Source: Gonapodya prolifera JEL478 (lineage: Eukaryota > Monoblepharomycota > Monoblepharidomycetes > Monoblepharidales > Gonapodyaceae). Taken from it: a DNA stretch of 64,000 nt. The notes beneath the pieces are model-generated. The model was not told the DNA's origin. It did not search any database and saw only the letters and a program-made list of their open reading frames with translations. Shown in pieces: positions 1-64,000 of this stretch. Position numbers and translations under genes: made by a program. Numbering within the stretch: the first letter of the stretch is position 1; each line of letters starts with the position of its first letter. The DNA lies in the NCBI GenBank assembly GCA_001574975.1, contig KQ965732.1:773923-837922 (forward strand), written 5' to 3'.

Positions 1-2812
1 GAAGCACGTAGGCGGGACACTGCCGGTTCACTTTCTCGCACAGTTTCGAGCACTGGTTTTGTTGCCCAGAACATGGAGTCCATGACAAGAGGCTCGAGCT
101 GCGGAAGGCCATCCAGGGTAGTAAGCGCCTTGTCGAACACCGAGAGCGCGGCACGCTCGAACAAGTTCAAGTCCGTGTTGTACTGAACGCGGCCATTACG
201 GAATACCAGGTCGACTTGGAACACTGGCTTTCGTAGTGTCTGCTCCACTGACCCTGTCAGAGAAAACGCTGCGTTGCGTTCGACGATTTTCACATCGTTG
301 GTCCCTGCCACCACCACCTTGTGGGTCAACGGGAGGGAGAACATCCGGAGGTAATCGTTCAGTGAGTTGAACAACAAGAACCGCAGCGTATCTTGCATGA
401 GGAACTTGACCGAGTTCATGAACTTTTTGAACTTGGAGATCTTGTACACCTCCATGTTGGACTCTTGGACGTTGTACCACCCCTTTCCGACCTCCTTAAA
501 GCCATTTTTTATTATCGTTTTCAGATTTGGGATCCACCTTGAGGAAGCGGTATGTAGAACGGGTGAGACCGTCAACAACAACGATCAAAAATGAATGTTC
601 TTGAATAAACACTAAATACTCACTGCTCACGCGTGGCAGCCTTGACGGCCTGCAGATTCTGCCCCTGGATCTGCTCGAACTCGTCCAGCTTGACCATCTT
701 GTTGACCTGCGTCGCGAGAAGACTAGATTGGAGCAAGCGGTCGCACTCGAGGCGGACGCGCGACATGGCCCGGATGACTTCGACCTTGCCAAAATAAGTC
801 GCGAAGGAGAAGGAGTGCAGGGTTTCGGAGAAGTCGTACGTCGGGACATCGGGACATCGCGAGGACCTACGCGGGGTTTTTGTGTAGTTATGGCTCTCGA
901 GAAAAAGTGGCAACCGACGTTTGAAGTGGTGTACATACTCTGGAACAGGTCGGGGCGGTTCTTCCTCTGGAGCTTCCGCGAGTCCATATTCATCCCGCTT
1001 CTGTGAATTACGAATCTTTTCGATAAACATGTCCCGTGAATCAATTAGCACACAAGATCAACCGATATCGCAACACCACTCCACGTAACCAACCTCCCGC
1101 TCAAAAACCATCTTGCTCATCGTCCGCGCGTAGTCCGCCTTGACGTCGCCAATCAATTCGACCGTCGCCGGGCCTGCGGGCCGGCCCGACGCGTACTCTT
1201 TGCCCAGGGCGATGCGGCAGATCCTGTCCAGAGAGGACGAGTCCATGGCGGGGACGGTGGATGTGGGCATGCAGTCGACGTAGAAGTTGTAGCTCTGGTG
1301 AGGTAGAGAGCGCGAGCGGATGGGCGAAGGGACGAGCGGGGGAGGCTGTTGAAGGGACTCACCAGCAGGCGTTCCACTCTGTCACGGGAAGAGATGGCCG
1401 ATGCGATTCTCTTTGCGAAAGTGGCGGGATCCTCCGCAAGAAACATGAAACGCGTTCTTTGAAGCACGACGGGAGCAAAGTGCGGTGTGAGCGTGTTTGC
1501 TGCGGCAAGGAACTGTAGCTGTCAGGGATGCTCACCGATGCACCCACGCCTCATCAGCTCCGAGCTCTGCGTCAGTCGCACCCGCTTCCGGCCCTGCCTG
1601 TCTCATGAGCGGATCGTCTTCCAACTTCAGGGGCATCTTGACGCCGTGGGTGTCCCACCCCGATGCATCGGTGAAGCGGATCCGCCAGACGTCCTTGGTG
1701 GGGTTGTACCCCATCACGAGCGCGTTGTGCCAGTCACCGTTGTGGAAGGCTTTCGCAGGGATGGAAGGGGATGCCCATTGTGTCCGTCGTGTGGACGAGG
1801 TGGGAGAGAACATGTGGGTGGTGAGTTGGGTTTGGTCACTTCCGTCGGTTCCTCCTGCGCCGTTGCTGCGATTCAAGTTTAGCCACTCGCTGGTTGACCG
1901 CGTCTCAAACTCGGTGTTGTCGAAGAGCGACATTGGTAAAAAGGGTGGAGAAGTGGTGTATTGAGGGGTTGAGTCGGGCTCCCCGAGCATGGTGGATCCA
2001 TGTTCCGACTGTGGCTCAACCGAGAACTTTTCTTCCGCGCACATCATAGCGCGCGTTACGCCCAGTCCCTCGAGGATTTCGGAGATGTCCTGCTTTGCGT
2101 ACAGTCGTTTCCGCCGCTCGATTTCCACCTTGCGGGGTGTCTGACCCGCCCGGTTTTCGTAGGGAAGGAGCACTTTAGGCTCCAAGCATATCGATCTATC
2201 CAGTTTAACTCGTTTCATTGTGTCGCTGGTGACAGACGTTTCACTGCCGCGTTTGGAAGGTGGTGCCCGTTCCTGAGCCTGCGGCTGTCCCTCCAGAGAG
2301 CTCGACTGCTGTAACACGCTGATCTCTGGAGGTGGTGGCTCAAGTTCATTCGATGGTAACGGAGGGAGAGCCCGGGACGATATGGATGTCCGTGACGAGT
2401 GCGCAGACGACGCAGAGAGCGTGGGGAGGAGCGTCTTTGAGACATCGCGGGGGGAGGGCGAGCGAAGAAGCGGCGAAAGATTGGATGATGGGGAGACGAG
2501 GAAGTCCGAGAAGATGGCAGCTGTCTTTGCGGATGGAGTTCCCTTCGTTCCCTGCGCGGCCAGTTCCTCTGCAATGCGCGTCCTCTCCGCGGCCGCCAGT
2601 CTGCTCCTATGGTGGATGGACACTGGGTCAAGATACGACTCCATCGCGGAGTGCGCTCTCGCTGGTGAATTGGAGCTGTCCGCCTTGTTGTTTGGTGTGA
2701 CCACAGCCCCACTACCAAATGAACCACAACCCTTTTCGCCCATTTTTCCCATTGTCGAAAGGGAACCCGACGAGCTCTTCATGTGCCAATGCATTAAATT
2801 CGGTGATGCCAT
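1..2812 (-). CDS. DNAH1: Axonemal dynein heavy chain, DNAH1 type (N-terminal part, runs off left edge)
   Basis: This is the N-terminal tail of an inner-arm axonemal dynein heavy chain, part of the motor that bends cilia. Six exons fit in phase: 2812-1582, 1499-1363, 1294-1094, 1000-939, 866-624 and 537 to the window edge. The start is the ATG at 2812, followed by about 200 low-complexity Ser/Pro-rich residues. Family landmarks recalled from animal DNAH1 then appear in order: TPRKVEIERRKRLYAKQDI, FDNTEFETRSTSEWLNLN, FLAEDPATFAKRIASA, YNFYVDCMPT, LDEFEQIQGQNLQAVK and GWYNVQESNMEVYKISKF. The exon-1 reading frame only joins exon 2 through an 82-nt intron whose donor (GTGCGA) lies inside the open frame. 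The AAA motor lies beyond the window. Orthology to DNAH1 rather than another inner-arm chain rests on these motifs. Confidence is high for dynein and good for the DNAH1 type. Confidence 0.93.
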
Positions 2813-3590
2813 GATGCAGAAAGAAGTATGTGTGAAACCGGAAAGAAGTATGTGTAAAACTTGACCAGCGGGATTAGCATGGGGGCATTAAAACTCTCCT
2901 AAGTATAGGAACTCTTGAGGGGGAAACTAACTAGGGAAACTAACTAATGAAGGAGTGTTTCGGGAGGGTGGGTACCACGACCGCAATAAGCCCTCAAGAG
3001 CTCACTGACTCCCCGAAACCAACGCATCGCAAATGGCCACCTCTGCCACCACAACTGCTCCGGTGTTCGCTCTCGTCCCCGCCCTTGCCACCACCACCAC
3101 TGGCGCGCCCACCCCGCTTGTCCTCCTCGGCACGCTCACTCCCTCTCCCACGTTTGCTCTCATAGCTTCGTGCGCTTTATCGAATTGGGCCCTTGTCGTG
3201 CTTGGGTAGTGTCCAAATTCATCCCTAACACATCACAATAGAAAAACTTCTGCAATTCGGGTCAGAAAAAATCGAGATAGGCATCCAGATAGCCCCAAAC
3301 ATTGCGCATCATTTGCCGCAAAAAAGGAAAAAAGGGTAGTCGCGTGCGGAAGAGTGGGCCTGGTGGTCGGGCGTGAGGGGGGGTGCGGGGTTTGGGGGTG
3401 GGTGGGGGGAAGGCCGCTGGAGGCCGTTGGCCGGTCTCCACACGACGTGAAAGCGCACCAAGTTCACTCCCCATGGCGTTTGATTTACTTTATTAGAATA
3501 TCTTTCAATACAGTAAATGTGGAATTTAGCAGGCGTACTAAATCTGAGCTCATACCATTTCGCTTCAGGCACTCTCAGCTGTCCCGGTCT
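2813..3590. other. Intergenic region upstream of dynein gene, two short tandem repeats
   Basis: No confident gene is seen. There is a near-perfect direct repeat of AAGAAGTATGTGT(G/A)AAAC with a 22-nt period at 2821-2860, and a perfect 13-bp tandem duplication GGGAAACTAACTA at 2921-2946. A 58-codon Thr/Pro-rich open frame starts at ATG 3033 and stops at 3209. It has no recognisable family and is probably chance. The stretch is the likely promoter side of the dynein gene. Confidence 0.5.
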
Positions 3591-3599
3591 CAACCTCAT

Positions 3600-4200
3600 T
3601 TCCGCAACAAGTCACCTGCTCCCTCGTATCAGCGTCTTCTTCGTCAGACACCGGTGTTGCTGGCATCTGAATGGAAACAGCGCAAGTGAACCTTGGAATG
3701 CCACAGAGAGTTGCGCTTCCTCGACCTTTCTCTGCTGGACGGAATGTCATTGACCAGACCACAACGGAGGAAAGCATCTCGCACTCACACACACAGAAAA
3801 TGTGCCCGAGTGTGGAGCCCCGTCCTCCGAGGCGGGATTCGTGAGGGTGAAAATGTGCGCCTGACCTTAGTTCTTTCACCATCAACGTCCATCCTGTCCT
3901 CCTCCGGAGCAGATTCCTCACAACTGGACAAGAGCATCTTGTCTGCGTCGTGTGGCGTCCCCTCGCTCTGGGCAAAACTCCGATCCTGACTAATTCGACC
4001 CGATTCCATCTTTTCCGCAAGAACAGTCGCCCTTCCGTTGCAAGCCCCTGTTCATTTCGATTAGTAGCCTCTCGTCTTCAAGCGGTCGTTGCTTTCTTTC
4101 CACGTTTCGGCATCTTGGGAGTTGGGATGCTTTCGCTCACTGGCGGGGAAGGAAGGATGCGCGGGAAGGTCACCACGACGAAATCAAGACCGGATAAATT
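3600..4200 (-). CDS. Possible small spliced gene, unknown product
   Basis: I do not recognise this product. On the minus strand an open stretch at about 4049-3866 reads with acidic, Ser-rich composition (it includes DKMLLSSCEESAPEED and MDVDGERTK). It is preceded by a consensus branch point TACTAAT and an AACAG acceptor near 4050. A donor-like GTGAGC lies about 100 nt upstream, after a frame ending in FPRILPSPP. A second candidate exon begins after CATTCAG near 3671 with MPATPVSDEEDADTREQ. The splice signals and acidic bias argue for a real gene. The lack of homology and of a clear start codon argue against one. Boundaries are approximate. Confidence 0.25.
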
Positions 4201-5630
4201 TTGACAAATCTCAACATATTTGCCAAAACACGCCCCGCTTCCTTGCAAATGTCTGAGTATCGTGACGTCCAGTTTTACAAGTTTTTGGAATTTGTAACAT
4301 AGAGGAACGTAGCACGCTGCAAGCAAGGATATGAACGTTGTAACGCTGCAATTGAGTACATTTAAATTTAGGGAGCACGGAAACCGCCACTTGGTGCGTA
4401 ATCTACACACCACCTGATTTCGCCCCACCCATAGATTCTCCCATTCCCACGAAAAACTTTCATTTCTCTGCAATTTACATCAGAGTTTCACCAAATTTGA
4501 TATATATGTAGTTCTTACGATAAACTTCACAATAAGCCGACTCAATATGTGATTCTCACGCTTCCTCTTGTCGCGTCATCGTCGGCGTGTCCGTACACTA
4601 GGGTGTCACGACGGGCCCCAAGCACCCTCCCCGACCTGGGGAATGTTTTGGAGGGGGGGCATCCTGTATACGAGGTGCCATCAGGGAGGAATTCCGTGTT
4701 TCTTGCCCGGGGGCGATTGTGAAAGGTGGTTCTGACGCAAACAGCAGTCGTGAGAGTTCATTATCGATGGTAAGGATGCCTTGGAACCAATGGAGAAAGC
4801 TCATCTACGCCTAGTAGTGGTCAAGAAGCATCAACGAGAAATTTGGAGGGGAAAAGCTCACCAGATAAACGTGAGAGCAGCAATGCCCCCCCATCAGAAG
4901 TTGTCCATCGAGTTCCGTGAGCGCGTGAGATGGTCAAAGGAACCATTTTCCGTGTCCTCACATACATTTGAATGTTTTTCATTCGAAGGGCCGGTGATGG
5001 GGAAGGTGAAATGAAGGGGATGGGGGACAGAAGGCCATCGAAAGAGTCCGTGATGGTGAGCAATCCGCCGCAGTATGAGGCTGATTGGAGTAGCGGTTCC
5101 CATGATATGAAATTTTTCCAGGTGGAAATTGTCGCTGGGTTTGTGCGTGCATGGGTATGGGCAAATCAGGTGACGATTTGATTACGCGGCTTCTTTGTTC
5201 AAGTGTGTACTTTCCGTGCTCCCTAAAATTCAGTACTTTGCGTTCAAATGAAAGGTCCCGTTCAAATTCAGGTCTTTGTGTTTGAGTGCGAGTGTTGGAT
5301 GAATGTCACACTTGTGCGTTCGAACGTTGTTGAACACATTCAAACACAAACATTTAAACAACACTCTGACTTACGTTTGAGTGAGTTCAGCACTCAGCTG
5401 CGTTCAGCAACGTTCAAGCCCAGAGACGGTTTTCAGATGATGTATTTTAATCAAGCAACTCAAACAGTGGATGTACACATTAAATCAGGGGTAACTCTCT
5501 AGGGAGGTGACTTGGGTGATTAGCAATCCAAAAGCGATGAAGCGCCCTCCAGTCCTGCACGACCTCACAACACTCCACACATCTCTCCCTCGCCGCAGCA
5601 GCACAGCACAGCACAGCACGGATCTTGTCT
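4201..5630. other. Intergenic region with a TTCAA/TTGAA-rich patch and a CAGCA microsatellite
   Basis: No supportable gene is seen. From about 5225 to 5470 the sequence repeatedly carries GTTCAA, TTGAAC and ATTCAAAC words in both orientations, suggesting degenerate short repeats or clustered sites. At about 5599-5619 there is a short (CAGCA)n microsatellite just downstream of the HMG-box gene. Open frames here are short, often begin at non-ATG codons and match nothing I know. Confidence 0.4.
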
Positions 5631-5633
5631 TGT

Positions 5634-6567
5634 CTAGAAGAGGAACGGTATCGGCAAGTCCATTCCGTCGTCGAGGGGGCTCCCCTCCTGCGCCATCTGC
5701 GAGGTAGGGGAGAGCAGGTCATAGTACCCGCTGCGATCCTTGGAGGGAGTCTCGTCGGGATTGGCTTGGACGGGGGCTGGGTCACCCAAGGAGAATCTGC
5801 ACGTGAGGGGTACGTGGGTGTAAATGGGCTGTCTTTGCAGCTCAGAAGCCAGTAAGGGACCCACATCTCGCGATGCTCCATCTGCGCCTGCGTGTACATC
5901 TTCTGGTAATGCTTCCTGATCTCCTCGTTCTCCGATTGCCACCATGCCGCCAACAACTTGCTCTGCTCCGCGAAAGGCAACGAGTCGATCCCGTACCGCC
6001 GTGTCTCCAGTCTGAGCGAGCGCCGGTACAGCAGGAACGCGTTGGGGCACCGAGGAGGCTTCGTGTCGACCCGACGACGTCGGTGGCGCCGCTTGCCGCC
6101 CTCCCTGCCGAACATGAACTCTCTCAGCTGATTTTTGCCTGCGGGAAGCTGAAGGAGAACGAAGTCCTGTGTGGCGGGAGTGTGGGTGTTAAACGAGGAC
6201 CCCAAACACGGGCGGGGGTGGAGAGGAAACTCACGGGGCGGCAGGGAGATGACGCAACCAGAGCTGCCAAATCAACTTCTGCTCGTTGGAAAAACATGGA
6301 GTGGAATCGGCGAGTAGGGTGTGGTGCGGGGGAGGCGGTGATGATAACGAGGTCGCCGCCACATGTGAAAACCAGCGGTGTTTTTCAACCACCTCGAGCG
6401 ATCGCACCTTGCTCCTCCTCGCTCGCGCGTGCGGCGTCACAGGGCTGGTACCATTCCTGCAGGGCGATGGATATTGGGGTCAATGGGCCCTTTGTGCCAG
6501 GAAATGGACTGCAGGGTACCTCGATATCCGTCTTGCTCTGCGCATCCATCTCGTAGCCCTGCTCCAT
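5634..6567 (-). CDS. HMG-box transcription factor (MATA-HMG-like)
   Basis: This is a probable sequence-specific nuclear DNA-binding protein of about 200 residues. The box is clear in the exon near 6165-5845: PRCPNAFLLYRRSLRLETRR, then PFAEQSKLLAAWWQSE, then HYQKMYTQAQMEHREMW. These are the three helices of a fungal MATA/SOX-type HMG box, preceded by an Arg-rich nuclear-localisation-like stretch. The N-terminus is assembled from small exons beginning at ATG 6567 (MEQGYEMDAQSK). GTGAGT/ACACAG signals bound the intron at about 6237-6165. After the box, the acidic C-terminus ending DDGMDLPIPFLF (stop at 5634) is in another frame. The best join is a very short 32-nt intron at about 5860-5829, or a longer intron ending at CTCGCAG near 5690, so that junction is unsettled. 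A mating-type role is possible but not shown by its neighbours. Confidence 0.8.
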
Positions 6568-8111
6568 CACACGTTGAGTGGCGTGGGTATGGTTCCGGTG
6601 GGTGTCTGGGTATCGGCTGGGTTTTATGGGAATGGAGAGGGAGAGTCAGCTGACATTTGCGGGATCACCGCATTGCACCCTGTGGCCGCAGCGTCCTGTG
6701 TCACCCCGAAAAGTTCCGCTGGATTGGGCAGAAAATAATGTACCAAAAACGGGCTCCCACACGTTTACTTATTATCGAAAATTTGGTCTATTTTGGCTCG
6801 GCTTGCAGGCCCATTTAGGCCCCGACTTTCAGGGACTCGTGGAGAGGAGATTCTGCGCGCGGCGATACTCGAATACGTGTGGAGCGATGCGGCGCCCGTT
6901 CTGCATGTGTTACGCATGCCTGGCTCGGCATAGAGCGGTCGTCACTCCGCCCGCAAACCCTTCCGAGGTACAAACGACCACGTGACCGTCATTGCCACCT
7001 TTGAGCTCGCAAAGAGGCTTTCGGAAGGCTGCACGTTAGACAAGAGGCATGTTTTGTGGTGAGCTTTGAATCGCAATGGTTGTTTTCGATGAACTTCATC
7101 AGTGCTATTTTGTACCACCGGCACCTGGATTAGGGCAGGGCGCGAGAGCTTCAACGAGACATACAACAGTTCTTACTCCTCGATCCATGCTGTCCCGCTG
7201 CGATTCTGCAGGTCGACAACGGGACAGCGGGAACTTCTCCAAGCTAAAAGGGGCGCCCGTAGTGCGTGGGCGGGGTAAGTGTCGGTTGCACGGCATGGCG
7301 GCAGTGGCGTGGTATTGAAGCGCACGCTTTGGAGAGTGTGTTGGTGTTTGGGGAGGGTCGGGTGCGGGCTTGGGTTTCGGGGAATGCTTAGACGGATTGG
7401 CAGAAAGTGCATCACGTGAAGGGGCGGAGAATCCTTGTACCGCTTCAGGAGGATATGTCACGGTGGTTTGCGTGGGAGTCACGGGTGACGGGTGACGGGT
7501 GACAGGGGAAATTGGGAATAGGGAGTTGCGCGAGGTCACTGTTTTGCGTGACGACAGACTGGAAGTGGGATTTGGGAGGTTTGTCAATGGGCGAGAGCGG
7601 CGGGTCGATGAAAAGGAGATTGATGTGGAGTTCCGCGCTCGAGCAGTATCTTAATTCATTCATTCTCCAGTCAATCCCTCCACCCATCTTGCTCACCATC
7701 TTGGGAGACATTGACCAGCCAACCCAACGGAACTGGGCACCACCAAAGATTCAAGGTCCAATTCTATCCTCCAACCCCGCTATCAACCCACAAGACGCGG
7801 TGGGAAGAGCATGCACCGAGACGAGGGCGGGAGGGGTGGTACCTCGCACTGGGAAATAACCTCTCAACCGCGGCAGGTTCGCTCCGAAATCCGATTCCCC
7901 GGCCACCTTGTTTCACGCAAGTATCGGGTGCTTGTGAATTCAGGGCTTGCACAATTACATAATGTCTCCAGTTATTAGGTGAAGGATGATCTGGTCACAC
8001 AGGGTCTTCGTCCCTAGGAGGCGCAGTGCGCTCAATGTTTTTCATTTAAACTCTGACACAGATCAAGTCTCACGGCTTAGAGACTGAGGCGCAACAGCCT
8101 CTTCTTATTAG
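6568..8111. other. Intergenic region, no confident gene
   Basis: A Pro/Ser-rich minus-strand frame at 7587-7105 lacks an ATG start and has no family match. Inside it are three perfect GGGTGAC heptamers in tandem at 7483-7503. The last part, from about 7950, should hold the promoter and first exon, with signal peptide, of the DOMON gene, but I could not define that exon. Confidence 0.4.
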
Positions 8112-8878
8112 AATCGTTCTTCGAACTCCCTTCTCGGCCGACAACTTGCGCTCCATCATGAGAATACCTGCCACATCACCTCGACCATCCACGAAATAGC
8201 GACACTCACCCAGCTCGGGTCGGTGGCAAACGCCGCCAAACTTTGCGCAACGGGTGAACCGACCTTCTGCTGTGAAACGACGAGCGGAAAGGACGGTGAT
8301 TTATCGCTGAGGGTGACTTTCCAGAAGACGGGCCTGAGGTACGTACCTTCGTCACTTCTGCCGTCAAGCCCAACTGCCGCTGTTTAAAATCTAATGTCGT
8401 CCATCACTTTGCAGCTTGGCAGCTTTTGGAATAAGTCCCAATGGCACTATGATCGGTAAATACCTGCCACGTCTTCATTCCCAAGTCCAATTTTCCTTCT
8501 CACACGACAATTCGCCCTCATCTAGGCACTGAAGCGTATATTCTCTGGGCCAACACGTCCAGCACCAATGGCACCATGACCGTCTCCGACCATACGCAAC
8601 ACAGTACGCTATGCCGGTGGAGGACGGCACGCCGGACGTGCTGCTTCTCCCTGGAAGCAGCTACGACGCTGCGACGGGGGCAGCTGGTCGCAAACCTTGC
8701 GAGCGTGATGCGAGGCATGGGGGACGATAACGGCAACGATTTTAAGGGCGGGAACCAGACGTACGCTTTGTGAGTACATTCGAACCGCCACATATTCTGC
8801 ATTGCTGTTCCGACATCCGCCCACTTCTCTTTCCCCCACTTGGCTGTTGGTGTTCTCGCTCTTCACAGCTGGCATTGA
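8112..8878 (+). CDS. DOMON-domain protein (first exon not located)
   Basis: This encodes a DOMON domain, a beta-sandwich that binds heme or sugar and usually lies outside the cell. Exons in consistent phase are about 8112-8338, 8415-8455, 8526-8603, 8661-8769 and 8869-8878. Diagnostic segments are CATGEPTFCCETTSGKDGD, LAAFGISPNGTMIGTEAYIL and GGNQTYAFWH, followed by a stop at 8876-8878. The AFGIS..G.M.G core is typical of the family. The first exon is missing: the frame opens right after a TTATTAG acceptor and holds no ATG, so a short upstream exon carrying the signal peptide is expected in 7950-8050. Between 8604 and 8660 the open frame is better treated as a 57-nt GTACGC..GCAG intron than as two compensating frameshifts. 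It resembles the DOMON part of the fusion gene at 44.7-48.7 kb but has no membrane domain. Confidence 0.65.
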
Positions 8879-9211
8879 CGCTGCCGTTGTTTATTTTTGC
8901 AATGAGACTTGGGGTGCATGTGATAAGTATTTGGAAGAAAATAAAATGACCAGAAAGCAATTGGCGATTTGGGACACTACGATGACCAAAGTGCGCCCCT
9001 CGGGCCTGCCCGAGTGCCCGCCCACTCGGAACACACGAAGAGCTTTCGAAGAAGACGATCCATCAAAGGAAATAAGGTGACCTCAATTACTCAAGTTCTA
9101 CAATACGAATTAGTCGTGTTTGTTTTTTTTTTCATTTAAATTACTCCGTCCACTTCCCATCGCTCCCCTACTCTGCTGCACCCAGCACCCAGCACCCACA
9201 TCCCAATCATT

Positions 9212-10347
9212 TCACGTCTCCTCGACCTCTCGCCACGCCTTGCGCGCCACAAGCCGTTCCCACCACGCCTTGACGTGGGGCCGCGAGGGCGTTGTCAGAA
9301 TCGGGAGGAGCTGTGTTGTGTCGTGTCGGTACGGTGCGGGTAATGCGAGTTCGTACGAGGCAAGAACGACGGGTTCACGGGTGAGGTTTGACCATCGAGC
9401 AAAACCACACAACCATCTCTCCGAGCTCAGCTCAACTCACACCAACGGGCGCCAAATACACTCCATACGGCGCATGGAACAAATCGGCCAGCGAGAACTC
9501 GCCCGCCAAGTACTCCTTGCCGTCGCTGAGATGGCGCTCGTACACGTCCATCACTTCCTCGAGCTGCCGGACAAGAACGCGAGCGCGAAGAGGGTCGTGC
9601 TCAAGCCCGCGCGATTTTTTGAACAGGAGCTCCGACACGAGGCCGGAGCAGGGGGGGTCGAAGATGGCCTGGGGAGTGTGGGGGGAGTGTGGGGGGTGGA
9701 ATGGTTTGGTTAAAGGGTGGGAGGAGTGTTGAGAATAGTTGGTGGGATAGGGTGGTGCGGAATGGTCCACATTGGATAGAGTTTGGGCAAAGGGGAGTGC
9801 CCTTTGCTCGCTCGAACCAGCAGTGAAGACCTCCACCGTCTCCTTGCTTCTTCACTCCACTACACGACAACAACCAGCGAAACCTTCCGTCAGGATTCCG
9901 GGCACGCGACCTTGGGCCTTGTCTCCTCCCACGCACCTGTTCAACCGAACACCACTCGTCCACAATCCCGGCCTCCTTTGCACCCTCGGGAATCAGCGAC
10001 GTCCCGTGGCCTCTGTACTTGCGCTCGATGTAGCGACATATCGCGCGCGACTCGAACAGGGTGAAGGTGCCGTCCTGGAGGACGGGGATCTGTCCAAACG
10101 GCTGGAGTTTGAGGAACTCGGGCGACTTTCAGGCGCGAGGTTATCCGTGGGTGGAGGTAGGAGAGTGTGAGCGCGACGACGATTGCAGGTGAGGACGTTG
10201 CAGGCATACTTTGTGTTCGCCGGCTCGCAAATCGACGGCCACAAGCTCGTATGGCACGCCCTTCTCCCTGAGCGCAAACAGAACTCGCCGCGTGCAGGTT
10301 GACAGCGGGTTTCCGTACACTGTGAGCGGGGAGTCGGGGGTGGTCAT
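9212..10347 (-). CDS. Glutathione S-transferase, phi-like class
   Basis: This enzyme would conjugate glutathione to electrophiles in the cytosol. The start is ATG 10347, and the N-terminal thioredoxin-fold half reads YGNPLSTCTRRVLFALREKG, with Ser16 in the phi-class STxTRR position. Further motifs are QPFGQIPVLQDG, FESRAICRYIERKY and, in the helical half, YLAGEFSLADLFHAPYGVYL, HVKAWWERLVARKAWREV. There are four exons. The first intron follows GEHK near 10208, the second (about 270 nt) runs from GTGCGT at about 9937 to CCCCAG near 9668, and the third is near 9439-9310. The product is about 215 residues, normal for the family. It is divergent from the Agd3-like gene with a shared 379-bp promoter region. 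The phi assignment is by motif only; theta or Ure2-like classes are alternatives. Confidence 0.9.
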
Positions 10348-10726
10348 GGGCTGGAAGAAGTGGAGGGACCAAATGAGGTGTCCCGTGCACGTGACCTGCC
10401 GAGGACGTGGCCACAGTAAACCACCCTCGGGAGTGAACCCGAGAGGTCCTTCACTCACAGCCCTGAATGGTCCGACCTTCGTTGCCCTTCGCGTCTCGCT
10501 GACCGGATTCCCACGACGTCTGGCTGCCTGTCGTGTCTGCGAATGTTTTGGCGTGAATCGACACCCTCGCGAAGCCTGCCTTCGCCCGGCTTCGCGGGGG
10601 CGAGATTGGTCCAAACATTCGCACAGACCTTCTTATTGATCAGCGCATCGGCTCTTCGTACCCATCAGTTACCCACATCAGATCATTCTCGCAGTCTTTG
10701 TGCAACTCACCACCGGACACCGCACA
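10348..10726. promoter_or_regulatory. Divergent intergenic region between GST and Agd3-like genes
   Basis: This 379-bp stretch separates two start codons facing away from each other and must hold both promoters. I see no convincing TATA box. A GC-rich imperfect palindrome near 10570-10605 (CTCGCGAAGC / GCTTCGCGGG) is a possible binding site or hairpin. Confidence 0.4.
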
Positions 10727-13528
10727 ATGCGATCTCCTCTTTTCGCAGCGGCATGCATAGCCCTTGTCTCGCTGACAGCCCGGCCCATCATTGCTCAGTC
10801 CTTCACGATGGCACATCGGGTCTTGGTCCTCACAGTCAATTCTGGTACACCGCCTGAAGGTATGTTTGACAGAGTCAGACTGTCACATCTGTCAAAGCGA
10901 ACGAAATGATTGACTTTTAACTCTTATGCGAACCATTAGCTGGCATTGTACAAGCTCTCCAGTCATACGAGATCCCGTACGATCTTATCACCATCAACCA
11001 GACAGGCCTCGTAGGCAACCTTTCACTTATTGACACTTCAGCGAACGCGTTTCCCAAGTACAGGTACGCTGCGGACCAGCGCTCTCATGCAACCTCAATT
11101 GTCGGTTCCTGATGTTTTGTGCCTCCCGCAACGCAGTCTCATTGTCGTCGCCAGCGCCCAGCTCGCATACAACAATAGCGGTGCATTTACCAGTGCGCTC
11201 ACACCCGCACAGTGGGCCTACGTACGTTACCGCTTCAGAACGTTCATCAAGCATTTCGTTTCGATTGAGCCCATGTCTCATCTTTACAGCTCGAAGACTA
11301 CGAGGCAACGTACCGCGTTCGCCGAGTCTCCATGGACGACTATCCAGGCGCCGCCACAGGAACACAGGTCTACAACACAACGGTCGGAAAGACTGTCCTG
11401 AGCGTGCAGAACATCACTCTGAACGCAACATACGCCAGTGCCGCCGGGGTCCAACCAACAGCAGATGTAGATACCAACGGGTGGGTATTGCGTCTCGGTC
11501 TCTTTTACTGGAGTAACCCTGACTCGTTCAACTTTTCGAACTCTTCACCCCACACCAGTCTGTTCCACACTCCCGCCGTCGTCAGCGCGTCTCTCCCATC
11601 CACTATTTCGTCCGTCGCCCCCGTATTCTGGTACAACCCTTGCCCCCCCGAGTTCCCCGTCACGACCGTCGGGGCCGTGCACGTGACTTACTCCAACTAC
11701 CGCGAGCACATGGCCTTCTTCCTCGCGTTCGGGTCATGGTCCGCCACGTCGTCGCTGCTGAACCACGTCTGGCTGCAATGGGGCACGCGCGGGCTCTACC
11801 AAGGGTTCCGCAGGACGTATGCGCTGGGACAAGTCGACGACCTGTTCCTCAAGACGGAGACGGTCTTCAATTCAGCGCAGACGTATAGGGTCACTCCGGA
11901 GGATATGGCCAATCTTGCCGCCTGGCAAGCGAGCCTCAATCGCCGCCTGCCCCGCGGGTCTGCATTCCGGGTCGAGGTGGCCCTGAACGGGAACGGCATT
12001 CTCGAGGCGGCGGGGTCTGCCGACCTGATCAATATCAATACCGAGTCCACGGTTAACAAGACGTACGTGAAGCCTCTGGGCAGTGGGACGAACAGGTGGC
12101 CGTCGAGCTACACGAGCTCCTGGGTGACGAATTCGACTGGGTTGCTCAAGGACGCGCTGTTTGCGTGGTTTGTCCAAAAGTGAGTGGCGGAGGATGATGG
12201 CGTGCTCTGAAGATGGAACACTGGAGACTGAGCGCGATTTGCTTGTTCGTTGATTTTCAGCAAAACTGCCAACATGGCGCCATTCTCTTGGTTGTCGCAC
12301 ACGTGAGTCTGGTTCTTTTCACATTTCCCTTCAATTTTTCAACCTCGTAACTTGGTACCTCATCGCCCAGCTTCACACACGAAAACCTCGACGACGCCAC
12401 GCAATACGACGTCACTCAAGAAGTCACGCTGAACCAGAAGATGGCCACGGTCCTCGGTCTCACGGGCCAACCCTACTGGTCCTCCAACGGCATGGTGACG
12501 CCCGAGATTTCGGGCGTGTTCAACGGGGACGCATATACGGTATTGACGGCAAACAACATCACGACCATCGTGGGAGACAATTCGAGGTCCCAGTTGGTGC
12601 CCAGCGACATTTACGGGCTTTGGAGGTCCACCAGTGCGTCGTCGAATTATGTTGGGTATGCGGTGATTCCGAGACAACCTACGTGAGTTGCGGATGGCCG
12701 TCTGATCCAAACCTGTGGGACTGATTTTCTGCTCGTACCACACAGGGAGGTGTACTACGACTGCAGTACTGTGGCGGAAGACATTTACCTCTACAACAAC
12801 ATGTCAGTCGCCAACCTTTCTTTGCGAGCATTGCAATTTTTCACCGTCTTTTACAGGTACTTCAACACTTTCGGATATAACTCCACCTGGTCGCAAATTC
12901 TGTCACGGGAGCAGACAAGGCTCACCAGCATGCTCCTTAATCTCCGTCACGACCCCCACATGTGCGTTAATCTCACAACTTCGCCTTCCAAAATCAATTC
13001 TCACCACCCACTCCCTCCACACCACAGGTTCCACCAAGCCAACCTCCGCAACCACGATCTGGCTCGTGTGATAATTAACCGCATCAGTGGACGTTGGGGA
13101 CTGTACGAGCAGTGGTTCGAAACCGTGTTCGCGAGATACAACCAACTCGTCACTTGGCCCGTTGTCAGCTTGAAAATGGACGACCTTGCACAGTTCTATC
13201 GGTACGTGGTGTTTTTGCTCGACTCTACCGCCGTTACCTAATCCCAGAGCTCATCGCCACTAGTGAGAGGGAGGCCCGCACCACCTGCTCAATCTCGACT
13301 TCCTTCACGGTCAGCACGTACCAAGTCACCGGCGTCACCATCAGCACCAGCGGCGCATGCAAAGTTGGCATCACAATTCCCACCAATGTGACGTCCGTCA
13401 ACCCTGCCCACTCGTACGAGCAGCTTGGTAGCGACCCGCTCACGGTGTGGGTCCCCATGACGTCGGGCACTCCGGTCACGATTCCGGTGAATGCGGTGAA
13501 ATGGGGTGATAGACCCGTGGCGATGTAA
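10727..13528 (+). CDS. Secreted Agd3-like polysaccharide deacetylase
   Basis: The product is probably an extracellular deacetylase related to fungal Agd3, which deacetylates cell-wall or biofilm galactosaminogalactan. ATG 10727 begins a signal peptide (MRSPLFAAACIALVSLTA, cleaved near IIAQS). It is followed by a Rossmann-like N-terminal region, a beta-rich domain (exons 11332-12183, with a probable 81-nt intron at 11480-11560), and the catalytic part. The metal-site motif WLSHTFTHENLDD is split by an intron at 12301-12370. Further on come GLTGQPYWSSNGMVTPEISG and NNITTIVGDNSRSQL, both typical of this family. At least eight introns are present, and the stop is at 13526-13528. Many N-x-S/T sites fit secretion. 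The family is often labelled extracellular serine-rich protein in fungi. The substrate is inferred, and assignment is from remembered motifs, so the enzyme class is firmer than the substrate. Confidence 0.8.
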
Positions 13529-13669
13529 AGTGGTTATGTGGGGATCTTTAGTGCGACAGACAGTCTTGTACCATATTTTGTTACCTTTGGGGCGAGAGGA
13601 GTTGAAAGAAAAATGCTGCGCTACACTCTTTCTCCATCTCACACCCCGAATCCCGTCTCCTCCTCTTGA

Positions 13670-14818
13670 ATGACCCGTTTAACCGTTCCAGTGACATCCA
13701 TACCTGCCCCGCTGGCGCAACAGACGCAGGCGCCATGGACAGCGGCCGAGGGTGCCATGTCCCAAGAGCAGGTTGACCGCCCATGCTCAAAGCCTGGTGA
13801 TGCTCAAGACAACGGCAGCGTCGCGCCCTCATCCCAGGAAGCAGAACAGGCTCTTGCGGTGCGTGTAGCAGCTCCTATTTCAGTCCATTCCTTTCATCGT
13901 CAAATGACATCATGCGTTCTTTTCCTGCCTCCTGACCCCAAGGTTCTGCAAGGGGCGGTCGCTCGCTTGTTAGCAAAGCAGGCACGTAAAGCAGAAGCGA
14001 CGATTGGACAGACTGTGAGTGAGTCGTTTCCACTGCTTCCGCAACCGCATCGCGTCGCAGACTGGTTCTACTTCTTTCGACGGAAACACCAACAGCTCAC
14101 GTTCATCGCATCACTCTACATCCTTTTTGGCCAACCCCCACCAACAATCTCACCTACGGAAAAAAGGGCCTGGGAGGAGGACTATTCTCTCATAACAATC
14201 TGCGTGGTAAGTTGATTCCCACTGTCAAGACGAGCGTAGCCAGAGGAAATGAACCCTTCTGTATGCATCCTCTGGTGTCACATCTCGCAGGTGGAGCGCA
14301 AGAACGTTCTTTTCCGCCAGTATGGCCTACCTTCCTCAGACTCACTCACTCCAGGGACGCCTCACGATGACCAGTCTGACGCACTGCTTCTCGCAGTGGA
14401 GCCGCCCGCTCTTCCGGCGATGATGCAGATGATAGCAAACACTATGTCCCTGTTAGACGACCTTGTGTTGAAGATGGCAAGAAACAGGGAAAGGATGGCA
14501 CGTCATGCTGTGAGAACGTTTTCTTGTCCACAAAGCCGCATTTCTGAATCCAATGTTCTTTCTTTCTTTAAGGTTTTCGCTGTCGCATATTTGTACATCG
14601 TCGTCGGGCACGAACCGCCGGTCCCCTCAACTACAGAAAGGAAAGTCTTGGAAGACGATTACGGCGCCATGACGGCTTGGATGTTCGGTAGCCAACTGTC
14701 ACTACCGTATTCAGCTCGGCGTTCTTTTTTACCCTCCTTTCCACAACAGACTGAGCAAATCAATGCTCTCTTCAGCTTCCATGGCCTCTCTTTACTTTGC
14801 CGCCGGACTCTTACGTGA
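13670..14818 (+). CDS. Unknown protein with internally duplicated module
   Basis: I do not recognise a family. The frame opens at ATG 13670 with a polar Gln/Pro-rich leader of about 60 residues and runs, with or without an in-frame 84-nt intron, to 14209. It then joins 14291 onward through a GTAAGT..CGCAG intron, and again through GTGAGA..TTTAAG (about 14511-14573). Two copies of one module can be seen: LYILFGQPPPTISPTEKR then AWEEDYSLITICV and NVLFRQYGLPSS; and LYIVVGHEPPVPSTTERK then VLEDDYGAMTAWM and NALFSFHGLSLL. Each copy starts with an aromatic, hydrophobic stretch that may be membrane-associated or buried. The last junction near 14690-14750 is uncertain. The preserved duplication supports real coding. 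Confidence 0.6.
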
Positions 14819-15132
14819 CGACCACCCCAACTGCTGCCCCCACCAGTCTTCTCCCCCTTCCCCTTGCCCCAAACCTTTCTAGCTTCGGTGACAATGGGAA
14901 CTGGCAAGGGGGTTCCGGTGTAAGGGTACAACGCAATGACTTAGAGTGATTGAAGGAGACCAAAAAAAACATTGAAAAAAAACATTGAATGCCACAGCTT
15001 TTTCGTGCAAGGTCCCACTCACCCAAAGTCGCTTCACCAGCATCTTCGCCTGCTGAAGTAATTTTGGACTGGTAGAGTCTCCGCACTCCCAACCTATAGT
15101 CCGAATTCAGATTCCGGTGGAACCATCCCGCA
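14819..15132. promoter_or_regulatory. RPL5 upstream region with A-tract repeat
   Basis: This lies between the unknown gene and RPL5. It holds two back-to-back copies of an A-tract ending in CATTGAA at about 14962-14990, and no gene. It is the probable promoter and 5' UTR of RPL5. Confidence 0.4.
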
Positions 15133-16565
15133 ATGGTGAGCGCAATCGATGGATGGATGCCTTTTTCGGTGTGCTCACCCCTCTCTTCCCAACCCAACGA
15201 ACACTCCAGCCTTTCGTGAAAGTCGTTAAGAACAAAGCTTACTTCAAGCGGTACCAGGTCAAGTACCGGAGAAGGCGCGGTGAGTGTTCTTCTGGAGTAG
15301 CCGACGCATCGTGGAAGGGAGTCGCGTTGACGTTGGACGTTACGGCATCGTTGGTCGCTCGGATTTCGAAGCCAAATGAAAATGACGCCAACATGACTCC
15401 CCTCCATGGAAGTGCAGGATTCGAATGGAGCTGTGTTGCCTAGGACTGCCTGGATTCCACAGATGGTGCAAGGATCCACACTCGACGATTGATTTTTCGA
15501 TCAACTCTCTTCATACAGAGGGTAAGACCGATTACTACGCCCGCCAGCGTCTCGTCGTCCAGGCCAAGAACAAGTACAACTCGCCCAAGTACCGTCTGGT
15601 TGTCCGTTTCACCAACCGTGACACCATCGTTCAGGTTATCTACGCCAAGATCGAGGTTCGTTCGTCGTCGAACTGTTTCTGCCACTGTTTCCAACTTACC
15701 CTTGACTTGTTTCGCAATGTTAGGGCGACTACGTTCTCTGCTCCGCCTACAGTCATGAGCTCGAGAAGTACGGCATCACTTTCGGTCTCACCAACTGGTC
15801 TGCTGGTACGTTTATCATTCATCCTCGAGCTATGCGTTTTCAAAATCAATTAATCGACTTAATATTGACTCCCAGCCTACGCCACTGGTCTTCTGTGCGC
15901 CCGCCGTCTGCTCAAGAAGCTCGGCCTCGACACCGACTACATCGGCCAGGAGAAGCCCACCGGCGAGCACTTCCAGGTTGAGGAGAACGGTGACAAGCGC
16001 CCCTTCCAATGCTTCCTCGATGTCGGTCTTGCCCGCACCACCAGCGGATCCCGTGTGTTCGCTGCCATGAAGGGCGCCGCCGACGGTGGTCTCCTCATCC
16101 CCCACTCCGAGTCCCGTTTCCCCGGATACGACAGGGAGGCGAAGAAGCTCGACGCTGAGATGCTCAAGAAGTACATCTACGGAGGCCACGTGAAGGAGTA
16201 CATGGAGTACCTCGAGGAGGAAGACGAGGAGGCGTACAAGAAGCAGTTCGCCAAGTACATTGAGAACGACGTCGGCCCTGACGATCTCGAGGAGCTGTAC
16301 AACGACGCCCACGCCAAAATCCGCGAGGACCCCGACCCCGTCCTCAAGGACAAAAAGGAGCTCACGGAGGAGGAGAAGAACAAGCTCAAGAAGTTCAAGC
16401 AGAAGCGGAAGAACCTCAAGGAGAGGAACGACACCGTCAGGCAGAAGTGGGTTGGCGTCCAGTTCGAGCGACGCGTGTATAGATTCATTGACCGCTCTTT
16501 CCATTCGTGTGTTTGCCATTTGCAGGAAGGAGGCCTTCGAGCGCAAACTCGCTGGAGACGAATAA
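15133..16565 (+). CDS. RPL5: 60S ribosomal protein L5 (uL18)
   Basis: This is a large-subunit ribosomal protein that binds 5S rRNA and delivers it with uL5 to the pre-60S particle. Six exons add up exactly to 300 residues: 15133-15135, 15210-15279, 15519-15655, 15724-15805, 15876-16446 and 16526-16565. The first exon is only the ATG; the intron begins at the next base, giving [17 protein letters not shown] after splicing. Hallmarks are [69 protein letters not shown] and the basic tail ending [12 protein letters not shown]. Length and sequence match the eukaryotic family closely. The multiple introns near the 5' end are usual for fungal ribosomal protein genes. Confidence 0.98.
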
Positions 16566-16902
16566 ACGTCTCGCTTGCAGCTCGGGAGGCCCACGGCGGT
16601 GGACGTGTGGTGGGAGGTCTAGTTATCCAGGCGCGCGTTTTGTACCAAGTTGGGAGCGTCTTTTCGCTTGGCACAGAAGGCGGCTCGGTTGCAAATATGA
16701 AAACTGTAATCAAACTCTCGGTTCGGAGGACAGTCCCTCCAAAGTGCCCTTCGGCAGCCGCCCCGCTCCTTAGGTAATTTCGCGCTGAATCGGGCTACTA
16801 TTTCACAGTTTTACGGTCTGCATAGTTCCACGGCGTATCCACACGATGGGTGACTGTGGAGGTGACAAAGCCGAACAATTGCCTGGTGGGTTATTTTTCA
16901 AC
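16566..16902. other. Intergenic region, no gene seen
   Basis: This spans the RPL5 3' side to the ECHDC3-like start. I see nothing beyond probable 3' UTR and promoter sequence. The in-frame ATG at 16846 extends the next gene by 19 residues but is a poorer targeting-peptide start than 16903. Confidence 0.4.
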
Positions 16903-18435
16903 ATGATGATGTCCTCGCCCGCACGCCCCATCCGACCTCTGCTACGAACGATTCGCCCCTCCCGGACACTGCGACCTCGCTCCTTTTCCATCGCAGCTGC
17001 CCCTGCAAGATCGCATGCCGAGGGACCGGGACCGTCGCCAAAGGACGGAGTGTGGCACGTGCGCATCTCGAATGTGCGAAAGCGAGGAGCGCTGAGTCTT
17101 GCAGTGCTGGAGAGTCTTGAAAATCAGCTGCTGGAGGTGGGCTGCGGTCTGTGCGGTGTCGCTACTAATTGACAATGTCGGAACCAAATACAGATCAACC
17201 CGGGGTGGAGCTACAATCCAGACTGGATCGATTTGAATGACGTGGAGGGCTCACTGTCGGCAGACCGCGGAGTCAACAAGAAGGTGAAGGCGGTCATCCT
17301 GTCCAGCGAGGGGGACGTGTTCTCAAGCGGGGTGAGTCATGGCGAGGAGGGGGGTCCCGCTGTACCATGGAGAGCGCAGCGTGCTGACCCAATCCATTTT
17401 AATGGTAGCACGATTTAAAGGAGATGGCGTAAGTGTCGCGATGATGAGCAGACCTCGTGAACCCATAGCGACCGCGAATTATTCAGAACACATGATCGTT
17501 CTCTTATCGAGGCCGTGTTTGCGAAATGTACAGACGTTATGCTCCTCCTGCGGAGGCTCCCTCAACCAGTCATCGCCCAGGTGCGACGAGGCTATCAACA
17601 ATCACTTGACGGGATGATGAAAAGCTCATTCGAGAACCCTTCCTCCAGGTCCAGGGCCTCACCACTGCCGCGGGTACTCAACTTGTTGCGCAGTGTGACC
17701 AAGCCGTCGCGAGGTATGACGACGCATCTGCCTTTGTGACCCACGCAATGTGAACTTTACTTCCCACAGTGATCGCGCAACATTTGCAACTCCTGGCATC
17801 TCCATAGGCCTGTTCTGCACGACTCCTTCCGTCCCGCTGGCCCGACCACTAGCCTTGCCCTCCAAGCAAAGCCTCCGCATGCTTTACACCGGTGACCAAG
17901 TCAGACCCGTCTTTGCTTCCCTTGAAGTCACTCTGATTTCGCTGACCACCCATCCAATTGCTCTCGTTCTCGCAGCTCTCTGCCGCCGACGCCCTGACTC
18001 ACGGCCTAGTGTCCCACGTCGTTCCTCACGACGAGGTACAGTTACCGTCTCAGTTTTGGGGTTGGATAGATACCATCCCAAGACACCTTACATGACCTTT
18101 TCGCACACACTTTCGTGACCATAGGTTCGCGACTACACCCAAGAGCTCGCGGCCTCGATTGCCCGTCGTTCCTTCCGGACCCTGGTGCTGGGCAAGTGGG
18201 CTTTCCACCGGCATTCCGAAATGCCGACGATTGAGGAGAGTTACAGGTAAGATGAGACTTTTGAAGCGGGATTATGCATCTGACCGATGCCGACTTTTTC
18301 TTTCGACCATTTCCGTGTTCCGTGTTTTGCAAAAGGTTCGGGGAGAAGGTCATGGTTGCGAATATGATGCTCGGCGATGCGAAAATGGGTGTAGATGCAT
18401 TTCTGGCGAAGAAACCACAACCCGACTGGGAGTAG
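16903..18435 (+). CDS. ECHDC3: Mitochondrial enoyl-CoA hydratase-family protein, ECHDC3-like
   Basis: This is a crotonase-fold protein of the ECHDC3 group, likely mitochondrial. The chosen start at 16903 gives an Arg/Ser-rich leader ([18 protein letters not shown]), a good matrix-targeting peptide. Crotonase landmarks run in order across exons: [100 protein letters not shown] and the tail [11 protein letters not shown]. The FSSGHDLKE signature and LFC(S/T)TP are those of ECHDC3 rather than classical hydratase. The usual catalytic glutamates of the hydratases are not evident, as in ECHDC3. About eight short introns are needed. It is convergent with the aminotransferase gene. Confidence 0.9.
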
Positions 18436-18756
18436 ACTGCTACTTGTTTTCTATTTATGTTAACTCGTTTGTCAAGGATGAGAAGTTCTACTTTCGATAC
18501 AGCAGATCAAAACGTTTGTCGCGAGAGCATGAATCACTGCGTCATGTTCCGCTGGGGAGCAGAAGTGAAACACCGCCAATTTGTGGGTATTGGGAGAAGC
18601 GCATTTGGTGGAGAGGTAGCACGATGAACGCGGAGTGGGCTGTGGTGCTGTCGGTGTGAGAGTGCAGCAAGGTTGGCATCAAGATTGCGTGAGAGATTCG
18701 AAGGAGCGGGCAGCAGCAGAGTAGAGCTTTGTGTACGTATTCCTTTCCTTCATAAT
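18436..18756. other. Convergent intergenic region
   Basis: This contains the 3' ends of two convergent genes. No further gene or strong repeat is seen. Confidence 0.4.
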
Positions 18757-20562
18757 CTATTCTTGTACAGAAGCAACAGTATCCTCGCCATGCTCTCCAA
18801 CTACAACGCGAATCTTGCCCTCCTTCGCCTCCTTGACGATTTCTCCTAATCGCCGCAAACCTTCTCTCATATTCGCCTCTGTTGCCATGGAGAAAGAAGC
18901 GCGGACATGGAGCGATGGCCGTCCATCGAAATAGCACGCCGATCCGGGGACAAAGAGAACCTTTTTCACGGGGGCACCGTATGTTAGAAGAAGAGGTTGT
19001 GTTGACGGCGTTGATGGAGGGAGGTTTAGTTGTACCCAGGCAAACATTCCTGATCAAAAAGCAATTCAAGGGTCGAAGGTGGAGCTGGGACCATTGACGT
19101 TCGTTAAAATCACCTGCTTGGGGCTCTTCCATGAAGCCAAGTCCCTTATCCTCCAGCTCCTCCTTGCAAGCCTTGTAAAACCACTTGCCCCTCTCCGCGT
19201 ACATTTTCCAGACCCACTCGACGTGTGCATCAAAGCCCTCGTAGCCCCACTTCTTGAAGAGCGTCCACGTCAGTGCTTGGGCGATGCCGGATGCATGCTG
19301 ATTGCTGCAAGCCTGGTGGTACTCTGGTGTTGGAATAAGAAGAGGGAATGGAAATAATTATCAGCGATTGCGATTCGAACGAAATTATGCTCACCAAGTT
19401 GGGAAATGAGAGCTGGTGATGCCGTCACCCATCCCACGCGAATACCTACAGATGGAGATCTTCATCGCAAGGGACAAAGTTGCTCGTGGGAGCTATGAAC
19501 TGACCAGCTGAGACGATCTTTGCAAGCGAGTCCATTCGCACAACACGAGCATCAACATCCATTGAAAGGAAAGAAGGGATTCGATGGGTACTGGTGAACT
19601 GCAAGTAGTAGTATGGATCATCTGGTGATGAAAGGTGAGCAGCGAGCAACGTCTTTGAGATCGCGAATGTTCCTACGAAGCGGTACGTCGACGCACCTTC
19701 CACAATGAGAAAGTCCCATTTTTGTGCCAAAGCATACACCTCCAGCTTCCGTTCCAACGTCATGTTCACCCCGCTGGGATTTTGCCCGCAAGGTACCACA
19801 TAGAGCACCCGAGGTCGCCGTTTCCCCTTGTTCCGCTCATCTGTTTCCCAGTTTTGAAAGGTGCGATCAATCTCTTCAGGAACAAGACCGTCGCGGTCGA
19901 TGGATATAGGAACGTAATGCAGTGACAGGGGCTGCAGGATATTGAGCGTCGCGGGATAGGTTGGTTGCTCAATGAGAATGCTGTCCTCTTCATCCAGGAG
20001 CATTTCTAGAGTCTTTTTACGAGAGGACGTCAGGTAGTTGTGCGAGGAGAGGTGCTTCAAAAGAGATCACCTTCGCGAGCCCGTCTTGGCTCGCACCAGC
20101 GATGAGAAGATCAAACGCCCCAGGAGGGGAATGGTCACGCTTCATCAACCCCTTGAACCAATTGTTGAGCTCTGTGGCTCCTTTTGGGTTGCCATACTGC
20201 AATCCCCTCAAAAGATCGGTTTGTTCGACGTGGAGCGTTTCCGAGCCACCGCCTTCGGTTTCGATTTCGAACGATAACGATTTAAAGGGGAAAGAGTCGG
20301 GATGCGGAAGGCCACCACCGAGAGAAATAATATCGGAGCGTCCGATGTAGGGTTGAATGACCGCAATCGTTGCCACCTGCGGATGTGAAATCGTTGCAGA
20401 GTGGAGGAGACGGCCAACCATTGGTCGATAATTCCCGGGAAAAGCAGAGATACACGTCAAGAGCAAATGCATATGCAACAGTTTTAAGCGACGGTGACTG
20501 ACCGGCCCACGGCGACGAGAGCGACTCGATAAATACGGTGTGTAGTCAGCGATCGGAGCCAT
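18757..20562 (-). CDS. PLP aminotransferase, 2-aminoadipate/kynurenine (Aro8-like) type
   Basis: This is a class I/II pyridoxal-phosphate aminotransferase of the alpha-aminoadipate/aromatic group, likely cytosolic or mitochondrial. ATG 20562 gives MAPIADYTPYLSSRSRRRGP; after an intron the protein continues VIQPYIGRSDIISLGGGLPH, QYGNPKGATELNNWF, LLIAGASQDGLAK, PTYPATLNILQPL, VLYVVPCGQNPSGVNM. The cofactor-lysine motif is DSLAKIVSAG, joined by an intron to RVGWVTASPALISQ. The C-terminal domain reads GSACYFDGRPSLHVRASFS, ending EDTVASVQE at 18757. The G-x-P-x-P, QNPSG and SxxKIxSAG motifs place it with Aro8, LysN and KAT2. The Lys is conserved, so an active enzyme is expected. The substrate cannot be settled from sequence. 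At least five introns are present. Confidence 0.9.
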
Positions 20563-20753
20563 TCCAGACGTCAGCGTTGGCGATGGCGGTGTAAAAAAGC
20601 GATTGAATCAAGTTGATGGGCACGCGGTGTCCGGGACCGGTGAGACAGTCTTTCAAGAGGTACGGACACCGGATAAACTCCTTACTGAGGTCACGAGGAA
20701 GAAAGTCCGGTCCAATCTTTCCATTTTATTGATTGGAACGTTACGTTGGAACG

Positions 20754-23700
20754 ATGAGCCAGCTGCCTTTTCACACATTTGAGTACGTAGAGGACGAGGA
20801 TGGCGACAACACCACGGATCACGCGATGGGAATGGAGGGAGTGCAAAACATGGCTCACATGGAGGCAACGGCAGGACATCCAGCGCCTTTTCATCAACTT
20901 CAGGCCGTGCAGACGTCAAATAATGGGCTTAGCTCTCAAATGGCGATGGGTCAGCTTGGTGGATTCGCCGTGGGCCCCAGTGGAACGGCGTTTCATTCCC
21001 AGTACCAGACAGGATCTTTTCTCGTCTCGCAAGGATCTTATGGCTTCGGTGGTTTGGCGGCCGGATTCGATGGACTGGCTGGCTACGGGGGCCATCTTGC
21101 TGGGGGTGGTGCGGCGGGACAAGCAGACTTTGACAATGGACGGGATGCTGACCTCGACGCCGAGGATCTCGAGGCCGCAGAATTGGACGATGATGAAGCC
21201 GCAGAGGAGAATGAAGAGGCTCTTGGCGATCAGTATCAGTCTATGGCAGGCGGTGCTGGTAGCAGTGGGGTTGGAGGTCACCCAGATGTGAAAGTCGCTA
21301 CAGTGTCTAATGACGTCGATAATGAAGGTGGCGATGAAAATGATGATGAAGACGAGCCAATACCACAGTTTCTTGCGTGAGTAGCGTTGAGGGGGGTGGA
21401 CGGCGGGGTGGGGAGGGGAGAGGAGGGGAGGGGGGGGCGATATTCTCGTTATAGGAAGAGATGCACCATGGATGGACCCAGTGGAGTCGTGGAACGTCCG
21501 GCGATGAGTCTCGTATGTGCGACTACCAGGTACTTGCTGAGAGGAGCACGAGAAGTGGACTCCCCAGGCGCACACAACACAAGCGCAGTTCGTCTCAGAA
21601 AATCACGAAACGTGTTCATACTTTCCGTAGCCCAACTTGATTAACCTTTACCACCACCGTCATGCCTTTAGAGGCTACCTCTCTACTGCCACGAATATTT
21701 TGCACACAACTCCGGATGCGCTGCTCAACCTTCTCCGCCCCCGCCAAGCATCACAGTCTCTCGCAGGGTTCTCCCGCCGCGGACCTCCAGCGTCTCTATC
21801 CATCCGTCCCGCAACAGGCACGTCTTCAGCTGGGGCACCTGAACAGTTGGATGACATGACAGGGTTGGAGGCTGTTTTTCTTGTCAGGGAGGATGGCTTT
21901 GCAGGAAGGAGACAGGCGAGGCGTCTTCTGAAGGAGAGGAAGAGGAGAAGGGCGAGGAAGACGGGGAAGGTACGTGTATTCACGTCGTGAATCTTGCGCA
22001 GGGTCTTACGGACTGTTGTGTTTGCCACCTCCCCACTCACAATTGTCTTTATCACCCTTCAGTACATCGCGCCCGCTCGAGAGCTCCCCGCCCGTTTGAA
22101 GAATCTATTCGGAGAAGCCACCCTAGATTGGATGACCGGCAACCCTACGAGAGCCATCTCAAAGCTCCTTGAGATTATCGCCGCAGAACCTTCGTCCTCT
22201 GAAACGTGGCACCTACTCGCTGAGATCACAGAAGAACAAGGACGTCAAGAGGAGGCGGCGAATCATTGGATCTGTGCTGGAATAACAGGGGATGATGAGG
22301 CTTGGAAACATGGAGGAGATTTGTCCCGGTGGGTGAGAGTATCTCGCTTTGTTCGATAAGAAATGTTTATGCGAAGTGCATATTCCTTCTTGGGGGTGAC
22401 ACTGTGGGATTTCGCGATGGTCCCTCAGGTCTCTCGGGAAGTTGGATGAAGCTGTCTTCTGTTACACAAAGGCAGTGCGCCTCAGCAGGTCCGAGACGGA
22501 AGCACTTCGGAAACGTGCTGAGATTTATAAAGAAAAGGGCGAGATTAAAAAGGTGCGGAACTGGCCTCTCTTCGAATCAATTCCTAAGCTGAAGGAGTCC
22601 ACAAATCACAGGAAATATCGACCCTCAATCTCCTTCTCCGCCGTGACCCCTCAAACTCGCTTGCTCTTCGTACCCTCGCAGAAGCTTCTCTTCGCTCCCC
22701 CCAACCCGCTCGCTGTCTTGCCCACTTTGATGCGGCATTCCAACTCGATTTCGAGGACGAGCGCGTCGGAGTTCTTTTCGCCGACCCTCTCGACCACATG
22801 CGTGAAGATATGACAAGATTTCGTGCGCGACGCGTCGGGTACGAGGAGCTGGACGCACTTGCTGGAGTGTACATCGCTGTTGGAGAATACGAGAAATGTT
22901 TAGAAGTGATGAAAAGGGTCGTTCGCGTAATTCAAGGGAGGATGGACGAATCGGAATGGTGGGACGCCGATGGGCGTGGTGATTACGACATGGAGTTCAA
23001 TGAAGGTGCTTATGCGGCCCCAGGCACAGAGGGCAGGATTCGACAACTCACCTTGGCGTTGAGAGTAAGATTTGGGGTTTGCAGACTCATGCTGGATGAT
23101 GGAGAGCTTGCAAAGGTGAGCATAAAGGTACTTAGAGATGAACCGAATGTTCACTCGTTTATCGTTCCAAAGCATCATTTCGCGCATCTGTATTCTGTCC
23201 CACGCACCGCAGAGATGGTGCCACTATATCTATCTGTTGCAGACGGTTATATCTCGAAGAGGCTTTATGCCACTGCCGTGGCGATCTTGGAGAGGCTGGG
23301 AGAAGGCCCAGATATCGGTGTGGAGGTGTGGAGACGATGTGCTCGATGCACTATAGAAATGAATGAATTGAAGCGGACGGTCGGTTACTTGAACGCAGGT
23401 GATATTTCTGCCACAAAGCTGATGTTTAACGTGACTCTAGCCATCCCTCACCCGGATTCTCTTCGGCAGTTTTGTGCGACCATCCCGATGACACTGAAAG
23501 TAAAGTACAGCTTGTTGAGTGCTACCACGAGCTTGGAAAGGCCGACGTCGCCATGAAACTTCTGACAGAGTGTAAGTTGGAGCTCAATTTCTAATGTTTG
23601 ATATTCGGGTTGAAACCTTTTATTTTTAGTGCAAATTGCCGAAGAAAAAGCCCGTGCCGCCCGACTCGCGGCTGGGGAAACCCAGTCCCGACAAAAGCCC

Positions 23701-25580
23701 GACCGAGCGAGAAATCGTCCCGTTGGACCTGGCGAAGCGGCTTCTGGCATACAGAGTGGGAGGGGCAACCGCGGCGACGATGAAGTGCCTAGTGCAAATG
23801 AACTGAGATTGGAGCTTGAGAATCGAGAGAAGATCAAGATATGTTTGAATGTGTGGAATCGTGCAGAAGCTGAAAGGATAGAAAAGGGCTTTGTAAGCAC
23901 AGCTTTACTGGTGAGTGGGTGCAATAATAAGATTTTGGCGAAGGTTTCCAATCTAGCTCCTCTCAGAACGAGTTCACAAAAGCGGCTCGGCCCCTGGTGC
24001 AACGTTTTCACGGATCCAAAGACTTGTACCCATATGATCGAGTGAGCACTCATCTTCACTGTTTGGTCTCCACATAACCAGTATCTCATTCGACAAACCC
24101 AACTGCTTGTTTCTATAACGTCCTCCACACGCACCCCCGAAAAAACTTCTATTGATGCTACAAGCGGCCGCCCATCATATCCGCTGATGGAAAAATCGTG
24201 AAAGGAGGTCAAACGCGCGAATCGCTGGCTTCCCTCAGCAAAAGAGTTGGCAAAAAAAGTTTGTTTTTACAAATGCTGCTTCAGTTCATCATTGATACAT
24301 TGAATTGTTTCGATTAGTTGATCGCTCCACTCAATTGGATGACATGTCATATGTGGACTTTCAAGGACTTACTTTGAAGGATTGGTATGAGTTGTGTGTG
24401 CGAGTAAGCTTTCGCAATCCAGCTTGAATTTCGAGGCTTTATGCTCATCCAGTTATTTTAGTATGCAATCATCCTTGCTCGAAGGCAGCAATTTGATATA
24501 GCTCAAGCGACGTTGGAAACGACAGCAAATGCAGTAGTATTTGCGTACAACAGAGAGTGTGCATGGAAGCTGCATATGCATATGCTCAGTGAGTGGCCTC
24601 TCTCAGTCCCATGTTGGCGGTTTCCACTTCTTATTTGTCTACACCAGGTGTTGCGTTGCTTTCTACGAATACAAGCAAGATAAGTGAAGTGTGCCGGTGG
24701 ATTTCCAACGAGAGACAAGTGCATGGCGATGCGTTTAGACTTTATTCAGCAATGATGAGCAGGTGAGTTCGTTTATTCACTGCTATCAAGTATGCTTCCA
24801 CCAAATGACCAATAACCTTCAGTGGCACTGAATCAATTTCCGTGTACAACAATCATCCCAACCATAAATACATCCAGCGCCAAATAAACGAGGACAAAAA
24901 GATGCTGCTGCAGAATGATGTTGATCCGGTCCTCTTATGTCTGAATGGTCACATCTTCTTGGCTGGACGAACATATAAAAATGCGATACGTACGTGCACA
25001 GTATAGTTTCTTTCCAACTCTAACGTCATTCACATTCTATATTATCAGCTGCGTACCTTCGTGCCTACGAGGCCTGTCCCGTGGATCCTCTAATAAATCT
25101 TACGCTGGGAATTGCGTTCTTGGGGAAAGCGTTGACCAGACAAACTGAGAATCGGCATCTTCAGATTACACAGGTACGCCTCCATGCAGACTTAACGAAA
25201 GGAAACTGTTAGTCAAATTTATTGTGAAGGGACTCGCGTTCATTTTCCGTTACTACGATCTCCGACGTGGCAATGCGGAGGCCTGTTACAACGTTGCACG
25301 AGCGTTTCATCAGATAGGTGGGTCTTTTCACGGAGTTTTGGGCGCCTTTATCCCTAAACAGTGCTGCCGACTCTGTAAAGGGCTTCTTCACCTTGCAATC
25401 CCCTACTATGAGCGATGCCTGAATGTACATCGTTTGCCGCAGAGAGATAGTGCAGGGGCAGCCCTTCCATATTCGCCAGATCTGACAAAGGAAGTGGCTT
25501 ACAACCTGACGAGGCTTTACATGCGAACAGGCTCAAGAGCCATGGCGGCTGCCGTTGCGAGCAGGTTCCTTGTTGTGTAA
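20754..25580 (+). CDS. TFC4: Transcription factor IIIC TPR subunit (Tfc4/GTF3C3-like)
   Basis: This is a subunit of TFIIIC, which binds the internal promoters of tRNA genes and recruits TFIIIB for RNA polymerase III. The start is ATG 20754 (MSQLPFHTFEYVEDEDGD). The first exon is a Gly/Met/Gln-rich and then strongly acidic leader of about 208 residues. Conserved parts follow: ARRLLKERKRRRARKTGK, LFGEATLDWMTGNPTRAISK, a TPR array (WHLLAEITEEQGRQEEAANH, KLDEAVFCYTKAVRLSRSE), YVDFQGLTLKDWYELCVR, HKYIQRQINEDKKMLLQ and the C-terminal TPRs LTLGIAFLGKALTRQTENRH and EVAYNLTRLYMRTGSRAMA. The stop is at 25580. The gene has more than a dozen short introns. Domain order fits Tfc4 (tau131). Exon limits in the middle (22580-24050) were not all fixed. 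Confidence 0.88.
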
Positions 25581-26906
25581 CAGCAAAAATACCCTTGCGA
25601 GCGTACGATACCTGTTGCCCAGAATAGGCACATTCTCTGTACATTTGCACTTATACAAAAACATTCGATGCACTTTGACAAGTGAAATCTGCAAGCGATG
25701 AGATGACAGGCCCAAGGTGGCAACGGTGGTCGTCAGATGCAGTATGGGATACCACGAGGTGGTACTATTCAATGTCAAGCCTTGGAATTAGTGCCAAGTT
25801 CTCCCGAAGACCTCCAGTGGTGTGCAACAACAGCAAATAGAGCGCAACAATTAACAATTAATGTCGTCTTGGAGCCTGGCAACAGAGATCAGATAGATCG
25901 CTCCGATGTATGAGTCCAACAACCGAATTCTTGAGAAGGCAAGAGGTTGCAATCAGGATTTGGCTGTGCAGTGAACGAGGAAAGGTCAATGTACTGTCGC
26001 ACGATCCGATCCGAAAATCGTCAGGAAGTCACAATTCGTTACATTCTGACTCCGTCGAAAACAGAACATCTCAGCATTTCAAATTAGGTGGATGATCGTA
26101 TTCACGATGTTTCACTGGGATCAAGCACGCGCGTCTTTATGTGGGTCCTCCACTTCGAAAATTGAAATTCTCATGCACAACTCGAATGGGTAGCAAGAAC
26201 GGGACATAGCTACAACGTTCCACACCAGAATATTCCAAAGAGCCTAGTCTATTTTCTTATCTCTTGATCTTGTGGATACCGTTTGCCACCGAGCTCTCCG
26301 TGTTTTTGGTCCACGGGAGTGCGGGATCAGAATTCACGCAGATGCGGTGACTCGTGCTCATCACGACATTGTCGTGACTGACACGTCACAACTGCGGTAA
26401 AAACCTCGGGGCAGTCCGGTCCCAGGTCGCGTCTTGCCAAGCTAGCAACGAGCGTCTTTGTCTTCATAGCTGGGACGTAAATGGGATAGTGGCAGTTGCA
26501 GCTCTTTGTCCACGAACAACACGGCTTAACGTCTGGTATTCGATGCCTATGTGGTTGATCCCGAGCATGGCGAGTGTTGCTTTCTCTGACATCCTCGACA
26601 AAAGGTAATCGTAAGGTCCCAAGTGCTAGCAAGAAAACGAAAGTGATTGTATTGTTGTGTCCTGGATCTCCTTCCGGTCTTCACTCTTGGTACCGTGAAT
26701 GCAGATGGCGTCTCTGACAGTGTGTTCAAGCAGGTCCGATGACGGCGAAGAGCACACGGCGAGTACATAGCGCACTGATTTGGGGCAATCTGAGAATTGA
26801 GAACGTGCGGAGTGGGAGTTGTGACGTTGTGAAGGAACGGTTAGTGCTGCGGTCACGATTCCGACGCGCTTGAAGGTCGGATTGAACGATTTTGACGACG
26901 GCCGTG
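25581..26906. other. Intergenic region; candidate Cys-rich minus-strand open frame
   Basis: A minus-strand frame at about 26632-26327 reads with an internal hydrophobic stretch and a cysteine pattern (VKPCCSWTKSCNCHYPIYVP, then DCPEVFTAVVTCQSRQCRDE). It has no ATG before the Cys-rich part, so it would need an upstream exon. No family is recognised. The rest shows no gene. The last 300 bp should carry the HIRA promoter. Confidence 0.3.
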
Positions 26907-29900
26907 ATGCCCGCTGGTGCAAACACGGTGGAATTTGTACGCTGCGAATGGATAAGCCACTTCGTGGACGACAAAAGGCGCCAGATCGCAGCGCCCATAT
27001 ATGCAGTGGATTGGCACCCCTCGGGGACCAAGATCGCAACAGGCGGGACCGGTGAGTGCACACACAACCGGCAAATGCGGTGAAGGGAGTGTCTGGCTTA
27101 GGAAGTGAGGATCGGGCAGGCATTTCGTGTCGTTGGGAATGGAACTTTGGAACAGTAGGAGTGATTGGACACCTACATATGTCCCTGGACATCTATATCG
27201 CTTTCTTTCGACTGAAAATTTCCAATACGAGTCGATCTTGGGCAGTGACCGAGTTTCGCGAATGAAGTCGGAGAAGAAGAAGCTGACATTCACTTTCACT
27301 CTCCGCACCCCTTCTCCATGGATGGAACTCTCCCGCACACGAAAGGACCGGACTCGGTGAAAGTATGGAACGCCGCCCCACTTCTGGATCCGGATTCTGA
27401 ATCAAACGTGGAGGTGCCGAAGCATCTAACGACTCTGTCGACTCACATTGGTGAGAGCTGCCTTCTTCTTCCCCTGCCGCGATCACAAATTCGTCCTAAT
27501 TTATACGTCCGGATGATCACCACACTCACATCGTCCCTGACAATTTCCGTTATTGCCAGGAAACGCCCTCTGCGTGCGATGGTCGCCAGGGCGTGGGACT
27601 TACCTTGCTTCTGGCTCCGACGATAAACTCATCATTCTGTATACAAGAGAAACGTGAGCTTTGAAGTTCTTGCATGTGGCGTCGTCAACATTTAACTAAC
27701 GCTTACCCAATAGCTCAGACGGTGGCCCCTCTCGCGTCTTCGGCTCCAGCTCCTCCGCACCTCAAGTGGAGCGATACGTAACTGCACACGTTCTGAGAGG
27801 GCACGCGCTGGGTGAGTCTCTCAGTCCGCTCGTGTTCCCACATCTAGCACCTCCAAAAATGCACCTTTAACAGACGTCTTCGACGTTTCCTGGTCACACG
27901 ACGCAACCCTTCTCGCCTCATCATCCGCTGACTGCACAACGCGCATCTGGAGCGCGCCTTCGTTCGCGTGCGTGCGCGTCTTGGACACCACTCTCCTCCT
28001 TAAAGAGCCCACAGTTTCAGGCGGCACGAACCCACCCGCAACTCCGGCCAAGTCAAAGGACAAGGAAGATCCGCTGGGTTTCGTGAAAGGCGTCGCATGG
28101 GACCCGGTGGGGAAGTACCTCGCTGTGCAAGTGAGTGTTTTGGTCCATTCTCGGTGTCTCAATGTTGAAGACACCTGACCTTGTCCACTGTTCAGTCCGA
28201 CGATAAATCCGTCGTTATTTGGTCTGTGACCGGTGGTCCTAACGATTGGAGATCGGAGAGACGAATACGTGACCCCTATCAGGGATCTATGCAGGCTCCC
28301 TGGTTCTCGCGACTGAGGCAAGCTCCACCTCAAACCTACCCTGTCACCCTCCCAGGCATTTATATGATCTCGCCTTTATTCGTAGTTGGTCCCCAGACGG
28401 TACCGTCCTCGCCACTGCGGGTGGCCACAACGCCCGAATGCCCTGCGTGCCACTGTTGATGCGTAGCAACGACTGGAAAGCGGACATTTGGCTCGTGGGG
28501 CACATGAAGCCTGTAGAAGTTGCCGTACGTCCGAGTCCTTTTGCGTGGGCCGCCTTGGGGATTCTTACTGTGGACGTTCTCGATAACGCAGAAATTCAAC
28601 CCTCACTTGTTCCGCCCGATGCCCGGGGCTGCACCAAACGGCGACGCTAACGGGACATCCTCCACCGCTCCGACTCCAGAGGGAAACAGCGAACCCTATG
28701 CGATCTGCGCGACGGCTTCAGAGGACGGGTCTGTTGCAATTTGGAGGAGCGGGCGCGCTAGACCCGTGGTGGCTGTAACAGCTCTGTTTAAGGGAACCAT
28801 CCATGACCTCTCATGGTGAGCTGTCGTTTGAAGTTGCTGGGAAGAAGAATATTTGCGACTGGAACAGTACCGCTGCCAATTGTGAAGGTCTCCCGACGGA
28901 CTCAACCTGGCTGCAGTCGGCCACGACGGTACGTGTGCGTCGCTTCGACTGGACCCTTCCATTCTCGGAGAAGCTGTAGAAGAATCCGAAGTTCTCGAAC
29001 GGATGGCCAAGTTTGGGAGGAGAGGGCCAGGTGCTCGAATCTCCGAAACGCCAGGGCAAGTGCTAAGAGAGGAGAAGGCCAAGGAATTGGACGCCCCGGC
29101 GCTGGTGTCTGGAAATGCGTCAACTCCCAAGAAGGCACCGCAACCACGCGTTCCACCTCCCGAAGGTACATCGGCATCCTCGGCCGGAGGACGGGTCGAT
29201 GCTGGGTCAGCTGCCGGGCATCCTGTGACATACACAAAAGAAGGAAGGAAGCGGATACAACCAACTTTCATTCGTAGCCTTACAGTTTCAACCGAAGAAG
29301 AGCAACCCGAGGTGAGTACTTTCAAAGTGCAAAGACTTGAACTTTTGCCAATCGTCGAGCTCTTGTCTATCGTAGGATGTCCCGCAATCGAGCACTGTAG
29401 TCGCGATGACCAACAGCGTGGACCAACTTGGAATCCTCGATAGCAATCGTGTTCCCGACACAGGGAAACGAAAAGTCGCGGATATGGACATTGATGTTGA
29501 CTCTGAACCGAAGCGGGTCAAGATCGAAACTATTCGTGTTCCGGTAGGCCTTTTTTGCTGGAATGTACATCGTCGTGATAGCGCTGTATGAATCATTCAT
29601 TACAGGTCGTCGCCCCGGCTGTGAACCTCCCCGCCCCACCCATCCAACGGCGAATAATGTGTCGCTTTGCCCCCCGTGGGCCAGCGGCAGGTACTGCAAC
29701 GGACCAAGTTAACAACGTGGAAGTATTGAACCCGTCCCTCGATAAAGGTTTGTTTGTATGTTTCTCTGTCATAGTCATGTGTCTCAAGACATTTCCTCGC
29801 AGGAATGTGCCAAGTCCGCTGTATGCCGGTACAAACCACCAAGGATGCTGTAGGTGGACTCCCTTTGTGGGAGGACAACCTACCCCATGCGGGGACGCAC

Positions 29901-31155
29901 GTGGCAACAGGAGATTTTTTCGTCGCTGTGGCGACCGTTGACGGCGGCCTCTGGGCGTATTCCGTAGCGGGCAGAAGGTTTGTGCGATATTTTTTTGGTG
30001 ACGAAGTAAGCTAAGGGACGCATTTGAAATTGCTTCGTCAGAATCCTTCCCCCTATTGTATTGGAGTCGAGACCGGTATTCTTGGATGCTTCAAAGGACG
30101 TGGTTATGGTAGTAACACAAAACGGAGGGTTATACACGTGGTGCGTTGTGAATGGATTCGTCGATGGCCTTGGCTTTGCTGACACGGAGGGTCGTTGCAG
30201 GAATGTCCACAAGCGACGATGTATCCTTGATGGTGTCTCCGTCACTCCGGTTTTGACAAATGCATCCCGACTTTCGACACATAACAATGCAATCACTTAC
30301 CGTCGTACAAATGCTTCAGGCCCTGACGCCCGCATAGAAATAGCAAAGTTGATGAGTCCCGGACCGGTTCCCGTCGTTGCAACGTCCGACTTATCAGCTT
30401 ACGCGTATGACTCCGCACTCGCGACGTGGATTCGAGTCGCCGAGCGGCCGGCCGCTGAGCGTGCATTGGTCAAATCTTCGGGGAGGGTTCAGGGAATCGG
30501 CTCCGACTTGGCGGAGATTGCTTCAGAGATCGCATCTCGAAACGCGCAAGCAGGTCGTGGCGACCTTGACGAAGACGAGGAACGGGGTGGTCCTTTAGGG
30601 AAAGCAAGAGAGATTGTGGAGAACGCTCGCAAAGCACGGGCCGGCGCAAGTTCACGTGGTTGGGTTGGTGCATCACGCATGACTTTTGGAATGGTGGAGG
30701 TAAGATAGTATGTGTCGCAATTTGGTGGCTCGTTTTAAACTTGTTGTACGTGTTCGCGACAGAACTACCTTGCGTCCGCCCGATCTCTTCAATCTCCGCA
30801 CGATTATCTCTACTGGCTACGAGAATATGCGCGTAAGCTTGCGGAGACGGTCAATTTAGAGAAGGTGGAAGAGGTCCTCAATGAGTTGGCAGAAGGTTTG
30901 GATGGAGAATCGGGTGATACTGATTTCGCAGACGATGATGAAATATGGGGAAACGCGGTGAAGCAAATCTTACCAATTTTATGTGAGTGTAGATCCTTGG
31001 GAGACATCGCTTGCCCTTACTGAATCGTTTGTTGCAACCCATTCTTGGTAACACTTCCGGGAATAAAAGCCAAACAACGCGCCTACGAACGTAAAATATC
31101 CGCCTTTATTGAGGCGAAGAGTTTGAGCCCAATAGTCCCCGGCATAGACGTATGA
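26907..31155 (+). CDS. HIR1/HIRA: HIRA-family histone H3.3 chaperone
   Basis: This WD-repeat subunit of the HIR/HIRA complex deposits H3-H4 independently of replication. ATG 26907 is followed within 30 residues by the first WD blade (IYAVDWHPSGTKIATGG). Further blades include DGTLPHTKGPDSVKVWNA, SPGRGTYLASGSDDKLIIL, VSWSHDATLLASSSADCTTR, WDPVGKYLAVQ with SDDKSVVIWSV, and ICATASEDGSVAIWRSGRAR. The B-domain-like segment is EGRKRIQPTFIRSLTVSTEE near 29245. The C-terminal Hira domain follows with ATGDFFVAVATVDGGLWAYS, VMVVTQNGGLYTW and MTFGMVEVR. An acidic helical end reaches the stop at 31155. About 15 short introns interrupt the frame. The order WD, B-domain, Hira domain is diagnostic. A single gene here appears to play both the yeast Hir1 and Hir2 roles, but that needs the whole genome. 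Confidence 0.92.
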
Positions 31156-31546
31156 CGCAATTCACAGCATTCTGTACCACCTTTTTGCCTGCTATCTGTG
31201 ACGCTTACTTGTCCGAGACCTCCAATTAAATTCACAAATGTACAAGAGCAAATGCATCTTAGTTCACCAAACGCCGACAGGGGTCAAAGCCATACTTCGT
31301 GAAATACATTTTTAGCACACTTTCTATGATAACAGTTCAGTACAGCGATTAGAACAGTTTTCATCCCTACAAATGACAATACTTTCTATCCGAATGCACC
31401 GAAACGGATTCAATCTGAAGATCAACACAATTCTCTGATGTTCCCATAACCCTGCATACACCACAGCGCTGCTCCTGATTTCACCTGGGCAAATATCTTA
31501 CCCCTCTGCCCCTGTACACGTCCCCAACACACAGTTTAGGATCACC
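31156..31546. other. HIRA downstream region, no gene seen
   Basis: AT-richer sequence follows the HIRA stop. It probably contains the 3' UTR. No open frame of note. Confidence 0.4.
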
Positions 31547-33360
31547 TCATCCATCTTTCGCCTGAGGCTGCACTGTGTCGGGCAGGTCGGTGAGCGATTG
31601 ATCTCCATCACGTTCAGTGGGGTAAATTTGGCTTACCTCAACCGGCATTGCGGCATTGAGAGATGCCATCCAGGGTAAACTGTCAGGCCTCTGATAATTG
31701 TCGGTAAGCCGTTTCCAAGAGGAGGCACCCCATGTAGAAAACGAATTTGACATTGGTGAGTCACACACCGCGGCCATTTTACCCTGCATCTTCTGGTTTC
31801 CAAACAGGTCGCTCGTTGAGGGGATGAAGTGGGATCAGCCTGTAGCAAGTTTGGTTACAGCAAAGACGGATTTGACAGTGGTCATTGTCATTTCCGCGAC
31901 CACCAGCCTCACCTCACCAAATCTTCCTCACCGCTCTCTGAGCCCAAAAAAAAAGGTCAGCTATCGCGTCAGTCTGCTACAGCGACCCCAGGAGGTGAAG
32001 CCCGGTGCCATCGTCCCAGCATCCTGCCACAACGGTACCCGCCCAGAGTCTGCGTGATCGCAAATGCGCGAGCCCGTTAGTGAGGCAAGCCATTCAGCCA
32101 AGACCAAATGCCAACATGGGTACATCCTGGCGCCAGCACAAGCCCCATTTCGCATCTGGAGGCCCAAGGGCTCGCAACCACTACTATGACGACACGCCGG
32201 AGCGGACGAAACAAGCACTGCGCACCAAGGAGACCACGGGCGTGTGTTGGGAAGCCCATTGTGACACCGTCTGAGAAAAAAGGGAATTGGAATGTTGGAG
32301 CGATTCCCTCCAAAGGAAGATGGTCGATTTCTTGCGTACTCACCTTGGTGCAGGAATCAAATGGCCCACTCACCACTCGCTTAGCGTGCCGCAGAGGAAA
32401 TCCAATGGACCACGGTTTGGGGCATACGCGAGCGGTAACTCGTCCAACTCGCTGTTCCAGGTACACCAGGGTACACCCGTGCTCCGCCCCCGCGTAGCAA
32501 GCACGCAAGTCCGCCTCCCCGAGAACGAACTTGTTGTCAAAGTTGGCACTTGGCACATCAGTCCGCTGTTCGTCGAAGTGGGTCAGGGGGAGGCACCGTC
32601 TGTGGATAAAGACAAAAGAAACGTGTGAGAGGGTGGTTATGGTAGTCCGCGGCTTCCTAATCGCTCGATTAGAGGGGATGGACGGGGTTCGTTGGAACGA
32701 ATTTGTGTGTGTGTCTTACCCCTTGTGATATTACAGATTCGAACCAATGAATAGCCACTTCTACGATCCGACACGCAGACACACCGCAGGCCCACCGCCT
32801 TCCAGACTGTCGCATCGCGGCACCGCCTGAAATGCAGCTTTGCGCGTTTTGAATTCTCTCCAATCCGCCCCGAATGACAGTGAGCAAACTCGCGCTAAGG
32901 GGGACGCCATCGTGTCGCCGTCGTGCACCACTCCAGCGCGCCGAAACTCATACGTGAGGTCAACGTCTCGCAGCGCACACCCTGGTTCTCACCGCCCACG
33001 CGTAAATAACTCACGCGGTGTCGGCCGCGTCGAGCGCCACCCTAGTCGGGCACCCGGCGGATCGCCACCAGATGGGACGCTTTAAGCACTTGTCAACCAC
33101 GATGTCGCTGAGCGCGTTTTGACGACGTAACTGGAGCACCCGCACCTCAAGCTCACGAGTCCAGTACTTGTTCCTGCACATCCCTCGCCAGTGCTCACAG
33201 CTTTTGCAGAGCAGTGCACCGATCACCAATTTTGCGTGTCTTTACATGGCGCACCTTCAATTTCGCGGCGTGCTCTTTGCAGTACTGCAACCCCGAATGC
33301 TCCCCGTCATGCTTTCTGCGGGGCTAATTGATCGTGTATGAGCTGAAATTTTACGACGTT
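31547..33360 (-). CDS. Possible multi-exon gene of unknown function
   Basis: I do not recognise a product. Several minus-strand stretches look coding and are bounded by splice-like signals. After a CCCGCAG acceptor (about 33325) comes HSGLQYCKEHAAKLKVRH; then NALSDIVVDKCLKRPIWWRS, ending at a GTGAGT donor (about 33015). Next are RDVDLTYEFRRAGVVHDGDT and CSLSFGADWREFKTRKAAFQ (about 32960-32830). After a TTATCCACAG acceptor (about 32602) come LTHFDEQRTDVPSANFDNKF and ELDELPLAYAPNRGPLDFLC. The possible last exon begins near 31789 (SNSFSTWGASSWKRLTDNYQ) and stops at 31547. Joining 32460-32430 needs either a 25-nt intron or a frame change, so the model is incomplete. Plus-strand frames overlap the same bases and are an alternative. 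Treat it as a candidate locus. Confidence 0.3.
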
Positions 33361-33752
33361 TCTGCGGCCGAGCTCTCCTGCGGCCCCCCGCCAAGCCCTG
33401 CCTCCCCCACACACAAACATTTTTTTCCCATTCCACTTACCTTGTGTGAAGAACGGTCGCGCTCGGCTTGGACTCAATTCGGATGACGATCACCCACTGC
33501 ATCCTTCGATCCACGCAAACCTGTAAGTTTACTCGACTGGTGAATCTTATTCTCTGAAAAAGTTGTCCTCAATGAGCATGATTCATTCCTATTAAAAATT
33601 TCATCGCTGCCTCAGTGTTCCGGTCTCATAGAATTGCTTCCGATTGGCGCCATAAACTAAGTACATATATGGCGACGCTGTGAAATGCCTCCGAACCCTC
33701 AAATACTCCACATCCAACAATCACACGGCGCGAACACGATAATTGATTGATC
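33361..33752. promoter_or_regulatory. Upstream region of MFS gene
   Basis: No gene is seen. A TACATATATGG element at about 33661-33672, about 85 bp before the MFS start codon, is a possible TATA-like site. Confidence 0.35.
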
Positions 33753-35969
33753 ATGGCAGAGCTCGCGGACACCCACGAGCAATCGGCGCCTTCTGCTTCA
33801 AAGCTTATTACTCCCGATGTCGAACAAGCTCTTGTGAGAAAGTGGGTTTCAAGTCCATGTTACCGACACTCGTTTTCTTCATTCATCCCATGACATCTGC
33901 AGAATCGACATCCACGTTCTCCCTGGTGTGATATGGCTGCTGTTATTGAGTGTGCGTCGGTCTGCGCTATGTTACCTCCCCCGCAAAACTCACCAATGAA
34001 ATCAGTACATTGATCGATCCAACTTGGGAAACGTGAAAGTCACAAGTACGTATGCAATTTAGTTGCGTGTCGCCTCCATCTCACCGGGGATTGAATTTAA
34101 TCATCAGATAAAGATACGGGCCGAGACATTGTCACGGAACTACACCTCTCAGACGTGGACTGGCAGCTGGCAATTTCCATATTCTACATCGGTTTCGGTT
34201 CGTACACGCTGGTTGAACAAGTACTCCCACCTTCCAATCTGACAGTGTCCGCGCAGTCTTCGCAGAAATCCCTTACACTTTGCTCTTCAAACGTGCCGGA
34301 CCATCACGGTGGCTTGCCAGGATCATCGTCTCTTGGGGAATCACAGCGTTGTGCCACGGCCTCGTCAGCAATGCTACTGGCCTTATTCTGTGCCGCTTCT
34401 TCCTTGGTCTGGCAGAGGCTGGCTTCTTCCCCGGTGTCGTTTTGTACTTTGCGTACTGGTGAGAAATTTTTCCTGTCCCGAATCTTGGTGTGAAATCCTG
34501 ACAGATTTTGTCTCCTAATTGGAACGCGCAAGGTACAAACAACGTGAATTCGCAACTCGAGTGGCATTCTTCACCTCTGCCACTGCGCTTTCCAGTGCAT
34601 TCAGTGGGCTCCTTGCCTACGCAATCGGATTTGCGAATGGTGCTAGTGGACTTTCGGGATGGCGGTGGATCTTCATCAGTGAGTAACACGCGACGGCACC
34701 CCACCCACACCTCGCTTTGACTGATCATTGTAATCCTTCTAGTTGAGGGTATTCCTTCGATTGTTTCTGGATTTTCGGCATGGTTCTTGCTTCCAGACGT
34801 GAGTCTTTTTGTGTACTTCTCACACCAAGGTTTTGTTCCCCACATCACCCATCCTCCAGTTCCCCCACACCGCGTCGTGGCTTACCGACGAGGAAAAAGA
34901 GTTTGCGGCGCAAAGATTGAGTGTCAATGCCCCCTCAGCAACGCGAGACAAAAACTTCGACTTGGACGAGTGCGATTCACTGCGATCCCGCGCGTTGCGT
35001 CAGATAACTTACTCCCCCCAAAAAATTCACTTTAGATTCCTGGAAGTCATCACAGACCTGCACTCTTGGCTGATCAATGTGATCTGTGAGGCTGCTTCCC
35101 CAATTGACGCAGTTCACCAGCGACTAAACATAGCACCACCATTTTAACAGTCTTTTGCGGGATTGTTTCCGGCATCACACTCCTCTACTGGCTTCCCACT
35201 ATCATATTGAACCTCGGATTCGCCGGCACCCTCGCCAATGTGCTGACCGTCCCGCCGTGGATCGTGTCGTGGTTTGTTGCGGTTGCGGTCAGTTGGCGTG
35301 AGTACTTCCGAGACTCTCAAGTTACGGAGCCGGTCTCACAGGGTAACTTGACACGTGGTAGACTCTGACAAGACCCAAGAGCGAATCTGGCACCTCATTG
35401 CACCATCGTCGGTGTTTCTCCTCGCCATCATCTTTTTCGCCACCGTTCCACCAACACCGGGCGCTGGAGCTGGGTTCTTGTACTTCACAACGTGTGAGTA
35501 TTGCACCGTTTGGCATCCTTGCAACTGCTCCCATTCACGCAAGTCGTGTCCCAGTCCTTGCCACCGCTGGTTCGGCATCCGTCGCTCCGATATTATGGGC
35601 GTGGAGAGCCTCAACATCGAAAGGAGCCACAGGGACTGCAACAGCACTTGCTCTTACGAACACAAGTAAGAGTCGCTTTGCGCTTTTGTTCTCTCAACCT
35701 CCCTCACACTCTTTTTTTCAGTCGGCGCATGCGGGGGTGCAATTTCTTCCTTCATTTTCCGCGCAGACTGGGCGCCGCGATACGTCCCTGCGTTCGCCAT
35801 TTGCGCTGTGTTGGAGGCCATTGCCATTGCTGGCATGCTTGTGAAGCATTTCTGGAGCGATAAAATTGATATACTGCAAGAACGCATTCGCCCCAGGAGA
35901 CGTGCGCTCTACAACGACAAGCAGGTTATCGACGGAGAGACGAAAGTGATTAATGAGGAGAAGGCTTAA
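33753..35969 (+). CDS. MFS transporter, anion:cation symporter (Dal5/Tna1-like) family
   Basis: This is a 12-helix major facilitator of the fungal ACS family, which imports organic anions such as allantoate, nicotinate or other vitamins across the plasma membrane. ATG 33753 begins MAELADTHEQSAPSASKLI. Family landmarks are YIDRSNLGNVKV, VDWQLAISIFYIGF, EIPYTLLFKRAGPSRWLARI, CRFFLGLAEAGFFPGVVLYF, GWRWIFI plus IEGIPSIVSGFSAWFLLPD, WLTDEEKEFAAQRL, YWLPTIILNLGF and the tail RADWAPRYVPAFAICAVLEA. The (Y/D)DRxNLGN and RxxLGxxEAGFFPG motifs are typical of the family. The stop is at 35969. About 11 introns split the gene, many between helices. Substrate cannot be read from sequence. The last helix is followed by a charged cytosolic tail ending INEEKA. 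Confidence 0.9.
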
Positions 35970-36086
35970 TAATTTGATAATGTAATCAGTTCGGTTGCTA
36001 AAATAGAGTTTTGAACACATCAGGCTGCCAGCAAATTTACCCGGCCGATCGCCAACCTTCCATCAATCTTCACTGACCGAGGGCGG

Positions 36087-39000
36087 ATGTCATTTTTTTC
36101 ATCGTTGCTTGGCGTTCCGTCGGGAGGAAGCGCGCGCGCTGGCGGCGCTGGAGGCGCTGCTGCTCAAGACCCCAGAACAGTGGTGGAACGCTTGGTGGAC
36201 CGGGTTGCACATGCCCAGCTTATGGAAGACCGCAGAGCAGGAGTGCTTGGACTCAAGGGCATGGCGAGGGACTATAAACTTGTGAGTTGAACCGTGGGAT
36301 GGCGGCGAATGGGGCCCATGTGCCTGGTGATGGATTCTTGGAGGGTAATCGAGGGCAATAAATGGACACTATTTGGGAGTGCGGACTGTACAGGACAGAA
36401 ATTGTGCTATGAGAAGTTTGGGACACCGGGAAGATCATCCAAACGGTCGATGGCAACATGTCGAACGGGATGCGGGAGATTGGTCCAACCGCAACCACTT
36501 TGGTTTCTGCGAATGAAAAGCTGACAGGTTTGACCGGAAGTGGACTGAGTTGGAATCGTCTATAGCCTGCGCGCCCTTCCATGACGTCTCTACAGTCGCT
36601 AACGTTTGTCCCTTTGCTTGATATTGACACCTGCCTCTTCAGGAAGTCGGAACATTAGGTCTCGTGCCCTTAGCCGAGCTCGTCAAGTCTGAAGAGACCG
36701 ATGTGGACACTCTGAAAGCGGTTCTGGAGACCCTCAACATATTGTGCACTCCCGAAGATGTTGCACCGGCGAAGGGAGACGGAACACCAGAGGATCTGGG
36801 AGTTCAGGTGGGTTGAAATCACAACATTTGGTGTGTCACGGGTGAGCATCCTGAAAGGAGGAGGAATGTCCGGGTCGTGGATCGGGTGGGCGTATTCGCC
36901 TAAGAGATTGAGCTTGGGATGAAGTAACCATCAAGAGGAAAACACAAACGAAGTGACCGCTCAACTTCCAATTACAGTTAACCGAAATCCTCATCAAAGA
37001 TCCCACCACCGTCTCCGCACTTCTCTCAGTACTTTCCGAACCCGATTTTTATGTGCGGTATCAGTCCGTCGAGCTCCTGGGTACTCTACTCGCAAATAGC
37101 CCGGAGGCTCTGCAGCTCGGTATTCTTTCTGCTCCCGGCGGAGTGGGCAGACTGATGGATCTCTTGGAAGATAAGAGAGAGGCAATCCGGAATGGTGAGC
37201 TCATCACCATTGAATGAGCCATGGCAACACTAAATCTTCGGAAACAGCGGGTCTCCTTCTTTTGATCACACTCACCCACTCAAACGCGGATATCCAAAAG
37301 ATTATTGCTTTCGAGAATGCGTTCGACCGACTAATTGATATCATTTTGGAAGAGGGTGCCACGGAAGGTGGAATTGTTGTTCAAGATTGTTTGCAGCTTA
37401 TGGTGAACCTCCTCCGATATAACACAAGCAATCTGGTCAGTCACGATGCGTGTCTCATGAGTACATGCCATGAGTGCTGAATCCCTTTGCTCTACACAGA
37501 CCCTGTTTCGTGAATCGGGCATCATCAGTCAACTCCCTCAACTCCTGTTGTCGCGTCCGTCTCCCAATCTTCCACCTTCGGCATCATTCCCCGAGCTAGT
37601 TCCTCTCTCGTCCGATCTCGTGGAGTGGACTGACCAGAAAACCGTCAATGCCATTCTTGCGCTGGAACTTGTCCGAATTTTGGTTGTGCCAAACTCGCCC
37701 AACACTCCCGGAAATCAGCTTGTCATGAGTCAGTCGATTCTTCCGGCAGTAGTGGAACTTGCTGTTTTGGGGCACAGTCCCGTGAGGGTTCGAATACAAG
37801 TGAGCGCACTGGTGTTTTCGATCAGAATCCTCGTTCGAACCGCCACCGTTTTATCCAGTCGCTCTATGCCATGGCGGATCTTATTCGCGGATGTCAACCA
37901 AATCAGGATCAGTTTGCAAAGACTGTCGTTCGATCACGACCATTATCGAACGTCGCACGGGCTCACCCATCGTCTCCTGTTCAAATACCCCCTAAGCCTG
38001 CATTGCTTGTTACCATCGAAGCGTCGGTTCAACCACCACCCTCGATTGAAGAAGACCATGCGCGCAAGTCGAGAGCGGCGCAAACAGCTGACGAGTTTGC
38101 AGTCCGAACTGCGTCCGCGTACGCTGTCCAGGTAAATCATTGAAATTCTACACCATACGCTATTGCAGCATCTAACCCTGCACGAAGTGTTACCTTCATA
38201 ACAATCGCGATGGACAAATCGCTGTTGCCGCCACTTTGAATCCGCCTCCCGCTGACAACCCGGATGGTCCCGCTTCAAATGGGTCTTCTCTGCCATCAAA
38301 CGATAGTCCTCACTCTGCGGGGTCACTTCTGGTGGAAGCGCTTTTGGATTGGCGAGGCGCGCGGAAGGACCCTTTCCGATCCTGGTTCGCAGCCGTGGAA
38401 CTAGGGCACGTTGCTAGAAAGAACGAGTCCTCCAAAGAGCTCCTAAGTGATGCTACTGTTAGCGACGACAGCAGTGGTGAGGCCGGGCGTGGGGTGCCAA
38501 GTCGTCTTGTATTAAACTATTCTCACGGCTTTTCCTGCAGATGAACCAATATTGCTTCTGCATAAACTTTTCCTGACAGTAATTACTGCCGCTCGGGAGC
38601 AACTGGATGTGCGAGTGCAATGCGGTCTTTACGCATTGATCTGCACATGGCTCTTTGGGTATCCTAAAGGAATTAAGATGTTTTTGGAAGAGGGGATGTA
38701 CCTGCAGTTTGTGAGTCGAATTCGCGTGGTTGACTGGTGGTGTGGGGTGTGAGTTGATGCACTTCTTGCCGATTCAGCTTATTGAACAAATTAAGCAATC
38801 ATCGAATATCGATCCCTTGGTGCAGGGACTAGCTGCTTACCTCCTGGGCATTTGCTTGGAATTCAATGATGATTCCCAGCCTTCGTTCTCTCGTGCGTCG
38901 CTGCAATCGCTTGTGTCAACTCGCGTGGGAGCCGACCTCTATTCCAGCCGATTGGACCGTTTGCGGGAGTCCAAAGCGTTTAACAAAGCGAATCTCATGA

Positions 39001-39713
39001 TGCAAAGCCATGGCGAGGTGGACTCGAAGGGGTTGCCTGAGCTTTATTTTGATTATCCTTTCGTCGATATGTTCAAAACGAATTTCGGTACGTCAATTGA
39101 CAAAAGTGGTATCAACTGAATTCCTCCAACTGTCAGTTTCGTCTTCAGAGATTATTTCCAGAGCCGCAGTTTCGAGTGGCCCAAGGTCCAAGGCCCGCTC
39201 GACGGAGCTAAGTGGGTATTGGTGCAGAGACTTGAAGTGTTGTCTGCGTGGGACCTGATGTCAAACGCATTTCATCCTTCAGCTGATGACGCGTCGAATC
39301 CCATCGTTGCGAAGTACCGCGACACAATTTCCAGACAGGAAGCAGAAATAGCTTCGCTGCGCAAATCGCTGCAAGAAGCAGAGACACGCTTAGCAGAGCA
39401 AGATCGCACCATGCGGGACGTAACGGCTCGAGCAGCCCAAATGGATGCGGCTTTGAGGGATGCAGAATCTCGACTCCAACGTTTGCCGTCCCCCTCAACC
39501 AATGGTTCTGGCACCAACGGTACTGGACAGCCCGCCTTATGGAGCAGAATAGCGCAACTGGAGTCGGAGCTGCAGGATAAATCCTCGAGGCTTGATGAAC
39601 AGTCGAGAGAGATGGATGATCTCCTCGTGTGTCTCGCTGACGCTGATATGGCTGCAAAGGAAATGAAAAAGCGGCTCCGGGAATTGGGCGATGATGTACC
39701 GGAGGATGATTAG
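36087..39713 (+). CDS. USO1: Vesicle tethering factor Uso1/p115
   Basis: This golgin-type tether acts in ER-to-Golgi vesicle docking with Ypt1/Rab1. ATG 36087 gives MSFFSSLLGVPSGGSARAGG. The armadillo-like head follows: VVERLVDRVAHAQLMEDRRA, VLGLKGMARDYKL, EVGTLGLVPLAELVKSEETD, PDFYVRYQSVELLGTLLANS, AGLLLLITLTHSNADIQKII, GGIVVQDCLQLMVNLLRYNT and, later, ALICTWLFGYPKGIKMFLEE. The tail from about 39280 is coiled coil (KYRDTISRQEAEIASLRKSL) and ends acidic (ELGDDVPEDD), as in p115. The coiled tail is only about 140 residues, nearer to animal p115 and much shorter than yeast Uso1. Introns lie throughout the head; the first is about 360 nt (36282-36642). It ends at 39713, 184 bp before the J-protein start codon. 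Confidence 0.93.
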
Positions 39714-39896
39714 GGTATTGGCGGATTCGGGTGGAAGTGGACCTCATATTTAAATTCTGCTAGAATTGAAATACTGCTTTTTGAACACTGGGCTACTGGG
39801 GTGGAGATAGAAGAGGGATTGGAGCTTCAATTCAGTCCCTCGAATTTTGCCGTCGCACCACTCCACGTCAAAGCCCCCTTGTCCCCGCCCCCGCCC

Positions 39897-42381
39897 ATGA
39901 ACGCCGACGGGGCCCAGCAGGCCCTGGACCGTTCGAAATCCTACTTCCGCGAAGGGAAGGTTGAGGATGCCCTGCGCCTGGCACGAAAGGCTCTGGCAAT
40001 GCACGAAACGCGGGAGACCAAAGTGAGGATCGAGGCGACGGACTATGCGCGATCAAAAGAACGGAAAGATGGCGATCTGACGCGCCTGAGCGTGTTTCGG
40101 ATGGGCGTGGAGAGGGCGGAGAGGTCAAGAGTGTGGAAGGAAATACTCCGGGGTATGGGCGTGGAGGGGGGGATGAGGGGATGGGGTGCAGGGAACAGAA
40201 GGTGTATATGAGAGAACTTAGGGACAATGTGGATGAATTGGCTGGGTGGTTCATGAGCTCGCGGTGGTGCTGTCAATGGATCCACTGACTTAATTCCTAG
40301 GACTGGCTCGCATCCCTCGAACGTTCGCAATCCGCAGACGCGGATGAATCCTCAAAAAGCAACGGGCACGCTCAGTCGAACCGCCGTGGTAAGTGCATTC
40401 CATCGTCACGTTCCACGTCAACACACTGCCCCAAATTCACCACCGCCCGTCCCCCCGTCCTCGCCACTCTCCAAAACTAAACCAACGAAGACGACACTAC
40501 ATCTACCTCTGGTCCTCGTCGCCGTGCCGCTCCCACCTCTTCCTCTTCCTCTTCTTCTTCCTCATCACTCCCTTCCGAACCCGCCTCGCCCCCCCGCTCC
40601 TACACTCCCTCTCAAGAGCAAGAATGCCAACGGATCATTCGCGCAAAGGGCGACTTCTACGCTGTCCTGGGCGTTGAGAAGGGATGCCCGGCAGACGAGA
40701 TCAAAAAGGCGTACAGGAAGTTGGCGTTGCAGTTTCATCCGGATAAGAATAGGTGTGTTGAGTGCTTGATGGCTAGAGTGGATGCAGTGTGTGGGCTCGC
40801 CTTACGCTGGAACGGACTGGAACGAGGTGAATGTTGCGGGATAAATCGGGATGGTAGAAGCTCATGCAGGGTAGAGCGCGAGAGGCAAGCAGGAAAACTA
40901 GTCCAGGGTGAACCAGGGTAAAGCGGAGTCATATTCACGGACGGTCGACAGTGGATGGGATGATGGGGGATTGGCCACAGAACACTGTGATGCGCACATC
41001 ACGGATGCTCAAGAGATGCGGTGGACAAGGGAAGGAGAACGAGTGGACGATAGGAGGCGAGAACCCCATAGACAGCTGACGGCGCAAGAGGGGAAAGCCT
41101 GCAGAACGCACATAAGTGTCATCCCTCCAAGGCATCCGCCGACGTACCAGATTCACGGACTCACAATCTCTTCTCTCATTGCCTTATTATCGCTTCGCTC
41201 AATATTCCTGACGATCGCTTGCCTCCGCGTTCGAATTATCGTCCAAATCCCACGAATTTGAATGGAACCCCTGTCACACACTACCCGACACCTGCGTACA
41301 GTGCACCGGGTGCCTCTGAGGCGTTCAAAGCCATCGGGCGGGCCTTTGGGTGTCTGAGTGACGAGAGTGAGTCGAGATACGTTGTTCAACCTCAAATTGG
41401 CCTTGATTCATGGTTACCCACTTCCTTTCAATCGCTGTACTCTTCTCACAATATTCCGAATCGCTCCCACCACCACCCACCCATCACACCAAAATAAGCC
41501 AAGCGCGCCCGATACGACCAACTCGGCGTCGATCCCGACGCCCGCGCTACATCGTCTGGCGGGGGCGGTGGTGGAATGGGACGAGGGTTCCGCACGGACT
41601 TTGAGACGGAACTTACGCCCGAAGGTGCGTTAAGCGTACGTGAGGATGAAATCGAGTGGTATTGACAATTTTACTCCTTCCTGTCGGTTGACACACCCTG
41701 CCACACCTGTCAACCTGTCAACCTGTCCCATTATCCAACCAATTCAGATATCTTCAACATGTTCTTTGGAGGTGAATTTGGCCCTCAATTCGCCCGGGGC
41801 CCCAACGGCAATGTGTACCGCGTGTACCGGTCCGGGGGGCAACGACGCGGGTTTGCCCAAGCCGCCGATGACAGTAGTGACGGGAATATGTTTGCACGGT
41901 TGGCACCGCTGGCGTTGCTGTTTTTCGTATGGATCATGATGGCCGTTATGGCTCCGAGTGGTACGTGATCGTGCGGGGGAGGGTGGGTTAGTTAGGGGTT
42001 GCTGAAGTCTTTTGGACCCATGCCCAACTCCACATCAATCTAGCCGACACCACACGGCAATTCTCCTTCTCACAACATCCTTCCTATCCCATCCGCCGCG
42101 AAACCACTCGCAACCATGTCGAGTACTGGGTGACACCCAAGTTCCCACACATCCAGCCACCCTCCACACAGGCACTGCGGCGTGACCTTGCTGCGGTTGA
42201 AAACCAGGTCGAGGGGCAGTACCTGCAGCACCTTCGCGGTGCGTGCGAGCACGAGATGGACCGAAAGAGGATGGCGATAGCAAGAGCCCGGGGGTTGTGG
42301 ACGGTCGACGAGCAGAGACTGAGAGCGGCGCAGGCGATGGAGACGCCTGCTTGTGAAGAAATTAGAAAGTTTCGACATTAG
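39897..42381 (+). CDS. ER membrane J-protein, DNAJB12/DNAJB14-like (DUF1977)
   Basis: This tail-anchored Hsp40 recruits Hsp70 to the ER surface for quality control. ATG 39897 begins [20 protein letters not shown], a short N-terminal helical region seen in the family. After a Ser-rich linker (a run of Ser codons near 40540) the J domain reads [34 protein letters not shown], with the HPD motif intact. A 545-nt intron (about 40755-41300) interrupts the J domain; it continues [20 protein letters not shown] and [10 protein letters not shown]. Next are a Gly-rich stretch, [12 protein letters not shown], one membrane helix ([19 protein letters not shown]) and the DUF1977 domain ([30 protein letters not shown]). 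The stop is at 42381. Domain order and length fit DNAJB12/14. The long intron is unusual for this window. Confidence 0.9.
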
Positions 42382-42564
42382 ATGGGCGTTACTCTTTGCG
42401 TTTGTATATAATGTTGTAACACCCACGTCCCCATTACCGTATTTCGGTATCTGACGGTGATATGTAAACTATTGTCCATCATCGGATAAATGGATAAACC
42501 TGCTTGCTCCTTTCGGCCCAGTCAACGGGACTCCCCCCGCCCCGCATTCTGCACGCAAAACAGC

Positions 42565-44504
42565 ATGAGTGGGCAGGCGGAGATCGCATCGTGGTCGCCG
42601 GACGCCATCGGAGACTTGCACGGAAAGGTTCGGTGCTAGACGCGGCCATGTGGAGCATTATGGCGACTCACCTCGGAACCCTGTTTCCATTCGCCATTTT
42701 CTTTCGATATCAAACTGGTCGTGCGTCATCGTCGTATTGCAGACCGCGATTGTCACTGGTGCGAACGTAAGTTACGTGCTGACTGATGGTTTGTCCGACA
42801 TTCACGTGCGTTCCACCTGCACCCTCCTTCCATTCACGCGTCAGATCGGTCTCGGAAAAGAAATCGCACGCTCCCTTGCATCCCACGGTGCTCGCACGAT
42901 TCTTGCAGTCAGGGATGTCCAGAAGGGCAAAGTGGCGGCGGACGATATCAAAGCCACAGCGGGGCCTGACGCGCAGGTGGAGGTCGTTCAGGTCGACCTT
43001 GCGTCACTGAAATCGGTCGATGAGTTTGCGAAGGAGTTCAGGGAGAAGAACGACAGATTGGATGTTCTTGTCTGCAATGCTGGTAGGTATATTGGAAATG
43101 GGAATGGATCAACAGTGGAGGGCCTGTGGACTGCTTATGAGCGTCTCTGGGTGGACAATCTACTCAGAATGGATTGTATGCCTGGGGCGAATTACATACA
43201 GTCCGAGGAGGTCCGCGGGCGGTTGCAAAACACTTGGTAGGATATGAATGAGGAGGGAATCGGAAAATCGGAGGCGAAGACAATCGGGCTGGAAGCACTA
43301 TGCCATTTTGTGGAATGCATTTGCAGTTCACACCCGTTGGCGACTCCGTTCGTGGATTATGTTTGCCCCCCGTTCTCAATGAGCTCACGTCACCCAACCG
43401 CCCGTTTTTGTAACCAGGCGTCATGGCACTCCCAGAACGCCAAGTCACCAAAGACGGCTTCGAAATGCAGATCGGGTATGTCTCTCCCTTCTCGGACGAA
43501 CCTCTCCCGGAGTCACCCACTGCCAATTCGACATCCCCACCAGCGTCAACCACATCGCCCACTTCGCCCTCGTCCGCCACCTCTTCCCGCTCCTCACTGC
43601 CACGCCCGCCTCGCGCATCGTACACCAGTCCTCCTCCATGTCCTACGTTCCCGGCGCCAAGTACCCCGCCTCGTGGACCGCGGACGACATTAATTGCGTG
43701 GGGAAGTACGATAAAATCGCTCAGTACCAGTTCAGCAAGTTGGCCAATGTCGCGTTCGCGAAAGAGACGGAGCGCAGGGTCGTGGAAAAGGGGCTGGGAC
43801 AGCCGAGGAGTGTCGTTGTGGTGAGTTTTCTTTGGTGGGTGGATGGCTGTTGATGATGGATCGGGATCGGGGCCAAATTTTGAGTGATGGAAGGTGTTTT
43901 GAAGGGTCAGAAGTCGTGTTAGATGGGTGGTTAAGACTGAGGTTCTTCTGATCTGCTTCTCACTCTTTGTGTTCCGGTAATCCTATTCCCTTCTCCCATC
44001 CCCCATGCAATACCCCTTAGCACCCTGGCTACGTGGTTGGCCAGTTGCAGGAGAAGAGTGCAGGGGTAAGCACACCGACGGCATGTGTTGTTACGTGACA
44101 AATATGTCGTTAATATGTTGCGTCACTCCCCCAATCCTCTACTCTAGAGCATTTTTGAGCGCGGTTTCTTTAACCTCACCAAGTTCCTGCCTGGCGCGTC
44201 GCAAACTTACGCCAACGGCGCGCTCCCGGCCGTCTTTGCGGCCACGTCACCCCTTGCCAAGGGCGGTTTCTTTTACGGGCCAAAAGGATTCTACCATGGT
44301 TGGTAACATGTCGTATTTTTTCACACCAACCCATCCGCCCAAACTCAACTGCGCCCCCGGTTTCTATTCACCTTAGGCGTCGTTGGTGCGGGCGGTGTCC
44401 AACAGATTGACCCCCACCCGAACCCGCTTGCGGAGGACAAAACAATGTGGCGAAAGTTATGGGAGGCCACGGAGGCCCTGGTTGGATTCAAGTTTGACAT
44501 TTAA
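42565..44504 (+). CDS. Short-chain dehydrogenase/reductase, retinol-dehydrogenase-like
   Basis: This NAD(P)-dependent oxidoreductase belongs to the RDH/WWOX-like classical SDRs. Exon 1 is 42565-42627 (MSGQAEIASWSPDAIGDLHG). A 24-nt microexon at 42743-42766 encodes TAIVTGAN. Exon 3 starts at 42845 with IGLGKEIARSLASHGARTI, so the TGxxxGxG nucleotide site is split by an intron. Other motifs are VEVVQVDLASLKSVDEFAKE, LDVLVCNAG, GFEMQIG then VNHIAHFALVRHLFPLL, catalytic Ser in SSSMSYVPGAKY, and YQFSK (YxxxK). The C-terminal part is GGFFYGPKGFYH, ending GFKFDI at 44504. The first donor (GTTCGG) is unusual, so the start could be revised. It is convergent with the redox-fusion gene (157 bp between stops). 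Substrate is unknown. Confidence 0.88.
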
Positions 44505-44660
44505 TTGAATAACGAGAATGTTGTACGAACATGTATCTTTGTAGAATTCTCATCGGAGCGGCAAACAGGTACCCGAGGTAGAAGAAGAGGTTGTTCTATT
44601 CCAACAAGTTCTAATGTACAAAAGTACAGCTTGTAGAGATCGCTACTACTCTTTCATCTT

Positions 44661-47600
44661 TTACGGAAGAACCATCACACAGTCACTGTAGTTCAAGGCC
44701 GTGAGGGCGTCAATGATCTGCTCATTGAGTGCGTGGTTACCTGACACCACAATGCGGGTTTCTTCCGAGGGCTGCGGGTTTTCGTTCTCGCTCACCGCGG
44801 ACAGGAGCGGTGCGTTTGGTTTCATTGAGACGTTGCTACTCGAGCGCCGTCGGTTTCCTGTGGGATTGAAGTGTACAATGTGTGAGAAGGAAATAAGGTT
44901 GGTGGGTTGCCAAACGATCAAATTTCAGGCCCGGACGTCCGTACCCGCAGAAGCGACATTCAGAGATGTTTTGAACACCTTTGGTGGTGGGGGTAAATTG
45001 GGTGCCAGGACCTTTTCATCGATAGTTTCATGGATGGCGCCGTACCAGGAAGGATTGGTGCCGGTGACACGGCGAGCAATCCATTTGATGGAGAGAGCGG
45101 GGCCCAGAGTCTCCTGGAAGGTATCCAGCGTGCTTTTTCCGACAATATCATGCTCTGTCTCGAAAATCGCGGTGAGCCAGAGCTTAAATGCGGGGGAACC
45201 ATCTTCGCGACGAGGGCCGTTCCTTTCATAGTACTACCTCGACCAAGATAATTTTAACGTTTGTAAGAAAAGGACGAAAGTTGGCACCCACGTCAATCAG
45301 CTGCATCATTGGTGTGATGCCGATTCCGGATGATACCATTCCAACATTTCCAAAACAAAGAGTCGGATGCAACATGTTGAGCAATACAGGGTTCCGTCCG
45401 TCCTCCCCGCTCCGCATGAACTTAACACGCAGGGTGCTTCCCACGTCAAGTTTTTCAAGAAGAGGTGTGAACTGCCCATTGATGCGAATGCGAACAATGA
45501 AGGGTATGGAGCCTTTGCAGACGGTCTTTAAAGGAGTGTAAGGTCGCTCAATCAAATGACCATCGCTTGAAGTCAACTGCAGAGACAGATGTTCGCCGGG
45601 AGCAAGCTTGACTTCATCTTCAAGTTTTGGCAGTCCCAAAGAGAAATAGTAGACCTTTGAGAGCGATGTGGGTGCACTGATGAGCTTCTTTTCCTTTATC
45701 GGCAGCAGTCTGTATGCGTGATCTAGTAACTGGATCAACGGCACATCGCTTGTAGCAAAGGACGGCGATCTCGACATTCGTCCAGTTTCATCGGCAAATG
45801 ATTTCGTTTTGAGGACCGCGATGGTCGGGTTCTCTGATCCCAGAACGCCAGCATCAGAGACTGTTTTGTTCAGCCCCTTTATGCGACCGCAAGCGAGACC
45901 CTTGAGCCTTTCATCGATGGTTGAGGTTGAGGTTGTTCAGAGAGACATTAACGATTGTAAGATCATCACTTTCACTCACTGGAACTCGGCGACACGGGAA
46001 TGGTTGTGTATACGACCAACCGAAGCCGCCTCTTCGCCAGTGAAAAATGGGGTACAATCGGTTCCGATGACGCTTTTGAGAATTTTCACACCGCCTGGAT
46101 GGTGGTTCATCCAATCGTTCGAAGCGATGTTGTAGACAACATCTCGAATGACGAGGTATTGTTTTCCTTGCGCTATTTGGTCATTGAACTCTTTCCAGGT
46201 CATTTCAACCAGCTTGGCAATAACCGGGTCGACGGCTGTTTTTAACTTGTGCTTGTTGAGCTCGTTATCGTCTTCAAAGCTTGAAGCTCTTCCTAGGCGC
46301 TTGTACATAACATGGCGCTTGCTAAACATGAACATGAAAGACGGCACAGAAACCACAGAGGCAACGTAGAGGGCTTGAGCGGCAAAAATCTCGGCGCGAG
46401 AGGCTACGAACGACTTGGTAAGCAGATCCGTGACACCAATGTATCCATTGGAGAGAGCAAGAAGGTATGATCCGTATCCAATGAATCTGTTAAAGCACAA
46501 AGGTTTACAGAGGGCAGGTTACGTCGCTTTCAAGTATCTCAAGTAAGCCCAGTGACCTACATGTGCGTAGCTCTGATGTACGGCTGGCTGCGCGCAAGGA
46601 ATTCACCCAGCCGGGCGATATTGACGTAGTGCACAATCGAATAACCGCTCAATATCGATGCTGTGGTGATCCCCAAGAGTCCAAGCCCAATATTTGGGTG
46701 AATGCTGAGATCGCCATGCGCAAGTTTCCCGGAAATCGCGAGCTGAGATAATTGGTTCGTTGGCGTGGGAAGTGAATGGGCATGCAATGTACCTTGCACT
46801 CACCGCGGCTGAAATGAAAACTTCGGTGTAAATAAAGGCGCAAACCTTCTCGTGGGTCTCGAGCCACTTTGAATAAAGGAACGACTTCAAACCAGCCTCA
46901 AACAACTTGCAGAATCTTGCTTACGTTGGAGTAGGTCGATGAATTTCTCGCCACGAAAATAGCGTAGGGCATCAAAATCCCAAAGCATAGCAACATCAAC
47001 ACTAGACAGATTTCACGTGAGCAGAGTCGAATGAAAGAAACTTTTTGTAACATACCTCCATGAATAATCTGCAATGTCGGGATAATAGACCCCTCTCCGC
47101 GAGAGTCTGATATGTATGTGCTAAAGAAGTCCAAATCCACTTTGCCTTTGTTTGGTCCATGGTACGCCAAGGAGCCTGCCGTTTGTGACCATGCGTATCT
47201 GCAAAACAGTAAGCCGGGAACATGTGAGCGGGGACGCAACGGTAAAGACGAGTTTCGACTCACGTTACCGTTGTTGTACCAGAAACTATGTCATGGTCGT
47301 TTGGATCATTCGTTTGCAGTTTACGAGAGAATGTAATGACTCTTTTGTAAGTTTGGTCGGCTTTCGTTGAGGATATGTCCGCGAAGTTTTCCACGCTGTA
47401 TGAGCCACCCGCGTCAATGTCGATAGTCGGTGTGGTGAAGGAGGTGGAAATACGGTCGGTGATCCCTCCGGCGCCATTGTTGAGATCGGGCTCATACGCG
47501 TAGATATCTTGGGATGCCATCCCTGACCCGATTCCAAAGGCAAACCAACCCAAAGTCCCGGCAGACATCTCAAAATCAATGTAGCCAGCAGATGCCCGAA

Positions 47601-48740
47601 CGTTCCAGCGCAGTAAAATGTTGCTCCCCAACGTCACGGATTTCCACGAGCCGTCGATTTGAACGCTCAAGGCTGCGCCCACTGATGTGCTGAGCGGGCG
47701 TACTCGTGATGTTGAGTCCCCCACCACCGTGACCGAGTTTGCGACGCTCAATGTCGCTCCACGCTCAAGTAGCTTCTGATACGCAGCTGTAAAGTCAGAG
47801 AAGAACAAACTGGCGTTTTTGGCATACTCCAGGGTAATGCTCTGGTAAGCCGGATCTGCCCAGAGTGCGTAATCCGAGACAAGCATCATCTTAGTGTTGT
47901 CTGTGTTGTTGTATTGTGTCTTGCCATTGGGGTTGACGATCAGTGACCAGTTAGAGTTCGCAAGCAATGTGAAAAACTCGTTTGTGAAACGCAAAGGATT
48001 GTTGGTCCAGGGTCTGGTCGAAAGTTGATAGCCATCTGTTTCAGCTAGCTTGTCAATCAGGTAGTGTTCGTGTGCTCACCCAACGTAACCGCTTCTGTCG
48101 TAATGGCATCTCCCCAGCGCGTGACCGCCTCCAATGACAGCGACTGTCTCGCGATCGGTGAGTCCAATGCGAGTAAACGTCTTGCGAACTTGGGTCGAAT
48201 TGAATGCTCCTGTTGGGAGCCTCCCAGCGCTCATGCTTGCGTTGTACTCCCCGGTTTTGTAATCAGTCCGGCCGCATCGATAAGGTACTATAGGACCGCC
48301 ACTTGAATGCAGATGATTAGCGATCGGGCTCGGATGACCCTCACGGGCAACGTTCACTCATACCTCTCATATACCGCCACCGTGCCCGCAAATGCCCAGA
48401 AGTCAGCGGTCGAGATCGCTGGATAGTTCTCTTTGAGAAGCTCCATCGCATCGATACAAGTCTGGAGTGAGACGTGCCCGCCACTGGGAGGAACGAGCTT
48501 CAAAGTCGCCTTGGAGCCTCCGCTGCCATCGATAATACTGTAGCTGCCGGCATCGACCCAAGCCAATCTGACAAGGTAAGGCCCCCAGCCGGCCGCAACC
48601 ATCCCAGCGAGCTGGTTGCGCAGATCCATCCAGTCTGAGTCAGCGAGCCCGCACTTGGTCGCCGCATCGGTGGTCGGGGCAGCGAGAAGAAGAGCGGTAG
48701 TGACGAGTGCGAGTGCGATCGCCCAGTGCGTGCGATGCAT
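44661..48740 (-). CDS. Secreted peroxidase-like / DOMON / cytochrome b561 / cytochrome b5 / b5-reductase fusion
   Basis: Eleven exons join in phase into 1,141 residues: 48740-48364, 48301-48080, 48013-47264, 47198-47056, 47001-46925, 46866-46804, 46742-46561, 46486-45980, 45907-45238, 45182-44945 and 44857-44661. Residues 1-26 are a signal peptide. A class-I-type heme peroxidase follows to about 290, with RLAWVDAG (Arg58, Trp61, Val62 in place of the distal His) and GGGHALGRCH (proximal His186). DOMON is about 315-465 (GWFAFGIGSGMASQDIYAYE, FSRKLQTNDPNDHD). Cytochrome b561 follows (HGVLMLLCFGILMPYAIF, a THE segment, HPNIGLGLLGI, IVHYVNIARLG), giving four candidate heme ligands in five or six helices. 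Cytochrome b5 (HHPGG, then HNHSRVAEF) and b5 reductase (ERPYTPL, SGIGITPMMQL) form the cytosolic end; the usual CGPPP motif reads VSGNHA. Inferred role: one-chain electron transfer from cytosolic NAD(P)H through the membrane to an outer heme site. Confidence 0.93.
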
Positions 48741-48839
48741 CTATGATGTTCGCTTGGCGGAACGAATGAACCTTCTGACAGTTTGATCGACCACAGAAGA
48801 ACACCTCTCTGTGAGGTAGGACCCTTACAGAGGTCCATG

Positions 48840-49480
48840 CTAAAACAAACTACAATCTCTTAAGCTCTTTCCCAAATCAATAACGAATTCGCTGGTACGC
48901 GTCCCGTAGGAGTTCTGCCCCAACGCTGCTGTAAAAAGTAAATCACGTGGTTGATTCGAGACAAACTTAACGGTGTGGAAACCTAATCGGAAAATGAAAG
49001 GGTGGTATTCATCGACTTGAACATGGATCAACGTCAGGAGCAGGGACAGGAAACTCTGTGCAAGCAAGTCCAAGAAAAGTACGTACGCTTATGTAATAAG
49101 GTTCCGTGATGATGTTGAACTATGCCAGTCACCGATAACTGTGGATTTTGACCAGGAATTGTGGCGAGTCAACACGGGCCTCCTGATCCTTGTGTAATTC
49201 GGAGTCGTGTAGTCCGGAGTCCCCAGAGAAAAGAAAGGTAGAGCAAGATCACCCATAAAGAACGTCGACTCATCCCGGCCAACAGCGCGGTAATAAAGCC
49301 CCGAAGATTGTACGTGCCCAGAAAATCGAGACGGCGCCAACACGAATGTGATAAAAGTCTGTCCTGGCCAACAATACGGGTGCTGGGGATTCTGCATGGG
49401 ACACGTTGAGCATGCAACGCGTAAACGTGGCCCTGCAGATCGACAGCGCCTAGAAAAACTTGACAAGTGATGCGAAGCAT
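48840..49480 (-). CDS. Candidate small gene upstream of the fusion, unknown
   Basis: This is weakly supported. A minus-strand frame ending at 48840 follows a CTTGCACAG acceptor near 49057 and reads SFLSLLLTLIHVQVDEYHPF, then SNQPRDLLFTAALGQ and TSEFVIDLGKSL. Upstream, two overlapping frames at 49480-49170 both look partly coding (one includes NPQHPYCWPGQTFITFVLAP), and a GTGACT donor lies near 49127. No family is recognised and no single model was settled. It could also be 5' flanking sequence of the fusion gene, which starts about 100 bp downstream. Confidence 0.2.
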
Positions 49481-49971
49481 ATCGAACGGGGTCGCTTGGA
49501 TTGGTCAAGCCGGGTCAACAAGGCACTGGTACTTCTTCATCGGATACTTCTCTCGGAGAGCAGAAGAGCATGGTTCAGGAATCCCGCCGGAATGCTCATA
49601 GCGCCAGGTCATCTGGATCCAGCCAGAGTTCACTCCCGTTCTCGTTCGCCTGGCGCACAGTCGGCGAGGAGGGTCGATAATGGTGGCAATCAGTTAAAGA
49701 TCACTTCGATATGGTGGTGTTACGTGAACTGGGGCCGCTGGCTTGTCCGACGAATGGCGTTTTGGCGCAAGCAGCGCACGCGGAAAGCACACCGTGTCGC
49801 GCCTGGAATGAGTGTTTACAGATGCGTCACACTCTTCCGTCGGTTCCAGGCGAGGTCGGAGACTTGCTTGTGCGGCAGGTGGAATGTCGGAAAGGTGAAC
49901 TGTGGTCTGTACAAAATCATCGACCCTTTCAAAGACCTTCCCCCTTTGCTTCTCTCGCAAAATCATCGAAC

Positions 49972-51616
49972 ATGGACGAGCGGTCTCGGAAACTTGAAAT
50001 CATGCGCTATGAAGCGGAAACCAGACTGCTTGCAGCCAAGGCGGAATCATTGGAACTAGATAACATGGAGAAACGATTGAGACTCACCCGTGAAGGCTCT
50101 CTGCCGCCAATCGGGGGTGCACCGCTTGGCAAGCGATCGACACTATTTCCGGAGGGGAGGAGTCGCGCACGGAAGGAGTCGAGCTCGAGCTCAGACGGTT
50201 TTGAGATGCTTCCTTCGCCACCTGTTCTACCACGCCATTCCACCGCGGGCTCTCATACGAGACAAACGGGCGCGCCCGAATCGAGCTCGCGCAAGGTGAA
50301 AAGAGTTACACGGGTGGAGATTGAAGAATCGTCCGAAGATGAGGTGCGAACTTGTCATTGTTGCCGTATGGGAATGACTAATAACCTGCGCATTGCCCAC
50401 ATGGCATAAGGTTCTTCCATCGTCTAAGCGAAAGCCGAGGTCGAATCAGAGGGAGCCGAAACGTGCAGTCGTGGACAGCGATGTTGAAGAGACAAAAGAA
50501 ACGTCGAGGAAACGTGGCCATGATGGAACAGGTGATGAACGATCCCACAAAATAGTGAGTGGTAGTGTGGTCGAAGTTCTCTGTCTGCCCTCGCCATACC
50601 TTCTTTCTGTCCTACAGACTCGGGTTTCTCCTCCCCCGCCTCCGTCAACCCCACTCGAAGAGTGCCCTGTCCCTTTGAACGAGAGATTGCCTTGGTTCCG
50701 GATTTTTGAAGAGCGTTTCAGCAGCAACGCTGAGACTGCCCGACAGTACCATTCTATCCGGGAATCACAGCGCAATACTTTCAACAATCTCGTCAAGAAG
50801 TTCCTTCAGGAAAAGTACGGGGACTTCGAGTCCTTCCTTGTGAAAGGTCACGGAGGAGGCTATACCGTCCCTATTCGAGACGCCACACTCTTGGAGAAAG
50901 TATTCATAGCAAAAATCCCCGATTGGCCCCCTTTGCCATCGGGCTCCAAAGCGTCCTCGCCCCCTTCAAAATCTTCGCATAATCGCGCACAGCCAGGTCG
51001 ATCCAAGGAGCGGTCGCACCCTCCTGAAGACGGTCATGCAGCCGTCAACGAAGAGGGCATAATTTTTTGGAAGGAGGGTATGTTGCAGAAGTACGGCGAA
51101 CAAAAATGGAGACGATTTGAGGTAAAAACATCCCACCGGGAGCATACTCAGCAAACAACATGTCTCTCGACATTCCTGCGGGAGAAATATGGGGACACCT
51201 ACCAGAAATACAAACGGATGGGACGTTGGTTCATCCCTAAAGCAGACATCGACGATTTAGCAATGGCATTCGGTGAGTTACTTCATACATATTCACCATC
51301 AGAACTGCAACTATATCCCGAACTTGCTTTAGCCACAACTCAGCGACGCTGGATTGACGACGTCTCTTCAGAATCAGAAAACGAAAGCGATGGGGACGAC
51401 TCAAATGATCAGCGCTCTCCTCCAAGAAGAACTGCGCGACCTGAAGAAGCTGGGGAGCCCACTGAAGGACATCGCGATGGAGCGTCGCCATCAACTGTTC
51501 CTTCGACAACTCCCAACCTCACAAATGCTGTCACTGTTGTGGATATAAAGCCGACTATTAAGGACGACGACACGGAGTTAATCATCAAGGAGGAGCCCGC
51601 TCCCATCCGGGGTTAA
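49972..51616 (+). CDS. Unknown nuclear-like protein with a duplicated FLxEKYGD module
   Basis: I do not recognise a family. ATG 49972 starts a charged coiled segment (RKLEIMRYEAETRLLAAKAE), then a Ser/Arg-rich low-complexity stretch with an acidic patch (VEIEESSEDE), an intron (about 50343-50410) and basic regions with KRKPRSNQREPKR. Two related modules follow. One, at about 50690-50915, reads FRIFEERFSSNAETARQYHS, FLQEKYGDFESFLVKGHGGG and YTVPIRDATLLEKVF. The other, at about 51050-51270, reads IIFWKEGMLQKYGEQKWRRF, FLREKYGDTYQKYKRMG and RWFIPKADIDDLAMAF. A short intron follows the second module. The tail is acidic and ends with a sumoylation-like IIKEEP before the stop at 51616. Composition suggests a nuclear protein with a repeated DNA- or protein-binding fold. 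An upstream in-frame extension exists but has no better start. Confidence 0.7.
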
Positions 51617-51680
51617 ATTTAAATTAAACTTATTACTTTGACATTCGATATTTTGTTACAGAAATAATCATCCGGTGGGC

Positions 51681-54139
51681 TCAAAGAGTCGCGCGTACGT
51701 AATCCCTCACCCGCTTTTCGATTCCTTCAAGTGGTAATGCGCCACCACCAAGAACTTACGTGGACAAGGGGTCAAAGAAATTCACGTAACGAGAAACCCA
51801 TGGCGGCCGCTCACCAGCTTCGTGGAAATCACGAATGTCATATTTAGAACCGAGTTCAGTCTGCGCGAGGTTCCGAAGTTCGAGCAGTTTTATTTCGCCA
51901 ATCTTGTACGCAAGCGCTTGGCCTGGAAACACCATGTAGCGCTCGCTGAAGACGCAGAAGGAACCAATGTTATCCTATCAGTGCCTCGAACGAGCACTCC
52001 CAAACTCACACTTCAGCAGTGATATCTGCAGCCCCCATGGCGCTATGCTGTGTAAAGTACTCGATCGCTTGCTCCCGGGTCCAGGCAAGCTTTGGTGAGT
52101 GCAGGCCAGAATCAACAACAAGTCGTATGGCACGCATCTTGTGGTGGATGCAACATTAGGTTGTTGATAGAAGCGACCGTCGTTCCTTTCTGACGCACCA
52201 TCTCCGTCACCAACCGTCCAAATACTTGGGCCTTGTCTTGATAGAAGCCCATTTCGATGCCAAGCTTCTCGCTGTACAAGCCCCACCCTTCTATGAACCC
52301 GACGCAGAAGCCCTGGGGATTTTTGCGAACACGCGGGAGGTTCGACGATTCTTGCGAAATCCCGACTTGCAAGTGGTGACCCGGTATAGCCTCGTGAAGA
52401 GCAACGGCCTCCATCTGCAAGTGCGTTAAGGCGTGAGCATACCAAGCGGTTCACGAAAAGGTGCGGTCTCACAATGTAGGTGGGACGGTTTTCCGGAAGG
52501 TAAGTATTTGCTAAGTAGTGACGGATTGTTAGGATCACGAATTGAAGTCATGCATTTGAAAAGAAACATACCGTAAAAAATTGCTGGACGGGTGCTGAAA
52601 GCGATTGTTCAAAAGAGGAACGGCGCGCCCGAGTCCAAGGAAACTCACCCGTCGGGTGCCGCAGGGTAGTAGATGGCGGGGGGTGCATTCTTCTCACGAA
52701 AAGGCTCCACGGGTCTCAACTCGAAATCGGCCTTGGGCATCCGGTGGAAGAAGCGCGGAACAATGGATCGGGCTCTGTCACGTCGTGTGCGTCAAAGTTT
52801 TTCTCGTACATAAGGCTTGGTGGTTGCAACTTACTGTTCAAGAATAGCATTGTAACCGTTCAAGATGGCCTCGCCGTCCTTCGGAGCGTACTTCTTTTCG
52901 GCTCTGACAGCCTCAAGAAACTCTCGCACGGGCATGTCCCCGGGATAGCCCAGCTCCGTTCTCATGGACTCGATCTCTCCCGTGATGCGCTCCACCTCTG
53001 TTAGACCAAGGTCGTGCACTTGGTCGGGGGAAAGGGCAACTGACGTGAAGTGATGAATCGCCTTGGCGTACACGTCCAATCCATCGTGCCACCCGGAAAT
53101 TCCCGAGGAAGAGCGTGCGTGTGGTAAGTAAGATGTCTCCAAAAAGTCACGGAGTCGTTTGTAAGCCGGTTGGACAAAGTCTGCGATAATAGACTCGAGC
53201 TCGGTGATGGCGGCGCTCTCGCTCGCAGGAATGTGTCCCTTAATGGCAGGCAGGTAGAACGGGGTATCTTCCGCTTTTCGTGGCGTGCCATCTACAGCGA
53301 GGTATTGCGATTCGCATTGCTTGATAATTGCCTTGATGGAGACGGCTGGAAGGGTGTGGTCTTTCTCGACGCTCTTTGCCAACACCACTTCAATTTGAGA
53401 CACTTGAATCGGCCAGCCGCGGAGGCGAGAGTTGTAGTCCGCGACATCTTGGGAGATGTCAGACGGTCGGAACGGGTGGAATGTAGACAGCTGGGGCAGG
53501 TCGAGGTGGGGTCCAAAGACTTGAGAATGCAACACATTCAGAGCATTTCTTTGTCGAGGAACACCGGGTGCACCTACGTTGAGTGATAGGGACATCGTGG
53601 TAGTAGCCGGCAACTTTCTGGCTCAAGATGAGCATATTCGACAGGAAAGAGTGGTTGTCACGCTCTTCATCTGGAAGTTTATCTGCAGAGGATCGTCAAA
53701 GCGCTTTTAAAACTAGACCGCTTGTATTTTTGCTCCGCTCTCGATGGACTCACCGAGTGGAATCGATGCAAGCTCGTCGAGGAGCTGATTCGACATATCC
53801 GAGACAAACTTGAAGGCTTCGAAGCTGATGAAATACGACATAAAACAAGCGATCACTTTGTTCGCGAGGGCATAGGAAAATCACCTCAAATCCGCGAGCT
53901 TGTCATTGAACCTGTAATCGCCAAGCACTATGTTGTCAGAAAACAAGAGCATGTTAATCGCCGCCGGCTTCCCGATGCAAGCCAAGCGCTACCATACTTG
54001 TAGCTCCAACGGGCTCCGCGACGGACTGCAAATCCCACGCGCGCGCTGCGATCGTCCAGAGCTTCTTCACATCCTCGTTTGTCTCGTACGAGGCTGGGAG
54101 CGTGGGTTCGATGCTGGTAGGGGGCAGTTCGTGCACCAT
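51681..54139 (-). CDS. DUF885-family metallopeptidase
   Basis: This is a zinc-peptidase-like protein of the DUF885 family. ATG 54139 begins MVHELPPTSIEPTLPASYET. The body reads FEAFKFVSDMSNQLLDELAS, DVADYNSRLRGWPIQVSQIE, PAYKRLRDFLETSYLPHARS, YAKAIHHFTSVALSPDQVHD, LGLTEVERITGEIESMRTEL. The active-site motif is ALHEAIPGHHLQ (HExxxGHH), about 52395-52360, followed by GFIEGWGLYSEKLGIEMGFY with the family's E-G-W signature. The C-terminal part is FPGQALAYKIGEIKLLELRK, ending LEGIEKRVRDYVRATL at 51681. All key metal-site residues are present, so an active enzyme is likely. There is no clear signal peptide at the chosen start, so it may be cytosolic. Roughly nine introns occur. It is convergent with the unknown repeat-module gene, with 64 bp between stops. 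Confidence 0.87.
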
Positions 54140-56287
54140 GTTTCTTGCCGCGCCGAGTAGTCAGGGAAGGCAGTTCGTTTGAATGCACAACGTGTTTACA
54201 TGGGGTGTCCTAACATCTGGACCGAAGTTGAGGCATCTTCACCCTGGATTTTTTCCTGCCAATTCCAACCAAACCAATCCACAATCAACCGGAACCAATC
54301 CACCTACCCCGCCTCTGCCATACCCTCGCATTTTGATGCTCCGCTGAAAGGTTAGTACCCACCCTCCCTACGTCGGATACCCTCGAATGGATCCCATGCA
54401 ACCGGACATCGCGATGATGATTCCACTTTACACGTCAGTCAGAACACACTGTGTCGACAAACTTTACCGCATATTCACCTTGGAGAACTGAAAAATCGTG
54501 TCCGAGAGCATGGATTGCTGCCGTGGTGCCCGGTCCTGCGTGTCCTTGACATTTTTGTTTTTCGAACAGGAACAGCAACAGAGCCCACGCCCGGTTCGAT
54601 TCCCGAGTTCCATTGCCCGAACCCGTCATGAAAATGGTGAGTACTCGGCGCCGCGCTTCGTCTTCACGGATCCAGTGGTGCGTCGGTGTGATGATACAAG
54701 AACCAAGAACCTTTCTCTCGGAAAGACCACATGTCGATAAACATCTTCAGTAGTTTCAGCCTTGTCTGACATGACGCAATCGAACTGGATTCTTACTTGC
54801 CGCTTTGTGTCTTCCACGCCGTGTCAGTACCTGACCAGTTTTTTTTCATCGTGTAGGAACCGATTCTCGTTGGGGTCACCAAACTGGAGAGCAAACAGCC
54901 GTGAAGAACGAAAACGAAACTTTATCTCTCGGACGTCAGAACGGCGCTAAAGGTGAGCATACATGCCCCTCTGCGTTTCCACCTCGGAGATGATGAAACC
55001 CATAGACGGGCGGACGGAACTCCGGGCAAAACACAGCTCCACAAAGGTTGTGCCGGATTTATGTCGAATGTCTATTGGCGGATCCGCTGGATTACGATAC
55101 CGCTGTCGTTTTTGGGAACCCTATGTGTGCGGTCTTGTTGCCTTTCTAACTGATGTGGTGTTCTGTTTGAAGGAACATTCTAGCACTGCACATCTTCAAG
55201 ACGACTCTCTTTGGTGCCGAACGTTGAACTCTTGACTGACGCTCAAGCATTCGGATCTTCCAGAGAGGTGGTGTTCGAAAATAAACCGGCACTTCACGTC
55301 CTTTTGTGTGTTGGATGTCATCGCATCCCGAGTCAAGTCCCTCAAGACGCAAGACGTCTCAGTTTGAATGGTCAAGTTGGTTCCACATGTTATCAAAATC
55401 CGAGCTCCTACTATTGTCCTTCACGAGGTTTCGCCTGTCATACAGGCAACCTCGATGGCATTTTTATCCATTTTTCGTTTCCGTGGTGTACTATAACTCT
55501 GGCAATAAATTTCTCCCAACGTAAAATTACAAAGTCCCACGGTACATTGTGTCTTTTGGCATTTAGAAACAGAGTCAGCGTGGAACTACTTTCTCACACC
55601 AATGCTATGCGTCAGCCAATGCTGTTGTGAGTGTGGAGAGCTCGCATAGAAGAGTGGGGTAGCAAGAAATCGGCCCCTAAACATCGCAAAAGCGCTTCCG
55701 ACCAGCGACGGTCACGAGAGGCCGCAAAGTCGAATGGAATCCAACAAGAAAGACACACTCTCGTCATTTTTCTTTCGTTTCGACGGTCAGTTTCCCAGGA
55801 CACCGGAAAGGGTCAATCGGTGACCATTTCCACGCGATTCCTCCATAGAACGAGTCCAGCGGAGTATCACGCAGGTGGTGTGACATTTCTCATTGGAAAT
55901 CGAGTGGATGAGACGTGGTTTTCATCCAAGATGCATAATTGCGAGAGCTTTGTTGAAGGTGAGAGGGTTGGGTGACCCTACGACGAGAATGGCCGGAGAG
56001 GAAGGCGAGCGCTCAGGCAAACTTCATTCGCGATGCGCTCAAGGCGTACGGCGCAAGAAAGAGAGGTCGTGTAGCGCAAGAGTGCTTTTGCGTTCAAGGT
56101 ACTCCTGCGGCCATCGCGTTTGAATGATAGTTTTGCCGCAGTGACGGGAGAGGGGGTCTCGGGTCTCTTCCCCTCAGTAGCTGAGACGACAAATAACTGG
56201 GGATATAAACATGAGAAGAATGAAGGCCCTCATTTCAATCAAAAACCAATACACTCCAGCCCTTTGCTACCCAAGCCTGTCCCTCCC
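54140..56287. other. Long intergenic region with unassigned open stretches
   Basis: No gene can be supported. Plus-strand stretches with splice-like borders exist: a frame at about 54555-54632 between an ACAG acceptor and a GTGAGT donor, and another at about 54860-54954 (NENETLSLGRQNGAK) before GTGAGC. They could belong to an unknown gene reading toward 55200, but I found neither a convincing start nor a family. A TATAAA box lies at 56204-56209. Confidence 0.35.
56204..56209 (+). promoter_or_regulatory. TATA box of the PPPY-rich gene
   Basis: TATAAA lies 79 bp before the ATG at 56288. Its position favours 56288 over the longer in-frame start at 56120 for the downstream gene. Confidence 0.55.
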
Positions 56288-57232
56288 ATGGCCGCCATCG
56301 CAGCTGCCATCTTCGGTGGACTCCATGCATCGCAACCCGTAGGACAACCTCAGCAGCTCCCTCGACGGAGCGAACCTCGACGCAGTCCACCGCCGCCACC
56401 GCGTGGATCGTCTGCCGCGCAAGCGCAGCCTCGTGCCCAGCCAGTCGTTGCACCGCGAGGCCCATCACCACCACAACGGCAGCAAAGTCTTCGTGTGATT
56501 CCACCGAGACTGGTCGTGCCGCCAGGAGGCCTGCGGGCGTCTGGAACCAGCGCGCAGAACACGGCAAAGGATGCGACACGGGGTAGCAGAGTGTCAAGCG
56601 ACGGTCAACGTTCGTCGTCGGGGAACAACAACAAACTCCTTGCACCCACCACTCCTGCGAAACCTCAGGCGGGGCACAGGCGACACTTATCGGACTCTGC
56701 CGCTCGAGTCTCGCAACAGCAACCCGCCGCCCGGGAACGCTCCGCCGATCCCAGCAACAACCGCCTCGCCCCACCCCCCGCAAGCTCCCACACTCGGAGC
56801 CACTCGCACGGAAGCGCAACCCCCGCGGTATCTGGACGGTCGCCCCGTCGAGGAAGGTCGCCTAACGAGCACGCGCACGTCCACTTCGCGACTCACGTCA
56901 CCATCATCCCCGCGCCGCCTCCTTATTCGTCCTTACCGTCGCCAACCGACGTTGCACCACCGCCCTACTCGGTCAGACCGCCTCCTCCCACGGCAGCTCC
57001 TCGCACACCTCAACCCCAACCCTCCCAGCACATTTCCTCGCGCGCACCGGCTCCCCAACCAAACGTCACACAACCGGCGCGTGCACCCCCGGCCGATTCT
57101 CCACCACCGCTTCCTCCGCGGCCCTGGCTCGCTGCTCCCTCCAGGCCGCAGGAGCGCAGTAGCAGTGCGGGAGGACCAGCGAGTATACGATACATGTCGA
57201 CGTCGCCTCCTCCTTACGCCGCGCTTCGATGA
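56288..57232 (+). CDS. Proline-rich, intrinsically disordered protein with three PPPY motifs
   Basis: This single-exon gene encodes about 314 residues of low complexity, rich in Pro, Ser, Ala, Arg and Gln. The start at 56288 (MAAIAAAIFGGLHASQPVGQ) is preferred because a TATA box lies between it and the alternative in-frame ATG at 56120. The C-terminal third holds three PPPY cores (APPPYSSL, APPPYSVR, SPPPYAAL) and polyproline stretches such as SPPPLPPRP. These are the ligand motifs of WW domains (for example Rsp5/NEDD4 ubiquitin ligases) and SH3 domains. The short Ala-rich start may pair with membranes or be a stub helix. Inferred role: a scaffold or ubiquitin-ligase adaptor. No enzyme domain is seen. 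Confidence 0.7.
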   Translation: MAAIAAAIFGGLHASQPVGQPQQLPRRSEPRRSPPPPPRGSSAAQAQPRAQPVVAPRGPSPPQRQQSLRVIPPRLVVPPGGLRASGTSAQNTAKDATRGSRVSSDGQRSSSGNNNKLLAPTTPAKPQAGHRRHLSDSAARVSQQQPAARERSADPSNNRLAPPPASSHTRSHSHGSATPAVSGRSPRRGRSPNEHAHVHFATHVTIIPAPPPYSSLPSPTDVAPPPYSVRPPPPTAAPRTPQPQPSQHISSRAPAPQPNVTQPARAPPADSPPPLPPRPWLAAPSRPQERSSSAGGPASIRYMSTSPPPYAALR

Positions 57233-57731
57233 TTGGGGTGGTCAAGTTTCGTTCGACTTGCATATGGGGTGAGGGTGGGCAGAAGCTTGGGTTGCGGGGA
57301 GGAGGTGTTCTGAGGACAACAGAGGAGGGAGGTGGAGAATTATTGCGACGAGTTTGTAATGGCCTAAACGGGATTTCGGACGTTGAGCGGTGGGTGAGGG
57401 ACTTATCATCGGACTATTCGTAATTGGTTTTCAGTCGGACGATGATGGATGGACCTTAGTGTTGTATATAGTCTTGCGTATTCTCGAGCAGTAGAGCAGA
57501 GAAGTTTTGGGCGACTTTGAATGCACGTAAAAGGTTTTAGATGTAGATGAAAAGCTTGATTGCAACAAATGATTTGTGATCTAACGTGTCGCTTGCGAAT
57601 CGAACACTGTTCCAGCACTGTCCTCACAACATTCTAATATGAACCTTTCATTTCATTTCAACAAGAAACATCGCGTGGACGCGATCATATACTCATAAAA
57701 ATCACAAAAATATCTACTTCAAGAACTAAAA
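57233..57731. other. Convergent intergenic region, no gene seen
   Basis: This holds the 3' sides of two convergent genes. The A/T-richer stretch at 57600-57725 is probably the permease 3' UTR. Confidence 0.4.
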
Positions 57732-60245
57732 TCAAACAGCCGTCTCATCCTTCTTCACCGCCGCCAACGCTTCCATCTCCGCAACCTCCTCAACCGAAAT
57801 ATGGAGCGCAGGGCCCTTGAACCACTCCTTTGCCCAGATCCAACTGACGGAGCTACCGAGGATGACCGCGGCAAGGAGCGGCAGAGCATAGTTCATGGTG
57901 GATCCGGTGACGCTGAGAAGGTGAGAACGGGAGGGTTGGGTGAATGTGCAGAGCTCAAACGCGACTTCGAAACTCACGGCACGACTTGGGGGAGGCATAA
58001 GAGCACAAACATGTACCCGACGTAGACGCACGTGATCACGCCGTTGATGACCGAGAAGCGGCCCAAGTTGAAGGGACCTGGTTTCTGTGGAGCAAGAGCA
58101 ACGCGGGTGCTTCCTCAGTGGTCTAAATAAACACACCAAAGTGCACGAGCACTTACGAAAGTGTCACGACTAACTGTAACGCGCATCAAGATCGGCAATG
58201 TGTAAGCCGTGAGCATCGCTACGGTCGTGACGGATGATTCGATGGACAGCGCGAGCGGGGAGCCGTATCCGATTGCAGCAAACAGGCTTCCGAGGAAGGT
58301 CGACAGTGCGATTGTGCGAAGGGGGAGGAGGGTCTCTGGGTGCACCCCTGTTGAGAGAGTCCCATTGAATACAGTGGGACACGGACCGCGATAGGTGGGC
58401 AGAAAAGGAGTACGAACAGTGGAAAAACTTGGAGAAGGGAAGACCCTTGTCGCGAGAAAATGCGTACATCATTCGAGAGCTTGATGCGATGCAGTACTGT
58501 GATAACTAGTGAATGAACGGTATCGAAGAGAGAAGTATGATTGTTATCACCACGGTGCACACGAGTTGCGTGAGCCAGAGCTGATGCGGGAAGACGGTCG
58601 AGCACGAATTACACAAACCAGATTTTGCGACACGGAACCCACCAACACCAGGATAAAGAGGGCGCCGTTGTGTCCGATCGCATCAATGGAAAGCTGCGCG
58701 ACCAACGTGGGGTATGGAGACGCGAGCACCGCGTCGATGTCCTGTATGCTGGTGTGGTGGAAGGATTTGTGGTCAGTGGGCAGAAGAAGGATGTCACTCG
58801 TCCACGTCCATACTCGACACGAACCAGAAGAGCAGAGTGTAGAGATACCCAGTTCCGAAAATAGCCGACCAGAGGACAGATTGGAAAATTCCTTGAGGTG
58901 CTGCTTTGTCACTTTTGGATTCATTGTTGTTCGCACAGGTTGTAAGTTAGTGCAATGCGACGGAAATGTCGTCGCAGAGAAAACCAACCTTCCCTCAGTT
59001 TCTTCCGAGATGTGAGCCGACGCATCCTGCCCGATGAGTGTCACTGACGGCAACAAGAGGCCAAGCTGGAACACTAGGGCGTCCGATGACCACCCTGTGC
59101 CATTAATAAAGGTTCCGAACACGAAACTTGCACTTTGCTTCATTGGAGAGGCAGCCAGGAGCCAAATCACAATGACAAGCAAGTCAATGACGTGGAGGGC
59201 GATTGAGAACAATGCTATTGTGCCGAGCCGATTGGGGGGCGTTGCATAGTTTCGCAGAACCAAACAAAAATCTCAACTCACTGATTTGACTCAAAACCTT
59301 CTCCGAGAAGCAGTTCAAAAGACCCGAGAGAACGAGTCCTGCGATTCCCAGACTTGTGGTGATGTACATATTTGGACTGAGGTCCGCGTTTGACATCATG
59401 GCCATGGACCACAAGTAGGCTCCAAGGATGGGACCGGATGCGGCGATGAAGGCAATTTGCCCCACCAACTTTTGTAGCGGGCAGCGTTAAACATGGAGAG
59501 AACCCCAAAAGCACTATCAACGTTTCGTACTCACGTTGAACCAAGCATTGACCCAACTCGCGAAGGGTCCCCTTCCATTTACAATTACATCAATTTTGGG
59601 CCAGGGCAGCCAACGGTGGTTGTTCTCACCATACTTCCCCTCCAAGTTTCGCCGACCAATAATACAGTCCGCCAGCGGTAGGATATGTGGAGCAAATCCT
59701 GTGTACGTTGAAACATCGGTTCGTAGTTCGCCGGTCCGATGAAAAGCACGCACTCTGCCATAGAAGCGGCGTTCGATATTGTCAGCACTGCCGTAACGTC
59801 ATTACGTCTTCCGTCACAACATCGCCGGAAAAGGCTCGCTCTCACCTGAAATGATCAACCATCCGATGGACATTCCCATTGGCCCTCCATTTGTCAGTCC
59901 CACCGTGAACAGCCCAGTGATGCCCGAAATGAACGAGACTGCAGGATTTTGAAAAGGGATTGTTCACGAACCCCATTAAAAACCACTCCTCGGGTTCTCT
60001 TTACTCACTGTGACTACGCGATTCAGCAAGAAGCGCCCGAATCGAAGCTTTGAGATTGATGCAAGCGCTATCAATGCCCACTCACGAGAAAGCGAGTCCG
60101 AGGTTGTGAAACCATTTCAATCCTCGGTTGAGCTCCTGCTTGTAGCCGAGCTTTGCAAGGCGAACTTCGTCTGGAAACGGTGTCAGCGGGGGACCATGGT
60201 AGTGACGTCCCGCAGACACGCACCTTCCGTCACGACTTTCGACAT
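57732..60245 (-). CDS. Amino-acid/GABA permease, APC superfamily (Uga4/Hnm1-like)
   Basis: This is a 12-helix plasma-membrane or vacuolar permease for amino acids, GABA or choline. ATG 60245 gives MSKVVTE; after an intron the typical fungal entry follows: LAKLGYKQELNRGLKWFHNL. Next are ITGLFTVGLTNGGPMGMSIG with W, then GQIAFIAASGPILGAYLWSM, MVLRNYATPPNRLGTIALFS, FVFGTFINGTGWSSDALVFQ, LIGQDASAHISEETE (the family E-E-T signature), HNGALFILVLVGSVSQNL, FSRDKGLPFSKFF and PGPFNLGRFSVINGVITCVY. The C-terminus is WAKEWFKGPALHISVEEVAE, stop at 57732. The GYKQELNR, HxSEET and PGPxxLGxxS motifs mark the fungal ACT/GABA group. About ten introns occur. The exact substrate is undetermined. Confidence 0.9.
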
Positions 60246-60976
60246 CGCTGCAATAGTGAGGTCTGATCCACAGTTTCCGATCGTCGCTGCATATCATGCG
60301 GGCCGTGGTGCAAATCGGCCCGCGTTCCTAATTTGCGGAGGCATTGCAGGGAGCCGATTGGTGAATGATGTGACGAAGGCGTCCCTGGCCGACTGAGGTG
60401 AGAACAAGTGTGAATCACGCCGAGATAAAAACAAAAAAACCCTATGCCCATCCGACTCTCTGTTTCCGCCAGCCCCACATCAAGGGGCTCCTTCTCTAAA
60501 CGACACAACTCTTCTTATCCCAAGTCACCCGTCTGCCTTCTTTGGAGGATCGGAGGAAAGAGTTGTGTGTGGTCTTTCTCACTTCGCAGTTTCAGGAGCT
60601 GACCACGTGCACTGCAGCATCTGACACTCGCGCTGCAGCCGTGGAGGAGGAGGCGCGGATCGTGCAGAGAAGTGTGCTCTTCGATGGGAAGGATTTGGGG
60701 TTCTCACACAACGATCGCCCATAAACTCATACGCCAGAGTCTGGGCCATGAGAAAGTCTCCACGAATTGCAACGATTCAACCACCCACACAGGAATGGTA
60801 TGGATAGTAGTGACAATAACGGCATTTCTAGGAGACCAACAGACGTGGCGTTTTGGATGTATTTTCTGCAACTGAGGTCGCCGCAGACAGTCGTTCACCA
60901 ACTTTGTGTGGGGATTCGTCGCCGCCACTTTCACTCTTATTTCATTGTATCCACGACACCTCACGCGCGCAATCGC
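60246..60976. promoter_or_regulatory. Divergent promoter region between permease and ankyrin genes
   Basis: No convincing gene is seen. A 60-codon plus-strand frame at 60542-60724 has no family. The region must contain both promoters. No clear TATA box is seen. Confidence 0.35.
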
Positions 60977-62028
60977 ATGTCCGTCACGCTAAACGCTCAT
61001 CTGATCGACGCCGTGGAAGATGGACGGGAGGACGAGGTCAAGCGGCTGAGGGGCGAGTCCGAATGCGCGGAAGCGGGTGACGATCAGGGCGAGGGTCAGC
61101 AAGGGAACAGGGCTTTTTAGAGGTGGATTCGAATGGAAGGAGGACACGGTGGAGTGCGAGAGTTCACTGGTGCTTGCGGTGTTGCACGGACAGGTTGCAG
61201 TTGTCCGGGTTTTGCTCGACGTGGGCGCGTCAATCAATGGCGAGGTGGACTGGAAAATGAGCTATGCCAGATTTCTCGGCAGCCGTAATTGGAGTTCGGA
61301 TGATTGGCGGCGAGCGAGGTGGATTGCGTTCAGTTTCCCATTCGTGCTTGCTTTCGCCCCTTGGTTATGGCGGTACGGAGAGATACTGTTACGGAGTCAC
61401 GGATGACATTCCAGACAACAAGGGAAATGTTTGGATGAAAATTAGAGGTGGCGCGGTGACGCTCAACCATCCGACAAAGTGGGAAGAGTGCAGTGTCTGT
61501 TTCACTGTTCATCCAAACGTGGAGATTGTACGTCTCCTCCTCGTGTACGGCGCACGTATCACAGACTTCGAGCTTGACGCTGCACGGAAGAATCCGAATC
61601 CAGATTTCCTGCGCACTCTCCAGTCACACCAACGCAAACCCTACTCTCGCCCCGCTCCTCTTCCTGACCTACCCCCTGTTCCTTCCCCACTCGAACTCGC
61701 CACCGCCGCACTCACCGCTCAGATTCGGGAGCTCGAGGATCGTTTGGCAGCTTTGCACATGAATGTGCAGGCTAAGGAAGCAAGGAACCAATCGGCGTCA
61801 TCGTCAGTGCTCAACTGCCAACTGCCATCGCAAGTGTTTACTCGCGACCAACGTTGGGACTATTCCAGGCAGCTATCAACTTTTACAAGCAACCATTCGT
61901 ACCATCAACGTCGCAGTGCTGCTTTGAACGAGCGTAACGGGTCACTCCAGATCCGAAATGTTGCTCTGATGAGGGTTCCTGCCGGATCCTCCGCGTCGCT
62001 ACCTTGCCCCACATTGACCATTGTGTGA
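60977..62028 (+). CDS. Ankyrin-repeat protein with coiled-coil tail
   Basis: ATG 60977 begins MSVTLNAHLIDAVEDGREDE, the first ankyrin-like helix pair. After a short intron comes ESSLVLAVLHGQVAVVRVLL with DVGASINGEVD. After a second intron (about 61256-61400) comes HPNVEIVRLLLVYGARITDF with ELDAARKNP. A Pro-rich linker leads to a coiled coil (TAALTAQIRELEDRLAALHM). The frame given ends at 62028. An alternative splice from about 61833 to about 62030 would replace the last 65 residues with an Arg/Gly-rich tail reading to about 62450, so the 3' end is uncertain. Ankyrin repeats mediate protein binding; no catalytic domain is visible. Only two to three degenerate repeats can be seen. Confidence 0.65.
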
Positions 62029-62513
62029 AGAACTGGCGGGTGAGACCCTGGAGTCAGACACCAATACTGGAGGAAGGCCGGTTCCGGAACCTTTTGCTGA
62101 TACTGAGGGCATTCAGGAGCTGGCGCGAGCGGGGCGGGGAGTGGTGGGTGGTACGAAGCGGATGAGGAGGGAAAGGTTTGGAAGTGGCCTGGAGAGGGTA
62201 GGGGTTGGGCGCAAGGGTTCGTTCATCATGGACTTGCCGGACGTTTGCGTTTTGGCCGTCTGGCGTGAAGCATCGCGATGTTTTAAATTCGGTTCCGGAC
62301 CTTTGAATGTATCATATTTTCAGGACTCGTTCGTACATATTGGTCGGCAGTATTTCCTCTCGCTTACTGTGTTCTGTGTCAACCGTTTTCCTTCTCACAC
62401 CTGTGACCGCATCACGATAATCTATCACGAAAATTCTGAAAGCACAAATTAAAAAAAATATTATACAACACAGGACATAATGCTCAAGCCATTCTGGGAT
62501 TTACATTAGCACT
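62029..62513. other. Region between ankyrin gene and SDR
   Basis: This carries an open plus-strand frame (62021-62452, Arg/Gly-rich) that may be the true last exon of the ankyrin gene. Otherwise it holds 3' UTRs of convergent genes, including A-rich sequence near 62450. Confidence 0.35.
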
Positions 62514-63408
62514 TTAAATGAACCCTGCATCGACTCTAAACTCCTGTGCAGTGCAAGCGCGGCTGTCATCGCTCGCCAGGTACAGAACCATGTTTGCGAT
62601 GTCCTGGGGAAGCACCTCCAACTGCAAGCATTGAGCAGCGTTGATACTAGCAACTGCCTCCGGTGTCAGCCAAAGCTTCTTCTGTCGCTCCGTGGTGACG
62701 CAACCGGGGGTGACGGTGTTGATTCTGATTTTGTCCTTCCCAAGAGGCCTGGCGAGCCCACGCGTGAGACCGTCGGTTGAGCTCTTCGCGACAGCATAGC
62801 AAACGTAGTCTCCGGTCTTTGATTGCCACCCGACCGAGCCCAAGTTGATGATGGAGCCACCACCGAGTCGTTTCATTCCGGGTACAACGGATTGGATGGT
62901 GAAGGTCGCCGGGCGCTGGTTGATTGCGATGCGGTTGTCGTAGTACTCGGGCGTGACGTCTTCAAGTTTGTGTCTGTCGTCGTTTGCCTAACGCGGAAGT
63001 ACGGCGGAAGTACGAGTCGTACTTAGAGACCTGGGATGGTTGGAGCGATTGAAAGGACAACACAACTCACGACGTTGTTCACAAGCACATGAAAGTCGCC
63101 CAAATCAGAGCTGGCCTCACGGATCGCGGTTTGAAGCGCCTGAATATCTGTCACATCAACCTTCTTGAACCAAGGCCGCGGGGAAAGGCGATCACAGAGA
63201 GCGTGACCCTCTGCCTCGGCAATATCGATGAAGGCCACCTTGGCACCCTGAGCGGCGAAAGACTCAACGATGGCAGCGCCTACGCAAGGAACAATTGACT
63301 TCCGGGACAGTCCGAGATACGGGAGTTCACGATCTTACCGATTCCGGTAGCACCCCCCGTGATGAAGACGCGACGGTCGCGCAAAGACGGATATGAAGAT
63401 GAAGTCAT
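62514..63408 (-). CDS. Short-chain dehydrogenase/reductase (classical, sugar/polyol-type candidate)
   Basis: This is a classical SDR of about 250 residues. ATG 63408 starts MTSSSYPSLRDRRVFITGGA, TGIG, with the nucleotide site split by an intron at about 63338-63281. It continues AAIVESFAAQGAKVAFIDIA, FHVLVNNV, then DVTPEYYDNRIAINQRPATF, GGGSIINLGSVGWQSKTGDY (catalytic Ser), YAVAKSS (YxxxK), INTVTPGCVTTERQKKLWLT and the end MVLYLASDDSRACTAQEFRV, DAGFI at 62514. All SDR catalytic residues are present. It is divergent from a sugar-transporter start codon 509 bp away, which hints at a role in sugar or polyol oxidation, but that is inference from one neighbour. Confidence 0.9.
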
Positions 63409-63917
63409 TTCCAGGATCGTATCGGTAGGTCAACGAGGTCAATGAGGCAAACGTTCGGGATACGCTGCCTGATTCTTTAAAAACTGGCCAACGGGAAACA
63501 GCTTTTGGGGGACAAGCCGGGAACGAATTGAAGTTGCGAAGTTTTTTTTCGGGAGCGCCTCAGTCAGGACCTGATGTGATCCTTCGGTGATTATTATTGC
63601 CCCGCATAGGGGGGGGGGGGGGGGCTGGCGGGGTCCAATGGGCACACCAAAGGCCGCAGCGCACTCCCCTAATTTTGGTCAAGTCGTCGTTTTGGAGTCG
63701 CAACGACGCGATTTAATCTTCGTGTCTCCATTGCGCGAAATTGCTATGGAATAATTATTGCTTCGTGCCGGAAAAGACCGGGAGGGACAGAATGCCGTCA
63801 CGGCGACTTTTCCTCGGCATCTAGGCACAATTGCCGAAACGTCTCCCGTGGCGCGATGCTGCCTTTATAACCCTGCTTCAACTTCCCCGAAATCCACTCA
63901 CCGACAGCCATCGCTCA
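63409..63917. promoter_or_regulatory. Divergent SDR/sugar-transporter promoter with 16-G run and TATA box
   Basis: A run of 16 G residues lies at 63609-63624. A TTTATAA box at 63864-63870 is 47 bp before the transporter ATG. No gene is seen. Confidence 0.5.
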
Positions 63918-64000
63918 ATGGGTATCTTCGGCAAGCACGGATACGCGAGCGGGGTGGCCATCACCTGCGCCGTTGGCGGGTTCCTCTTCGGGTGAGGTTT
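63918..64000 (+). CDS. MFS sugar transporter, first exon (runs off right edge)
   Basis: ATG 63918 opens MGIFGKHGYASGVAITCAVG, GFLFG, the first transmembrane helix of the sugar-porter family, where GGFLFGYD is typical. The exon ends at 63991 with a GTGAGG donor, splitting the FG-Y motif as often happens in fungal hexose transporters. Only 25 residues are visible, so the call rests on this motif and on the TATA box upstream. Confidence 0.6.

Follow-up and report, generated by a model that had tools for sequence, protein, structure and literature searches.

Closest described electron carriers

CYBDOM proteins, such as plant HYP1 and CRR, insect CG8399 and human SDR2, join an outer DOMON domain with Met and His heme ligands to a cytochrome b561 membrane core with four heme histidines, and the accessible part of PMC10784544 calls them ubiquitous yet poorly characterised. 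HYP1, which is modelled with a five-helix layout, moves electrons from cytosolic ascorbate to ferric or cupric ions outside, according to the same portion of that source (PMC10784544), and Met/His DOMON ligands are reported for both CYBDOM proteins and cellobiose dehydrogenase in the available parts of PMC10691727 and PMC10784544. Within the excerpts at hand, Dcytb and AtCytb561-B bind cytosolic ascorbate through three basic residues (H2-7, H2-3 and H4-7), and insect CG8399 proteins fully keep, among five ascorbate-near positions, only the Arg at H4-7. These excerpts describe no peroxidase, b5 or reductase domain in CYBDOM proteins; the insect ones bear a reeler domain.

DUOX enzymes likewise carry an outer peroxidase-like domain, membrane hemes and an inner reductase in one chain, but their peroxidase-like domain belongs to PF03098, their core is a ferric reductase domain and they feature EF-hands (PMC3591440, in the part available). 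The DOMON ferric reductases of oomycetes and Naegleria display an outer DOMON on a membrane ferric reductase domain, which takes the place of b561, and the same excerpt leaves b5 and peroxidase domains unmentioned for them (PMC3591440). Among the b5 reductases, the fusion CYB5R4 combines b5 and reductase in one chain. As for the class I heme peroxidases, all cytochrome c peroxidases (CcPs) described up to 2014 consist of one domain, and WSC domains occur in some secreted peroxidases of the hybrid B type, according to the available portion of PMC4232752.

The gene described here shares the outer Met/His DOMON, the four-His b561 core and a predicted five-helix layout with the CYBDOM proteins, the outer DOMON with the oomycete and Naegleria enzymes, the overall layout with DUOX and the b5-reductase fusion with CYB5R4, the last being here additionally joined to a transmembrane b561 core. 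We consider it fairly probable that its product is a CYBDOM-type single-chain transmembrane electron carrier of the plasma or a secretory membrane, that includes an NAD(P)H reductase of its own and a peroxidase-like domain outside the cell. No recognisable description of the full chain was found in the open-access literature, which leaves most subscription journals outside its scope and was represented for comparison by the available parts of PMC4232752, PMC10691727, PMC3591440, PMC10784544, PMC12285341, PMC9358470 and PMC8874372; the architecture may already be deposited in eukaryotic sequence databases without comment. What goes beyond the preliminary description of this locus is, as read from the residues, a changed peroxidase site and the absence of the ascorbate-binding residues.

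Domain architecture

Coordinates are positions in the window, the whole 64,000-nt stretch that was analysed, and the gene lies on its minus strand.

44661..48740, minus strand: whole gene, 11 exons
48740-48364, 48301-48080, 48013-47264, 47198-47056, minus strand: exons 1-4
47001-46925, 46866-46804, 46742-46561, 46486-45980, minus strand: exons 5-8
45907-45292, 45233-44945, 44857-44661, minus strand: exons 9-11
48663..48740, minus strand: start and predicted signal peptide (residues 1-26; hydrophobic 6-24, Kyte-Doolittle 1.75; cleavage point placed by eye)
47815..48590, minus strand: class I peroxidase-like domain (residues 51-266; exons 1-3; PF00141 E 6e-29; 7opt E 8.8e-51)
47159..47625, minus strand: DOMON (residues 330-463; PF03351 E 4.1e-14 over 330-453)
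46321..47062, minus strand: b561 core and fifth helix (residues 496-660; PF03188 E 2.2e-4 alone, 1.1 bits below cut-off; four His; hydropathy)
45859..46200, minus strand: cytochrome b5 (residues 701-790; PF00173 E 1.8e-8, 4.3e-10 alone; Pfam match ends at 755)
44661..45732, minus strand: b5 reductase-like FAD and NAD lobes (residues 833-1140; PF00970 E 1.5e-10; 2eix E 2.2e-10)

Pfam and PDB sequence matches recovered the order of domains that had been proposed from the letters: behind a predicted signal peptide comes a heme peroxidase-like domain of class I, then the DOMON, the b561 membrane core, a cytochrome b5 and finally a b5-reductase-like FAD/NAD module. Of the families named in the preliminary description, the peroxidase, DOMON, FAD_binding_6 and Cyt-b5 pass their cut-offs in the whole protein (E-values above), whereas Cytochrom_B561 (16.9 bits, E 0.0079; cut-off 23) and NAD_binding_1 (14.7 bits, E 0.05; cut-off 22) remain sub-threshold. 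When the segments are searched alone, these rise to 21.9 bits (E 2.2e-4, profile positions 1-131 of 137) and 19.4 bits (E 1.7e-3), respectively, still below cut-off.

The membrane core and its electron donor

The DOMON, which precedes the b561 core in one chain as in CYBDOM proteins (the core scoring 1.1 bits under the Pfam cut-off), has Met365 and His463 as candidate heme ligands, which by motif position correspond to the CYBDOM Met/His pair; the DOMON-b561 part returned no match among PDB sequences at E up to 10. In the core, all four candidate heme histidines are kept (His496, His528, His559 and His604), Trp524 occupies H2-4 as in the insect CYBDOMs (CG8399), and Gly608 is the small residue at H4+4. 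Cys503 stands at H1+7, where b561 proteins keep a small residue, and H3+21 and H1+23 read Ile580 and Ser519, in place of the Arg and the basic residue, respectively, of insect CG8399. The three ascorbate positions H2-7, H2-3 and H4-7 read Tyr521, Leu525 and Gln597, so that none is basic, with the caveat that the register near H4 is uncertain because the H3-H4 spacing is 45 residues here versus 36 in HYP1 (by the HYP1 residue numbers in PMC10784544); Arg588, Arg595 and Arg601 lie near H4. HYP1 draws on cytosolic ascorbate; here the basic residues for binding it are missing, which weakens a use of cytosolic ascorbate. Retention of the four heme histidines together with loss of these three residues fits delivery of electrons by the fused b5 and reductase instead of ascorbate.

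In the b5 domain, whose best PDB match is CYB5R4 (E 0.001), His734 of the HPGG motif and either His765 or His767 are the heme-ligand candidates. The best PDB matches of the reductase part are b5 reductases (e.g., 2eix), and it displays both the RxYT FAD motif (RPYT at 895) and GxGxxP (GIGITP at 968). The usual C-terminal motif of the NAD lobe of b5 reductases is CGP; SGN at 1114 stands in its place, and the reductase may therefore be weak.

Segments above a Kyte-Doolittle value of 1.3 are found at residues 6-24 (signal-peptide-like), 497-515, 531-549, 562-580 and 638-656, whereas the helix expected at about 604-627, around His604, falls below that threshold. Sequons do not separate the two sides, with five in residues 27-490 and four in 661-1140. 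By analogy with CYBDOM proteins, the peroxidase-like and DOMON domains would lie outside, and b5 and the reductase would be cytosolic. Modelled in isolation, exons 3 and 8 gave structures with mean pLDDT values of 34.7 and 38.3, which were discarded.

The peroxidase-like domain and its altered distal site

The top PDB match of the peroxidase part is 7opt, an ascorbate peroxidase of the APx-CcP type that we take to be the T. cruzi enzyme, and yeast CcP entries also match; identity over the aligned domain is 42% to the T. cruzi row and 41% to the yeast row. The available part of PMC9358470 likewise gives T. cruzi as the source of the APx-CcP in 7opt. The yeast row is PDB 2v2e, in which an Arg stands opposite Arg195 of the query; since the same source describes N184R as an engineered change (PMC9358470), we take this Arg as not natural. 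Comparison of the query with 32 rows (T. cruzi, yeast and 30 prokaryotic KatG-like loci, so that two are eukaryotic) singled out the following sites:

48555..48557, minus strand: Val62 codon at the distal histidine position (His in 32/32 comparators)
48474..48476, minus strand: His89 codon at the distal asparagine position (Asn in 32/32 comparators)
48121..48123, minus strand: codon of the proximal heme ligand His186, from alignments

The alignment further indicates that the proximal triad is intact (His186, Trp202, Asp247) and that the distal Arg and distal Trp are retained; the spacing ahead of the proximal His is KatG-like owing to one additional Gly. In the 30 prokaryotic rows, the proximal His, Trp and Asp are present in 29, 28 and 28 rows, respectively, the rest being gaps. 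The same distal and proximal residues form the site of T. cruzi APx-CcP, in the accessible part of PMC9358470. By sequence, then, the domain is a class I heme peroxidase relative with the proximal His-Trp-Asp and without the catalytic distal His; it has the proximal triad and the distal Arg and Trp in common with CcP, APx and APx-CcP hybrids, which differ in having a distal His/Asn where Val/His is found here, and it is fused and probably secreted. With the distal pair altered and the proximal side kept, the domain probably binds heme, but standard cleavage of peroxide by it is unlikely, and since the distal His-Asn pair reads Val62/His89, standard peroxidase catalysis by the outer domain is doubtful. 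The earlier suggestion that the chain feeds a peroxidase site is accordingly weakened.

As far as the available part of PMC4232752 goes, the superfamily members investigated have the catalytic distal histidine, and some peroxidase-like domains lack both histidines (PMC4232752), unlike the present one, where the proximal His186 stays. A Leishmania pseudoperoxidase is mentioned in the portion of PMC12285341 at hand.

Searches for relatives of the domain yielded none among the viral contigs, either with the peroxidase-DOMON query (11 pattern stretches) or with a 3-row peroxidase alignment (7 pattern stretches), and none among 26 stretches of the prokaryotic contigs with a single-sequence query. 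With the alignment query, 30 relatives emerged among 63 prokaryotic stretches, all 30 containing RLAWH; 25 of them have open frames of 705-761 aa, the length of KatG, and the other five are shorter (224-587 aa). We take these 30 to be of the KatG family. They are not a random sample, as one of the two patterns used to fetch them ends at the distal Trp beside the His column, although the His itself was not demanded. The column counts took in all 30 prokaryotic loci with gaps reported; the tree was built from 30 rows, comprising 27 KatG loci, T. cruzi, yeast and the query, with three too-short loci left out. It separates the three non-KatG rows from the others at 100/100, places the query on a branch 3.47 long and pairs it weakly with yeast (85/51). 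Given the long branch, the weak pairing and the thin sampling, we read from it only that the domain appears nearer the eukaryotic rows and fast evolving.

A proposed electron path and alternative roles

The outward path from NAD(P)H to an outer heme, put forward in the preliminary description, is still the natural reading of the domain order. Electrons would pass from NAD(P)H through FAD to the b5 heme, then to the predicted cytosolic b561 heme (His528/His604), across to the outer b561 heme (His496/His559), from there to that of the DOMON (Met365/His463) and perhaps onward to the heme of the peroxidase-like domain (His186), with the tethered b5 and reductase taking the place of cytosolic ascorbate as donor. 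Because the outermost domain retains the side on which class I peroxidases bind heme but not their normal distal His-Asn pair, it most likely acts as a heme site outside the cell where an acceptor is reduced or bound (candidates would be a metal chelate, oxygen, nitric oxide or peroxide), and not as a normal cytochrome c or ascorbate peroxidase. The frame, domain matches and residues are direct readings of the DNA, from which we infer heme loading, topology, direction of flow and acceptor.

This reading of a self-contained carrier draws on a changed distal pair beside an intact proximal triad and retained distal Arg and Trp; on the ligand candidates of DOMON, b561 and b5, the lost ascorbate residues, Trp524 and the similarity to b5 reductases; and on the continuous frame with its domain matches and coding bias (below), the signal-peptide-like start and the hydrophobic segments. 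Counting against it are the sub-threshold b561 and NAD lobes, SGN for CGP, the H3-H4 spacing, Cys503 at H1+7, the nearby Arg588/Arg595/Arg601, the weak 604-627 helix and the uninformative sequons.

A tenable, if less probable, alternative is an ordinary CYBDOM-type reductase of ferric or cupric substrates that carries a fused reductase: electrons would leave at the DOMON heme, and the peroxidase-like domain would be either a degenerate passenger or a module for binding or folding. The reduction of ferric and cupric substrates by HYP1 (PMC10784544, part available), the loss of the distal pair, the long branch on which a small tree places the peroxidase domain and the known peroxidase-like domains without working histidines (PMC4232752, part available) would all suit it; against this, the proximal His/Trp/Asp and the distal Arg and Trp are all kept, which is more than expected of a decaying domain.

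A working surface peroxidase, in which NAD(P)H electrons reach a ferryl heme and His89 is the relocated distal base, seems unlikely. The distal His and Asn touch in class I peroxidases (the Asn-His contact of CcP), so that the replacement of His-Asn by Val-His is reciprocal, at positions in contact, and the distal base may have moved; Trp202, in addition, is the kept Trp of the CcP electron entry route. However, the Val/His arrangement occurs in none of the 32 comparator rows, and the catalytic distal His is general among the members described in the available part of PMC4232752.

We regard as rather improbable a DUOX-like generator of superoxide or hydrogen peroxide that passes electrons to oxygen at the outer heme. 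The layout is the same, with an outer peroxidase-like domain, a heme-bearing membrane core and an inner FAD/NAD reductase (PMC3591440, in part), but the b561 core and the ferric reductase domain are different Pfam families, and the ferric reductase transmembrane domain of DUOX/NOX is absent here: the membrane part alone, searched against Pfam at E up to 10, matched b561 (2.2e-4) and YrhC (1.8) and no ferric reductase family.

More speculatively, and in our estimate unlikely, the protein could be an ascorbate-free b561 powered by its own NAD(P)H-b5 reductase, with a peroxidase heme whose distal His has moved to the Asn position, forming an NAD(P)H-driven surface enzyme that acts on peroxide, oxygen or nitric oxide and a convergent counterpart of DUOX from unrelated parts. 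Under the favored carrier reading, covalent attachment of both the donor and the terminal heme would set which way the electrons flow and make the whole path studiable in one protein; the altered distal pocket is a natural test of a peroxidase heme without its usual catalytic pair, and a DUOX-like layout would be a convergent assembly.

Evidence for a single gene

The re-derived model has the same bounds as first described, 44661-48740, with an ATG at 48740 preceded by an in-frame stop codon, a stop ending at 44661, eleven exons and ten introns of 54-87 nt, all GT-AG. The single frame also stands, its length being 3,423 nt, or 1,140 aa plus stop, one codon less than the 3,426 nt and 1,141 aa given before. 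Splice sites were picked partly by the resulting protein and by eye, so that the fit of the junctions to protein families is not wholly independent.

Exon 3 encodes the last part of the peroxidase domain and almost the whole DOMON match, and three of the four joins between domains lie within one exon: peroxidase-DOMON (exon 3), DOMON-b561 (exon 4) and b561-b5 (exon 8). The sole intron between two domains separates b5 from the reductase; the other nine interrupt domains that match their families as wholes.

45979-45908, minus strand: intron 8, donor GTGAGT

The b5-reductase join thus depends on intron 8 being real, and coding bias speaks for that. The coding frame exceeds the other two frames of the strand in 49 of 50 held-out blocks of the gene, which overlap (mean 0.126, minimum -0.043 per codon), and residues 774-817, in exon 9 before Met818, reach 0.153 per codon under a codon table from whose training they were withheld (other frames -0.233 and -0.289).

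Very unlikely in this light are two genes, a peroxidase-DOMON-b561-b5 gene with a stop just past exon 8 and a separate reductase gene from Met818: exon 8 read through does give ...VAEFQ and then a stop, the intron 8 acceptor looks weak and Met818 is in frame upstream of the FAD domain, but residues 774-817 are coding-like against an intergenic control maximum of 0.119 per codon (200 overlapping windows of one 240-nt stretch) and the intron 8 donor is that of introns 3 and 6. Splicing extends the b5 profile match across intron 8 to position 72 of 74, but the gain (+1.2 bits) appears only in a copy with six inserted residues removed; the native match stops short of the splice and is neutral (39.9 versus 40.0 bits, spliced or not). 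The claim of one gene and not neighbours read together is thus upheld by the continuous frame, the domain matches over exon junctions and the coding bias across intron 8. Chance open reading frames are ruled out by the domain E-values.

As a candidate source of paralogues, the window yielded only the gene itself at E < 0.1. Among 30 hand-picked ORF pieces scanned, the neighbouring genes include Agd3, presumably a fungal family, Uso1 and ribosomal L5, which fit a fungus.

Gene neighborhood

Pfam scans of 30 hand-picked ORF pieces in the window recovered the following genes flanking that for the peroxidase-DOMON-b561-b5-reductase protein:

11269-13238 (+), Agd3-like deacetylase with CBM87 (pieces at 8.8e-26, 5.1e-19, 4.9e-27 and 1e-20)
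15869-16774 (+), ribosomal protein L5 (uL18), gene piece (3.9e-30)
27816-30705 (+), HIRA-like histone chaperone, pieces (Hira domain, 4e-20; WD40, 4.9e-8; CAF1B/HIR1 propeller, 2.7e-8, below cut-off)
38176-39710 (+), vesicle tether Uso1/p115 (pieces at 5e-11, 1.1e-30 and 8.5e-11)
52834-53622 (-), DUF885 protein (2.4e-35)
62517-62987 (-), short-chain dehydrogenase, piece (adh_short_C2, 6.2e-33)

Members of the Agd3 family are fungal and act on cell-surface polysaccharide. DUF885, a family whose name labels it as bacterial, is found here in a window that looks fungal. The neighbor convergent with the peroxidase-DOMON-b561-b5-reductase gene (43383-44504, +) resembles a short-chain dehydrogenase by eye, and neither of its two scanned pieces returned a Pfam match. 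Within the reductase NAD lobe of the fusion protein itself, visual inspection picked out a long Ser/Asn-rich stretch (44760-44957, -; residues ~1072-1108), which spans intron 10 and precedes the last strand of the lobe.
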